Assembly (NCBI GenBank): GCA_028874795.1
Contig: JAPPHT010000007.1
Coordinates: 1 to 46,606 of the forward strand
Direction of reading: 5' to 3'
Source: Chloroflexota bacterium
Lineage (GTDB): Bacteria > Chloroflexota > Dehalococcoidia > Lucifugimonadales > Australimonadaceae
DNA length: 46,606 bases
Shown: positions 1 to 46,606 of the stretch, piece by piece
Layout of the letters: each line of letters opens with the position of its first letter
Position numbering within the stretch: the first letter of the stretch is position 1
The notes under the pieces: model-generated
What the model was told of the DNA's origin: nothing
Databases searched by the model: none
What the model saw: only the letters and a program-made list of their open reading frames with translations
Position numbers and translations under genes: made by a program

Positions 1-860
1 TCTACGCGTGGGAAGTATGGCCGGTGAACTGGCGCGTGGCGGTGGAGAATGCGGGGGACGCCCACGTGCCCTACGTCCACCGTGATTCGGCACTCGTCCT
101 CATGAACCCGTTCGGCATCATGGGCGCGCGCGGACTCAGGACCGAGATCATCAACGGACGCACCGCAACGTTCAACATCGCGCGCACTGCGGCGATCTTC
201 GGCGGAACGGGTGACGCCAAACCGGAGAACGGCACGGCGGCCTCCGCCAATGGGACCGCTCAGCCCGCCAGGCCGGCGCGGCCACGGATGACGTTCCAGT
301 ACTACTACCCTGCACTGGGAGCGAAGTGGCCGAAACACATGTGGCGCAACCTCTGGAAGTGGGCGTTCGCTTGGTCCGGTAAGCGCCGCTACAGCGGCCG
401 ACCGAATGACATGACCGCGGAATGGGGCGGGATGGTCCACCACCTGCCAGCCATGGTCCGCCTGGACTACCACACGCACTCGTACACGCGGGTCAACATC
501 CCCATCGACGCGAACAACACGCGCCAGATCTACTGGCACTTCACCCGGCGTTCAGGCTGGCTCTCCAAGCTCTACGAGAAGGTGCACTTCCACACGTGGC
601 ACCGGTGGGCCATGTATTCGGACTTCTCCGTCCAGGACTTCCGGGCCGCCGGCCCCCAGCGCTACGACACGGCGGAGCACCTGTCCAGCACCGACGCCCA
701 CCTCGTCATGTGGCGCCGGCTGCTCCTGAAGGCAAGGGGGATGGACGCCATCCTGAATCCGCCTGAGACCGTGGCGGAGGAGTCTTCCCGCGAGTACCAG
801 GCCAACCTTGGCGTCGAGACCGAGTGGGACGAGCGTGGGGCGTTGTCCACCGGCACATAG
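1..860 (+). CDS. Rieske aromatic ring-hydroxylating oxygenase, alpha subunit (5' truncated by window)
   Basis: C-terminal catalytic part of a Rieske non-haem iron oxygenase; these enzymes insert oxygen into aromatic or related substrates using electrons from a reductase and ferredoxin. The reading frame is open from base 3, and the Rieske [2Fe-2S] domain lies upstream of the window. The visible part holds the mononuclear iron motif NAGDAHVPYVH with its two spaced histidines. It is a close paralogue of the complete oxygenase at 8548-9837: the sequence around LYAWEVWPVNWRVAVENAG and the segment TRVNIPIDANNTRQIYWHF are almost the same. It carries an Ala/Pro-rich insertion of about 25 residues near residues 65-90 (after IFGGTGDAK) that the other copy lacks. 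The next gene, an ABC ATPase, starts 48 bases later, so the two may be cotranscribed. The family call is firm; the substrate is unknown. Confidence 0.9.
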   Translation, partial: YAWEVWPVNWRVAVENAGDAHVPYVHRDSALVLMNPFGIMGARGLRTEIINGRTATFNIARTAAIFGGTGDAKPENGTAASANGTAQPARPARPRMTFQYYYPALGAKWPKHMWRNLWKWAFAWSGKRRYSGRPNDMTAEWGGMVHHLPAMVRLDYHTHSYTRVNIPIDANNTRQIYWHFTRRSGWLSKLYEKVHFHTWHRWAMYSDFSVQDFRAAGPQRYDTAEHLSSTDAHLVMWRRLLLKARGMDAILNPPETVAEESSREYQANLGVETEWDERGALSTGT

Positions 861-908
861 GTCCCGTTCCACGCCTCACCACCCACTCCTCGACATTGCG
901 GAGGAACC

Positions 909-2051
909 TTGAACGCAGCAACTGTCTCGACTGGTCAGAGCGTCGGCGTGCGCCTGCAGAACATCTCCAAGACCTTCCCGGGCGGCACACAGGCCGTAGA
1001 CGACCTCTCTCTCGAGATCTACCCGGGCGAGGTGTTCACGCTACTTGGCCCGAGCGGCTGCGGAAAGACGACCACCCTCCGGATGGTGGCAGGCCTGGAA
1101 GCCCCTGACATAGACGGCGGTACGATCGCGTTCGGCGACAGGCCGATCGTGGACAGCACCAGGAAGCTCTTCGTGCCGCCGGAGAAGCGGCAGGTAGGGA
1201 TGGTGTTCCAGTCCTATGCCATCTGGCCCCACATGACGGTCGAGCAGAACGTGGCCTACCCTCTGCGCCTGCGGAAGATGTCCCGGACCGAGAGCCGCCA
1301 GAGAGTCGCCAATGCGCTCGAACTGGTTGGCCTGGAGGGCATGGAGAAGCGCCCCGCGCCCATGCTCAGCGGCGGGCAGCAGCAGCGCGTTGCGCTTGCC
1401 CGCGCGCTCGTCTACGAGCCCGAGATCCTTCTGCTCGACGAGCCATTCAGCAACCTGGACGCCAAGCTCCGCGAACAGATGCGGCTCGAAGTGAAGCTGC
1501 TACAGAAGAAGCTCCAGATCACCGTGCTGTTCGTCACTCACGACCAGGTAGAAGCGTTGAGCCTGTCAGACAGGATCGCGGTGATGGACTTCGGGCGCGT
1601 GCAGCAGGTGGGCGTACCGAAGGAGCTCTACGAGTCGCCTGCCAACGCGTTCGTCCGCGACTTCCTTGGAAAGACCCTCCTCCTCACCGGAGTCATCCAG
1701 AGCAGCAACCAGGAAGGGCAGGTCGCCGTCGCGCTGGACGGCGCCCCGAACTGCGTACTGTTCGGACGGACCAGCCAGGCGCAGGACGTTGCGCCCGGAG
1801 TTGCGGTCAACATCGCTGTGAGGCCGGAGGACGTGGACCTGATGGATCCGGAGGGAGACGAGTTGCCCCAGGGAGTCATCGGCGGCAAGGTCCGGACCAC
1901 CCTGTTCACCGGAGACCGGACGGAGTACCAGGTGGAGGTCGAGGGACAGGGAACGCTGCTGCTCTACGGGACGAGGCAGCACATCTTCGGCGAAGGCTCT
2001 CCTCTGTGGCTCAAGATGCAGCCCGAAACCATAAGCGTGTGGCCTGTATAG
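909..2051 (+). CDS. ABC importer ATP-binding protein (iron(III)/spermidine-type)
   Basis: ATPase of 380 aa that powers an ABC importer of the Fe3+/polyamine/thiamine class. Visible motifs are Walker A GPSGCGKT (47-54), Q-loop Q101 in MVFQSYAIWPHMT, signature LSGGQQQ (153-159), Walker B ILLLDEP (173-179) and H-loop H211. A C-terminal TOBE-like domain (about 250-380) follows, as is usual in this class. The start is TTG at 909, chosen for GGAGG at 900-904. A second ATPase at 14565-15710 shares the MVFQSYAIWPHMT segment and the same architecture. The matching lipoprotein (5156) and permease (6639) lie downstream past two unrelated genes, so the importer is split within the cluster. The true substrate is not determined; the class also moves phosphonates and organic acids. 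Confidence 0.95.
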   Translation: MNAATVSTGQSVGVRLQNISKTFPGGTQAVDDLSLEIYPGEVFTLLGPSGCGKTTTLRMVAGLEAPDIDGGTIAFGDRPIVDSTRKLFVPPEKRQVGMVFQSYAIWPHMTVEQNVAYPLRLRKMSRTESRQRVANALELVGLEGMEKRPAPMLSGGQQQRVALARALVYEPEILLLDEPFSNLDAKLREQMRLEVKLLQKKLQITVLFVTHDQVEALSLSDRIAVMDFGRVQQVGVPKELYESPANAFVRDFLGKTLLLTGVIQSSNQEGQVAVALDGAPNCVLFGRTSQAQDVAPGVAVNIAVRPEDVDLMDPEGDELPQGVIGGKVRTTLFTGDRTEYQVEVEGQGTLLLYGTRQHIFGEGSPLWLKMQPETISVWPV

Positions 2052-2113
2052 CCTTTCCAAGGAAAACGGCAGCCTCCCCTGCCCTGAGCGACATCCCATA
2101 GTTCCTGACCGCG

Positions 2114-2142
2114 TTGACACTCCTCCGGCCTCTGTGTAGCCT
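2114..2142 (+). promoter_or_regulatory. sigma70-type promoter for the bicupin gene
   Basis: TTGACA (2114-2119), a 17-base spacer and TAGCCT (2137-2142) lie about 95 bases before the bicupin ATG and after the preceding ATPase stop. The perfect -35 and ideal spacing support it; the -10 is imperfect. Confidence 0.5.
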
Positions 2143-2236
2143 GCGCCCCTGTCGGGTTCCCATTTGCCGGAGTTCGCCCCCGGGGAGTTCATTTCTGCTT
2201 GGGTCCAGCGGCTCAGGACCTTCCAGGAGGAGAAAC

Positions 2237-3370
2237 ATGGTCATTCGATCGTCGCGAGGCGTACGGTTCCCGTACGAACAGTTCATGGAGAACGAGGGCA
2301 TCCCCCTCTTCGAGGAGGTCGCCGGCAGCGGCGACGTCACCCAGCTCCCCCGCAAGCCGTGGGCACGCACCGGGGGCACAGGCACTTTCATCCAGCTCAG
2401 AGGCACCTTCGAGTCGGAGCGAGGCATCTACATCCAGGAGATCCCGGGGGGGCAGGCGCTCAACCCCGAGAGGCACATCTACGAGAAGGAGATATTCATC
2501 CTGGAGGGCCGCGGCCTGACGGAGACGTGGCAGGGCGACGGACCCAAGATCACCTTCGAGTGGGGTGCGGGCAGCGTCTTCGCCGTCCCGAAGAACGTTG
2601 AGCACCGACTGGTGAACGGCAGCCGGGAGCCGGTGATCTTCATGGCGGTCACGAACGCGCCGCGTGTCATCAACGCCATCGACGACCTCAATGCCGTGTT
2701 CAACTGCGACGTCCCCATGTTCGATCTGTACGGCGAGGGGCGCGAGTACTTCAACGCTTCCGACGTACGGTCCGCGGAGGGGCGCTATCAGGGCGTCATC
2801 TGGCACACCAACTTCATCCCGGACTGCCGCGGAGCGTTGCTGGACGACCTCGAACAGAAGGTCTCAGGCGGCCAGTTGACGGGCTATCGCATGGGCGACC
2901 GGTTCCCCCACGGGCACATCTCGGAATGGCCGGCCGGCCGCTACCACAAGGCCCACTACCACGGGCCCGGCGCCATCCTCCTGGGCCTCAACGGCGAGGG
3001 CTATGTCCTCGTCTGGCCGTCCGCGCTGGGGCCGCATCCCTACAAGGATGGCCACGCGGACAAGGTGCTGAAGGTGCCGTGGGGCAAGCACAGCATCTAC
3101 AGTCCGCCCAACGCCCACTTCCACCAACACCTCAACACCAGTGAGGGGCCCGCGAAGCACATCGCCGTCTACGGCGACCGCATACCTATGGGTGTGCACG
3201 ACCTGCAGGACGGAAGTGAAGGCTTCGTCGGCTACGTCAGCTTCCGTGAAGGGGGCACGCTGATCGAGTACGAAGACGAGGACCCCCAGGTGCGCGCCGA
3301 TTTCGCCGCAGAGCTCGAGCGCAAGGGGATCGACTTCGCAATGCCGCCGGTGACGTACCGCGAGGAGTGA
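2237..3370 (+). CDS. bicupin domain protein (dioxygenase-like)
   Basis: Protein of 377 aa with two cupin beta-barrels. The first metal site is suggested by H80, E84 and H123 (ERHIYEKE...VEHRL). The second is suggested by H237, H240 and H242 in YHKAHYHGPGA with H294, H296 and H298 in NAHFHQHL. This layout is like gentisate/1-hydroxy-2-naphthoate dioxygenases and other bicupin metalloenzymes, and would fit ring cleavage after a Rieske oxygenase. That role is inference from context. The frame is open 41 codons further upstream, but the ATG at 2237 has AGGAGG at 2225-2230 and is the chosen start. A promoter lies at 2114-2142, and a strong hairpin (3391-3423) follows the stop, so this is probably a single-gene unit. 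It could instead be a non-enzymatic or isomerase-type bicupin. Confidence 0.85.
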   Translation: MVIRSSRGVRFPYEQFMENEGIPLFEEVAGSGDVTQLPRKPWARTGGTGTFIQLRGTFESERGIYIQEIPGGQALNPERHIYEKEIFILEGRGLTETWQGDGPKITFEWGAGSVFAVPKNVEHRLVNGSREPVIFMAVTNAPRVINAIDDLNAVFNCDVPMFDLYGEGREYFNASDVRSAEGRYQGVIWHTNFIPDCRGALLDDLEQKVSGGQLTGYRMGDRFPHGHISEWPAGRYHKAHYHGPGAILLGLNGEGYVLVWPSALGPHPYKDGHADKVLKVPWGKHSIYSPPNAHFHQHLNTSEGPAKHIAVYGDRIPMGVHDLQDGSEGFVGYVSFREGGTLIEYEDEDPQVRADFAAELERKGIDFAMPPVTYREE

Positions 3371-3390
3371 CCCGGTAGCCCCGGACGACC

Positions 3391-3423
3391 AGATGGGGCG
3401 TGAGCGAGAGCCACGCCCCATCT
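3391..3423. terminator. hairpin terminator after the bicupin gene
   Basis: Perfect 12-bp inverted repeat, AGATGGGGCGTG (3391-3402) and CACGCCCCATCT (3412-3423), with a 9-base loop, 20 bases after the bicupin stop. Only a weak T run (CTTATG) follows, so termination may be inefficient. Confidence 0.7.
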
Positions 3424-3474
3424 CTTATGTAGGCTTGCCGCCCCTGCGGCGGATGCAGCCCGGAGGTACTGAAC

Positions 3475-4980
3475 GTGCACGACGACCCGCTTGAGCACTA
3501 CCACGGCCACGATGGGGAGGCAACGGGAGAGGAAACCTGGGCCCCGAACCCGGACGTGCTCTCGCTCACCAGCGTCGGCATCGACATTGGCTCCTCGACC
3601 TCGCACGTAACCTTCTCTGAGCTCATCCTGCACCGGCAGGGCGACAATGCGATGACCAGTCACTTCGAGGTAGTCGAGCGCAACGTGCTCTACCGCTCGC
3701 CCATCCTCCTCACTCCCTACTCGGACGCCGACACGATCGACATGGACTCCCTCTCCACATTCCTGGACACCTGCTACTTAGACGCCGGCATCGACCCGTC
3801 TCAAACGAACACCGGCGCGGTCATCTGCACCGGCGTCGCCGTCCAGAAGAACAACGCGGAGGCCATCGTCCGGCTCCTCGCGACCAAGGGGGGAAAGTTC
3901 GTCTGTGCCACCGCGGGGCCCCGTCTCGAAGGTCTACTCGCGGCGCACGGCTCCGGGACGGTGGCCGCCTCTCAGCAGGACCCGGGCCGCACGTTCATGA
4001 ACGTGGACATGGGTGGCGGTACGGCCAAGGTGACTACCGTCTCCAACGGCGCCATCATCGAGACCGGCGCCATCAACATCGGGGCGCGGCTCGTCGCCTG
4101 GAACGAGGACGGCAACCTCGTCCGCATAGAAGATGGAGCCAGGCGCATAGCCCAGGAGCTCGGCTTTGCTCTGGAGCTCGACCGACAGATCACGATGGAT
4201 CAACGCAGGGCGTTGGCGAGGAAGCAGGCCGCGGTCCTCATCGAGTACATCACCAGTACCGCACTCTCGCCTCTGGCTGCCGACCTTGTCGTGACGAACC
4301 CGCTGGACCGCGCGGTGCCTGTGCAAGCCATCCTCTTCTCCGGCGGTGTCAGCGAGTACATCTACCAACGCGACGACAAGGACTACGGCGACCTTGGCCC
4401 GATGCTTGGCGAAGAGGTCCGGGCCCTGCTCACTGAGGAGCATGGCGCCATTGAGATTCCTGCCGAGATGATACGGGCGACTGTCATCGGGGCCTCCCAA
4501 TACACGGTGCAACTCTCCAGCAGCACCATCTACGTTTCAGACCCTTCGGTCCTTCCCGCGCTTGACCGGCAGGTCATCGAACCGTTCATCGACGAGACGA
4601 CGGCGCAGGATCCAGGGGCGATCGCCGGCGCGATAGACCGCGCAGTCGCAAACGCTGACCTGAACGAACTGGACCACCATCGCAACATCGCCCTGTACAT
4701 CCGCTTCCCCCTGCCGGCAACGTACGGGTCGCTGCAGGTCCTTTCGGAAGGCATCGTCAAAGGCATGCAGGGCCGGGAGGACGACCCGTGGGTGATCGTT
4801 TTCGACACCGACATAGGCGCGCTGGTTGGCGCGATGATCAAGGACGAGTTCGATGTTCCCCAGGCGGTCGTTGCCACCGACGAGATTCAGGTCAAGTATC
4901 TCGACTACATAGACATCGGCGAAGAAGTCAAGAACCGTAAGGCCGTCCCGGTAGTGGTAAAGTCCCTCGTTTTTGGCTAG
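3475..4980 (+). CDS. eutA: EutA-like ethanolamine ammonia-lyase reactivating ATPase
   Basis: Protein of 501 aa in the actin-like ATPase fold of EutA, the chaperone that removes damaged cobalamin from ethanolamine ammonia-lyase. The N-terminal phosphate loop GIDIGSSTSHVTF (35-47) is the EutA signature, and a second loop NVDMGGGTAKVT (176-187) is also present. Further conserved stretches are VICTGVAVQKNNAEAI and LFSGGVSEYIY. The GTG start at 3475 follows GGAGGT at about 3462-3467. The N-terminus carries a His/Asp/Glu-rich extension (HDDPLEHYHGHDGE) ahead of the fold. No eutB, eutC or other ethanolamine or microcompartment gene is visible, so its client here is unknown. It may serve a lyase elsewhere or a different B12 enzyme. 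The family call is strong; the function in this cluster is inference. Confidence 0.85.
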   Translation: MHDDPLEHYHGHDGEATGEETWAPNPDVLSLTSVGIDIGSSTSHVTFSELILHRQGDNAMTSHFEVVERNVLYRSPILLTPYSDADTIDMDSLSTFLDTCYLDAGIDPSQTNTGAVICTGVAVQKNNAEAIVRLLATKGGKFVCATAGPRLEGLLAAHGSGTVAASQQDPGRTFMNVDMGGGTAKVTTVSNGAIIETGAINIGARLVAWNEDGNLVRIEDGARRIAQELGFALELDRQITMDQRRALARKQAAVLIEYITSTALSPLAADLVVTNPLDRAVPVQAILFSGGVSEYIYQRDDKDYGDLGPMLGEEVRALLTEEHGAIEIPAEMIRATVIGASQYTVQLSSSTIYVSDPSVLPALDRQVIEPFIDETTAQDPGAIAGAIDRAVANADLNELDHHRNIALYIRFPLPATYGSLQVLSEGIVKGMQGREDDPWVIVFDTDIGALVGAMIKDEFDVPQAVVATDEIQVKYLDYIDIGEEVKNRKAVPVVVKSLVFG

Positions 4981-5032
4981 GGGCAGTCCTGACAGGGAAT
5001 CACAGGACCCATCGCCACAGACCTCCTCTCAT

Positions 5033-5061
5033 TTGACAATTGCACTAGGCGTTTCTAAACT
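5033..5061 (+). promoter_or_regulatory. sigma70-type promoter for the lipoprotein/permease pair
   Basis: TTGACA (5033-5038), a 17-base spacer and TAAACT (5056-5061). It lies 95 bases before the ATG of the solute-binding lipoprotein. A perfect 10-base palindrome CGCAATTGCG (5115-5124) sits between it and the start codon and could be an operator. Confidence 0.65.
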
Positions 5062-5155
5062 GCCGCCGTTCATGGCTCCGCCGTCGGATTGCGAAGTCCT
5101 GATTGGATAATGTGCGCAATTGCGGCGCCGCCAAACATGAACTTGGAGGAACGAC

Positions 5156-6478
5156 ATGGAACGCCTGTCCAAGAGATTTGCTCGCTGGTGGATGAGGTCC
5201 CTGACACTGAGCATGGGGCTGGTGCTCCTGTTGCTTGCGTCCGCATGCGGCGCTGACGACCCCACGCCCACGTCTCCGCCTCCACCAACCGCAACGCCGG
5301 TGCCTGCCGCCACTCCAACGCCGGTTCCTCCAGGGGTACCAACCCCGACACCGGTGCCCGCACCCACCCAGGAGCCCTGGGAGGCCGAGTGGGAGCAACT
5401 TATCCAGGATGCCAACGCGGAAGGGAAGCTCGTGGTCACGGTGTTCCGTGCAGAGGACCGCGAAGCTGCTGAGAGCTTCGAGAACTTCTTCCCCGAGATC
5501 GACGTTGACGCACAGATCCTCGGCGGGCGCGACTTCACCGCACGAGTGCCGCCGGAGCGCGCAGCGGGGATCTACGACTACGACGTGTACATCAGCGGAG
5601 GGACGAGCGCCATAACCCGGGTCATCCCCGCCGGCAATGAAGCTGGCGACCCGATCCTGGGCGACACGCGGTCGCTCCTGATCCGCCCGGACGTCGTCGA
5701 TGACTCGAACTGGATCGGCGGTCTCGACGCTCAGTTCATGGACTCGGAGCGCAAGGTCCTGTTCAAGATGATCGCCAACCCCGGCTCCAGTTCCCTGTAC
5801 GTGAACACCCAGGAGGTCGATCTCGACAACCTCCAGTGGCCCGGAGACCTGCTCCGGCCCGAGTTCAAGGGCAAGATATGCGCTGACGACCCATCGACCC
5901 CGGGCTCCGGCGCGACTTTCTTCACCGAGATCATGGTGACCCAGGGCGAAGAGCTCGTTCGCCGCATCTTCAGGGAGACGGACATCGTCATCAGCAGGGA
6001 TCACCGCAAGATGGGTGAGGACATCATCCGCGGCGACATGCACATCTGCATCGGACCCTCCATCCAGGACTTCCACGAGCAGGGCGTGGGTCTCCACGTC
6101 ATCCAGCATGAGTTGAACTTCGGCCCCATCTCGCCTGACTTCCAGGACAAGCTGGACGTCACCTGCTGTGGCGTCACCTCGGGGCACATACAGGGCTTCT
6201 ACAGCGCTGGCGTGGGTGGACCCGCCATCGTCACCAAGGGCCCGAACCCCAATGCGGCGAAGCTGTTCATCAACTGGCTCCTCTCGCCCGAAGGCGCCAG
6301 GAACTGGTTCGAGCATCAACCCAACGACTGCAGCCCACGGCATGACCTGGTGGAACTGTGCAGGGAGCGCAAGGACTTCGTGCTGGAAGAGGGCAAGGCC
6401 TACATCACCTTCCACGACGAGAAGAACGTGGCGCACCGCAGGGCCGCGCAGGCGATAGCCGGAGAGGAGTTGAACTAG
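5156..6478 (+). CDS. ABC importer solute-binding lipoprotein (iron(III)-type family)
   Basis: Extracytoplasmic binding protein of 440 aa. It has an Arg-rich n-region, a hydrophobic core and the lipobox LASAC with the lipidated cysteine at residue 31. A Thr/Pro linker of about 45 residues follows, then a two-lobe binding fold of the COG1840 class (GKLVVTVFRAEDREAAESF, SSLYVNTQEVD, FINWLLSPEGARNWFE). The ATG at 5156 is preceded by GGAGG. It is followed by a terminator-like hairpin and then the permease at 6639, and it probably works with the ATPase at 909. Proteins of this class bind ferric iron, but many relatives in catabolic clusters bind organic acids or aromatics; the neighbours favour an organic ligand. 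It is similar in design to the lipoprotein encoded at 14345-13083. Confidence 0.92.
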   Translation: MERLSKRFARWWMRSLTLSMGLVLLLLASACGADDPTPTSPPPPTATPVPAATPTPVPPGVPTPTPVPAPTQEPWEAEWEQLIQDANAEGKLVVTVFRAEDREAAESFENFFPEIDVDAQILGGRDFTARVPPERAAGIYDYDVYISGGTSAITRVIPAGNEAGDPILGDTRSLLIRPDVVDDSNWIGGLDAQFMDSERKVLFKMIANPGSSSLYVNTQEVDLDNLQWPGDLLRPEFKGKICADDPSTPGSGATFFTEIMVTQGEELVRRIFRETDIVISRDHRKMGEDIIRGDMHICIGPSIQDFHEQGVGLHVIQHELNFGPISPDFQDKLDVTCCGVTSGHIQGFYSAGVGGPAIVTKGPNPNAAKLFINWLLSPEGARNWFEHQPNDCSPRHDLVELCRERKDFVLEEGKAYITFHDEKNVAHRRAAQAIAGEELN

Positions 6479-6500
6479 CCGCACTCGCAGGACTACATCG

Positions 6501-6537
6501 GTTCACCCCGGGGATTCGCCCCGGGGTGAACTTGCTT
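6501..6537 (+). terminator. strong hairpin between binding protein and permease genes
   Basis: Perfect 13-bp inverted repeat GTTCACCCCGGGG (6501-6513) and CCCCGGGGTGAAC (6519-6531) with loop ATTCG, followed by TTGCTT. As it lies between binding-protein and permease genes, it may act as an attenuator or as a 3' stabiliser that leaves more lipoprotein than permease message. Confidence 0.75.
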
Positions 6538-6638
6538 AGGGCGGGTGTGCAGCCGGCCGGGTGTGGGTGATACGCTCGGCGGCGCCGTAGGTGGGCAGAC
6601 ATGCTGACATCCGGGCCTGGTTGGTGAGGTAAGGAACG

Positions 6639-8381
6639 ATGGCGACGCTACCAGCGGCCCTCAGGCCGCGCGGCTTCTCACTCGAGTTCAAGGTCCTGGT
6701 CTTCGCCGCGGCCATCATCACGCTTGGCTTCTCCGTCATCTACCCCATCGTCCTGCTGTTCATCAACAGCTTCGTTACAACCAATCCACCCTTGCCAGCG
6801 GAATACGGCCTCGACTCCTGGCGCTTCGCTCTCAGCGACCGTGGCATGCTGATCGCGCTGTGGAACAGCATGGTGGTCACGTTCCTGCGCCAGGGCATCT
6901 CGTTCCCGGTCGCCATCCTCCTCGCATGGCTCATCGCCCGGACGAATCTGCCCGGCGCCAAGCTGCTGGAATTCGGCTTCTGGATCGCTTTCTTCCTGCC
7001 GGTCGTCTCGGTGACGCAGGCCTGGATACTCCTGGCTCATCCCTCTGCAGGCCTGCTGAACCAGACGTTGGAGTACCTCCCCTTCGTCGATGAGGGCCCG
7101 CTCAATATCTACTCGCTTTGGGGCATCATCTGGGTACACCTCGCCACCAACTCCATCGCCATCAAGGTCATGCTGCTCACGCCGGCGTTCCGCAACATGG
7201 ACGCCGCGTTGGAGGACGCTTCGCGGCTCTGCGGCGCCAGCTCCCTCGGCACCCTCCGAAGGGTCACCGTCCCGGTCATGGCGCCCATCATGATGACCCT
7301 CCTCCTGTTGTCCATCCTGCGCGCGTTCCAGTCCGTGGAGATAGAGGTGCTCCTCGGGCTTCCCATCCGCTACTTCGTGTTCGGCTCCAAGATCTTCGAC
7401 CTCGTCCAGAACGAGCCGCCGGACTTCGGCGCAGCGACAGCCATGGGCATCATCATCCTCGCCGCGATCATTCCGTTGATCATTGGTCAGTACTACATGA
7501 CCAGCCGGCGCAACTACACGACGCTCAGCGGCAAATATCAGGCCCAGGTCAACGACCTGCGGAAGTGGAAGTGGCCGGTCTTCGGCTTCGTCCTCTTCCT
7601 GGTGTTCCTGATGACCATCTTCCCCATGATCTTCCTCGTCATGGGCAGCTTCATGAAGTTCTCCGGTTTCTTCTACGACGTGCCGGGAGGGCCCTGGACC
7701 ACCCTTCACTGGACCCGGATCCTCACCGACGGCACCTTCCTGCTTTCCATGCGCAACACCTTTGTCATGGCGCTCGGCGCCGCGACGCTGTCGACCCTCT
7801 TCTTCACCGTGCTCGCCTACATCATCGTGCGGATGAGGTCCCGGTTGGTGCCCATCCTGGACTTCCTGACGTGGGTGCCCTACGTGCTCCCCGGCATCGT
7901 CCTGATCCTGGCCTGGCTGTGGATCCTCCTGGGCACGGGCGGCATCTTCCACCCGCTCTACGGCACCATCTTCGCGCTCATCCTCGTGTCCGGACTCAGC
8001 GGCATCACGCTGGGTGTCCAGATTGTGAAGTCCAACCTCCGGCAGATCGGCGCGGAGCTGGAAGAAGCTTCCTCCATCGTAGGGGCTCCGTGGCTCGTCA
8101 CCCTGATCAGAGTCGTTGTCCCTCTCCTGGCTCCCGCGATGGTGGTGGTCTGGGTGCTCAACTTCGTCGCCGCGGCCGGCACCGCCATCCTGCCTGCCTT
8201 GCTGGCCTCATCCAGCAGCAAGACCCTGGCGCTCCTCCAGTTCGAGCAGGTCACTTCTGGCCGCTTGGAAGCAGGCTCCATCGTCGGCATCTTCGTCGTC
8301 CTGCTGACCGTCGGCGTCGCCATCATCGCGCGCGTCCTCGGCTTCCGCGTCGGCCTGGGCAGTGGCACACCGCGCAATTGA
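6639..8381 (+). CDS. ABC importer permease, FbpB-type double domain
   Basis: Inner-membrane permease of 580 aa made of two fused BPD_transp_1 domains, as in FbpB/ThiP-class iron or thiamine importers. About 12 hydrophobic helices are visible. The two EAA coupling loops are LEDASRLCGASSLGTLRR in the first half and LEEASSIVGAPWLVTLIR in the second, where the ATPase subunits dock. The ATG at 6639 is preceded by the purine-rich TGAGGTAAGGA. It lies 160 bases downstream of the lipoprotein gene at 5156 and most likely forms one importer with that protein and the ATPase at 909. A second permease of the same design lies at 11169-12974. The ligand is unknown. Confidence 0.93.
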   Translation: MATLPAALRPRGFSLEFKVLVFAAAIITLGFSVIYPIVLLFINSFVTTNPPLPAEYGLDSWRFALSDRGMLIALWNSMVVTFLRQGISFPVAILLAWLIARTNLPGAKLLEFGFWIAFFLPVVSVTQAWILLAHPSAGLLNQTLEYLPFVDEGPLNIYSLWGIIWVHLATNSIAIKVMLLTPAFRNMDAALEDASRLCGASSLGTLRRVTVPVMAPIMMTLLLLSILRAFQSVEIEVLLGLPIRYFVFGSKIFDLVQNEPPDFGAATAMGIIILAAIIPLIIGQYYMTSRRNYTTLSGKYQAQVNDLRKWKWPVFGFVLFLVFLMTIFPMIFLVMGSFMKFSGFFYDVPGGPWTTLHWTRILTDGTFLLSMRNTFVMALGAATLSTLFFTVLAYIIVRMRSRLVPILDFLTWVPYVLPGIVLILAWLWILLGTGGIFHPLYGTIFALILVSGLSGITLGVQIVKSNLRQIGAELEEASSIVGAPWLVTLIRVVVPLLAPAMVVVWVLNFVAAAGTAILPALLASSSSKTLALLQFEQVTSGRLEAGSIVGIFVVLLTVGVAIIARVLGFRVGLGSGTPRN

Positions 8382-8547
8382 CGAGCGGTCCGATGCCGGT
8401 CGCCGGGTTACGCAGCGCGAAGTGGACAGACGCCCGGTAACCGTCGTGTTATCATCGAAACGCTACGAGTCCGGGCGCCGCACACCCGCGAAGCTCGAAC
8501 AGATCGGGTGTTGATCGGGTAGCTGAGCCGCCTGAGGGGGTGAGTTC

Positions 8548-9837
8548 ATGGCGACACGAACGCAGGAACCGAGCACAGTGCAGACCGTGCAACGCGAGCG
8601 GGCTGCGCATATGGATGTCCGGCAACTCGCGCCCGCCACCGGGCTCCTCGAGTACTGGTATCCCGCCATCGAGGACCGGAAGGTGAACGGGAAGCCCGTC
8701 GGCCTCAAGATATGCGACCAGCAGGTCGTCCTCTTCCGGGGCAAGGACAAGCAGGTCAAGGCCCTCAGCAACGTCTGCCCCCACCGCGGCGGGAGTCTCA
8801 TGCACGGCGACTGCCACTTCGAAGGCACCATCTCCTGCCCCTACCACGGCTGGACCTTCGACGGCGACGGCAACGTCCTCGCCGTACTCCCCGAGGGGCC
8901 GGACTCCCAGGTGCCCGGCAAGGTCATGCAGCGCTCCTACCCCACGCGTACGCTGCGCGGGATGGTCTTCGTGTGGATGGGGGAGGATGAGCCTGCTCCG
9001 ATAGAGGAAGACGTGCCCCCCGAGTTCTTCACGGACGAGGGGCAGATGCTCTACGCGTGGGAGGTATGGCCCGTGAACTGGCGCGTGGCGGTGGAGAACG
9101 CGGGAGACGCCCACGTGCCCTACGTCCACCGCGACTCCGCACTCGTCCTGCTCAACCCCATGGCCCAGACCGGGCCCCGGCGCGGCCGCACGCTCCTCAT
9201 CAACGACCGCTCAGCGAAGAACGCCCCGCCCGCGCCAGGCGCGGGCCGCATGGGTCGCGCCCCGTATCAGTGGCACTTCGAAGAACTGGGCTGGAAGTGG
9301 CCGCTGCACACCTGGCGGCGCACCTGGACCTGGGCATCCCGTTGGGCGGGGCAACGCCGCTACGCGTCGCCGCCTATCGACACGACCGAAGAATGGGGCA
9401 CCGGCACGGGCGCGATGCACCACCTGCCGGCCATGGTCAGGCTGGACTACCACACCCACATGTACACGCGGGTGAACATCCCCATCGACGCGGACAACAC
9501 GCGCCAGATCTACTGGCACTTCACGAAAGCGTCGAACTGGTTCGCCAGGATTCGCGAGAAACTGCTCTTCCACACGTGGCACCGGTGGGCGATGTACACC
9601 GACTTCTCGGTGCAGGACTTCAATGCAGCCGGGCCTCAGCGGTACGACACGCCCGAATACCTCTCCAGCACCGACGCCCGCCTGGTCATGTGGCGCCGTC
9701 TCTTGACGCGCGCGCGAGGGCTCGACAGCGAGATTCGCGACGTGGGCGTGACGCCGGCCGAGCGCGCCTCGCTCGACCTGCAGGCGGATGTCGGAATGGT
9801 CCCTGACGTCTGGACAGACGACGCGGTGGACCGGTAG
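8548..9837 (+). CDS. Rieske aromatic ring-hydroxylating oxygenase, alpha subunit
   Basis: Complete oxygenase alpha subunit of 429 aa. The N-terminal Rieske domain has C77-P-H79 and C97-P-Y-H100 ligands for the [2Fe-2S] cluster (spacing 17). The catalytic domain has the mononuclear iron motif NAGDAHVPYVH with H189 and H194. The length fits phthalate/vanillate/Rieske-monooxygenase-like alpha subunits that work without a beta subunit, and no beta-subunit gene is seen. The ATG at 8548 follows GAGGGGGTGAG. It is a paralogue of the truncated gene at 1-860. The separate Rieske ferredoxin at 15774-16097 is a possible electron donor; no reductase is present in the window. The gene faces the convergent metallohydrolase gene, whose stop is only 24 bases away. 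Confidence 0.93.
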   Translation: MATRTQEPSTVQTVQRERAAHMDVRQLAPATGLLEYWYPAIEDRKVNGKPVGLKICDQQVVLFRGKDKQVKALSNVCPHRGGSLMHGDCHFEGTISCPYHGWTFDGDGNVLAVLPEGPDSQVPGKVMQRSYPTRTLRGMVFVWMGEDEPAPIEEDVPPEFFTDEGQMLYAWEVWPVNWRVAVENAGDAHVPYVHRDSALVLLNPMAQTGPRRGRTLLINDRSAKNAPPAPGAGRMGRAPYQWHFEELGWKWPLHTWRRTWTWASRWAGQRRYASPPIDTTEEWGTGTGAMHHLPAMVRLDYHTHMYTRVNIPIDADNTRQIYWHFTKASNWFARIREKLLFHTWHRWAMYTDFSVQDFNAAGPQRYDTPEYLSSTDARLVMWRRLLTRARGLDSEIRDVGVTPAERASLDLQADVGMVPDVWTDDAVDR

Positions 9838-9861
9838 CAGCCTTCGAGTCCTGCGCGCTCG

Positions 9862-11088
9862 CTACCGGTCATCCTGCTTGGGCAGCCAGCCCCACGGATG
9901 GGGTCCCCAGTCCGGACTGATCATCTCGCCGGCCCGTACCGTGTGGACAGGTGCCACAGCCTGGTCGCCGTAGAACAGATTGCCGGAGCAGTCCTCGAAC
10001 TCCCATTTCCCGGTGACACGGTCGAGGATGGAGATGTCCGCCTCCCTGCCGACTGCGAGGGCCCCCAGCGTGTCCTCCGCGCCCAGCACCTGCGCAGCGT
10101 TTGTGGTGGTCATGCGGATGACGTCTTCGAAGGAGTAGCCCATGGCCAGGAACTTGGACATGTACTCCGTCAGGCTGTAGACGATCTCCCGGCGGCCTGG
10201 CGTGGACATGTCCGTGCTGATCGTGTGCGGGTGGAACCCCTGGTCCGCCAGCCTGAGCGATATCTCGTAGTTGAAGTTGTTCCGACCCGTGGCCGAATCG
10301 AAGAACACGCCTTTCGACTCCGCGTCGCGCAGCTCCGGAACGAGCCGGTTCTCCGAGTCGAGCACGCCGCCCGGATGCGCGGTGCATACGTGCGTCACGA
10401 TGTCGCCGCCGCGCAGCATGTTAAGAAGGTGCCGTGTCAGGTCCGGCGCCTTCTCCTTGTCGCCGGTGAGCGTGTCGCCGATGTGGACCATCAGGGGCAG
10501 GTTGGTCTCTTCTGCAGCCTCTCTGGCCCGGGCTATCAGCTCCTCGCCGTGCTCACGGATGACGGGCCCGACGAGGCGCAGCTTGATCCCCCTGATGGCG
10601 TCCGGGAACTCGGCGGCGGCCTTGATGGTGCCGTCCATGTCTATCTCGTCAGGGTGATACAGATCGGGCTGCGCCCGGGGGAGCCCCAGGATCCCCACGC
10701 GGCCGATGTTCAGGAAGCACGTGAGCCTCGTCTTCGTCTTTCCCTCCAGGTAGAGCGGAAAGATGCCGAAGTTCCATGCGCCCACGGTGCCGGCGTCCAG
10801 GATCGTCGTAACCCCGGAGAGGACCCCCGCGATCTCGGGGGGCGAGGCCTGCCAGTTCACGCCCGGCGTCTGCGACCCGTGCATGAAGTGCGTGTGGACG
10901 TCGATGAGCCCCGGCACCACGTACTGGTCGTCCCGGAGTTGCATGACCCGCGTCGCGTCGCCGTCAGCGTCGAGAGAGCCGCCGATGCTGGTGATGACTC
11001 CGTCCGTGACGCCGATGTCTCCGACTGCGTCGAGGCCCTGGCCCGGGTCGAAGATATGACCGCCCTTGATGATGAGATCGTGAGCCAT
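9862..11088 (-). CDS. amidohydrolase/deacetylase-type metallohydrolase (COG3964-like)
   Basis: Metal-dependent hydrolase of 408 aa in the amidohydrolase superfamily. Visible ligands are the HxH pair H65/H67 in GLIDVHTHFM, a candidate carboxylated lysine K169 in GIKLRLVG, H202 in LMVHIGD, H233 in DIVTHVCT and D293 in TISTDMSTPG. The C-terminus returns to the small beta domain (GREADISILDRV). The open frame extends upstream, but the ATG at 11088 has GGAGG at 11098-11102 and begins the usual MAHDLIIKGG strand. It is the third gene of a minus-strand set with the binding protein (14345) and permease (12974), 80 bases behind the permease gene. It may open a cyclic amide, imide or ester of the imported compound; this is inference. 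Dihydroorotase-like or deacetylase activity cannot be told apart here. Confidence 0.88.
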   Translation of the reverse strand: MAHDLIIKGGHIFDPGQGLDAVGDIGVTDGVITSIGGSLDADGDATRVMQLRDDQYVVPGLIDVHTHFMHGSQTPGVNWQASPPEIAGVLSGVTTILDAGTVGAWNFGIFPLYLEGKTKTRLTCFLNIGRVGILGLPRAQPDLYHPDEIDMDGTIKAAAEFPDAIRGIKLRLVGPVIREHGEELIARAREAAEETNLPLMVHIGDTLTGDKEKAPDLTRHLLNMLRGGDIVTHVCTAHPGGVLDSENRLVPELRDAESKGVFFDSATGRNNFNYEISLRLADQGFHPHTISTDMSTPGRREIVYSLTEYMSKFLAMGYSFEDVIRMTTTNAAQVLGAEDTLGALAVGREADISILDRVTGKWEFEDCSGNLFYGDQAVAPVHTVRAGEMISPDWGPHPWGWLPKQDDR

Positions 11089-11168
11089 GCCAGCCTTTCC
11101 TCCGTCTGAAGCTGCTCGGCCAGGGCTGCGCTTGGCCATCGGGACCGGGCGTACAGCCGTCCCGTGCT

Positions 11169-12974
11169 CTATCCCGCGGCCATACCCTCCTGGCGGATGC
11201 CCTGCTTGGAGACGAACCACCGCACGACGAAGGCGAGTACCGCCACCAGCACGGTAAACATGATCCCCATCGCCGCAGCCTGAGGCTGCGATACAGCCCC
11301 GCCTCCCGTGGTGCTCAACCGGTTGAACAACACAACCGGGAGCGTGTTGGAATCGGCGTCCGCCAGGAAGACCGCTATCGTGAACTCGTGCGAGCCCAGG
11401 AGGAAGAGCAGCAGCCACGCGGCGACCGCATGCGGCAGCAGGAGTGGGAGCAGCACCCGGCGGAATGTTGCGAACTGGCTTGCTCCGCTGGTCGCTGAGG
11501 CTTCTTCCAGTTCACGATTGATCTGGAGCACGCCGGCGTAGCTGTTGCGGTATGCCACGGACGTCCGGAAGGAGTAGGCCAGCACCAGGATCCAGATCGT
11601 CCCGAAGATCGGTATCCACTTGCCCACCACGATGTAGAACATGAAGAACGCGAACGCCGCCACCGTGGCCGGGATCGCCACTGAGGAAGAAGCGAACAGG
11701 TCGAGTATGCGGTTCACCGGCCCACGCTTCCCGCGCACGACGGTCCACGCGATGATCATCGATAGCGTTACCGCGATCGTCGCGCTGAGCGAGGCGACAA
11801 CGAACGTGCGCCACAGGCCTCCCCAGAACTGGGAGTCGTCCAGCACCACCCGGTAGGCGTCGAGCGTTGCCCTGTTGAAGAGGTTGTCCCATGTCATCTC
11901 GACGAAGAATGGGAAGAAGCTGGCCCAGACCAGGACGACCAACGGAATGACGAAAGCCACCATGAGGTAACCGAAGAGGAATGCGTACGCGGCGTACCTC
12001 CAATTCCCGAGGCGCAGACGCCGCGGACGGTACCCCTTTCCGGTCACGGTTGCATACTTGTTCGCCTGCCGGGTCAGTCGGGAGTAGACGAAGAACAGGC
12101 TGTACGTGATCACCAGGAAATTGAGCGCATATGCCGCGGCGATGCCGTACTCCGGCAGGCCGTAGGCGCCGCAGCACAGCGGCAGCCATATGCGCAGGCT
12201 GAAGATGTTGGCGCCCGCGCCGATCCCGAAGAGCAGCGGCACTTCGAACTGCCCGACGGTGATGATCATGTTGAGCATCACGACGGCCAGGATACCGGGC
12301 AGCATGATCGGAAACGTCACGCGCCGCAACGTCTGGAGCGTGCCGCCGCCCGAAGTCGAACTGGCCTCCTCCAGGGCTCCGTCCATGTTCCTCAGCACCG
12401 CACTCAGGAGCAGGAAGAAGAACGTGGCGCCGCCGATACCCTGCACCAGGATCATCCCCGGGAACGAGAAGGGGTTGATGGGCCCCGTCTCCCAGAACGG
12501 AAGCACCGCCCGGATCCCCTGGTTGAAGAGACCCGTGGAGGGCGCGAGCATCAGCAGCCAGGCCTGGGCTCTGACCAGTCCCGGCATGATCGCAGGCATC
12601 AGGATGATGACGAACATCAACCGCCGGTATGGGAGGTCGGTCCGTTCGATCAGCCACGCCAGCGTGAAACCGATCACGAGCGATAGCGCCACCGAGCCGC
12701 CCACGAAGTAGGACGTATCGATGAGCGTAGCGGTCATCCCTCCGCCGGTGTAGACCTCTCTGAGATTGTCGAGGGTCGTATACGCGGTGGACTGGAAAGG
12801 GAGAGACGTCGTGGGCCCGCGGAACGCCGCGAATATCTGAACGGCAAGCGGCACGATCAGCAGGTAGAACAGGAGCAACACCGCCGCCCCGGTGATCAGC
12901 GTCATCGCACTGATGCGAGGGGTGAGCTTCCGCACCCAGGGGAGCCGCCCGGCAGACACGTTAACAACGGCCAC
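11169..12974 (-). CDS. ABC importer permease, FbpB-type double domain
   Basis: Permease of 601 aa with two fused BPD_transp_1 domains and about 12 transmembrane helices. The EAA loops are LEEASSTSGGGTLQTLRR in the first half and LEEASATSGASQFATFRR in the second. The start is GTG at 12974 (MAVVNVSAGRL), with GAGGAG a few bases upstream on the minus strand. It lies between the binding-protein gene (13083-14345, 108 bases upstream in transcription order) and the metallohydrolase gene (80 bases downstream), consistent with one operon from the promoter at 14395-14423. The ATPase partner is most likely the divergent gene at 14565. It is a counterpart of the permease at 6639 but clearly diverged, so the two importers may have different ligands. 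Confidence 0.93.
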   Translation of the reverse strand: MAVVNVSAGRLPWVRKLTPRISAMTLITGAAVLLLFYLLIVPLAVQIFAAFRGPTTSLPFQSTAYTTLDNLREVYTGGGMTATLIDTSYFVGGSVALSLVIGFTLAWLIERTDLPYRRLMFVIILMPAIMPGLVRAQAWLLMLAPSTGLFNQGIRAVLPFWETGPINPFSFPGMILVQGIGGATFFFLLLSAVLRNMDGALEEASSTSGGGTLQTLRRVTFPIMLPGILAVVMLNMIITVGQFEVPLLFGIGAGANIFSLRIWLPLCCGAYGLPEYGIAAAYALNFLVITYSLFFVYSRLTRQANKYATVTGKGYRPRRLRLGNWRYAAYAFLFGYLMVAFVIPLVVLVWASFFPFFVEMTWDNLFNRATLDAYRVVLDDSQFWGGLWRTFVVASLSATIAVTLSMIIAWTVVRGKRGPVNRILDLFASSSVAIPATVAAFAFFMFYIVVGKWIPIFGTIWILVLAYSFRTSVAYRNSYAGVLQINRELEEASATSGASQFATFRRVLLPLLLPHAVAAWLLLFLLGSHEFTIAVFLADADSNTLPVVLFNRLSTTGGGAVSQPQAAAMGIMFTVLVAVLAFVVRWFVSKQGIRQEGMAAG

Positions 12975-13082
12975 GAAACACTCCTCTCACCCCCGCCTTC
13001 CGCCTGCCCCGGACGGTTGTCCAGTCAGAGGCAGGCGCGATTGCGGCGGTTCGCCGTACCTGGCCGTGTGCGCAGGGCCGGA

Positions 13083-14345
13083 CTAGCGGACCCCCCGGAG
13101 CACGATGTCCTGGAAGATGCGCAGCATCCTGACGCGCTCGGGCAGCCGCTCGATCGTCAGCCACGTGGGCCAGCCTTTCTCCAACGCCTCGAGGCTCGCG
13201 AGCATCTTCGGGTTCCCTTCGATGGTCTCACGTGGGAGGCCGAGGTGTGGCGACGGGATCGTCAGGTGCGCATGCGCGTACCGGGCGGCCAGCCAGTCCG
13301 GGTCGAAGGCGCTCCACAGCTCGTAGAGGATTCCTCCGTTGGGGTGCTGCGCATTGCGCATGATCCCGGCATTCTGGGCCCAGACGCCTGCGCCCTCGTA
13401 CGACAGGACGTCGATCGGCGCGCCCTGGCGGTGCTCGGGTGGGATCGCGAAGGTCGGGAACATCACAGGGCGCTCTCCGGAGATCAGCAATGCCTCCGGG
13501 TTGGACGTGATCAGCAGACCGTGGTCATCGATCAGTTGGATGGCCAACTCCCTGGCGCGCTCCTCGCCGAACTTGAGCGCGATGAAGCTGAAGCCGCCGA
13601 AGAAGTAGGGCGGGCTCGACGTCAACCGGTTCTCCCACTGGGGTTGCAGGAAGTCGAACGGGTCGGTGGGCAGGTCGCTCGCCTGCAGTTCGTTCGTGTT
13701 GTACCACATGACGTAGGCGTTGCTGGAGTCGAACATCATGCCCGGTTGCGACGGGTCCAGGAACTCCTCGGGTACGGCGTACTGCGTCCAGTCGAACTCC
13801 TTGTCGAGCAGGTCGTTGTCATAGACGGGGCCGTAGATGTTGTAGGCGCCGCCGAACGTGTCGGTCGAGAACTGCCCGGCAGCAGCAGCAGTGATGATGG
13901 CTCCCGCCGTGGCGAACTGCCTGCCCTGGCTGGTGATGGTCATGCCGGGGTAGGCGCCCTGGAAGGCGGCCTTCTCTTCGGGTCCAATCTCACCGAAGCC
14001 CCAGAGCGAGAGTTGCCCGCCCTCTTCAGCCAACGCTCTTTGGTGCAGCTCGTCCAGGTGGGCCTTCATCTCCGGCCAGACGCGCTCATAGAAGTCGGGC
14101 ACTTCGATGATGCCGGACAGGCGCATCTCCTCGGATATCGGCACCGGCGTCGGAGTTGCCGTAGGCGCCGCCGTAGGAGTCGGGGTCGTACCCGGCTCAG
14201 GAGGCGGGACCGGCGTTGCCGTGGGCGGAGGCGGAGGCGTCGCGGTGGGTACCGGCGTGGGAGTAGGGTCGGCGCTGCATGCGACCACCACAACAGCGGT
14301 CAGAGCGAGAAGTAGCGGCAGCAGCCCTTTCGCTGGAAATCTCAT
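13083..14345 (-). CDS. ABC importer solute-binding lipoprotein (iron(III)-type family)
   Basis: Binding lipoprotein of 420 aa. The signal peptide MRFPAKGLLPLLLALTAVVV ends in VVAC with the lipidated cysteine at residue 23. A Thr/Pro linker of about 45 residues follows, then a periplasmic-binding fold related to COG1840 proteins (GQLSLWGFGEIGPEEKAAF, ITSNPEALLISGERPVMF). The frame is open for 65 more codons upstream, but the ATG at 14345 has GGAGG just upstream and is the only start that puts a signal peptide at the N-terminus. A strong promoter (14395-14423) lies 50 bases before it. It is the first gene of the minus-strand importer operon and is divergent from the ATPase at 14565. The ligand is unknown. 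Confidence 0.9.
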   Translation of the reverse strand: MRFPAKGLLPLLLALTAVVVVACSADPTPTPVPTATPPPPPTATPVPPPEPGTTPTPTAAPTATPTPVPISEEMRLSGIIEVPDFYERVWPEMKAHLDELHQRALAEEGGQLSLWGFGEIGPEEKAAFQGAYPGMTITSQGRQFATAGAIITAAAAGQFSTDTFGGAYNIYGPVYDNDLLDKEFDWTQYAVPEEFLDPSQPGMMFDSSNAYVMWYNTNELQASDLPTDPFDFLQPQWENRLTSSPPYFFGGFSFIALKFGEERARELAIQLIDDHGLLITSNPEALLISGERPVMFPTFAIPPEHRQGAPIDVLSYEGAGVWAQNAGIMRNAQHPNGGILYELWSAFDPDWLAARYAHAHLTIPSPHLGLPRETIEGNPKMLASLEALEKGWPTWLTIERLPERVRMLRIFQDIVLRGVR

Positions 14346-14394
14346 GACAGGTCCTCCCCCCACGCGGCTCCCTACCCGCGGATAGATGCGCCGC

Positions 14395-14423
14395 ATTATC
14401 AAAAGTCGGAACGGGCTTGTCAA
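14395..14423 (-). promoter_or_regulatory. sigma70-type promoter of the minus-strand importer operon
   Basis: Reading the minus strand: TTGACA (14423-14418), a 17-base spacer and GATAAT (14400-14395). It is close to the bacterial consensus and lies 50 bases before the ATG of the binding lipoprotein at 14345. Confidence 0.75.
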
Positions 14424-14495
14424 CGATGCCGCATCTGCCCTTTCCTCAGCGGAAAGATGGATTTCTGCCGCCTTTCGGTGGATACTGGCCGAAAC

Positions 14496-14524
14496 TTGAC
14501 GTAGCACGCCCTGTGATGTAACCC
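14496..14524 (+). promoter_or_regulatory. possible promoter for the ABC ATPase gene
   Basis: TTGACG (14496-14501), a 17-base spacer and TAACCC (14519-14524), 41 bases before the GTG start at 14565. The -10 is poor, so this is tentative. Confidence 0.35.
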
Positions 14525-14564
14525 TGCCACAGCCGCTCACAGAGCATGGCTAGGAGGCCGTCGA

Positions 14565-15710
14565 GTGTCAGCCCTGGCAACAGAGGACCGTTCCAAGGCT
14601 CTCAGCATTGAGGGTCTGTCGAAAACGTTCCGGTCGAACGACGGGGACGTCTATGCCCTGAGGTCTGTCGATATCGAAGTCGAGCAGGGTAAGGTTGTGA
14701 CGTTGCTGGGCCCCAGCGGCTGCGGGAAAACGACTACCCTGAGGTCGATAGCCGGGTTGGAGCGGCCTGATGCGGGCGAGATCGCGATCGATTCCGAGGT
14801 CGTTTTCAATCACGCCCGGGGCACGAATGTTCCGACGCACCAGCGGCCTATCTCGATGGTCTTTCAGTCCTACGCTATCTGGCCGCACATGACCGTCTTC
14901 GAGAACGTTGCCTACCCGTTGCGCGTCGGCAAGGAGAAGATCAGCAAGAGTCAGATGGAAGAGCGCGTGACGAGAGTGCTCGAGATGGTCCGCATCCCCG
15001 AGTTGATCGGCCGTAGCGCGACCATGCTGAGCGGAGGACAGCAGCAGCGGGTGGCCGTTGCCCGCGCGCTCATCAAAGAGCCCAAGCTCCTGCTGCTGGA
15101 CGAGCCCCTCAGCAACTTGGACGCAAAGCTCCGGGAAGAGATGCGCATCGAGTTCAAGGAGCTGTTCAATCGGGCGCAGGTCTCCGCCGTGTACGTCACC
15201 CATGACCTGCTGGAGGCGCTGGTCCTCTCGGACACCATCATCGTCATGAACAGCGGGCGCATCGCCCAGCAGGGAACGCCGAGGGAGGTCTACTCCAACC
15301 CGCAGGACCAGTTCGTTGCCGACTTCATGGGCGCCGGGAACATCGTCGAGGGCGTCGTCAAGAAGAGCGATACCGATCCGATCCTGGTGGACGTGGGTTT
15401 CGCGGAGCTCTCCGTCAATGCGCTCTCCCCGTTCCGGTTGGGCGACAAGGTCCTCGTTGCCATCCGCCCCGAGGGCATCGAACTCAGCCACCGGAGCTCC
15501 GGCTCGGACAGGGACGTGGAGGCCCCGTGCACCGTCGAAACGGAGGTCTTCCTGGGGACCAGCATGGAGTACCGGGTGGCCTTCGGTGAGCACCGGTTGC
15601 GCGTAAGGACTTCCGTAGACACGCCTGCCTTCGGAGAAGGCGCCACGGCCTACGCAAGGTTCCCGGTCTCCGCCTGCCTGGCCTTCTCCGCTGCCGGGCC
15701 TCAGGCGTGA
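14565..15710 (+). CDS. ABC importer ATP-binding protein (iron(III)/spermidine-type)
   Basis: ATPase of 381 aa. It shows Walker A GPSGCGKT (49-56), Q-loop Q101, signature LSGGQQQ (155-161), Walker B LLLLDEP with D179/E180, H-loop H213 and a C-terminal TOBE-like region with an EGIELSHRS segment. The GTG at 14565 has TAGGAGG at 14551-14557. It is divergent from the binding-protein/permease/metallohydrolase operon and most likely supplies that permease with energy. Residues around the Q-loop (MVFQSYAIWPHMT) are identical to those of the ATPase at 909, so the two ATPases are paralogues and might even serve both permeases. It is followed 63 bases later by the Rieske ferredoxin gene on the same strand. 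Confidence 0.95.
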   Translation: MSALATEDRSKALSIEGLSKTFRSNDGDVYALRSVDIEVEQGKVVTLLGPSGCGKTTTLRSIAGLERPDAGEIAIDSEVVFNHARGTNVPTHQRPISMVFQSYAIWPHMTVFENVAYPLRVGKEKISKSQMEERVTRVLEMVRIPELIGRSATMLSGGQQQRVAVARALIKEPKLLLLDEPLSNLDAKLREEMRIEFKELFNRAQVSAVYVTHDLLEALVLSDTIIVMNSGRIAQQGTPREVYSNPQDQFVADFMGAGNIVEGVVKKSDTDPILVDVGFAELSVNALSPFRLGDKVLVAIRPEGIELSHRSSGSDRDVEAPCTVETEVFLGTSMEYRVAFGEHRLRVRTSVDTPAFGEGATAYARFPVSACLAFSAAGPQA

Positions 15711-15773
15711 TAGTGAAAGCTGAACGGCGGCGGATAACCTAGGCGGCAGGCCATATCGTCAGGAGACTCTCTG

Positions 15774-16097
15774 GTGCTCAGCGAATTCGTGAAGGTTGCC
15801 ACGCTTGGGGATATCGCCCCGGGTGAGATGCAGACGGTTGAGGTTGGAAGCGAGTACATACTCGTGGCCCGCATCGGGGACGAGTACTTCGCGCTGGACG
15901 GCTTCTGCACCCATGCGGAGGGGTTCCTCTCTGAAGGCTACCTGCTCGAAGACTACTGTGAGGTCGAGTGCCCCATCCACGAAGGCGCGTTCAACCTGCG
16001 GACGGGCGAGGTGACCAACCCCCCGGCGGAGGAGCCTGTCGTCGCCTACGAAGTGCGGATCGAGGGTGACGACATCCTGGTCGGGCCACGGTCCTGA
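15774..16097 (+). CDS. Rieske-type ferredoxin (oxygenase electron-transfer component)
   Basis: Small [2Fe-2S] protein of 107 aa with Rieske ligands C45-T-H47 and C66-P-I-H69 (18 residues between the pairs), in the order and spacing of bacterial dioxygenase ferredoxins such as BphF/NdoA-type proteins. It has no membrane anchor, so it should be cytoplasmic. The start is GTG at 15774 with AGGAGA at 15761-15766. It is the natural candidate to deliver electrons to the Rieske oxygenases encoded at 1-860 and 8548-9837. No flavin reductase gene lies in the window. A role as a nitrite-reductase small-subunit homologue is less likely in this setting. Confidence 0.9.
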   Translation: MLSEFVKVATLGDIAPGEMQTVEVGSEYILVARIGDEYFALDGFCTHAEGFLSEGYLLEDYCEVECPIHEGAFNLRTGEVTNPPAEEPVVAYEVRIEGDDILVGPRS

Positions 16098-16143
16098 CCC
16101 GGGCAATGCCCCTTACCTGAAGCAGCCCGAACGACGATTGTGG

Positions 16144-16932
16144 CTACGATGCGCCCGGAGCGCGGCGCTGGCCGGCACGGGCGTCCGTGATGTACTCGGA
16201 CGCCGCGTCGTAGATCGCCTTGCCAACCTGGCCGTAGGCCGACGTGGGCTTCCCCACCTGCGCCTGCGCGTACCCGATGGTCCCGGGGAACCCGAGGAGG
16301 ATGTCGCATTCGTCGCCCGCAAGGTAGCCGGCGATGGTGGGGATGCGAACCTCCTTCGTGATCTCCTCGGTCAATGGCGGGCGGATTCCCGTGAGCACGA
16401 GAGAGAAAGCGCCCGCGGCCACGAGAGACCGGGCATCGTTCCAGATCTGCTCCTCGGGCAGCGTCGCGCCTCCGGTCATGCCTCCTATCGCCACGCTCGT
16501 CATGGGCGTGACGCCCATGTGCGCCATCACGGGGATGCCCGCCTTGACCAGCGCCTCGATCGTGGGAGCGAAGTGCGCGCCCCCTTCCAGCTTGACGCCC
16601 GAGCAGCGGGTCTCCTTCATGATCCGCCCCGCGTTCCTGATGGCGTCCTCGATGCCCGTGTGATACGACATGAAGGGCAGGTCGACTATGACCGGCACCC
16701 GTTCTGTCGCCCGGCGGACCGCACGGCCCATGACGATCATCTCATCCACCGTCGTATCGTTCATGTCCGGGTGGCCCAGCAGGAACTGGCTGCCGCTGTC
16801 GCCCACGAGGAACATGTCCGGCTCCGCCATCTCGATGATGGCAGCCATCTCGTACGAGTAGGCGACCCACATGACGGCCTTCCTGCCGTCCGTCTTCATC
16901 TGCTGTATGTCAGCGATCGTCAGCTTCGCCAT
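16144..16932 (-). CDS. PanB-like (ketopantoate hydroxymethyltransferase family) protein with altered active site
   Basis: Protein of 262 aa in the PEP-mutase/PanB TIM-barrel family. Metal-site residues typical of PanB are present: D45 in FLVGDSG, D84 in VIVDLPF and E116 in VKLEGG, and AGIPVMAHMGVTP is also typical. At the place of the PanB catalytic glutamate (LExVP in true enzymes) it reads LVLTGIRPP with T181, and the downstream IGIGAG-type motif is replaced by IAGYLAGDECDILLGFPG. It therefore probably does not make ketopantoate; an aldol or retro-aldol reaction on a pathway intermediate is a reasonable inference. The ATG at 16932 has GGAGGAG upstream. It is the second gene of a pair with the alpha/beta hydrolase at 17792, 32 bases behind it. 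Confidence 0.8.
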   Translation of the reverse strand: MAKLTIADIQQMKTDGRKAVMWVAYSYEMAAIIEMAEPDMFLVGDSGSQFLLGHPDMNDTTVDEMIVMGRAVRRATERVPVIVDLPFMSYHTGIEDAIRNAGRIMKETRCSGVKLEGGAHFAPTIEALVKAGIPVMAHMGVTPMTSVAIGGMTGGATLPEEQIWNDARSLVAAGAFSLVLTGIRPPLTEEITKEVRIPTIAGYLAGDECDILLGFPGTIGYAQAQVGKPTSAYGQVGKAIYDAASEYITDARAGQRRAPGAS

Positions 16933-16964
16933 TGCGCTCCTCCATCGCACCCTGCAGGGCGTTC

Positions 16965-17792
16965 CTAGTCGGACAACAGGAACGGGCGGGCCAGCTCGAC
17001 GAACTCGGCGGGCCAGCCCTGCATCGTGAAGTGACCGGCGCCCGGGATCACCTTCATCTCGGCGCCCGGGATCAACGCCGCGATCTCCTGCCCCGCGGTC
17101 AGCGGGAACAGAGGCGGCGCCTGGTCGCCCCACGTTACCAGGGTGGGCACCTGAATCTTGCTCAGCTTCGGCTTGAGGTAGTACCGCCGCCGCATGGCTG
17201 GGTCGTTCAGATGTTTCGTGATCTGCCGGAATGCCGCTTCGGCCCCGGGCTGCTGGGCGTTCCTCCAGTAGAAGCCGGCCATCTGCTCCTGGTCCTGGGC
17301 GCGGAACTGGCCCTTTACCGCGGCCTTCACCGCCTCCTCGTCCGGGACCTGGAAGTTCGAGACCGATTCGGGCGGGGTCGGGTTCATGCCGGCGATGCTG
17401 TCCAGCACCAGCTTCCTCACGCGATTGGGGCTCTCGTAGGCGAACGTGGCCGCGATCCAGCCTCCCAGGGAGTGTCCGATGATGTTCGTCCTCGAATACC
17501 CGAGCTTGTCCTGTATCTCGCGAACGTGGTCCGCCAGGTAGGAGATCGAGTACTCGAAGTCCATCCTGCTCCCCATCCCCCAGCCGATCTGGTCGATCGC
17601 GAAGATGTGCAGCCCGTCGGCCAGGCCTTCCCGGATCGCAGGCAGCCAGGAATCTGCGCCGTTCGTGTAGCCGACCCCGTGGATGCAGATCGTCGGTATC
17701 CCTGCCCCGGCTTCCAGGAACCGTGCTTCCACATTCTCCAGTTGGAGACGCCTGTCGACCGCCGGTTCGACTGAGTAGTCCGCAGATGTCAT
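16965..17792 (-). CDS. alpha/beta hydrolase
   Basis: Hydrolase of 275 aa with a full triad: nucleophile S108 in GHSLGG, D223 in TWGD and H254 in GAGHF. The oxyanion-side motif CIHGVG follows the first core strands. A helical cap of about 80 residues (FRAQDQEQMAGFYWRNA) sits between core and C-terminal part, as in C-C bond hydrolases and haloalkane-type relatives. The ATG at 17792 has GGAGGG just upstream; the frame extends further but without a better start. It forms an operon with the PanB-like gene 32 bases downstream, and is divergent from a second alpha/beta hydrolase (18011). The likely role is hydrolysis of an ester or C-C bond in the breakdown product; the substrate is unknown. Confidence 0.88.
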   Translation of the reverse strand: MTSADYSVEPAVDRRLQLENVEARFLEAGAGIPTICIHGVGYTNGADSWLPAIREGLADGLHIFAIDQIGWGMGSRMDFEYSISYLADHVREIQDKLGYSRTNIIGHSLGGWIAATFAYESPNRVRKLVLDSIAGMNPTPPESVSNFQVPDEEAVKAAVKGQFRAQDQEQMAGFYWRNAQQPGAEAAFRQITKHLNDPAMRRRYYLKPKLSKIQVPTLVTWGDQAPPLFPLTAGQEIAALIPGAEMKVIPGAGHFTMQGWPAEFVELARPFLLSD

Positions 17793-17893
17793 GACTCCGC
17801 CCTCCTGCAGTTTGTTGGTCTCGCCCGATTTTGTAGCCGCACCCTTTGAATTGCAAACGCGCGGGCGCTCATGGCGCACGATTCCGTCACAAG

Positions 17894-17922
17894 TTGACGG
17901 GGTAGGGACATTGTCCTATCGT
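17894..17922 (+). promoter_or_regulatory. promoter with overlapping dyad for the hydrolase at 18011
   Basis: TTGACG (17894-17899), a 17-base spacer and TATCGT (17917-17922). The -35 box is the right half of a 6-bp inverted repeat CCGTCA (17884-17889) and TGACGG (17895-17900), which could be an operator. Confidence 0.5.
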
Positions 17923-18010
17923 GCCCCACGGGCCACCTCCCTGTATCCGGCGGATGGCCCTCACAGCGGAGGATGGTAGAGCTGACCACACATCACACAG
18001 GAGGCGCGGC

Positions 18011-18859
18011 ATGGTTGTCGAACACAAGCTCACGAAGGAAGCCACCGACCGGTTCACCACCGTTGACGGCGTAAGCATCCACTACAACGAGGCGGGGGAA
18101 GGGCCCGCGCTGCTGTGCTTCCACGGCGGAGGCCCCGGCGCCAACGCCTGGGACAACACCAAGCACAACATCGACGCATTCTCGGAGCACTTCAGGACGC
18201 TCCTCGTCGACCTGCCGGCCTACGGCGAGTCCGACAAGACCATGAAGCTGGGCGACACGCCTTTGGACGTCTCCTGGGCCCGGACGGTCATCGGGCTGAT
18301 GGACCAGCTGGGCATCGACAAGGCCCACCTCTTCTCCTCGTCCCAGAGCGGCCCCATGAGCCTTCGCATGGGCATCGACTACCCGGACCGGGTCGGCAAG
18401 ATCATCCTGCAGTCCAGCGGCGCCGGGGGAGGCCGGCTGATGTTCCAGCCCAGTCCTCCGGAGGGTATCAAGGCGCTTGGGGTATTCGCGCAGAACCCGA
18501 CCCGCGAGAACATGGAGAAGATGATGCACCTGTTCATCCCGAACGATGAACTGTGCACCGAGGAAGTGATCGAGGCTCGCTACCAGGCTGCCATCCGGCC
18601 CGGGCACCTCGAAGCCCGCGCCGAGTTCTCCGCGGCGAAGAACTCGGACCTCACGTCGCTCATCGGGAAGCTGCAGGCGGAAGTGCTCATCGTCTGGGGG
18701 CACCAGGATCGTATGGTGCCGCTGGAAGGCGCCTTCCGCGCCCTGGCGCAGATCCCGAACGCCCAGCTTCACGTCTGGGGCGGCGGTGTCGGGCACTTCA
18801 TCGAGTACGAACGGGCAGACGAGTTCAGCCGCCTCGCCATCGACTTCCTGACCCACTGA
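18011..18859 (+). CDS. alpha/beta hydrolase, meta-cleavage-product (C-C bond) hydrolase type
   Basis: Hydrolase of 282 aa of the BphD/MhpC-like group. It has the oxyanion motif HGGGPGANAW (38-47), typical of meta-cleavage-product hydrolases. The nucleophile elbow is LFSSSQSGPM with S111 as probable nucleophile (the usual GNSMGG is changed to SSSQSG), then D233 in VWGHQD and H262 in GVGHF. The ATG at 18011 has AGGAGGCG at 17999-18006; the frame is open from 17921. A promoter lies at 17894-17922. In aromatic degradation such enzymes cleave the ring-fission product, which would fit the Rieske and cupin genes nearby. The link is inference; the altered elbow should be kept in mind. Confidence 0.88.
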   Translation: MVVEHKLTKEATDRFTTVDGVSIHYNEAGEGPALLCFHGGGPGANAWDNTKHNIDAFSEHFRTLLVDLPAYGESDKTMKLGDTPLDVSWARTVIGLMDQLGIDKAHLFSSSQSGPMSLRMGIDYPDRVGKIILQSSGAGGGRLMFQPSPPEGIKALGVFAQNPTRENMEKMMHLFIPNDELCTEEVIEARYQAAIRPGHLEARAEFSAAKNSDLTSLIGKLQAEVLIVWGHQDRMVPLEGAFRALAQIPNAQLHVWGGGVGHFIEYERADEFSRLAIDFLTH

Positions 18860-18886
18860 GGCGCCCGCGGGCCCGTCGGAATCTCC

Positions 18887-18909
18887 CCCTCTCCCTTGAG
18901 GGGAGAGGG
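18887..18909. repeat. hairpin-forming intergenic repeat
   Basis: CCCTCTCCC (18887-18895), loop TTGAG, GGGAGAGGG (18901-18909), 27 bases after the hydrolase stop and followed by TTGGGGTGAGGG. There is no T run. It looks like a dispersed palindromic element that may also act as transcription end for the hydrolase gene. Confidence 0.5.
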
Positions 18910-18939
18910 TTGGGGTGAGGGTGAACCGGGGCGGTGGGG

Positions 18940-19510
18940 CGGGGCTGTCATTTCCAGCCTGGCCGAGAAATCTCTCGGGCGTCAGCGCGCAACCTCTCCG
19001 CCCTGCCTGATTGTAGGGGCGTCCCTCGTGGGCGCCCTTCCGTCATTCCCGCGAAGGCGGGAATCCAGGGAGTAGCGCAGTGAGCCGCTCGTGGGGCCGG
19101 GCAAGCGACTCACGATACGCACTCAAACGACGGGCAACGAGCACGTCCTGCGCGCGTTCGAGCGCTGGTGCTCCGGAGTGTGTGCCCCGTTCACTCGTGC
19201 GAACGGGGCCTTCAGAGGCGGGACGGGAGCCGCCGCGTAAGCCGGTAACATTCGGTAACAATTGGCAACATTCCACTCCTGCGGCCCGACGGTGCTGAGT
19301 GGGCCATTCCGCGCCATTGTGGGCCACCGCACCCCTGCGCGAGCCAGACGCTCCGGCCGTGCCCTGCCCCATAGCCAGAACCATGGTAGAGCGAACAAGA
19401 GCAACTACGTAAGGGGCGCGTGTCACACCCTGTCATTCCGAGCGGAGCGCAGCGGAGTCGAGGAATCTCTCGGGGGTCTGATGTAGGGGCACCCCTTCTG
19501 GGTGCTTTCC
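18940..19510. repeat. gene-free stretch built from dispersed intergenic repeats
   Basis: No convincing gene is present. Two related modules occur: TGTAGGGGCGTCCCTCGTGG at about 19013 and TGTAGGGGCACCCCTTCTGG at about 19482. A perfect 8-bp hairpin ATTCCCGC/GCGGGAAT is at 19045-19064. A further word CATTCCGAGCGGAGCGCAGC with GAGGAATCTCTCGG at about 19435-19475 has a degenerate partner (GAGAAATCTCTCGG) at about 18965. Such words recur between genes in many bacterial genomes. They border the CRISPR-Cas locus on its left. Confidence 0.5.
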
Positions 19511-19704
19511 CCGTTCATGGTGAACCAGAGGCTACCGTATTGCGAACTTTCCAATGGGACGTCGACCTGTAGTGTAGCTTTCTCTCGACTAGCGCGCCGT
19601 GTCCTTTGGAGGCGTCAGAGCAAAGTGACCCATGCCCCCGTCTGTTCCATTCACTCCGACGCGCAGGTCGCTGCCACCGTAACCATCGCGACGTAGACCT
19701 GAAG

Positions 19705-19847
19705 GCATAGCCCGTGGATAGCACGGAAGCAGGCCGTAGCCTGCTCCCCGATTTGGTGCCCTGAAGGCTTGTTAACGGTTCCTCACGCAGCTAAACCGCG
19801 TGCCCCGATCTCCCAATGCGGTGTGCCGTTTAGAAGCCTTTGGCATG
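19705..19847 (-). ncRNA. candidate tracrRNA, divergent from cas9
   Basis: Read on the minus strand. The antirepeat is in two blocks: GGGAGATCGGGG (19814-19803) and AGGAACCGTTAAC (19783-19771). They pair with the 5' two thirds of the CRISPR repeat read on the minus strand (12 bp, then 12 bp with one wobble and one bulged base). A 19-nt insert, CACGC...GCGTG (19802-19784), separates them and folds on itself. Next come a nexus-like hairpin GCC-TTCAG-GGC (19768-19758), a perfect 7-bp hairpin AGCAGGC-TACG-GCCTGCT with a UNCG-type loop (19745-19728), and a 5-bp hairpin CCGTG/CACGG (19726-19712). A TATACT -10 lies at 19859-19854. Ends are estimates, and no T run marks the 3' end. Confidence 0.75.
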
Positions 19848-19853
19848 CCACAT

Positions 19854-19861
19854 AGTATACT
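19854..19861. promoter_or_regulatory. palindromic -10 octamer shared by tracrRNA and cas9
   Basis: AGTATACT is its own reverse complement and gives TATACT on the minus strand (19859-19854, toward the tracrRNA) and on the plus strand (19856-19861, toward cas9). The -35 boxes are weak on both strands (minus TTGCCT at 15 bases; plus none clear). Confidence 0.45.
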
Positions 19862-19907
19862 GCCGAACTCCCGGAGGCAAGAATCAAGAGGAAGGAAGTG
19901 CGAATAG

Positions 19908-22900
19908 ATGCAGTACCGGCTTGGCATAGACCTCGGGACGAACTCCATCGGCTGGTCCGCCGTGCTCCTCGACGAAGAGGGGAAGGCCTGCGGCCTCTTG
20001 GACATGGGCGTCCGCATCTTCCCGGATGGACGTGAGAATTCCAAATCGCTCGACCCGCTGGGCCAATCGCTCGCGGTGAACCGGCGCATCCCGCGCGGTC
20101 AGCGGCGACGGCGCGACCGCTACCTCAGGCGGCGCAGCGAACTGCTGGACACGCTCACCGCCTGCGGACTGATGCCGCCGGACGCCGAATCCCGCGCGCA
20201 AGTAGCCGCGCTTGACCCTTACCCGCTCAGGAAACTCGCACTCGAACAGCAGCTCAGCCCATACGACCTCGGACGCGCGCTCTTCCACCTGAACCAGCGG
20301 CGGGGCTTCAAGTCCAACCGCAAGGCCAGACCGAAAGATGACGAGAAGGAGTCCCGCGAGAATCTGACCAACCTCCGCATCGCCCTCAGAGAGAACGACA
20401 TGCAACTCGGCGAATACCTTGCCGAATTGCACGCTCAAGGGAAACCTGTACGCGCACGCCCCGGCCTTGACCTCTACCCCGACCGCGCCATGTACGAGGC
20501 GGAGTTCGATGCGATCAGGAAGGAGCAAGAGCAACATCACAATCTGCGACCTGATCAGTGGGATTCGCTGAGAGACATCATCTTCTATCAGCGCCCGCTC
20601 AAGCCGGTCGATCCCGGTTGGTGCCTGCTGGAGGAAGGAGAGCGGCGTGCCCCCCGAGCCCTACACTCTGCGCAGGAGTTCCGCATCTTGCAGGAGCTCA
20701 ACAACCTGCGCACTCGGGTGGGCATCGAACCGGAGCGCCCCTTGAACGATGCCGAACGCAGTCGCATGCTCCAGCGCCTGCGAGAGGGTAAAGAAGTCGA
20801 CTTGCAGAAGCCCCCTAAGGGCCTGCGGCTGGACGGCTCGTTGAACCTCTCGCGCGGTGGACGTAAGAAACTCCAAGGGGACCAGACCACCGTGCGCCTG
20901 ACGAAACCGGATCTGTTCGGCGAACGCTGGCTGAGCCTGACACCGGAGGAGCGTGACGCCATAGTCGAGCGCCTGCTCGATACGGAAGACCCGGAAGCCG
21001 TCCGGCAGACGGCGGTCTCCGAATGGGATTTGAGCGAGGCGCAGGCCCAGAAGGTTGCCGAAGTGGTGCTCCCCGACGGTCATCTGCACCTCAGTGCGAA
21101 GGCCATTCGCAAAGTACTCCCGCACTTGCGGGACGGGATGCGGTACGATGAAGCCGTGGTGAAGGCTGGCTACCCACACCACTCCGACTTCCGCAACGCC
21201 GAGGCGCACGACCGTCTCCCATACTACGGCATTGTCCTGCAACGCGACGTCGTAGGCGCAGACCCGAACGCTCCGGAGGCTGACGAGGCGAAGCGCTTCG
21301 GGCGCTTCCCCAACCCCACCGTTCATGTCGGGCTGAACCAACTCCGCCGCGTCGTCAACCGGCTCATCGACGCCTACGGCAAACCAGCGGATATCGTGGT
21401 GGAACTCGCGCGCGACTTGAAATCGAGCAAGGAGCAGCGCGAGGAGTACGTCAGGCGGCAGCGCAGTAACGAGCATGAGAACGACCGCCGCCGGAAAGAG
21501 CTCCAGGAGTGCGGGATCGAGCCCAACGGATACGTGATGGAAAAGCTGCGCCCCTGGGAAGAGCAAGGCCCCGTGCAGGCGCGCCTTTGCCCGTACACCG
21601 GCAGACCCATCTCGTTCGGCATGGCCGTCTCCGATGCGACCGAGATAGATCACGTCCTTCCGAGGCGCACCCTTGACGATTCACTCGCCAACAAGGTCCT
21701 CTGTCTCAGGGAGGTCAACCGCTTCAAGAGCAACCGCTCTCCGCACGAGGCGTTCCACGATAGCCCGTTCGGCTACGACTACGACTCCATCCTCGCTCGC
21801 GCCGAACAACTGCCGGACAACAAGAAATGGCGCTTCCTTCCAGACGCCATGGACCGATTCGCTGACGAGAGCGGCTTCCTCGAACGCCAACTGAACGAGA
21901 CGCGCTACCTATCGCGCACGGCCCGCTCCTACCTCGCGCACCTCTATGACGAGAAGACAGAGGGCAGGTCGTTCGTCCGCGTTATCCTTGGCGGCATGAC
22001 CGCGCGGATCCGGCGCGGGTGGGGCCTGGAAGGGATGCTGCGCGAGAGTGGCGGAGGGAAACAGCGAGACGACCACCGCCACCATGCCATAGACGCCTTC
22101 GTCGCCGCCAACACCACCCAAGGCCTCGTGCAGCGGTTTCAGCAGGCCGCCGGGTCCGTGGAACCGGAGGCAAGGCTGGCTAAACTGCTGGGACGAGAAG
22201 AGCTCAAGCCGTGGCCCGGTTTCGACTGCAGTGAGGTGAAGCCGCTCATCGATCGCATGACCGTGTCCCACAAGCCCGACCACGGCGCACTGGGCGTGGG
22301 CGGTAAGACGACGGGTCAACTGCACAAGGCGACGGCCTACGGGCTGTTGGAGGAGCCCGGCAACGGGCCATCCAGGGTCGTCATCCGCATGAACTTGGCA
22401 GCCGTGGTAAAGCGGGCTGACCTTGCAGCCGTGCGGGACCCCGGCCTGCGAGATGGTCTGCTCGCCCTGTGGGATGCCGTTGAAGCGGAGAAACCGGAAC
22501 TCGACAGGGCCGAGGAGGAATTGGCGCGGCGGGAAGACCGCAGGCCCCAGAAGCAGCCGGTGGGCGCGATCTTTGCCGAACGCGCCGGGGATGAAGAGGT
22601 GGGTGTGAGCGTGAACGGACACATACAGCGCGTCCGGCGCGTGCGTATCGTCGAGGAGCAGAGCGTTGTACCCATCAGGGACAGCACGAGAAAGGCGTAC
22701 AAGGGCTACGTGCGTGGCAGTAACGCCTTCGCCGACGTCTGGAGGACGCCCGACGGCAGTTGGAAGACCGTCGTTGTGCCCACGTTCGAGTTCAACCAGC
22801 AGGATTTCACCATCGAGAACTTCCGCCCAGCCAGCAAAGATGGGCGCCCCGACCCCACGGCGAAACGGCTTATGCGCCTGCACATCGACGACATGGGCGC

Positions 22901-23141
22901 GTTCGGCGAGGGGGCAGACCGGCGCATCGTCCGCGTTCGCAAGATATCTAACTCTGCCACTGGCGCGCTTGTTGTTCTCGATCCTCACAACGAGGCCAAC
23001 GTCGCCGCACGTGCGAGCAACAAGGACGACCCGATAAGGGAGAACAAATACTCTGCCAAACAACTCCGCGAACAGGGTTTCCGGCGGGTAGGCGTGGATG
23101 AGATCGGGCGAGTGCTGGACCCGGGGCCACGCACGGGATGA
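19908..23141 (+). CDS. cas9: Cas9, type II-C CRISPR RNA-guided endonuclease
   Basis: Compact Cas9 of 1077 aa. RuvC-I GIDLGTNSIGW has catalytic D8. An Arg-rich bridge helix (59-76) follows, then the helical recognition lobe (about 80-470). RuvC-II ADIVVELARD carries E499. The HNH domain EIDHVLPRRTLDDSLANKVL has H582 and N595, with N604 downstream. RuvC-III HRHHAIDAF carries H726 and D729. The C-terminal PAM-interacting part includes YKGYVRGSNAFADVWR and FTIENFRPAS. All catalytic residues are present, so the enzyme should be active. The length and a cas9-cas1-cas2 operon without csn2 or cas4 define subtype II-C. The ATG at 19908 follows GAGGAAGGAAG. The stop overlaps the cas1 start (ATGA). A candidate tracrRNA is divergently placed just upstream. 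Confidence 0.97.
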   Translation: MQYRLGIDLGTNSIGWSAVLLDEEGKACGLLDMGVRIFPDGRENSKSLDPLGQSLAVNRRIPRGQRRRRDRYLRRRSELLDTLTACGLMPPDAESRAQVAALDPYPLRKLALEQQLSPYDLGRALFHLNQRRGFKSNRKARPKDDEKESRENLTNLRIALRENDMQLGEYLAELHAQGKPVRARPGLDLYPDRAMYEAEFDAIRKEQEQHHNLRPDQWDSLRDIIFYQRPLKPVDPGWCLLEEGERRAPRALHSAQEFRILQELNNLRTRVGIEPERPLNDAERSRMLQRLREGKEVDLQKPPKGLRLDGSLNLSRGGRKKLQGDQTTVRLTKPDLFGERWLSLTPEERDAIVERLLDTEDPEAVRQTAVSEWDLSEAQAQKVAEVVLPDGHLHLSAKAIRKVLPHLRDGMRYDEAVVKAGYPHHSDFRNAEAHDRLPYYGIVLQRDVVGADPNAPEADEAKRFGRFPNPTVHVGLNQLRRVVNRLIDAYGKPADIVVELARDLKSSKEQREEYVRRQRSNEHENDRRRKELQECGIEPNGYVMEKLRPWEEQGPVQARLCPYTGRPISFGMAVSDATEIDHVLPRRTLDDSLANKVLCLREVNRFKSNRSPHEAFHDSPFGYDYDSILARAEQLPDNKKWRFLPDAMDRFADESGFLERQLNETRYLSRTARSYLAHLYDEKTEGRSFVRVILGGMTARIRRGWGLEGMLRESGGGKQRDDHRHHAIDAFVAANTTQGLVQRFQQAAGSVEPEARLAKLLGREELKPWPGFDCSEVKPLIDRMTVSHKPDHGALGVGGKTTGQLHKATAYGLLEEPGNGPSRVVIRMNLAAVVKRADLAAVRDPGLRDGLLALWDAVEAEKPELDRAEEELARREDRRPQKQPVGAIFAERAGDEEVGVSVNGHIQRVRRVRIVEEQSVVPIRDSTRKAYKGYVRGSNAFADVWRTPDGSWKTVVVPTFEFNQQDFTIENFRPASKDGRPDPTAKRLMRLHIDDMGAFGEGADRRIVRVRKISNSATGALVVLDPHNEANVAARASNKDDPIRENKYSAKQLREQGFRRVGVDEIGRVLDPGPRTG

Positions 23142-24055
23142 TCGGTCGCGTCGTCGAGATTGCGAGCGAGGGGCAGCACCTCTCCCGCCACCGGGGTTTT
23201 CTCTCCGTTCGCAAGGACAGCGAGGAACTGGCGCGCATTCCTCTGGACGACATAGCCGTCCTCCTCTGTAATACTGAGGCGCACGGTCTCACCTACACCA
23301 ACGACCTCTTGGTGGATATGGCCAACCGGGGCATCCCCGCCGTGCTCTGCGGCGCAAACTACCTCCCTGTCGCGTGGCTCTGGCCGGTGGAAGGGCATCA
23401 TGTCCAATCTCTCCGCATGCGCTCCCAGCTGGAAGCATCCCTCCCGCTCCGCAAGCGCCTCTGGCAGGCGCTCGTCAAGGCGAAGATAGCCCAGCAGCAG
23501 AACGTGCTGGACGTTCTTGGCGTCCCTGGCGGAGGGCTCCTGGCGCTCGCCCAGCGCGTCCGGTCTGGCGATCCAGACAACGTGGAAGCGCAGGCGGCGC
23601 GCCGTTACTGGCCGCTCGTCTTTGGTTCCAACTTCCGCCGCGACCGCTCCGCAGGCGGTGCGAACGCTTTTCTGAACTATGGCTATACAGTGCTCAGGGC
23701 AGCGGTGGCCCGCTCCGTTGCCGCCGCCGGTCTCCACCCGTCCATCGGCATCCACCATCACAACCGCGCCAACCCGTTCTGCCTCGTGGACGACCTCATG
23801 GAACCATTCAGGCCGCTGGTGGACTACGCCGTCGTTCGGCTGGCCAAGGCAGGACACCGGGAGATGACTAGCGAGACCAAGCGGGCGCTCGCGGGCGTTC
23901 TCGTGATGGACCTGCGCACTGAACGCGGCACAACACCGCTCCAGACGTGCATTGAGCGCGCGGCGCAGTCGGCCGCACAATCCTACGAATCCTGCAAGCC
24001 CATCTTCACATTTCCCGGCCCGCCCCTCGTAGACTCATCAGGAGACACCGAATGA
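23138..24055 (+). CDS. cas1: Cas1, CRISPR integrase
   Basis: Cas1 of 305 aa, the integrase that, with Cas2, inserts new spacers. Metal-site residues can be assigned to E150 in NVEAQAARRYW, one of H206-H208 in GIHHHNRANPF, and E222 in LVDDLMEPFRP. The N-terminal beta-domain begins MIGRVVEIASEGQHLSRHRGF, typical of type II Cas1. The ATG overlaps the cas9 stop by ATGA, so translation is coupled. All key residues are intact, arguing that acquisition could work if a functional leader remains. The following cas2 starts 12 bases downstream. Confidence 0.97.
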   Translation: MIGRVVEIASEGQHLSRHRGFLSVRKDSEELARIPLDDIAVLLCNTEAHGLTYTNDLLVDMANRGIPAVLCGANYLPVAWLWPVEGHHVQSLRMRSQLEASLPLRKRLWQALVKAKIAQQQNVLDVLGVPGGGLLALAQRVRSGDPDNVEAQAARRYWPLVFGSNFRRDRSAGGANAFLNYGYTVLRAAVARSVAAAGLHPSIGIHHHNRANPFCLVDDLMEPFRPLVDYAVVRLAKAGHREMTSETKRALAGVLVMDLRTERGTTPLQTCIERAAQSAAQSYESCKPIFTFPGPPLVDSSGDTE

Positions 24056-24067
24056 GGAACGCCGCCT

Positions 24068-24394
24068 GTGCTTTCGGGGTACCGCCTCATGTGGATGATG
24101 GTGATTTTCGACCTGCCCGTCTTGACGAAACCGCAGCGGCGGGCGGCCAACAAGTTTCGCCAGTTCCTGCTGGATCAGGGCTTCGGTATGTGCCAACTGT
24201 CGGTCTACATGCGCTTCTGTGGCGGCAAGGAGCAAGCCGAGGTCTACACCCGCCGGGTGCAGTCTGCCCTGCCCCGCGCGGGAAACGTGCAGATCCTCTA
24301 CTTCACTGATAAGCAGTACGAGAACATCGTCAGCTTCAACGGACCGGTGCGTCGCCCGCCTAACAGAAATCCGCAGCAGTACGCGCTCTTCTGA
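24068..24394 (+). CDS. cas2: Cas2, CRISPR adaptation protein
   Basis: Cas2 of 108 aa with the expected first strand and loop, MWMMVIFDLPVLTKPQRRAA, containing the conserved Asp, and the second strand MCQLSVYMRFC. The C-terminal half (NVQILYFTDKQYENI) is typical of type II-C Cas2. The GTG at 24068 has GAGGA at about 24052-24056. A later in-frame ATG at Met8 is possible. It ends 72 bases before the first CRISPR repeat. Confidence 0.93.
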   Translation: MLSGYRLMWMMVIFDLPVLTKPQRRAANKFRQFLLDQGFGMCQLSVYMRFCGGKEQAEVYTRRVQSALPRAGNVQILYFTDKQYENIVSFNGPVRRPPNRNPQQYALF

Positions 24395-24466
24395 CCCGGC
24401 AGCCCCGCTTTTGCCGCTCCCTGCGCTGGCCTCGCCAGCCTCATTATGGGCTGGACGGGCCGACGC

Positions 24467-25469
24467 AGTTTATTCGATGGGAGATCGGGGAGGAACCGCA
24501 ACTGCCGTGCTATGCGATTGTCGTGCGGGACCAGTTTATTCGATGGGAGATCGGGGAGGAACCGCAACTAGTGCCACCGGTGCACACGCTCTCGCGCAAG
24601 TTTATTCGATGGGAGATCGGGGAGGAACCGCAACATGCTCGCGCTGGTAGCAGCGCTGGCAGAGAGTTTATCCGATGGGAGATCGGGGAGGAACCGCAAC
24701 GTGACAGGAGCGTGGTTCATGTTCCTGCCGAGTTTATCCGATGGGAGATCGGGGAGGAACCGCAACAGGATGTTCTGGAAGGCGACGATGAGCGTCAGTT
24801 TATCCGATGGGAGATCGGGGAGGAACCGCAACACCGTATCTTCCGGATCGTGTCCCTGGTAGTTTATCCGATGGGAGATCGGGGGGGAACCGCAACTGGG
24901 AGTACCCGCCGCATCGGCTACCGGCAAAGTTTATCCGATGGGAGATCGGGGAGGAACCGCAACTCGAATGGCCGGGGTTGCGACCGGCCTCCCAGTTTAT
25001 CCGATGGGAGATCGGGGAGGAACCGCAACGAGAAGTACGGCGCATGGCGCACGTATCGGAGTTTATCCGATGGGAGATCGGGGAGGAACCGCAACATGGA
25101 GCCGGTGCTTTCGCTTGCGCGCCGAGTTTATCCGATGGGAGATCGGGGAGGAACCGCAACTACCGATAGAGCAGCTGCCCATCCAAGAGAGTTTATCCGA
25201 TGGGAGATCGGGGAGGAACCGCAACGGCAAGACGTCGTACGTGGCCTGCACCTAGTTTATCCGATGGGAGATCGGGGAGGAACCGCAACGCGAGGTAGCC
25301 CCGTGAGCACCGCGGCCGAAGTTTATCCGATGGGAGATCGGGGAGGAACCGCAACCAGCATCTCCGTATGCAGGTGCGGGCGGTAGTTTATCCGATGGGA
25401 GATCGGGGAGGAACCGCAACCGCAGGAGGCGGACATCACGATCGAGGTCGAGTTTATCCGATGGGAGAT
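24467..25469 (-). CRISPR. type II-C CRISPR array, 15 full repeats, 15 spacers, one truncated repeat
   Basis: Repeats are 36 bp, beginning AGTTTATCCGATGGG and ending GGGGAGGAACCGCAAC on the plus strand. Full copies start at 24467, 24533, 24599, 24665, 24731, 24797, 24861, 24928, 24994, 25060, 25125, 25190, 25254, 25320 and 25385. A 19-base copy occupies 25451-25469. Spacers are 28-31 bases, mostly 30, all different. The first three repeats have TATTCG where the others have TATCCG; the seventh has GGGGGGGAAC instead of GGGGAGGAAC. The tracrRNA antirepeat fits crRNA made from the minus strand, where the repeat starts GTTGCGG and ends GATAAACT. No AT-rich leader is seen on either side; the left flank (24395-24466) is GC-rich and holds the hairpin GCTGGC-CTC-GCCAGC. 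Confidence 0.95.
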
Positions 25470-26098
25470 TAGGTACGTCTGAACCTCTCCATTACTTGGG
25501 GCACTTGGATATTGCCCCAGCATGTTTGGGACAGTAGCGAACCCTGATGCTGGAATGCTCCGTGGATGGTCTTAATCCCTCTGGTACTGAGGAACTCTAC
25601 CACCGGGACAAAGTCGCGATCTGACGAGAGCAGGACCGCTACATCATAATTGTCCACCCAGGCCAACTTGATCATGTCGGTCGCGATGCGGGTGTCTACG
25701 CCCTTTTCTTCGGTGCCCCTTATGTCTGATTGGCACTTCGGGCAACTAGAAATCTCTTCATGGCACGACGGGCAGACTGGACCTCGCTTCTTACGCTGTC
25801 GCGGGAGCATTGTGACCTGTACCCCGGCGAATCTATTCAGAGTGTTCAAGGCCCATTTGAGGAGACCCTCGTCCTTCTTGCTGGCAGCGTCATATGAGCC
25901 GTATACATTCATGCCTTGGTAGGCAACCGATGCTGCTGCGTCTACTATTCTCAGAGACTCCTGTGCCAGCACTAATCCCATCGATTGCCAGTCGACTTTG
26001 AATCCCGGAGCTACATTGTTCATCAGTAGCTGGAAGTTCCAGAAGTCGACAAACACCTTCACGCGGACTCTGTGCTCTGTATTCAGGTCAGTTGACAT
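25469..26098 (-). CDS. NYN/PIN-like (LabA/DUF88) ribonuclease-type protein with zinc ribbon insert
   Basis: Protein of 209 aa with the NYN nuclease fold. The first acidic site is in VFVDFWNF (D18, N21), then D135 and D141 in GVDTRIATDMI, and D160/D162 in LLSSDRDFVPVVEFL. A four-cysteine ribbon, CPSC (109-112) and CPKC (119-122), is inserted in the middle. NYN proteins cleave RNA, so an RNase role is likely. The ATG at 26098 has GGAGGG about 11 bases upstream; the open frame extends further but through a hairpin terminator. The gene converges on the CRISPR array: its stop codon (25471-25469) uses the last base of the truncated terminal repeat. It could be a defence gene, a toxin-like RNase or an unrelated neighbour. 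Confidence 0.85.
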   Translation of the reverse strand: MSTDLNTEHRVRVKVFVDFWNFQLLMNNVAPGFKVDWQSMGLVLAQESLRIVDAAASVAYQGMNVYGSYDAASKKDEGLLKWALNTLNRFAGVQVTMLPRQRKKRGPVCPSCHEEISSCPKCQSDIRGTEEKGVDTRIATDMIKLAWVDNYDVAVLLSSDRDFVPVVEFLSTRGIKTIHGAFQHQGSLLSQTCWGNIQVPQVMERFRRT

Positions 26099-26114
26099 CT
26101 GCCGATTACCCTCC

Positions 26115-26145
26115 AAAAAAATACAGGGACGCATACGCGTCCCTG
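26115..26145 (-). terminator. intrinsic terminator/attenuator in the leader of the NYN gene
   Basis: Minus strand: perfect 9-bp stem CAGGGACGC/GCGTCCCTG (26145-26124) with a 4-base loop, followed by TA and seven T (26121-26115). It lies directly before the GGAGGG ribosome site and 17 bases from the ATG at 26098. It would stop transcripts coming from upstream or attenuate the NYN gene. Confidence 0.75.
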
Positions 26146-26260
26146 GGGTCGTAGTAACCGAGTACCATTGCTCCCATAACTGTTGGGTGGCGGCTCGGTG
26201 GATTCTAATGAAGCCAGTATGAAGAGCAAGGAGGTGTTCTGTCAACCCCCCCCCCGGCTT

Positions 26261-26310
26261 GTTGCGTAAAGCCCACTTGTTGCAAAAGTCCCGATTCTGT
26301 TGCAAGAGTC
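26261..26310. repeat. tandem TTGTTGC motifs, IS-end-like
   Basis: Three direct copies: CTTGTTGCGTAAAGCCC, CTTGTTGCAAAAGTCCC and CTGTTGCAAGAGTC. The first resembles an inverted-orientation copy near 27125 (GGCCTTGTTGCGTAAATC on the minus strand). Such ends are like those of IS5-family elements as I remember them. No transposase is present. Confidence 0.5.
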
Positions 26311-26416
26311 ACCTCTCTCCTCACGGCTGCGCCGTTGACGCGCTCTTGCCGAGCGGGGCTAGCCGTGCGTTGTGCTACCATCCCGTCCGGCGTAGCGCGC
26401 GCCCAGGAGGAACAGC

Positions 26417-26686
26417 ATGGTCATGATGACGCCGAGCCTGTGGGCGATACGGGACAAACTGCGATTCTACGTCGCCCACGCGCAACCTAGGGGTGCCCCT
26501 TATCAGAACATGGACAATGCATTCGATGAGTGGGCCGAGAGCGCTGTCCTAGACCCTAGGTGGACAGGCCCGGCAGAGGTGTACTGTCAGGGGTACGCGG
26601 ATGGATGGATGGACTTCGGCAAGCACTGGGCGAAAGGCAGCTTCCCCTCCCCTGTCCCCCCGATGGAGCACCAGCGCCCGTTGTAA
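26417..26686 (+). CDS. small hypothetical protein
   Basis: Protein of 89 aa, not recognised. It has a strong ribosome site, AGGAGG at 26405-26410, six bases before the ATG. It is rich in Trp and Tyr (residues such as WAIRDKLRFYVAHA, GYADGWMDFGKHWAKG), has no signal peptide or membrane segment, and is probably soluble. A 7-bp hairpin (26703-26720) follows the stop. It lies between IS-end-like repeats at 26261 and 27125 and beside a broken methyltransferase, so it may be cargo of a degraded element or phage-related. Confidence 0.6.
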   Translation: MVMMTPSLWAIRDKLRFYVAHAQPRGAPYQNMDNAFDEWAESAVLDPRWTGPAEVYCQGYADGWMDFGKHWAKGSFPSPVPPMEHQRPL

Positions 26687-26702
26687 TGAGTCTGGCGAGC
26701 GC

Positions 26703-26720
26703 AGCCCGCCTTAGGGCGGG
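26703..26720. terminator. hairpin after the small hypothetical gene
   Basis: GCCCGCC (26703-26709), loop TTAG, GGCGGGC (26714-26720). Perfect 7-bp stem without a T run, 17 bases after the stop. Confidence 0.45.
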
Positions 26721-26725
26721 CGAAC

Positions 26726-26754
26726 GTTGACGCGCCCCTGCCGGTAGGATAGCA
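26726..26754 (+). promoter_or_regulatory. promoter of the broken methyltransferase gene
   Basis: TTGACG (26726-26731), a 17-base spacer and TAGCAT (26749-26754), 34 bases before the original ATG at 26788. Confidence 0.45.
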
Positions 26755-26787
26755 TGCGCCTTGTCCAACCGATCACGGAGGCGCAGC

Positions 26788-27095
26788 ATGACGACCAAGC
26801 GACAGCCTACGCGCGCGTAAGGACGCCGGTGAACTCTACTCACCGCTACCTCGCGGGCAACGCCCTCGTCTGTGGTGACAAACTCGACATCCTGAGGGAG
26901 TTGCCCGACGAGTGCATCTACCTCGACCCTCCCTTCAATTCCGATTACAACTACGTGCTGAAGTCGAAGTTCGGGGACGTGATTCGGGCGAAGACGCCGG
27001 TGGTGCAGGTGAACGAGACGCTGATGAAGGTGCTCTGCCACAACATCGTAGTGCTCGGCCCGACTTTTGCAACAGAAAGGGCGCTTGTTGCATAA
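26788..27095 (+). pseudogene. DNA methyltransferase (N4/N6 type) remnant
   Basis: N-terminal fragment of a DNA adenine or cytosine-N4 methyltransferase, recognised by YLDPPFNSDYNY (motif IV DPPF) after the lead-in NALVCGDKLDILRELPDE. Three lesions are visible. The natural ATG at 26788, with GGAG upstream, leads into a stop after ten codons (MTTKRQPTRA), while the body of the gene is in another frame, so there is a frameshift near 26815. Two residues are missing before YLDPPF compared with the usual LIYLDPPF spacing. The gene is cut at about 27066-27084, where TTGTTGC inverted repeats begin, and nothing of the target-recognition part follows. It was probably once part of a phage or restriction-type system. 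Confidence 0.7.
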
Positions 27096-27127
27096 ATCGG
27101 CCTGAGAGGGGATTTACGCAACAAGGC
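27084..27127. mobile_element. miniature inverted-repeat element (fused IS ends)
   Basis: CTTGTTGCATAAATC (27084-27098) and GATTTACGCAACAAG (27111-27125) form a 15-bp inverted repeat with one mismatch around a 12-base centre; GGCC lies at the outer right end. This looks like two transposon ends joined after loss of the transposase. It terminates the methyltransferase fragment. Confidence 0.55.
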
Positions 27128-27263
27128 CACCCCCCTCCACGATTCGAATCAGCCTGTGCAAGATGACACCAATGCCAGAGCGACGGGCAGGGCGATGAGG
27201 TGGACATCACGCCCCCTGTGCTCGGAAGCTTCCTCGCCCGAGCATCTGCACGAGGAACGGCTA

Positions 27264-27629
27264 TCAGGGGCAGGGAATGGACCCGTCCTGGATACCTTGC
27301 CACCGCAGGCTGAGCCAGTCGTCGTAGGATCTGTTCTGCCGTTCGATAAGCATCTCTCTGATGAGCGGTTCGGCTTCGAGGCTGTAGGCGTATGGCCCCA
27401 TAATGTCGGCGAGCATGTCGCGCGTCTCTTCGAAAGACATAGTGCGTTCGTAGTCGTAGACGCTGCGGAGGAAGACGTCATGGTAATCGGCGAACTCTTC
27501 GAGCGTTGCGGTGTAGCAGTTGGGCGGAAGCGGTGTTGCCGTAGGCTCTGGCGTAGGTGTTGGTGTAGGTGGTGCGCAAGCCCCGATAGTGAGTAAGAGC
27601 GCCGCGAGTAGGTAGTGGCCCAGTTTGAA
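27264..27629 (-). CDS. small lipoprotein, start codon unclear
   Basis: Open frame of 121 codons after a stop, with no ATG, GTG or TTG at its head. It reads LGHYLLAALLLTIGAC, a lipoprotein signal with the lipidated cysteine in the lipobox IGAC, then a Thr/Pro linker (APPTPTPTPEPTATPLPP), then a domain of about 85 residues beginning NCYTATLEEFADYHDVFLRS and ending in GSIPCP, with a cysteine near each end. The best start is CTG at 27623, or the start has been lost. The upstream HTH gene is in the same frame and ends in the TAA just before it, so the two could be a split fusion. The function is unknown. The lipobox plus linker, shared with other lipoproteins here, makes a real or recently broken gene likely. 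Confidence 0.5.
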   Translation of the reverse strand, partial: FKLGHYLLAALLLTIGACAPPTPTPTPEPTATPLPPNCYTATLEEFADYHDVFLRSVYDYERTMSFEETRDMLADIMGPYAYSLEAEPLIREMLIERQNRSYDDWLSLRWQGIQDGSIPCP

Positions 27630-27833
27630 TTACCGGCGAGAGAGGAGCATCCGCCAGGTCAGCTCCCCGCTCTCCATGCACGCGGCGACCGTCCGGTGGT
27701 CGATCCCCAGCACCCGCCCCGCACCCCGCTGTCCGTTCTCACGCACGAGGTCGTGCAGCAGCGCCATGAGGCGGAGGCCGTGAAGGCTCTCCACTGAATT
27801 GCTCCGCTCGATGACCGTCTCATCCGGTTCCAT
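27630..27833 (-). CDS. small helix-turn-helix protein
   Basis: Protein of 67 aa. Residues LHDLVRENGQRGAGRVLGIDHRTVAACM look like a helix-turn-helix of the Fis/resolvase C-terminal type (two helices around RVLGIDHRTV). The ATG at 27833 has GGGGAGG at 27839-27845. A perfect 13-base dyad GTACAACTTGTAC (27846-27858) lies directly upstream of the ribosome site and may be its operator. A lipoprotein-like frame follows immediately after the TAA stop. It is likely a DNA-binding regulator; a remnant of a recombinase C-terminus is the alternative. Confidence 0.6.
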   Translation of the reverse strand: MEPDETVIERSNSVESLHGLRLMALLHDLVRENGQRGAGRVLGIDHRTVAACMESGELTWRMLLSRR

Positions 27834-27845
27834 GATGTCCTCCCC

Positions 27846-29760
27846 GTACAACTTGTACCAATCACTCGGGGCCGATGTTCGCGACCTCGTTCACCGCCGT
27901 GGTGCAACTTGCACCAATCACTCGGGGCCGATGCACCAGCACCGTGGAAGCTGCTGTGGACGGAAAGTGTTGCCTGGTTACGTGAGGCGTGCCCCGTCCT
28001 GTAGGCCACGGCCTTGCCCACGACTCCGTGCTCTCTCTCCGACATTCCTCATTCTTCTGTACACGTCCATCACACCACGGGAAGCCTGCGGACCACCATG
28101 CGCCATAACGGGTGTCATGCGCGACACTGCCCAGGAGTGGATGAGGTCCGTCCAAGGGAAACCCGGCATCTTCGTCGAGCAGGTCCCCGGTGTCATGGCC
28201 ATCGTCATCGTGGGCCCTGCCCCTCGGCCGCCGCCCTGACATGGCGTCGGTGATCGCAGCCCGTCGGCCTTCCCGGAAGCGTTGACGCCATCGATTCCGG
28301 GGAGTCAGCCGGCGCCCTCCGGCGGTCCCACCTGCCCCTCTGCAAGCTTGCACTTCTCACTCGTGGGCCTTGCACAGACCCCTCGATCCAGGGCTCTGCA
28401 AACTTGCTGTTTCCACTCGTAGGCCTTGCAGTCGACCGTGCATTGAGTCCCGAACGCGAAGTATTGCCTGATCACGTGACGCATCACCCGTCCTGTAGGC
28501 GGCGGCCTTGCCCACGACTCCGTCTCCCTTCTCCGACATTCCTCCATCTCATGTACGGGTACATCACACCACGGGAAGCCTGCAGACCGCCGTGCGCCAT
28601 AACGGGGGGCGCGCACGGCTCTCCCAGGAGTGGCTGAGGTCTGCCCATGGCGTGTTCCGTGCTCTCGTCCAGCAGGTCTCCGGCAGCCTGTTCATCCCCG
28701 TCGTCGTTGGCCTTGGTCCCCGAGCACCCGACGGCCCCAGGCGGATCGTGTTCGCCGCACCCAGTCTCCGCGATTGTTGCCGACAATCTCTACGAGAGGC
28801 CCGACAATCCTCGCCTTTCACTCGGCGATTGTTCTCGACAACATTCACGAGAGGCTCAGCAATCTCGGAGTAGCAGGAGCCCTGGAACCGAAGTGCTCGC
28901 AGATAACCAGCGCTATGCCCCGTCCGATAGGCCACGGCCTTGCCCACGACGCGGTTGCTCACGGATCACCAACCGCTGATCCTTGTACACGGGTGTAGCG
29001 TCAGGACGGGCGTTGCTCGCCGCGCCCTCCGGGGAGGCCCGTTTTCGAGCCCGCCGCGTGAGAATCCGCCGCCCGGTTCCGCTTCGCTGTCCGGCCTCGT
29101 GTCCGTCGTTTGGGCTACCTCATCAAAGGGGATGATCGGCCCGTCGGCGTGTCTGTGGACGAGGCAGCCCATGCGTCCGTCGTCGAGCCGGACCACGGCC
29201 ATGATCCCATTGCACTCATCGTCGGGTTGCCGGTCGCCACCATGCCGAGCAGCACCACCAGTGCGCGCACATCGTCCATGACGAGGTTTCCGCCCACGTC
29301 ACACGTACCGCCAAGCCCGCAGTCATCGTCACACGAGCGGGTCCGTCCATAGCAGTGCTCCGCCCCAGCGCGCGGTCCCGCCCACGCTCCCGGCATCGGC
29401 CCGCAGAACGCGTTGGAAGAGGTGCTCCCTCACGAGCTCAGCCATGCCCAGCGCGTCGCCAACCCCGCGCCGACGTGACACGTCACAGCCCCCATTCCGG
29501 CCTCCGTATGGCCTCCCCAAAGTTCGCCCTCACCTTGCATCGTCCCTGTGCCAACTTGTCATCGCCACTCGTAGCACTTGTCATCAGCCCGGTCATCGCA
29601 ACTGCAAGACATGCAATCGTCAGGAGTGGCCCCTGCAATCCGGCTTGCCGCAGCGGGTAAACCCAAACTGTTGACTGCGTCGCTCCCCGCGCAGGCGCGC
29701 AATCCCATAGCGGCCTTGCCCACGACCCAGTCGGCCCCTTCCCTACCAACTCTCGTTCTC
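27846..29760. repeat. gene-poor field of degenerate repeated units with unit-specific dyads
   Basis: No gene is convincing here. A 15-base core GGCCTTGCCCACGAC recurs at 28010, 28504, 28936 and 29712. Around the first two, about 250 bases are clearly duplicated (27967-28215 and 28466-28715; shared words CATCACACCACGGGAAGCC and ATGCGCCATAACGG in near-identical form). Before each core sits a cluster of short palindromes with a cluster-specific sequence: GTACAACTTGTAC (27846) and GGTGCAACTTGCACC (27901), both followed by AATCACTCGGGGCCGATG; TGCAAGCTTGCA (28341), followed by CACTCGTGGGCC; GATTGTTGCCGACAATC (28772); and a direct repeat ACTTGTCATC (29554, 29576) around CACTCGTAG. The function is unknown. 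Confidence 0.6.
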
Positions 29761-29842
29761 TGTACTACCCCCGCACTCCGACCACCCGTTTGCCGTGCGG
29801 GCTAAACCGCGGGAGACCCCGCTCTGGCTGATACGTCAGCAG

Positions 29843-29941
29843 CCGGATGAGCGACACGCGGCCCTTGCCCGATGCCGCCGACGGGTCAGAGCCTGATGGA
29901 TGGCGCATCATCGACGGCGATGGACGGGAACGAGTCCGATA
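29843..29941. repeat. 99-bp dispersed repeat, copy 1
   Basis: From CCGGATGAGCGACACG to GAGTCCGATA. It matches 36643-36741 along its length with scattered substitutions and one compensated indel. It is probably a remnant of a duplicated gene or element; neither copy lies in an intact gene. Confidence 0.6.
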
Positions 29942-30093
29942 AGTGTGGAGATAGAGGCCGCTGACACGAGTGATGCGGGGCGCCGGACATTGGCGAAGCC
30001 CCGACGGGATGGTTCTCGCACCAGCCGGAGGTCTCTGGTAGTGTTGGGCGTGAGCCATTGGAGGCTCGTCGTACCTCAGCATGAGGAGGATAC

Positions 30094-30432
30094 GTGGAGG
30101 TCACAACCGCACGGGAAGGCGCGCATCTGATCGTGGGCGTGGATGGGCGCGTGGATGGGGTGAGCGCCCCGGAGTTCCAGGCAGCCATTGAGGGCGCCAT
30201 CCAGCCGAGCGATCAGGCCGTTATCGTGGACATGGGCGGGGTGCAGTTCATCGCCAGCGCCGGCCTCCGGGTCTTGCTCGTGGTGGGCAGGTTACTGCAG
30301 AAGCAGAACGCCAAGCTGGTGGCCTGCTCGCTTTCGGAACGGCTCCGCGAGGTGTTCACCATCAGCGGGTTCTCCAGCATCGTGCCGCTCTACGATTCCC
30401 GTGCGGATGCCCTGCAGGCGCTCAACGACTGA
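30094..30432 (+). CDS. STAS-domain anti-sigma factor antagonist
   Basis: Protein of 112 aa that is a single STAS domain, like SpoIIAA/RsbV. The core motif DMGGVQFIASAGLRVLL contains the predicted phosphorylated serine S55. Such proteins release a sigma factor or another partner by binding an anti-sigma kinase, and are controlled by phosphorylation of this serine. The start is GTG at 30094 with AGGAGGA at 30083-30089. No kinase/anti-sigma (RsbW-type) or phosphatase gene is nearby, so the partner is encoded elsewhere. The gene is compact and appears intact, with decayed sequence on both sides. Confidence 0.92.
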   Translation: MEVTTAREGAHLIVGVDGRVDGVSAPEFQAAIEGAIQPSDQAVIVDMGGVQFIASAGLRVLLVVGRLLQKQNAKLVACSLSERLREVFTISGFSSIVPLYDSRADALQALND

Positions 30433-30769
30433 CAGTCCGGAGTGGCACCGTCAGTCAATGAAGGAGACGGGTGGCTGCCATGCCCCGCTCGGGGAATGTG
30501 AGCGTCCATGGAGCCTGCCGAGGTGAACGCCATCGCGGATTTCGTGGATCAGGGGAGTGTGAGGGATGAAGTACGTTGCCCTGTTGCCGGGGGCCTCTAC
30601 CGCAGCTGAGGAATCTGGGGTTGGCGCTGAATGATGTCCGCTACGAGTTGAGTCCCGCGCTCGCGCAGGCGATGGAGGAGAACGGGCGCCCCGTGGAACA
30701 GCCCTGGCTGCAGTGAGCGGCGTAGCTTGCGCACGGGAGTCTGCCTCTGGCCGGGCGGGTCGAGGCCGT
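30433..30769. other. gene-free stretch with possible small gene remnant
   Basis: No intact gene. Two short frames suggest a frameshifted remnant: MKYVALLPGASTAAE from about 30567, preceded by GGGAGTGTGAGGG, and [20 protein letters not shown] running to the stop at 30714-30716. They join if one base is shifted near 30610. The evidence is weak. Confidence 0.3.
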
Positions 30770-31924
30770 GTGCGTGAGGGAGACGCCTCACCGGTCTTTA
30801 TTGTCTTGCGACCAATCGCAACCTTCGGTCTGATGCTCTCCGCACTCGCGCTCGTCGCTTGTGATTCAGCACCGCCGCCAGACTCGTCCCCCGTGTCAGT
30901 CGACGCTACCGCCACCAGCGAAGCGGGAGATGAGGCGACGCCGGGCGCGTCGGCGACCGAGGCAGCCTCGGCTCAGGTCGAGATTCCGACACCTTCGCCG
31001 ACACCGACGCTCTCTCCTGCCCAGAAGATCCTGTCCGCGTCCGGCCCGCTTCTCATCCCGACCCCCATTCCGACGCCCACGCCCTCGCCGACTCCCACGC
31101 CGACTCCTTCTCCGGCGCCTACGCCCGCGCCAACCGTTACCCCAAGCCCCACCCCGACTCCCTCACCCACGCCGCTTCTCACCCCAACGCCTCGTCCAAC
31201 GCCCACCCCCACGTCCAGGGAGCTGCTCGCCTTCGAGCGTCTGTCCCAGCTCGTTCCATGGTTTGCAGACCCTCCGGACGAATGGCACACCAAGGCGGTC
31301 ACGGCGCTCGTCAAGACGTGGGCCAGGAACAGCGGCCTCGGCGAAGCGGTAGCCCTGCTCCCCTGGGTCAACGACGGCATCGGTGTGGACGAGATCCGCC
31401 TGATCTACTACGTGCGGGACCGCGCGCAGTCCGTCAACCCGCCCGAGGGCAACCTGACCGGGAGCATCAGCCAGGTCCGCTGGTGGCTCAACGGCGACCG
31501 GCAGTTCAGGCAGATGGCCCATCTGGAGACGTTCGTGCTCATAGAGCACGCCGCCAGGCGTAATCCCGATCTGGCGCCGCTCCTGAGGGAGCTTCCCCCG
31601 GTGCTGAGAAGCGTGCTCGACGACTACCCTATGGGGAAAGCCTGGATCGAGGTCGCAACTCGCAGCGTGGAGGCGGCGCTGACCGCCACGGCGTACCTGA
31701 ATACCGACGAGAGCGCGGGCCGTCGACTCATGTCCTCCCTGGCTGATCTGGCCAGATACCGTCACACTGTCGAACAGTTCGAGCAGCTGGTCGCCGCGCC
31801 GTGGTTCGTTGACGGGTTGGATGGCGCGGAGGCGGATTTCGTGGTCGCCCTGTCTGAAGCCTCCGACGCCCCGGAGTTGTTTAACCGCCTGTTCAACTCA
31901 GAAGTGACGCCCCCCACCGAATGA
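30770..31924 (+). CDS. hypothetical lipoprotein with repeated PWF motifs
   Basis: Protein of about 384 aa. The signal sequence [19 protein letters not shown] ends in a lipobox LVAC. A Thr/Pro/Ser linker of about 110 residues follows ([17 protein letters not shown]), then a helical domain of about 230 residues. Within it a motif recurs: [25 protein letters not shown] and [13 protein letters not shown], each followed by an aliphatic helix, so the domain is built from related units. The start is uncertain: GTG 30770 is chosen, TTG 30806 and GTG 30713 are in frame, and none has a good ribosome site. It is probably exported and lipid-anchored. No known family is recognised; the motif spacing could suggest a carbohydrate- or peptide-binding repeat, but this is not shown. 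Confidence 0.65.
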
Positions 31925-32033
31925 CGTAGGCAGGTCGAGTGCCGTCCTCAGCATGGCCTTCGCCAAGCTCGTCGAAGAGGCGCAGCACCACGCCAACGCT
32001 CGTGGCGAGGCATCCGGGCGTTGGGCCCCTTCC

Positions 32034-32831
32034 TCACTCCCACGAAAAGGAGTCCCCGCACTCCTGGGTTGCCGAGAGCATGCGGGTGAGTTCGGCAATG
32101 TCGGGCTCTTCGCTGGCGAGCATGGAGCGCAGGTTGTCCAACCCGCCGAGTTTCTCCTCAAGGCACCGCCACCCGGATGGCGGGACGTCTGTACCTGTGT
32201 TCTCTGCCTTTGCCACACGTTCTTCCTCCGTGAGGCAAAGGGGCATGCCGTAGATGGTGGCGAAGGTGATGATAATGTCCTCCGTTTCGGCGCTCCCGAA
32301 TGTTGCCGGATTCAGTGTCGCGATGGACAACATGCACTCGTGTGTCTCCGCGCTCACGCCTCCGGCCTGTATGGATGTCCATGCCACGACGACGATCGGG
32401 GCGTTCTCTGGCTTCAGGCAATCCAGTCGGAAATCCAGGCCGCTGTCGTACAGCTCTCCCAGCGGCACATCGAAGAACGCATCGAGGTCCGGCACTAAGT
32501 TCCGCCAGCAGGAGACCTCCTCTGCGGAAAGCGCCGCAACGATCTCCCCTATCGTCGTGCTGGCGGTCAACCCGATACCATCCAGCGAGGCTGGGGCAGG
32601 TTCGGGCGTAGGCGTCGCTGTTGGAGGCGTGGTCGGGGTCGGCAGAGGGGCGACGGTCGGTGTTGGCAGTGGAGTCGGCGAGGGATTCATAGCAGGCGTG
32701 GATGTTGGCGTAGAGGAATGGCTGGAACCGGTGGGAGTGGCGACGTTCGGACCGCTGTCGCATCCCGACGCAGGGACAACAGCAATCAGGCAGAGCAGCC
32801 CGATGCTACGGATGACTGAACCGATGCTCAT
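32034..32831 (-). CDS. hypothetical lipoprotein
   Basis: Protein of 265 aa. The signal peptide MSIGSVIRSIGLLCLIAVVP leads to the lipobox PASGC; a Ser/Thr/Pro linker of about 60 residues follows, then a domain of about 170 residues with six cysteines (SCWRNLVPDLDAFF, RLDCLKPENAP, THECMLSI, PLCLTEEER, WRCLEEKLGG, ATQECGDSF). The C-terminal LGGLDNLRSMLASEEPDIAE is helical. The ATG at 32831 is chosen because it puts the charged n-region right before the hydrophobic core; a TTG five codons upstream is also in frame. The function is unknown; the cysteines may form disulfides outside the cell. It is convergent with the lipoprotein gene at 30770. Confidence 0.7.
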   Translation of the reverse strand: MSIGSVIRSIGLLCLIAVVPASGCDSGPNVATPTGSSHSSTPTSTPAMNPSPTPLPTPTVAPLPTPTTPPTATPTPEPAPASLDGIGLTASTTIGEIVAALSAEEVSCWRNLVPDLDAFFDVPLGELYDSGLDFRLDCLKPENAPIVVVAWTSIQAGGVSAETHECMLSIATLNPATFGSAETEDIIITFATIYGMPLCLTEEERVAKAENTGTDVPPSGWRCLEEKLGGLDNLRSMLASEEPDIAELTRMLSATQECGDSFSWE

Positions 32832-32849
32832 GGATGCCCAGAACAAGTC

Positions 32850-33261
32850 CTGCTGACGGAGTTTGGCAAACTACGCTTCCGTGGAACGGAGCATAGCAGC
32901 ATTATATCGGCAGGTGCTTCTGTTGCATGAATAGACGTATGATTCTGCATGATTCGCAGACACGCATTGTTGGCCTCACGCTGGGAAGTCTGCGCCCAGA
33001 TCGGCTGCGGGATGAGGGCTAGTGAGAGACCGGAGGAGCCTTGCGGATGCGACTGGAAGACACCATGGCGAGTTCGGTAAGGACACTGACTGGGCAGTTG
33101 GTGGAGCTGAATGCCACGCAGAGTACGGGGTGCTCTGTCCCCACGAGAGGCAACATGGTTCCTTCCAGCGCCGAGCGCAGCCCACAGACCTCCAGGAACG
33201 ACTTGAGGTACCTGCTGTCTTGGTCATCCCATCTCCTCCCACCGTTGCTGGTAGAGGGCCA
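32850..33261. other. gene-free stretch
   Basis: No supported gene. Short minus-strand frames such as one containing NALVAMMALYQQRWEEMG (near 33235-33290) look protein-like but have no start or length, and may be the displaced 3' end of the neighbouring broken gene. Confidence 0.3.
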
Positions 33262-34755
33262 TCATGGCGACGAGGGCGTTCGTAGTGCTTGAAGAATGCA
33301 AGGCCGTAGCGACGACAGGCGGGAACTGAACGCCGATCTGGAACAAGCACGAGGATGTCTCACGACCGAGAGCGGCGAATGCGAAGGCGGCGCACGCCGA
33401 TGGCCGATAGTGTGGCAAGCAACCACGATCGCGGCCATCCCCGTGCCAATAACAGGCGCCGGAAGGCCAGTTCCGGTTGGGCCGGCGTCCGGTGTCTCAA
33501 CTTGGGCCGAGGAGACGACATTCGCCTGACTCGTGTGCAATTCCAGTCGCTGGAGGTTTCCCTGAAACTCTTCGGCAACCACTCCTACTGCGTCCACAGG
33601 GATGTTCAACTGGGGGAGCAGTCGCGGCAGCGCCGCCAAGGTTCGTTCCAATTCCAGTGTTCTCACATGGATCGTCGTCCTGTAGGTGCCGTGGTACTCA
33701 GAACCCCTCTCGAAACCGGGGTCACCGAAACGTGCCGCTTCCCTCAGACCGCTGTCTTTCGTGAAGGTTGCCCTGCCGAAGTACCCTCCCAATTCATTCC
33801 GACGCACTCGGGCTTCGGTGATGCCCAGTGTATTGCCCGGAGACTGGGCGAAACGATTCAGGATGACCGTCCAGCGCCACCAGTCCTCGAGGTCGTACTT
33901 CACGGGGATCAACGTGAATTCATCTTCCTCTACGTACCCTGGGCGCCAAGCGAGGATTGTTCTCTTGGCTGCTGCCAGTGTCGCTTCCTCTTTCCCTTCC
34001 GGCGTCTTCACATGGAGCCATGAATGGTAGTGCGAGCTATAGTACCCGCCGACACGGAAGCTGGGAAACCACCGCAGCCACATGCTGCAATGATCATTTG
34101 GGAAGAAGCCCAGCGGCTGGGCCTGTTCCTCGACGCAATCCAGTGCCGGGACGCTGGTCAGGTCCACACCGGACACGTCGAAATCGGCGGGCACCCCCGC
34201 GCTGCCGATCACCGGAGGCCACACCTGACGGTAGGCTGGGCTGCCGGGGTCCGCGTGGCTTGCCTTCGAGCCGCCTGTCCGGAACACGATATTGTCGTAG
34301 ACAGTGGATGCCGGGAGAAGGTAGCCGGTGGTGTATATGCCAAACACGCCGTGGTCGCAGTTGTCCGCACGCAACACGCATGAATATCCGCCTACCGCCC
34401 GCACCCTCTCCCGCGCCTTGCGCTCGATGTACTGGTGGACTGCGTCACCCAGCGTTACGGACTGAGGTCGGTTGAGGAAGACGAGGAGGGCCTTGCCCGC
34501 CTCGTACATCGCGGCAACGTCAATGACGCGCTCGCGCTGTGCCTCCTCCAGCACATAACAGTGCAGTGGGTCCTGGGAGAGCGCGCCGCCGAAGCAATCG
34601 CCCGTACTTCAAGGCTCCTGCGTGGGAGTTCCCGTAGTCTCATCCACACGGTCCGGCAAACCGGCAGAAGACAGCAGCACGAGGGCTGCGATGCCCAGCG
34701 TCGTGCCTGCCAAATGCACCACCAGCCGGCTTGGTTTCATTGCACTGCGGTTCAT
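33262..34755 (-). pseudogene. secreted/anchored hypothetical protein interrupted by an in-frame TGA
   Basis: A continuous frame except for one TGA at 34611-34609. Before it, the ATG at 34755 (with AGGAGCG upstream) starts a signal-like segment: MNRSAMKPSRLVVHLAGTTL then GIAALVLLSSAG and a Thr-rich linker. After it comes GDCFGGALSQDPLHCYVLEE and a domain of about 330 residues (VVIGTGMAAIVV-type hydrophobic end near the C-terminus, followed by an arginine-rich tail that may be out of frame). The downstream part is well conserved in style and has no other stop until 33262, so the break is recent, a sequencing error, or tolerated by re-initiation near 34554. No SECIS-like context was sought or is obvious, so selenocysteine is unlikely. 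The function is not recognised. Confidence 0.6.
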
Positions 34756-34998
34756 GGCAGACGCTCCTATCCCAGGTTTAGGGGGTCTGTTCCGATATCC
34801 ACGGTTGATCCCTTGTCCCGGATCTGGTGACTTGTATCAACCCATAGGTGGGTCATTCTCAAACCGGCGCCACGGTTGACATGAGGGAACGTTCGAAGCG
34901 CTGAAGAAGAACCTGGGCCCGGAGAGGCCACTCGTAACCGTGTTCAGGACTTTCCACAGAGGCGGTCACAGGACGACCTACGGCATCAGGACTTCTAT

Positions 34999-36429
34999 TC
35001 AAGCACTCACGTTGCCCTGCGTTGCGAGAAAGATGGGGAGTTCCATCAGATATGCTCCGTACCAGAGGAAGGAGAAGGATGGGGGAGACAGAGATTCTTG
35101 GCCGTCGGGGGTACGGAAATAGGCGTAGCCCTCGTGGCTCTCGCCTTGCGCCAAACTGATACCGGCAAAAGAGTCCGGGAAGGCAGCGTTGGCCCCATCT
35201 AGGTACTCTGATTTCCAGAGACTATGGAGCCTCCCATACGTATCAGGGGCCGAAGACAATAGGTAATCCAAGCCGGCGCAGCGAAGTTCTTCGTTCTGCC
35301 GAGACGTAATCCGGAGCAGGACGCGCAAGGTCTGGTTGTCAAAGAACTCGACGGGCTCCACGACCGTCAAGTCGAACCACGGCTGCCAGAAGTCGGGGGC
35401 TGGATAGAGGGATGGGGACTGGACGGTTACTGTGTCCCCGATGCCTGCAACCGGTATCTGCCCGAAGTCCTTCCACCGGCTTCCAGGAATCTGGACTCCG
35501 TCAACTGCAGGATCATCCCACAGCGTGCCGATCTTCCCCTCCTCGAACCGCAAGCGCTCCGGCACAGGCATGCTGCGAGTCAGGTCAACCTGGATGAACT
35601 CCTCACTGCCGTCCAAGTATTGAAGAAATGCAAACCCGTTCTCAGGAAATGTGACGTTATCTTTATCTTCGTCTGCTTTGAAACATATGAATCCTTCATG
35701 CGACCCACCTTTTACCAGCACTACGCCATCAAAAGTACCATCCCTGCAACCTAGATTACTCCACCTGTGGCTCTGACTTTTATCAGAGAGAATCGTCAGT
35801 GAGATTTCAGTATTGTCGTAGCTCCATATGGGAGTGATTGAGGTTACACGCACGGGTACACGGGCCGTACTCCTGTCTACAGCTTCGGCAACGCCAAGCA
35901 CTGTGATAGCATAGGGTGCCTCCTTCCAGCTGTCCTGCAACTGAATTGGCTCACCTACAGCGACAGGCACATCGGACTCTTCTTCATCTACTGGATCCTC
36001 AGGTTCGCGTGTTGCTGCGACGATTTCCCAAGTGCTTCCTTCCAGCCGAACCACAACTACAACCTGGTCGGTCGGAACCGGTCTGCCAAGGGAGGCAGTC
36101 ATTACCATTCTTCTATATCCGTCAACGCCAGGAGCTTCATCAACACTCGTCCTGAGTAGGGTAGCCAGCACAAGTTTCGAAAGTTCCTGGCCATTATCTG
36201 ATGGACGAACCAGTGCAAATCCTTGTGTCCTGTCTGGGTTGAGGAGTATTTCAACTATTCGGATTCTGGTGTTTCTAAACGATTCAACCTCTTTTGCTTG
36301 GTACATTTGGCTGAACAACTCATGATTCTCTTCAATCAAGCGTTCCCAGGCGTGAATCAGGCCTTCTTCAATCCCATAACCCTTGATAAGACCCATACTT
36401 CTGAGCAAGCGGATTATCCAATAAAACAA
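34999..36429 (-). CDS. hypothetical protein with duplicated DUF4352-like domain
   Basis: Protein of 476 aa. After an N-terminal amphipathic/hydrophobic start (MFYWIIRLLRSMGL) and a helical region (about 20-150), two beta-rich units follow, about 160-310 and 325-470. Both share order and motifs: PVAVGEPIQLQDSW with LVKGGSHEGFICFK, and PVAGIGDTVTVQSP with LAQGESHEGYAYFR. This pattern resembles DUF4352/telokin-like immunoglobulin folds found in secreted bacterial proteins. The TTG at 36429 is chosen because GGAGGTG lies just upstream. Base composition is visibly richer in A/T than the neighbours, suggesting recent transfer. No signal peptide is clear. The domain call is moderate; the function is unknown. 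Confidence 0.65.
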   Translation of the reverse strand: MFYWIIRLLRSMGLIKGYGIEEGLIHAWERLIEENHELFSQMYQAKEVESFRNTRIRIVEILLNPDRTQGFALVRPSDNGQELSKLVLATLLRTSVDEAPGVDGYRRMVMTASLGRPVPTDQVVVVVRLEGSTWEIVAATREPEDPVDEEESDVPVAVGEPIQLQDSWKEAPYAITVLGVAEAVDRSTARVPVRVTSITPIWSYDNTEISLTILSDKSQSHRWSNLGCRDGTFDGVVLVKGGSHEGFICFKADEDKDNVTFPENGFAFLQYLDGSEEFIQVDLTRSMPVPERLRFEEGKIGTLWDDPAVDGVQIPGSRWKDFGQIPVAGIGDTVTVQSPSLYPAPDFWQPWFDLTVVEPVEFFDNQTLRVLLRITSRQNEELRCAGLDYLLSSAPDTYGRLHSLWKSEYLDGANAAFPDSFAGISLAQGESHEGYAYFRTPDGQESLSPPSFSFLWYGAYLMELPIFLATQGNVSA

Positions 36430-36440
36430 GCATCACCTCC

Positions 36441-36887
36441 ATGGCCTCGTGCATCAACACGTTGGCTGCCCAGCAACCTATCACAGAGGGGCTGCCCGGG
36501 TCTTCAGATAGTTAGCAAGTATTACTTGCGGCGCGACCCACGTGGCGTCGTGGACGCTTGCTCGCCTTTTCGGCGACCTTGAAGATGCAGCGCGCGACGC
36601 ACCGTCCGTGCGGTCCAGCATGTGGGCGCGGTAGCCGCCAGGCCGGACGAGCGACACGAGGCCCTTGCGGGATGCCGCAAAACGGGACTGAGCCTGACGG
36701 AGAGCACGTAATCGGCGGCGATAACGGGGATAAGTCCGATAGGACGGGAGATGCAGATGCTGCGCACCTTGGCGTCGATGCCATTCATCAACACGCTGGA
36801 GTTCGCGGTCATCCGGGGAAGCGGCGCCGTGTGGGCGTGGACACCGCCATCGGGCCAGCCGAGCGCGCGACGCCGTCACTGGCCGTG
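36441..36887. other. gene-free stretch holding a dispersed repeat
   Basis: No supported gene. The 99-bp repeat copy 2 (36643-36741) lies here. Minus-strand frames such as ISRPIGLIPVIAADYVLSV look like eroded coding sequence of the element seen at 29843-29941. Confidence 0.4.
36643..36741. repeat. 99-bp dispersed repeat, copy 2
   Basis: From CCGGACGAGCGACACG to TAAGTCCGATA. Partner of 29843-29941, about 6.8 kb away in the same orientation. Confidence 0.6.
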
Positions 36888-37220
36888 TCAACTGGCGATA
36901 CCCCTCTGCGAAGAGGCCTGTCCCGCCGGGGCGGTCTTGCGGGGCCTGCCGTGACGACGGCCCTCCCGCGCCCAGAAGTAGACGTAGACGGCATTCCCGG
37001 AGCGGCGGACCTCCAGGCTCCTGCCCAGCAACTCCGCCGCCGCGCTCAGCCTGCGTCGGACCGCTTGGGTTGTCTCTCCCTCACCGGCGGTCAGCATGCC
37101 CGCTTCCCCGGGGCCGATCCGCTGGATGTAGCCGATGTATTCCCCCAGCACCAACGCGCGCTTCTCGTTCGCGATGCTTGCGCGCGCCTCGCTGGCCATG
37201 ACGACGCTGAACATGGGCAT
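36888..37220 (-). CDS. small AT-hook DNA-binding protein
   Basis: Protein of 110 aa. The N-terminal half (LGEYIGYIQRIGPGEAGMLT) and middle (RRRLSAAAELLGRSLEVRRS, then VYVYFW) form a compact alpha/beta unit. The C-terminus has GRRHGRPRK, an AT-hook-like basic motif, and then a short Gln/Ser tail. The ATG at 37220 has GGGAGGTG upstream; ten residues of alternative starts precede it. A paralogue lies at 43876-44169 and a decayed third copy at about 42660-42744. The family is not one I can name. DNA binding through the minor groove is likely from the AT-hook; a regulatory or nucleoid role is inference. Confidence 0.7.
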   Translation of the reverse strand: MPMFSVVMASEARASIANEKRALVLGEYIGYIQRIGPGEAGMLTAGEGETTQAVRRRLSAAAELLGRSLEVRRSGNAVYVYFWAREGRRHGRPRKTAPAGQASSQRGIAS

Positions 37221-37344
37221 CCCCGTCACCTCCCGATGGTAAGTGAAGACTCTATCAGCACAGGCCGCCCTCCCGCCCGCACGTCGGTGTTCTTCGCGAC
37301 CCACGCCCGTGCGTTGAACGCCAGCGTCGCGTATCGTTCCTCCG

Positions 37345-38769
37345 GTGATTCGCTACTACGCTGCACTCCGCCCAAGGCTGCCTGCTTGGGTGAGGGTCGT
37401 CCTGGGGATGGTCGTGCTCGCTGGAATCGCCATTGCGTGCTCCGACCCGCTGCCAGCGCCCACGGCTTCGCCAACACCCATACCGACACCTACAGGCACG
37501 CCAATTCCGGCTCCGGCCCCGACGCCCACTGCTACGCCAACGTCCATACCGACGCCTGCGGCCACCCCGACTCCCACGCCCGCGCCTTCACCGTACAGCG
37601 GCTACCTGACGGAGGAGATCCCTCCCTGCACACCTCTGCCCAACTCCTCCGTAGATCCGTGCGCTCCCGCCCCTCCGATTGAGCCGGTCTTCAGTGCAGC
37701 GGCGGGCGGCAGTCCTGCGTCCTACACAGAGGATCCATTGACCATTCGCTGGTTCCTCGACGGCTCGTCATTGACCTACATTCCGCACATCGTGCTTCGA
37801 GGCGTCTACCTTCCCGATACCGTGCGCTGCACATCCGGCGATCCATACCGCACTCCGTCCTATGTAGAACCCGATTACACGCAGCATTCGATCCTCATAA
37901 ATTGCTACGCCGACGTGCAGGTGTATGACTACATCCTGGGCAAGGGGCCGCCGAGGCTTGCCGCGCTGGTGGATTATCACCACTACTGGCACGGCTACTA
38001 TGCGCACGATGCGGCGCAGGTCAACATGACCGAGGAGGAGTTGGTCAAACAGCTTCGCGCTGCTTTTGTGCTGTACCTTGAACAAGGTTACCGAGACACT
38101 GGTGGCATCTACGGTCGGGAGGTCATCCTGTTCGTCGGCCCCGGACACAGCCATGCGCACGAGGTATGGGAAGTATTCACGACATGGGACGTGCAACGGA
38201 AGGGCGGCAGCGCCATCGCGGTCCATCCCCATAGAGACGATTGGGAAGCAGTGAAGTTTGAGAAATACTGGGAGCACCTCGCGAGGTTGGAGATGGAGCT
38301 TCCCGACTTCGAGAAGGAGGTTCTGGCAGCCCATCAGGCCAGGGTGAAGGAGCACGGAGGACGCGTCGCGTCGGAGGGTGAGCCGTATAGAGCGGCGGGC
38401 GTGGCGTTGCCGATGCTGGTGTCCGACATCCACGGTCTGGGCGACTTCATGGCGAGCGTGGGCGCATATGACCATCCCGACGGCCCTCCGACCAAGCCCC
38501 CTCTCGCAGAGGGAATGGACGCCCCTGCGTCGAGCATGCCCACGGACGATGTCGCTCCTGCCCCGTCATCGATGGAAAGACTGCATACCCCTGCGGAGAG
38601 CCGCGTTACAGCCGATACGAGCCAACCCCGTTGGACCGTCGTGGAATGCTACGAGCTAGTTCAGAACCCGCCGCCGTCTGAACCGGGAGGGACCACATAC
38701 CCAGCGGGATGCGAGGAGATTCTCCCCAGACAGGTTATCGCTCAAGAGGAGGACCGGGGGAGACATTGA
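37345..38769 (+). CDS. hypothetical lipoprotein
   Basis: Protein of 474 aa. The signal segment VRVVLGMVVLAGIAIAC ends in lipobox AIAC. A Thr/Pro linker of about 50 residues follows ([19 protein letters not shown]), then a domain of about 290 residues with many aromatic and His residues (DYHHYWHGYYAHD, LFVGPGHSHAHEVWEVF). The C-terminus ends in a disordered Pro/Ser/Glu tail with two cysteines. The histidine cluster GHSHAHE could bind metal, but no protease motif is clear. GTG 37345 is taken as start, with GTG 37390 possible; neither has a good ribosome site. It is probably lipid-anchored at the cell surface. Function and family are unknown. Confidence 0.7.
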   Translation: MIRYYAALRPRLPAWVRVVLGMVVLAGIAIACSDPLPAPTASPTPIPTPTGTPIPAPAPTPTATPTSIPTPAATPTPTPAPSPYSGYLTEEIPPCTPLPNSSVDPCAPAPPIEPVFSAAAGGSPASYTEDPLTIRWFLDGSSLTYIPHIVLRGVYLPDTVRCTSGDPYRTPSYVEPDYTQHSILINCYADVQVYDYILGKGPPRLAALVDYHHYWHGYYAHDAAQVNMTEEELVKQLRAAFVLYLEQGYRDTGGIYGREVILFVGPGHSHAHEVWEVFTTWDVQRKGGSAIAVHPHRDDWEAVKFEKYWEHLARLEMELPDFEKEVLAAHQARVKEHGGRVASEGEPYRAAGVALPMLVSDIHGLGDFMASVGAYDHPDGPPTKPPLAEGMDAPASSMPTDDVAPAPSSMERLHTPAESRVTADTSQPRWTVVECYELVQNPPPSEPGGTTYPAGCEEILPRQVIAQEEDRGRH

Positions 38770-38886
38770 ACCGCCGACGCGTGCCCACTGACGAGGGCCG
38801 CACGGATGCGTCACGGTGACTGAATGCCGAGAGCGCTCGTATGCAGGCAGCAAAGGTGGGCTCCAACAAACGGAAGAAGGGTGGAG

Positions 38887-39036
38887 ATGCCCTGGACAAC
38901 GAAGAAGCACCTGAAGAATACCGTCGGCAACCGGGCGGCGATCTACGCCCGAGTCTCCGGCCAGAGTCAGGATGCCGAGGACAGGGCGTCCGCCGCCGAG
39001 CAGACCTCCGACACGGAGGCGAGAAAGCTGGCGACT
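38887..39036 (+). pseudogene. serine recombinase N-terminal fragment
   Basis: About 50 codons: MPWTTKKHLKNTVG, then NRAAIYARVSGQSQDAED, whose AIYARVS with the serine nucleophile is the signature of serine resolvase/integrases. It lacks everything after roughly residue 45 of the catalytic domain, and the frame runs on into unrelated sequence. It is a remnant of a mobile element or phage integrase. Confidence 0.6.
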
Positions 39037-39099
39037 CCAGTCCATCCGCGCTGGGCCGCGTTCCACCCACACATATCGAGATGGCCCGACGCCTCGTGG

Positions 39100-39650
39100 G
39101 CGCACACCGGTCCGCTTTCGCCGCCCAATGTCTACGTCGCCGTCGCCGAGGACCGTACCGGCCTCGGCGTGTCCGTGGACGAGGCGGCCCATGGCGAGGC
39201 CATCGAGATGGTGTTCGACGCCCGTGAGGGCCTGGCTGCCGAGACTGAGCAACGCGACGACGTGGTGGTGGTCACGAGTCGACGCGTGATGCGGTACGGC
39301 GCTGCCGGAGGCGGGCGCGTTGTGAGCGTGGTCCCGCTCAGTGACCTCGCCTCTGTCGGGGCACGAGCGTTCATTCGGACCGTTGGGCTGGGGCATGGCG
39401 CTGGCGGCTGCCGGTCTGGCGCTTGGATGGTTCGGCTGGTTCGTCGTGGACCAAGCACCTGCTTGTCGTGCTCCTGGCCGGGTTGTCCATCGCGACGGGC
39501 ATCCGCATCGCGGCTGGCTGGGCGCTGCGGGATGCGGCGGGGACTCTACGCCTGTACGGGCGGGGCCATGTCTTCGAACTGCCGTTGCGGACTGCCGTCG
39601 CCAGGCGGAGCGCCTACACGGCCCTCCGGCGCATCTGCGAGCTGCGGTAG
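39100..39650 (+). pseudogene. PH-domain-like membrane protein, frameshifted
   Basis: Three consecutive frames give one protein. Frame 1 (to about 39345) reads VAVAEDRTGLGVSVDEAAH and VVVVTSRRVMRYGAAGGGRV, then VSVVPLSDLASVGAR, the pattern of bacterial PH domains. Frame 2 (about 39345-39435) gives a membrane helix, GWGMALAAAGLALGWFGWFV. Frame 3 (about 39440-39650) gives a second helix, LLVVLLAGLSIATGIRIAAG, and the end LRLYGRGHVFELPLRTAVAR to the TAG at 39648. Two frameshifts are therefore needed. Related words (VGVSVDEAAHASVVE) occur near 29130-29180, a second remnant. It is an old gene now broken, or an assembly error. Confidence 0.55.
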
Positions 39651-39912
39651 GGAGACCCTGATGAGGACGAGCGCGCAGCCGCAGCGCCGAGCATTCCGTC
39701 GCCTGTGGAGCCCGAACGGCGAAGGATGCACTGGAGGCGATGGAAGCGGCGTGCTTCAGGCCGGTCGCGGAGGCCCACGAAGGGGCATATCCGCCCTCCC
39801 CGCCGCCGGGGAAGCACTCCGTAGGAGGGAACCAGCCCTATGGACATTGAGAACGGCGCATGACGTCCTCGCGTGAGCCGGTTGCGGTGCGGTTGCGCGA
39901 AGGCATGGTCGC
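39651..39912. other. gene-free stretch before the MacB-type permease
   Basis: No supported gene. Short frames from 39661 (MRTSAQPQRRAFRRLWSPNG) and 39841 (MDIENGA) lack family features. Confidence 0.3.
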
Positions 39913-41127
39913 ATGACGCCGCTCGCGCTCCTCCTGACGGCGTGGTCGTCCATCGGCGGGAACCGCCTACGGACGGGGCTGACGTTGCTGGGGATCATCA
40001 TCGGCGTGGCGGCGGTTATCTCGCTGATGTCGATCGGCAGGGGCGCGCAGGAATCGATACGGCAGCAGTTCGAGTCGCTCGGCTCGGACCTCCTCTTCAT
40101 CAACCCGGGCAGCCCCTTTGAGAGGGGAGAGTTGACGCTGGACGATGCATTCGCGCTCGTCGACCCAGTATACGCACCCTCCATCGCGCGGGTGGCGCCG
40201 GAGGTGACTGAGTTCGGCGCGGTGGCCTATCGGGACATCGAGACGTTCGGGCAGGTGAGCGGCGTGACGGCAGAGTTCGCGCGGGTGCGGAACTTCGAGG
40301 TCGCTATCGGGGAGTTCATCTCCCCTGTGCACGTGCTGAACCGGAAGAACGTAGCGGTGCTCGGCTCCCGGATCGCCGAGAACCTCTTCGGCGACCGGGA
40401 CCCGGTGGGGGCGGAGGTCGCCATCGAGAGTATCCGCTTCACCGTCATCGGTGTGCTTATGAGCAAGGGCGCCAACTCGTTCGGCATCGAGGACGAGCAG
40501 GTGTTCGTGCCGCTCACTACCGCGTTCTACCGGCTGATCGGCGGCCGCACCAGCCGTGGCGACATCCCGGTCGACGCCATCAACGTGCAGGCGATGAGCG
40601 GGTTGACGGATGAGGCCGAGCGGGAGGCGACCACGGTGCTCCGCCTCCGGCACGAGATAACGGAGGCGGACGACTTCAGCATCAACACGCAGCAGTCGGT
40701 GATCGATGCGCTGAGCGAGTCGATCGGGACGCTGACGCTCTTCCTCGGTTCCGTGGCCGGCATATCCCTCCTGGTGGGCGGCATCGGAATCATGAACATT
40801 ATGCTGGTCTCGGTGACGGAACGGACGAGGGAGATAGGCATACGCAAGGCGCTGGGGGCGAGACGGCGGGACATCCTCGCGCAGTTCGTGACGGAGGCGG
40901 TGCTGCTGAGCATGGGAGGCGGGCTGATCGGGGTGGCGACCGGCGCGGCGGTCTCGCGCGTGCTGAACGAGTTGGAGTTGCTCGGAGGGGAGCTGACGAT
41001 GGTCTTCAGCGGGGACATCGCGGCGCTTGCCCTGGGGGTGTCTGCGGGGATAGGGCTGTTCTTCGGCATCTACCCGGCCGTCCAAGCTGCGCGGCTGCAC
41101 CCTGTAGGGGCGCTGCGGCACGAATGA
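39913..41127 (+). CDS. MacB/FtsX-family ABC transporter permease
   Basis: Permease of 404 aa with the MacB layout: one N-terminal membrane helix (LRTGLTLLGIIIGVAAVISL, about 18-37), a MacB_PCD extracytoplasmic domain (about 40-270), and an FtsX domain with three helices (LTLFLGSVAGISLLVGGIGI, the EIGIRKALGARRRDI coupling motif, then AVLLSMGGGLIGVATGAAV and ALALGVSAGIGLFFGIYPAV). Such permeases export or mechanotransmit with a LolD-like ATPase and usually a periplasmic adaptor. Neither is encoded nearby, so the partners are elsewhere or lost. The ATG at 39913 has only a weak GAAGG upstream. The protein looks intact although the region before it is decayed. Confidence 0.93.
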   Translation: MTPLALLLTAWSSIGGNRLRTGLTLLGIIIGVAAVISLMSIGRGAQESIRQQFESLGSDLLFINPGSPFERGELTLDDAFALVDPVYAPSIARVAPEVTEFGAVAYRDIETFGQVSGVTAEFARVRNFEVAIGEFISPVHVLNRKNVAVLGSRIAENLFGDRDPVGAEVAIESIRFTVIGVLMSKGANSFGIEDEQVFVPLTTAFYRLIGGRTSRGDIPVDAINVQAMSGLTDEAEREATTVLRLRHEITEADDFSINTQQSVIDALSESIGTLTLFLGSVAGISLLVGGIGIMNIMLVSVTERTREIGIRKALGARRRDILAQFVTEAVLLSMGGGLIGVATGAAVSRVLNELELLGGELTMVFSGDIAALALGVSAGIGLFFGIYPAVQAARLHPVGALRHE

Positions 41128-41318
41128 GCCTCGTGCCCGCCGCCAGGAGCCACGCGTCGGCTATGCGGACGCCCCACGGTGATCCGCCTACGCCGATTTC
41201 CCCTCCGCTGCCCACGGCGACCCCTGTGCCGTCCCCGTACCGGCCCCCGTAATCCGTTCCCTTGTGTCCCGTGATGGCCCTCTCCCTTCGTGACCGACGC
41301 GAGGGCCCGCCGCACACC

Positions 41319-42578
41319 TCATGACCCGCAATCGGTTGCGAGGCTCGACACACCTTGTCGGTGGACCATGCCGGGAGCCCCGTCCGGGAGAAGCGCGCCG
41401 TAGACGGTCGCGCGGGAGAGGAGCGGGTTTTCCCGCACGAACTCCCATACGTTCAGGTAGTTGGTGAGGCCGGACTCGCTGGCCCGCACCTCAGAGTGCT
41501 CGAAACGCACGGCAGGCAGGCCGAACAGCTCTGCCTCTCCCGCGTACGTATACTCGCCGCCTGGCACCCCCATTGCACTGTCATCGCCGTTCGCGTTCTC
41601 AGGATTCGCTAGCCCGGCGATCGCTACGAACCACGAGAGCAGGTCGCGAGCGTCGCCGCCCTCCATCCGGTCCGTCTGTGGAACGGAGTTGTACTCCATG
41701 GTGAGCACGAGAGCGCAGCCGGCGTCGATGCTCTCCACGAGGTCGTCATGCACATCTGACGCGTTCCGCCCGATCTCGACTGCCACGGCGTCGCCGGTAG
41801 AACGAGCCGCTTCGCCCTCCCGGCCGCAACCCTCGACACCGAACGCGCTCGTCGCCCACTGCCGTTCGAGTTGCACGCTGCCATCGGGGAGGACGGCGTA
41901 CTGATGCTCCATGCGGATGAAGGGGTTGTCGACGACGTAGTCGAAGACGAACAGGGACCCCGCTGCCCCCGACGATGAGGAGCCGCCTTCCGTGCGCATC
42001 TCGTAGCGCAGGCTCGGCTGCCCGATGAACGACGACTCGCCCACGTACCGGCCCCTGGCCAGCATTTCCCCCAGGCTCACGATCTGCTCATCGACCCAGG
42101 CAGGCATGTCCGAGTCGACGCCGCCACCGCTGCTCAGCGTGCTTTGCATACCGGTCACGGACTGGCTCTCACTCCTGAACTGCCCGCCGGGGCCGAACTC
42201 AACGGTTGTGCGGGCGACTCTGCCGTACGGCGTATCCCGACCGGCATTCCCTCCGATTACGCCGGACCCGCTACTGTGGTACTCCCCTTCTTCGTACAGG
42301 AATGCGCAGCCCTCCCGGGTAGCCTCGATTACCCCCATCCCCACCTGCTCCGCACGCTGCAGGAGCAGGGCGGACTCCCCGTCCCGGGATGGCCCCGCGG
42401 TTGGGCTCGGCGCTGGCGTTGGCGTCAGTGTGGGCGTCGCCATAAGCGAGGGGGCAGGCGTAGGAGTCGGAGCCAGCGTTGGGGTAGGCGTTGCCCCGGG
42501 AGCTGGTGCGTCGCAAGCGGCAACAACAACGAGCAGCAGCGAGAGCAGGAAGGCAGATGTGACCCGAAGCCGCTGCAT
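41319..42578 (-). CDS. hypothetical lipoprotein
   Basis: Protein of 419 aa. The signal peptide MQRLRVTSAFLLSLLLVVVA ends in the lipobox VVAAC; a Thr/Pro linker of about 40 residues follows. The mature region contains two related halves: the first has VGMGVIEATREGCAFLYEEG and the second has VESIDAGCALVLTMEYNSVP, each followed by LPAVRFE- or PSLRYE-type strands (FIGQPSLRYEMR, LFGLPAVRFEHS) and by a FDYVVDNPFIRMEHQYAVLP/WEFVRENPLLSRATVYGALL pair. This internal duplication implies a repeated beta-domain. The ATG at 42578 has no strong ribosome site. Its function is unknown; it is probably exported and lipid-anchored. Confidence 0.75.
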   Translation of the reverse strand: MQRLRVTSAFLLSLLLVVVAACDAPAPGATPTPTLAPTPTPAPSLMATPTLTPTPAPSPTAGPSRDGESALLLQRAEQVGMGVIEATREGCAFLYEEGEYHSSGSGVIGGNAGRDTPYGRVARTTVEFGPGGQFRSESQSVTGMQSTLSSGGGVDSDMPAWVDEQIVSLGEMLARGRYVGESSFIGQPSLRYEMRTEGGSSSSGAAGSLFVFDYVVDNPFIRMEHQYAVLPDGSVQLERQWATSAFGVEGCGREGEAARSTGDAVAVEIGRNASDVHDDLVESIDAGCALVLTMEYNSVPQTDRMEGGDARDLLSWFVAIAGLANPENANGDDSAMGVPGGEYTYAGEAELFGLPAVRFEHSEVRASESGLTNYLNVWEFVRENPLLSRATVYGALLPDGAPGMVHRQGVSSLATDCGS

Positions 42579-42659
42579 ACCCGAAATCTACGCTTCACTT
42601 CCTGCTCAGGCAAGGCGCTGCGAGCACCACAGTTCCGCCGCATAATCGACGCGACGGCA

Positions 42660-42744
42660 ACGCCACTTGGAGCAGCGCCACGCTGCTGACGATTGCGCTC
42701 CTCGCGTGGGTCTCACCGTTCGGAAACGTGCTGAGCGTGGGCAT
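42660..42744 (-). pseudogene. remnant of the small AT-hook protein family
   Basis: Starts with ATG at 42744 and a good ribosome site (GGAGG just upstream), reads MPTLSTFPNGETHARSAIV and then SSVALLQ, matching the start of the paralogue at 44169 (MPTFSTLSIGEARARSATG, then KRAALLQ), then loses similarity after about 26 codons. Confidence 0.55.
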
Positions 42745-42946
42745 CGCCTCCGGCTCCTTAGGTAGGCGGCCAGTCTTGTGCCAATACCCCACGGGAGAGA
42801 CTAGGGCACTGAGGTTCGCGCCTCCTCGCATCCCCAATGACCCCCACACGTGGCATTATCGATGGATCGCGCGCTGGCGCTGTGAATGTCAGCAGGTTCG
42901 CAGTTCGCATGACATGGATCAGGTGACGGCAGGAGCAGAGCAACAG

Positions 42947-43846
42947 ATGCAGGACCCAGCAGGTGAACCGCTATTCGACACCCATTGCCGCCTGTGCGGC
43001 GCGGAGTTGATCGTCCGATCGAACAGGAAGCGGCGCGTCGGGGTCCTCAGCCGACGTTCACAATGGGAGATTGACACGGTCTGTTCGGGTTGTGGGGATG
43101 AATACGGCGGGTCAGTCGGCCAGATTGTATTCGGCTCGCCGGGCCGAACGGTGCGCGTCCTCCGGCTTCTCCAGGGATTGCTCAGCAGGATTCCCCTCGG
43201 GAACCGCTTGCGGAGAAGAAGGCTTGCGCCTGAGTACAGTCGAGCCGACGGGAGCCCGGACGTCGTCAAGCTGGTTGCGACGGTGCCGTTCAAGGCGTAC
43301 GGCATGAATGGCAATCCCCTTGGTCTTCGCCTTATCAGTCTTGGCCATAGCGAAAGAGGAGGGGTGATCGACCGCATCGATTTCGAGTACAAGAACGGGC
43401 CTCTCCATTTGACGGGAAGTATCCCGGGGGAACGCCTGATCGGCATATGGCAGGGACCCGTAGTGAGTTACAGGGGCATGAGTTTGGAGGCCTTGGATGC
43501 AATCGGGGGTCTTATAGGTAGCGGCGCGGATTTCCATCGACATTGGAACCTCAATGAAATCGAGCGCGCCCCAAGCCGCGAGGTGCATACGAACATTGCC
43601 GGAGCAAATGCAGCGGTGAAACTGTCATCATGGCAGGAGCCTGAGCGGGTGACTCTGGCCCGCATCCAGTTGCACGACCATTCGATAAGGGCGGCGTCTC
43701 TGAACCTGTCCGACGAAGAGCTGCTCCGATGCTTGGAGACGTTGGTGGTCCTGCAAGAGAACGAGGGCACCCTGACCCAACACCAACAGGACTTCGACCG
43801 AGCATCGCAAGAGCTACAACGCCTTTGGACGCACCTGGAGGGATGA
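42947..43846 (+). CDS. hypothetical zinc-ribbon protein
   Basis: Protein of 299 aa beginning MQDPAGEPLFDTHCRLCGAE. The N-terminus carries a four-cysteine ribbon: CRLC, then about 30 residues on, CSGC. The rest is not recognised. It contains a charged region (RIPLGNRLRRRRLAPEYSR), a beta-rich middle (RGGVIDRIDFEYKNGPLHLT) and a C-terminal helix (LLRCLETLVVLQENEGTLTQ). The frame is open from 42728. ATG 42947 is chosen because AGGAG lies 11 bases upstream; ATG 42914 is the alternative. There is no signal peptide or membrane helix, so it is probably cytoplasmic. Nucleic-acid binding by the ribbon is possible but unproven. Confidence 0.65.
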   Translation: MQDPAGEPLFDTHCRLCGAELIVRSNRKRRVGVLSRRSQWEIDTVCSGCGDEYGGSVGQIVFGSPGRTVRVLRLLQGLLSRIPLGNRLRRRRLAPEYSRADGSPDVVKLVATVPFKAYGMNGNPLGLRLISLGHSERGGVIDRIDFEYKNGPLHLTGSIPGERLIGIWQGPVVSYRGMSLEALDAIGGLIGSGADFHRHWNLNEIERAPSREVHTNIAGANAAVKLSSWQEPERVTLARIQLHDHSIRAASLNLSDEELLRCLETLVVLQENEGTLTQHQQDFDRASQELQRLWTHLEG

Positions 43847-43875
43847 CTTCTGGTCGTCGGACGAGTCGTATGCTC

Positions 43876-44169
43876 CTACGTGACCGGGTTCTTGCGCGGC
43901 CTACCTCGGCGACGTCCGTCCGACGACCAGAAGTAGACCGCTGTGGCCGTGCGGCGGAACTCCAGCTTCCTCCCCAGAGCCTCCGCAGCCGCGTTCAGCC
44001 TGCGCCGGATCGCCTGCGTCGTCTCGCCCTCTCCAGCCTCCAGCTTCCCCGCCTCGCCGGGCGCCACGCGCTTGATGTAGCCGACGTACTCCTGCAGCAG
44101 CGCCGCGCGCTTGCCGGTCGCGCTCCTAGCGCGGGCCTCACCGATCGAAAGTGTGCTGAACGTGGGCAA
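43876..44169 (-). CDS. small AT-hook DNA-binding protein
   Basis: Protein of 97 aa, paralogue of 36888-37220. It shares LLQEYVGYIKRVAPGEAGKL, the block AGEGETTQAIRRRLNAAAE, the strand LEFRRTATAVYFW, and a C-terminal GRRRGRPRKNP AT-hook. The start is TTG at 44169, with GGAGAGGTGAAGG upstream. It is divergent from the ECF sigma factor gene 180 bases away. It is likely a small DNA-binding regulator; the target is unknown. Confidence 0.7.
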   Translation of the reverse strand: MPTFSTLSIGEARARSATGKRAALLQEYVGYIKRVAPGEAGKLEAGEGETTQAIRRRLNAAAEALGRKLEFRRTATAVYFWSSDGRRRGRPRKNPVT

Positions 44170-44348
44170 CCTTCACCTCTCCTGTACAAGCGCCTGCGCC
44201 GCCCGAACTGTGCTCTGGGTAGGACTATAGCACCGAGACCCACCCTCCTCGCCTAGGGTCGTCCAGATTGCGGTGGAACGTGCATGCAATGCCATGGTGT
44301 GGGAACCGATCGGCCTCAAAGCTTGTATGTTCTTGGTGAAGGACACCG

Positions 44349-44909
44349 GTGGCCGGGAGAGCAGAGAGCTTGACTGACGAACAGGATGCCGTCCGGCGCT
44401 GCCATATGGGTGACCGTGAAGCGTTTCGCCCGATCGTGGAGCGCTACGGGGACGTGCTCATGGGCACGATCTACCTGATGACGCGCGACAGGGCGGTCAG
44501 CGAAGAGCTGGTGCAGGAGACGTTCGTGCGTGCCTGGAACGGCATCGGAACGTTCCGCCTCGGCCAGCCTCTGAAGCCCTGGCTGGTCCGGATCGCCGTC
44601 AACCAGGCGCTCAACGCGAAGGCCCGGCGCCAGGTACCGGTCGAACCGCTGTCGGAGGCCAATGCCGGTAGCAGTACGGACCCGGGGTTCAGCCGGGCGG
44701 ATGACCGGGACGAGGTCCAGTGGGCGCTCAGCCAGCTGTCCGCCGATCACCGACGGGTCGTCGTGCTCCGCTACTTCGCGGACCTCTCCACGAAGGAAGT
44801 GGCGAACGCCCTCGGCATCCGCGAGGGAACGGTGAAGTCGCGGTTGAGCAGGGCGCTCGAACAGCTGCAGGAGATAGTGGCGCATCGAGGACCGGGGGTC
44901 GAGAGATGA
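44349..44909 (+). CDS. ECF-family RNA polymerase sigma factor
   Basis: Sigma-70 factor of the extracytoplasmic-function group, 186 aa. Region 2 (about residues 27-65) contains MTRDRAVSEELVQETFVRAW, the core-binding and -10 recognition part. Region 4 (about 125-180) contains LSADHRRVVVLRYFADLSTK and then EVANALGIREGTVKSRLSRA, the helix-turn-helix for the -35. GTG 44349 is taken as start; a TTG at 44370 is also plausible. The stop overlaps the start of the next gene (ATGA), so it is translationally coupled to a membrane protein that is probably its anti-sigma factor. It would respond to an envelope signal. Confidence 0.93.
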   Translation: MAGRAESLTDEQDAVRRCHMGDREAFRPIVERYGDVLMGTIYLMTRDRAVSEELVQETFVRAWNGIGTFRLGQPLKPWLVRIAVNQALNAKARRQVPVEPLSEANAGSSTDPGFSRADDRDEVQWALSQLSADHRRVVVLRYFADLSTKEVANALGIREGTVKSRLSRALEQLQEIVAHRGPGVER

Positions 44910-46378
44910 GCGAACAACACGAGCACATGGAACGCCGCGTCCGGGAGGCGCTCGTTGCGGAGGGGCGCGAGGCGCCGGCGCCGCAGGACCTGTGGGCGCG
45001 CGTCGAGCGACGATTGGAGCGGCCCGTTCCACCCTCTATCGGTTGGCAACGGCGATGGAGGATAGCGACGATGGGAGCCGTCGTTGCCCTCTTGCTGGCC
45101 ATGGGAGGCGGGGGCACCGCACTCGTCGCCTCCGGTCTCTCTTGGGGGAGCGAAGACCGCGCTTGGCTGGCCTTGTCGTTCGACGATGCGCGCACCGATG
45201 AGCGATTGAGTGATGTGGGGGGCTGGATCGACGTGAGGCTCGACGACGAGAGCGATTCGAGTCTGGCAATCGACTCCGTTAGGAACTCGCGTACCCGGTT
45301 TGTCACTGCGGGATTCACCGTCGATCCGGAGTTGGCCGAAGAAGAAGGAGTGCCTGGGCCGCCCGGGCCGCCGGGGGCGGCAGGGCCTGCGCAGCCAGCG
45401 GCACAGGAGACGGCAAGTGCGGTTCCCGCGCCCGCTCAATCCAGCGGCGGGAGTCCCCAAGGTCTGGTCGGCGAGCGCCAGGTCATCTCCCAGGCGTCGT
45501 TGGACATCGAAGTAGGCGACGTCAACGCGGCCACCGTCCAGCTCCGGGGGCTCGTCCAGTCGTTCGGGGGATTCATCGAGCACGTCTCCACGTCGGGTGG
45601 CCCAAGTCCGGAGCACGGCTCTGCCATCGTCCGCGTCCCCAGCGACCGGTTCCTCGACGCGCTCGACAGCATCGAACGACTCGGAAAGGCCTTGGGACAG
45701 AGCCTTGGCCAGCGGGACGTTACGGGAGAGGCCATCGATCTGGAGGCCCGCCTCAAGAGCGAACGGAGCGCCGAAGAGAGCCTGCTGAAGCTGCTCGAGA
45801 GGGCAGTGTCCGTCAGCGACGTGCTCACCGTCGAGCGTGAACTCGCACGGGTGCGTGCGGACATCGAGCGATTCCAGGGGCAGTTGGAGTTCATCCAGCG
45901 GAGCGTGGCGCTCGCGACCATCGCGGTGAGCTTCGTGCTGCCTCCCGGCTCGATACCCGTCGCTCCCTCGGCGTCCCTGCAGCTGGAGGTGGACGACGTA
46001 GAGCAGTCGGTCGGTCGCGTCCGGGACCTGGTCGGCGGTGCGGGCGGGACGATGGGCGAAGTCATTGTCACGACTCGCCAGGAGAGCGAGGACGCGTTCC
46101 TGAGCTTCCTGGTGCCTGCGTCCGCCTTCGACAGCACACTCGCATCCTTGGTGGGCGATGGTGTTGTTCTCCGACGCGAAGTGCAGAGCGATGGGCGCCT
46201 GGGCCTCGATGAGGGCGACGAGGGCCTTCAGGCAACGGTCACGGTGCTGCTCCAGACCCCCGGTGAGTCGTTCCCGTGGCGTTCAATCGGAGCGCTGGTT
46301 GCGGGTGGGCTGCTCATCGTGCTCAGCGTGGTCGGCGCCCTGGTGCTCGCGTTCCGGGCGAGGCGGCGCAGGGCGTAG
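44906..46378 (+). CDS. membrane DUF4349-type protein, probable anti-sigma factor
   Basis: Protein of 490 aa coupled to the ECF sigma gene. The cytoplasmic N-terminus (about 1-50, VREALVAEGREAPAPQDLWA) has the look of a zinc-less anti-sigma domain. A membrane helix (IATMGAVVALLLAMGGGGTA) follows, then an extracytoplasmic region with a short collagen-like tract GPPGPPGAAGPA. The large domain (about 200-450) resembles DUF4349: QASLDIEVGDVNAATVQLRG, a coiled-coil segment KSERSAEESLLKLLERAVSV, and repeated beta parts. A C-terminal membrane helix, GALVAGGLLIVLSVVGALVL, ends in RARRRRA. The ATG at 44906 overlaps the sigma stop; the frame is open further upstream. It likely senses an envelope signal and restrains the sigma factor; this is inference. 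Confidence 0.85.
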   Translation: MSEQHEHMERRVREALVAEGREAPAPQDLWARVERRLERPVPPSIGWQRRWRIATMGAVVALLLAMGGGGTALVASGLSWGSEDRAWLALSFDDARTDERLSDVGGWIDVRLDDESDSSLAIDSVRNSRTRFVTAGFTVDPELAEEEGVPGPPGPPGAAGPAQPAAQETASAVPAPAQSSGGSPQGLVGERQVISQASLDIEVGDVNAATVQLRGLVQSFGGFIEHVSTSGGPSPEHGSAIVRVPSDRFLDALDSIERLGKALGQSLGQRDVTGEAIDLEARLKSERSAEESLLKLLERAVSVSDVLTVERELARVRADIERFQGQLEFIQRSVALATIAVSFVLPPGSIPVAPSASLQLEVDDVEQSVGRVRDLVGGAGGTMGEVIVTTRQESEDAFLSFLVPASAFDSTLASLVGDGVVLRREVQSDGRLGLDEGDEGLQATVTVLLQTPGESFPWRSIGALVAGGLLIVLSVVGALVLAFRARRRRA

Positions 46379-46606
46379 GGATCCTCGCGCCGCGCGGTCT
46401 GACACCCGCAGTCCACGAGCCCTCCGTCGGTTGGTATGCGACGTGCTTTGTCTGGCCAGGCGAGTTGAACAGAGTCTCGGAATGCCGATGCCAGGACTGA
46501 GGAGGCGAGTCTTCCCGCCCAGTCAGCGAGGAGTGGCGGTCCGCGGTAGAGGCTATGGATGCTCTGAACAAGTCCCCACAGGGGCTTGCGGAAGCATAGC
46601 ATGGGG
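46379..46606. other. gene-free window end
   Basis: No supported gene, RNA or repeat seen in the last 228 bases. Confidence 0.4.

Follow-up and report, generated by a model that had tools for sequence, protein, structure and literature searches.

In the natural Cas9 guides described so far, to our knowledge, repeat and antirepeat form a simple stem that contains at most a small bulge. The Neisseria Nme1Cas9-type guides of type II-C follow a layout of a lower stem, a break at about repeat nt 9-12, an upper stem, a nexus and a terminal hairpin. More elaborate guides have also been reported: that of BlCas9 has an unexpected architecture, with a scaffold triple helix alongside a simple repeat:antirepeat duplex (PMC11222456), and a catalogue of 79 Cas9s includes longer and more complex guides in some clades, its text mentioning no three-way junction in this duplex (PMC7606464). 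A large metagenomic set comprises many non-canonical predicted folds, which its text does not detail (PMC10278012). None of the papers searched shows a Cas9 guide with a junction of this kind, and it is possible that one has been drawn earlier. Here we describe a variant of the Cas9 guide that occurs naturally across a clade; both its presence in the sequences and the maintenance of its pairing are well supported, and its duplex is predicted to hold a three-way junction.

The window, that is the whole stretch of 46,606 nucleotides that was analysed, is a contig from a genome of 3.33 Mb (97% complete) and contains a cas9-cas1-cas2 locus with a CRISPR array (Table 1). These three are its only cas genes: neither csn2 nor cas4 was found beside them with Pfam and NCBIfam, and the flanking ORFs tested with the same profiles encode an alpha/beta hydrolase and a NYN protein. 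The HNH and RuvC domains of Cas9, the three-gene set and the grouping with II-C Cas9s place the locus in type II-C. In the tree the Cas9 of the window falls among II-C-like loci, its nearest relative (that of locus G001) being 76-78% identical, and the solved structures most similar to it in sequence are what we take to be Nme1Cas9-type chains.

The crRNA strand of the array (minus) was deduced from the strand of the tracrRNA. A -10-like box is present at the 3' ends of the minus-strand repeats (GGATAAACT in the window, TATAAT in G755 and G895, TACAAT in L047), which suggests that each crRNA may be expressed from a promoter of its own within the repeat. In the terminal repeat (25451-25469) little more than this promoter half is left, and the ORF encoding the NYN-domain protein (25469-26305, minus strand) ends exactly at this truncated repeat.

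Table 1. Features of the locus and of the candidate tracrRNA, numbered from the first nucleotide of the window
Feature	Position	Strand	Basis or remark
short 3' hairpin CCGTG-CUAUC-CACGG	19712..19726	-	sequence
UACG-capped terminal hairpin, 10 bp	19725..19748	-	homologous to the terminator hairpin; T-run missing in the window
nexus hairpin GCCU-UCA-GGGC, GCCTTCAGGGC	19758..19768	-	predicted to form in the crRNA complex and to be masked in the tracrRNA alone
antirepeat block 2 (lower helix), AGGAACCG-TTAAC = AGGAACCGTTAAC	19771..19783	-	8 nt equal to the repeat, then AAC:GUU
hairpin insert (third arm), 19 nt, CACGCGGTTTAGCTGCGTG	19784..19802	-	fold z -3.7; stem kept in G001
antirepeat block 1 (upper helix), TGGGAGATCGGGG	19803..19815	-	13 of 13 nt identical to the plus-strand repeat
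5' leader, AAGGCTTCTAAACGG	19826..19840	-	complementary to CCGTTAACAAGCCTT (lower antirepeat and nexus, 19764-19778)
-10-like box TACTAT	19852..19857	-	sequence; TATACTAT identical in the nearest relative, G001
-35-like box TTGCCT (putative promoter of the tracrRNA)	19875..19880	-	sequence; 17 nt from the -10-like box
cas9 (1077 aa)	19908..23141	+	TIGR01865, 572 bits; HNH_4 and RuvC_III domains
cas1	23138..24055	+	cas1_NMENI TIGR03639, 248 bits
cas2	24068..24394	+	TIGR01573
CRISPR array, 15 full 36-nt repeats and 1 truncated	24467..25469	-	crRNA strand minus (GTTGCGGTTCCTCCCCGATCTCCCATCGGATAAACT)

The candidate tracrRNA is found immediately upstream of cas9, on the minus strand, and is divergent from it. 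An earlier note, made from the letters of this DNA, had proposed that two blocks of this strand match the repeat and are split by a 19-nt hairpin, and each of these elements was indeed found. The exact match of the two blocks to the repeat totals 21 nt, a value reached by none of 200 shuffled repeats searched against the whole window on both strands (mean 13.8, maximum 18), and the insert folds far better than its shuffles (z -3.7). When as many as 3 mismatches were allowed, GGGAGATCGGGGAGGAACCG was matched in the 3.3-Mb genome by the array alone; thus there is no better antirepeat elsewhere at this tolerance, in agreement with the same reading. No Rfam family reached its gathering score anywhere in the window.

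Transcription of the tracrRNA would run away from cas9 along the minus strand, with a predicted start at about 19845-19846. Promoter boxes with similar spacing are seen by eye in the relatives, and a generic sigma-70 scan scored the putative promoter of the window below its threshold. The nexus and the terminal hairpin(s) follow the antirepeat, and the proposed order of nexus, UNCG-capped hairpin and short hairpin holds, but the UNCG-capped stem has the length given in Table 1 and not the 7 bp first assigned to it. The T-run of the terminator, missing in the window, is present at the same place in G819, G422 and G779. After the UACG hairpin, the window and G001 have the tract GTGCTATCC-CGGGCTA (19711-19728, minus strand) and other relatives a T-run, and termination in these two loci may differ from that in the relatives with the T-run.

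Cas9 searches in related genomes, in 84,980 species and in IMG/VR yielded about 100 loci, the relatives in genome contigs being found by an alignment-based scan (a scan with the single sequence gave none). No further members of the clade described below were found in related groups, and the phage and plasmid collections held distant Cas9s only. For each locus the array was located, and the tracrRNA was located through the conserved antirepeat end GTTAACAAG. Of the 45 outgroup loci, 41 have 7 nt between the end of the GGGG block and GTTAAC (6 nt in two, 8 and 13 nt in one each), whereas the carriers of the clade have 26-41 nt: 26 in the window, G895, G890 and G921, 30 in G001, 32 in L051, L053 and L057, 34 in G819, 36 in G779 and 41 in G422.

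An insert of 19-34 nt is present in 13 of the 16 clade loci with a readable tracrRNA (L047 and L038 are clade rows without one), nearly always at or beside the site of the bulge. As judged by eye, the insert of L052 is nearly the same as that of L057, and the insert of G005 has 31 nt forming two hairpins at 5 nt from the repeat end. The clade members G383, G755 and G303 lack the insert, which is therefore not essential to this type of Cas9. All long inserts fall in one Cas9 clade of 18 rows, recovered both with FastTree from 99 Cas9s (support 100) and with IQ-TREE from 37 (100/100), and the fewest changes of insert state on the tree are three. This clade spans Chloroflexota and some Alphaproteobacteria, and across it the same architecture recurs with different insert sequences.

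Some other features of these loci deserve mention. The cas9 gene extends over two reading frames in L016 (G303) and L045 (G890) and is eroded to fragments in L046 (G922); the tracrRNA is still present in G303 and G890 despite the split gene. In the nearby rows L017-L019, also from Chloroflexota, the antirepeat contains a smaller insert of 12 nt that is a UNCG-type mini-hairpin (regions L017:7900, L018:1010 and L019:8219, in cas9-plus orientation). The 3' arm of this mini-hairpin overlaps the block that pairs with the crRNA, so that hairpin formation and crRNA pairing would compete.

The decisive evidence for a split-antirepeat tracrRNA is comparative. When the insert is deleted, the antirepeat of each of 12 carriers can be aligned gap-free with its own crRNA repeat (L052, whose repeat is unknown, was excluded, and the repeats of G921 and G890 are known from only one or two units); the borders of the blocks were drawn by eye and may shift by 1-2 nt at the junction. 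In this set 98.9% of the repeat:antirepeat cells are paired, against 35-54% in controls with a slid register. Double-sided changes occur at 11 of the 23 base pairs, four of them in the lower helix and seven in the upper one, and these values were reached in 0 of 500 shuffles. Both blocks therefore covary with the repeat of each locus, which together with the recurrence in the clade bears out the split-antirepeat reading of the earlier note.

In the proposed guide the crRNA (minus-strand repeat, 5'-GUUGCGGUUCCU followed by CCCCGAUCUCCC) would pair with the split antirepeat to give a three-way junction, whose arms would be a lower helix of repeat nt 1-12, an upper helix of nt 13-24 and, as the third, the hairpin internal to the tracrRNA; the nexus and the terminal hairpin would come after, as in ordinary Cas9 guides. 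The unconstrained cofold with the repeat pairs both blocks of the window, as had been suggested, and in 12 of 13 carriers the minimum free energy structure is the junction, in which both blocks are paired and the insert pairs with itself. For this prediction L052 was given the repeat of L057 and G921 a stand-in, later replaced by the repeat of its own locus for the ensemble. The exception is G005, which keeps block 1 and its two hairpins and has a weak lower helix; the two adjacent hairpins of this locus (L013, 6850 region) would turn the guide into a four-way junction with a very short lower helix. Ensemble pairing probabilities, computed for 12 loci, are in the window 1.00 for the upper helix and 0.99 for the lower one, with a self-paired fraction of 0.83 for the insert. 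Where the standard Cas9 guide has a single repeat:antirepeat stem, broken by no more than a small bulge, the window has its 19-nt hairpin and, in the cofold, the junction. We consider it very likely that this is a functional type II-C tracrRNA, presumably transcribed and accepted by its Cas9, whose guide duplex holds a three-way junction.

The free RNA had also been supposed to hide both the antirepeat and the nexus. The part of this claim that concerns the leader stood: in the predicted fold AAGGCTT pairs with AAGCCTT of the nexus with a probability of 0.82-0.99 and AACGG lies on CCGTT, so that the lower antirepeat and the nexus are hidden, while the insert hairpin stays formed in the free and the bound states. 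The other pairing invoked, CTAAAC with GTTTAG, has to be rejected, as its probability in the free RNA is 0.00 and it is lost in the nearest relative, G001. When the crRNA is added to the prediction, the leader is displaced and the junction and the nexus form. In the species of the window the leader would thus sit on the lower antirepeat and the nexus of the free RNA, and the crRNA would displace it and let the nexus fold. The complementarity of the leader has a z of -2.9 in the window and recurs in four relatives (G001, G383, G755 and G422). Leader:nexus complementarity is absent from most carriers, shows no association with the insert (Mann-Whitney p 0.26) and is present in G383 and G755, which have no insert; we therefore regard it as a separate trait and reject leader:nexus masking as a feature of the whole clade linked to the insert.

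The inserts themselves are unrelated in sequence between subclades and mostly self-complementary. G895, G890 and G921 keep a 6-bp stem with one double change from C-G to U-A and one change from G-C to G-U; covariation of the stem in these three sequences alone is not significant (153 of 500 shuffles reach the count), and its weakness inside the hairpins is explained by the small number of close relatives. The stem shared by the window and G001 is maintained by one-sided changes. The alphaproteobacterial inserts (L051-L057) are conserved in sequence among four divergent loci and are weakly stable, not being stable alone (z about 0 or above).

On the crRNA repeat the insert is placed at nt 12/13 in the window and G001, at about nt 9/10 in most of the others and at nt 5/6 in G005. 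G383 and G755 have, in the cofold, a 3x3 internal loop at repeat nt 8-10, and the guides of NmeCas9 and SpCas9 have an internal loop or a bulge at this place. Since the site of the insert corresponds to the 3x3 loop of the insert-less members and to the bulge of other II-C guides, it is most likely that the hairpin has taken over from the bulge in structurally separating the two helices, and that it protrudes from the guide.

What the hairpin does can be read in several ways. It may be a third arm of the guide with a function of its own, kept in a deep clade because the junction is recognised by Cas9 or controls the assembly of the guide, and if so it would constitute a new structural module of Cas9 guides; we put this forward only tentatively. 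An equally tentative reading makes it a neutral expansion segment: the tracrRNA would be functional and the junction would form, but the hairpin would have no role of its own, the bulge site being a tolerant, solvent-facing place that takes up any self-folding insert. Engineered Cas9 guides can carry aptamers in this very duplex, the length (19-34 nt), sequence and exact position of the insert vary, and some members do without it, all of which fits neutrality; its retention in 13 of the 16 readable members of a deep clade, set against a spacing of exactly 7 nt in 41 of the 45 outgroup loci, does not, and neither does the conserved alphaproteobacterial sequence. The protein also speaks for a segment that is not read, for Cas9 has no matching indel: no clade-specific indel of note that could read the hairpin was found, only 21 diagnostic residues. 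An AlphaFold model of Cas9 built from ten sequences was too poor (pLDDT 55, pTM 0.32) for structural comparison.

The hairpin might instead act in folding or in processing. As a folding switch it would keep the antirepeat halves apart in the free RNA, where the leader masks the lower antirepeat and the nexus, and would let the crRNA enter stepwise. This agrees with the nexus being hidden in the free fold, with the insert hairpin being formed in both states and with the bases that the mini-hairpin of L017-L019 shares with the crRNA-pairing block, yet we hold it to be unlikely given that the leader:nexus trait and the insert are not linked (G383, G755; p 0.26). It is more doubtful still that the hairpin serves to control processing, breaking the duplex below a full RNase III substrate and so setting where or whether it is cut. 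The junction does divide the duplex, and the -10-like boxes at the repeat 3' ends would fit repeat-internal promoters and dispensable processing, a parallel to Neisseria; but in carriers such as G422 and G895 the upper helix is long and unbroken and would still be open to RNase III. That the element is a decayed or coincidental relic, the real tracrRNA lying elsewhere or being absent, is very improbable and largely refuted already: the missing T-run and the weak promoter score would suit it, against which stand the lack of any other antirepeat in the genome, the 0 of 200 shuffles and the co-variation maintained in twelve loci.

A clade that keeps a helical arm at the site of the bulge would mean that branching of the guide at this site occurs in nature, and its carriers offer ready-made examples of where guides can hold an extra domain. 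The presence and absence of the insert within one clade also make the role of the bulge directly testable. Programs that need one contiguous antirepeat would see here a match of 13 nt and may miss the gene.

Among known systems, the type V tracrRNAs (Cas12b, Cas12f1, Cas12c) resemble the present one in that the repeat pairs with separated tracrRNA stretches, the guide of Cas12c having three disjoint stems (PMC11246509). Their effector is another one, and they show pseudoknots or disjoint stems in contrast to the single hairpin-interrupted duplex seen here. The omegaRNA that guides IscB, a relative of Cas9, also contains a three-way junction (PMC9640706), at another place in the RNA; identity with it is ruled out by the 1077-aa Cas9 effector and the separate CRISPR array. 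The guides of the 45 outgroup II-C loci share with the clade the antirepeat end, the nexus, the terminal hairpin and mostly the location on the minus strand upstream of cas9, and differ in a contiguous antirepeat, with exactly 7 nt in 41 of them where the clade has 26-41. The Neisseria Nme1Cas9-type systems are alike in having the closest Cas9 among the solved structures, the cas9-cas1-cas2 order and the same succession of lower stem, break, upper stem, nexus and terminal hairpin; in their guides the break is a small internal loop, whereas here it is a hairpin of 19-34 nt that would form a third helical arm.

Follow-up and report, generated by a model that had tools for sequence, protein, structure and literature searches.

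The minus strand of the window (i.e. the whole 46,606-nucleotide stretch of Chloroflexota DNA analysed here) carries four units in the same direction between positions 27630 and 29726 (units A to D), each consisting of a 15-base core (GTCGTGGGCAAGGCC) followed by two putative operators (Table 1). The units are defined by direct repeats (D1, D3, D4, D5 and D7), and the core is present as an exact copy at four positions, in agreement with the first-pass annotation, which had described four units sharing such a core. A search of the 3.33-Mb host genome yielded seven exact copies, of which four are located in the window and three at related modules (C47, C63 and C81), so that the exact core is confined to modules. 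Three further sites with one mismatch were found, among them the C76 module, while a reversed-pattern control returned four sites with at most one mismatch.

In the direction of the gene, each operator follows the same plan, in which a half-site word (X1) is followed by a constant stretch containing a CACGAGTG-like word, a second copy (X2), a short loop and an inverted copy (X'). A constant CACTCG word beside unit-specific dyads, as previously annotated, is retained in units A and B (followed by GGGCC, TGGGCC or TAGGCC), and is altered in unit C (ACGAGAGGCC) and unit D (CACTCGTAGCAC and GGAGTGGCCCC). The half-sites of unit B read TGCAA or AGCAA. When the region was scanned for the pattern X-22-X-n-X' repeated at 55-57 bp (maximum score 25), unit A (27846-27936) scored 23, unit B (28341-28430) scored 22 and unit D (29547-29638) scored 19. 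Shuffled versions of the region contained a mean of 0.055 matches scoring at least 19, with a maximum of 2 (200 shuffles), and unit D is therefore considered weak, decayed although still recognisable. Unit C (28766-28864) represents a 77% repeat (D5) and was missed by the scan because the X-to-X distance of one of its two operators (28766-28809 in Table 1) is 21 rather than 22.

Table 1. Features of the array, with positions in the window
Feature	Position	Strand	Basis
HTH stub gene, 67 aa; recognition region GIDHRTVAACMESGELTWR	27630..27833	-	Profile match 27648-27812, E 1.4e-15; translation
Unit A gene-proximal operator: X1 GAACA, X2 GTACA, X' GTACA inverted	27846..27880	-	Scan; locus L001
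Unit A distal operator: X1, X2 and X' GTGCA; 56 bp from proximal	27902..27936	-	Scan
Unit A leader; core at 28010-28024	27960..28131	-	Direct repeat D1; core search
Unit B proximal operator, X = TGCAA(G)	28341..28374	-	Scan
Unit B distal operator, X = TGCAA(G); 56-bp period	28397..28430	-	Scan
Unit B leader, 80% identity to unit A leader; core at 28504-28518	28454..28625	-	Direct repeat D1; core search
Unit C operator, X = (A)TTGTC; X-to-X 21, one base short	28766..28809	-	D5; read from sequence
Unit C second operator, X = TTGTC	28821..28864	-	D5; read from sequence
Unit C core	28936..28950	-	Core search
Unit D operator, X = ATGACA, inverted arm decayed	29547..29583	-	Scan
Unit D operator, X = ATTGCA; 55-bp period	29602..29638	-	Scan
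Unit D core	29712..29726	-	Core search

Unit A is the only one of the four that is followed by a regulator gene, and the gene-proximal dyad, which had been placed at the start of a small HTH gene, ends 12 bases before its ATG (27833). The encoded protein corresponds to the N-terminal piece of a protein of ~290 aa, and is missing both the predicted coiled coil and the C-terminal domain that full-length members of the family carry. As the window retains this single stub, the array is mostly regulator-less, and no transfer genes were observed in the window. A stretch of ~1.5 kb that includes part of the array (28467-29937) is 86% identical to a sequence in a different species of the same genus; there, the setting differs and the flanks do not match.

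Several other features were observed in or around the array. The small peptides of two units resemble each other (47% over 36), and the small conserved peptide beside the units did not align when considered as the tail of a T4SS-side gene. Module leaders (e.g. L004 ~1490-1525 and L014 ~1765-1797) contain a near-perfect palindrome of ~30 bases (ATAACGGG...CCCGTTAT), the inner arms of which vary between modules yet remain paired; by eye, the window units keep half of it. Imperfect inverted repeats with TTGCAA words at 26258-26310 and 27062-27125, ~750 bases apart and with small ORFs between them, are possibly the ends of a small mobile insertion. A stretch of ~290 bases occurs twice in the window (36935-37233 and 43886-44168, 72% alike), with further copies downstream of a regulator gene in locus L117 (72% and 87%) and at several places in L106. 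Furthermore, a CRISPR-Cas locus at 19908-25470 comprises a Cas9-like gene (1077 aa; Pfam RuvC_III, HNH_4 and Cas9_a), Cas1 and a CRISPR array (24468-25420) with 15 repeats by pattern match and spacers of 29-32 bases. None of its 14 spacers matched the compared modules, and one 14-base partial match was found elsewhere.

The regulator family and its conjugation-gene neighbours

DNA searches of the host genome and of the same genus identified related modules, which precede a gene for a regulator of ~290 aa in which an HTH is followed by predicted coiled-coil-type helices and by a helical C-terminal domain that is conserved and ends in LTLGxWWE. The suggestion in the first-pass annotation that the units are decayed regulator modules is thus supported, as intact relatives of the units lie upstream of full-length HTH regulator genes in the same and in other genomes. 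Within the host genome, modules C76 and C63 precede full-length HTH genes, while the C81 and C47 genes are each split into two frames. This arrangement was also seen in another species, with the TTGTC-class genes (L004 and L005, i.e. host C81 and C47, and L066) consisting of two overlapping frames near profile positions 98-129, a pattern that may reflect either decay common to both species or a programmed frameshift. The window is not alone in having modules in tandem: a 6.6-kb SAR202 bin16 contig, from a species of the genus other than the one with the 86% copy, encodes two full-length regulators that follow each other (L107 and L115, with words GGACAG and TGCAAG); judging from sequence, the window array looks like a further-decayed array of this type.

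A family profile search returned matches in 46 of 197 related genomes, with at least 12 matches in several of them. In a sample of 400 genomes taken from the whole phylum, 16 had the family. The named relatives that carry the family (12 loci) are SAR202, Dehalococcoidia and other Chloroflexi MAGs, and the family is multicopy in SAR202-like/Dehalococcoidia Chloroflexota. None of the 271 pattern stretches in a viral collection encodes a relative. Pfam did not assign an HTH family; two full-length proteins and the stub from the window were compared with the KfrA N-terminal model, and none of them matched it up to an E-value of 1. No NCBIfam model reached its curated score (best E 0.0037, excisionase), and PHROGs gave no clear match (best E 0.02 for a MerR-like and 0.054 for an excisionase profile).

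Structure predictions using AF2 showed a confident HTH region, long helices and a helical C-terminal domain. The helices over residues 21-70 were predicted with a pLDDT of about 87-92, consistent with an N-terminal HTH, and those over residues 58-94 and 99-138 with moderate confidence. Profile matches to the PDB (E 0.01-0.7) were mostly to long-helix proteins and covered the stretch of these latter helices. Lambda CII is known to read direct TTGC repeats, and Foldseek reported matches to lambda CII and N15 Cro (E 0.86 and 2.0, respectively), which resemble the family in having a compact helical HTH that reads short half-sites; however, these matches are weak and neither protein has a coiled coil and C-terminal domain like those of the family.

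The regulator gene of C81 is divergent from an operon encoding TrbL/VirB6, PrgI and a TrwB-like coupling protein (Pfam TrbL, PrgI and TrwB_AAD_bind), together with a protein that narrowly misses Replic_Relax (25.1 bits; cut-off 25.3) and VirB2- and VirB4-like products identified by eye from the translation. Among the 78 distinct upstream regions of the family, 36 had at least 900 bases to examine. The divergent neighbour was a T4SS-side start gene in 15 and a coupling-protein gene or operon in three of these 36, with none on the same strand. Transfer genes were therefore divergent next door in 18 testable loci, with no integrase or whole element delimited, and the remaining 18 had no recognised adjacent transfer gene.

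Repressors of conjugative elements and their immunity groups, such as the SetR and ImmR types, come with an element-specific operator near transfer or excision genes. The present family would share this arrangement, but differs in having no Pfam HTH family match, and we know of no SetR- or ImmR-type system in which many half-sites are rewritten within one fixed scaffold across paralogues. The nearest described analogue found is KfrA of plasmid RA3, which, according to its published description (PMC7783346), is a strong autorepressor of a conjugative plasmid with an HTH and a helical tail, and binds an operator of five 9-nt repeats, three in one orientation and two in the other. Both have an HTH head, followed in KfrA by a long helical tail and in the family by a predicted one, and both have an operator of several short direct and inverted repeats just upstream of the regulator gene, which in the family amounts to six half-sites. 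KfrA is carried by conjugative elements, and the regulators of the family are often divergent from conjugation genes. In contrast to KfrA, the family lacks a Pfam KfrA match and carries an additional C-terminal domain, which is helical and conserved. Its half-sites are set in a rigid 22/56-bp scaffold and separated by a constant word, a transfer operon runs divergently from the gene, and paralogues are numerous within a genome and differ in their words. By analogy, the family would work like KfrA, but it is not classed as KfrA.

Scaffold geometry and covariation of the word with the recognition helix

Upstream regions of the relatives were scanned with an X-to-X distance of 22 and periods of 55-57 or 66-68 (maximum score 25, strict cut-off of at least 20). 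Twenty of the 78 regions reached the cut-off, compared with none of 780 shuffles, although the test was not blind as the 22/56 geometry had first been noticed by eye on scanned loci. An X-to-X offset of 22 was found in 20 loci and an offset of 21 or 23 in none, while the operator period was 56 in 18 loci, 57 in one, 67 (one more turn) in two and 55 in none. Chance or plain decay would leave the dyads without meaning, and genome searches that show random decay alone were named by the first-pass annotation as an outcome that would refute it; the imperfection of units C and D fits this reading, but the shuffle result and the confinement of the core to modules leave it with negligible credence.

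The remaining regions of the order fell below the strict cut-off, many with clear dyads in other arrangements and some with none. Dyad scans with free spacing placed 19 of 78 regions above the 95th percentile of the null (null 1.3%), and were weaker than the fixed-geometry scan, picking false dyads. In a blind extension to other orders and classes, none of 20 upstream regions scored 20 or more. Five loci that do not belong to the window's genus have a third dyad, spelled in the word of the locus itself, at 107-108 bp further upstream, and this dyad is missing in the genus; in the corresponding test, the own word matched at 9/10 or better in 7 of 22 loci, against 36 of 384 trials with other words. 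A GTGTACA(G) motif opens most leaders in several families and classes (e.g. L003 1516, L088 451 and L144 193), and in many loci outside the window's genus the operator-word dyad starts, by eye, ~21-23 bases after it; our guess is that this motif is a promoter element.

The tandem, same-direction units could also mark sites of recombination or attachment, or be pieces of a single transposon; recombination sites had been among the options named in the first-pass annotation, but this reading gained no support here. Part of the array is found in a different setting in a related species, and another copy (L008) is located where a contig begins, with an apparent transposase gene (by eye) ~350 bases away. 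However, the units themselves showed neither a transposase nor an integrase, and the sites precede one regulator gene family across the order with differing words, which makes a single transposon or recombinase a very unlikely source.

The 20 loci that passed the cut-off carry the words GGACA, TTGCA, TGCAAG, GTTCC, GTGCA/GTACA and TTGTC. Exact TTGTC-type operators occur in the host genome only at the two module copies (control 0). Operator distance was correlated with recognition-region distance among 18 distinct helices from intact genes (Mantel r 0.58); the partial correlation given C-terminal distance was 0.46 (p 0.0002), while that of the C-terminus given the helix was 0.004 (p 0.48). For this set, the word tracks the recognition helix, and the C-terminus adds nothing after the helix has been accounted for, in support of the proposal of diversified operators in the first-pass annotation. 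A correlation was also obtained with 21 helices (r 0.52, p 0.0002) and, after thinning of near relatives, with 13 divergent helices (r 0.33, p 0.005), whereas in strict subsets (score of at least 20; n=17 and n=14) a C-terminal signal persisted after removal of the helix (r 0.22 and 0.25, p 0.03); these three analyses, but not the 18-helix one, included the broken genes L001 and L005, which had improper C-terminal sequence. L121 was dropped by hand from all of these runs, loci without a recognised helix were also left out, and the statistics treat loci as exchangeable, except for the C-terminal control.

Much of the covariation signal is carried by helix positions 11 (D/N/S), 13 (R/K), 17, 20 and 21, and position 2, which lies outside the recognition region, also scores. 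Prediction of the word from the nearest trained helix, with six word classes assigned to the training loci by hand, was enriched among 39 held-out helices of the order (p 0.009), with a modest effect, and was not significant outside the order (n=15, p 0.13). Together with the absence of the geometry from the 20 regions of other orders and classes, this indicates that either the scaffold belongs to the order or distant forms need another alignment.

These data also bear on the possibility that the units act as RNA elements, such as leader hairpins or attenuators, with the dyads as stems. Short hairpins and a conserved leader run do occur upstream of the genes. However, the consensus fold of 22 aligned leaders gave only three pairs (-1.81 kcal/mol), and Rfam returned nothing above the gathering score for 27000-30500, with one sub-threshold mir-74 match. 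As the direct copy X1 keeps a phase of exactly 22 bp, and a DNA-binding helix is what the word follows, we consider an RNA role to be highly improbable.

Putative control of conjugation modules

Taken as a whole, the units probably represent control regions of conjugation-gene modules that have decayed in the window, with operators that share a scaffold and differ in their word. Each unit would be the divergent control region of one module. The N-terminal HTH of a coiled-coil regulator is predicted to bind six half-sites just upstream of its own gene, arranged as two operators with a 56-bp spacing, each of which combines a pair of direct half-sites, 22 bp (approximately two helical turns) apart, with one inverted half-site. 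The regulator most likely acts as a repressor, both of its own gene and of the transfer operon that is divergent from it. Since the half-site word and the recognition helix appear to change together, we infer that co-resident modules in one genome do not cross-regulate. The regulators would thus most likely be self-regulating, mutually insulated repressors of conjugation modules, decayed at this locus. Within the window, at least four modules, with the words GTGCA/GTACA, TGCAAG, TTGTC and a decayed fourth, may have accumulated head to tail and subsequently lost their genes, except for the one HTH stub.

The regulator-less array may instead have been kept as a functional decoy or sensing array that soaks up the regulators of resident or incoming conjugative modules. 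By eye, units A, B and C use words similar to those of the host's living modules, i.e. GTGCA (C63), TGCAAG (C76) and TTGTC (C81/C47), but these words are common in the genus. Likewise, units C-D persist in the 86% copy in another species, but its flanks are unlike those of the window and it may simply have moved with mobile DNA. With exact spacing and dyad symmetry also lost in units C and D, retention as a decoy appears unlikely. A similarly doubtful, broader proposal is that the family constitutes a natural set of multi-paralogue orthogonal regulators with one rigid six-half-site scaffold and a swappable, helix-read word; at its extreme, the window array would be a retained multi-word decoy that allows the host to titrate the regulators of several conjugative modules.

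On the preferred reading, in which the units are decayed control regions of conjugation modules, the family amounts to a natural table of paired regulators and operators, with scaffold and spacing constant and the word alone varying. The rules by which an HTH reads its site, and those that insulate co-resident mobile elements from one another, would therefore be directly testable. Among the papers listed in literature searches on SAR202 or sponge Chloroflexi conjugation, none treated this regulation, and the family may provide a handle on the regulation of conjugation modules in SAR202-like Chloroflexota.
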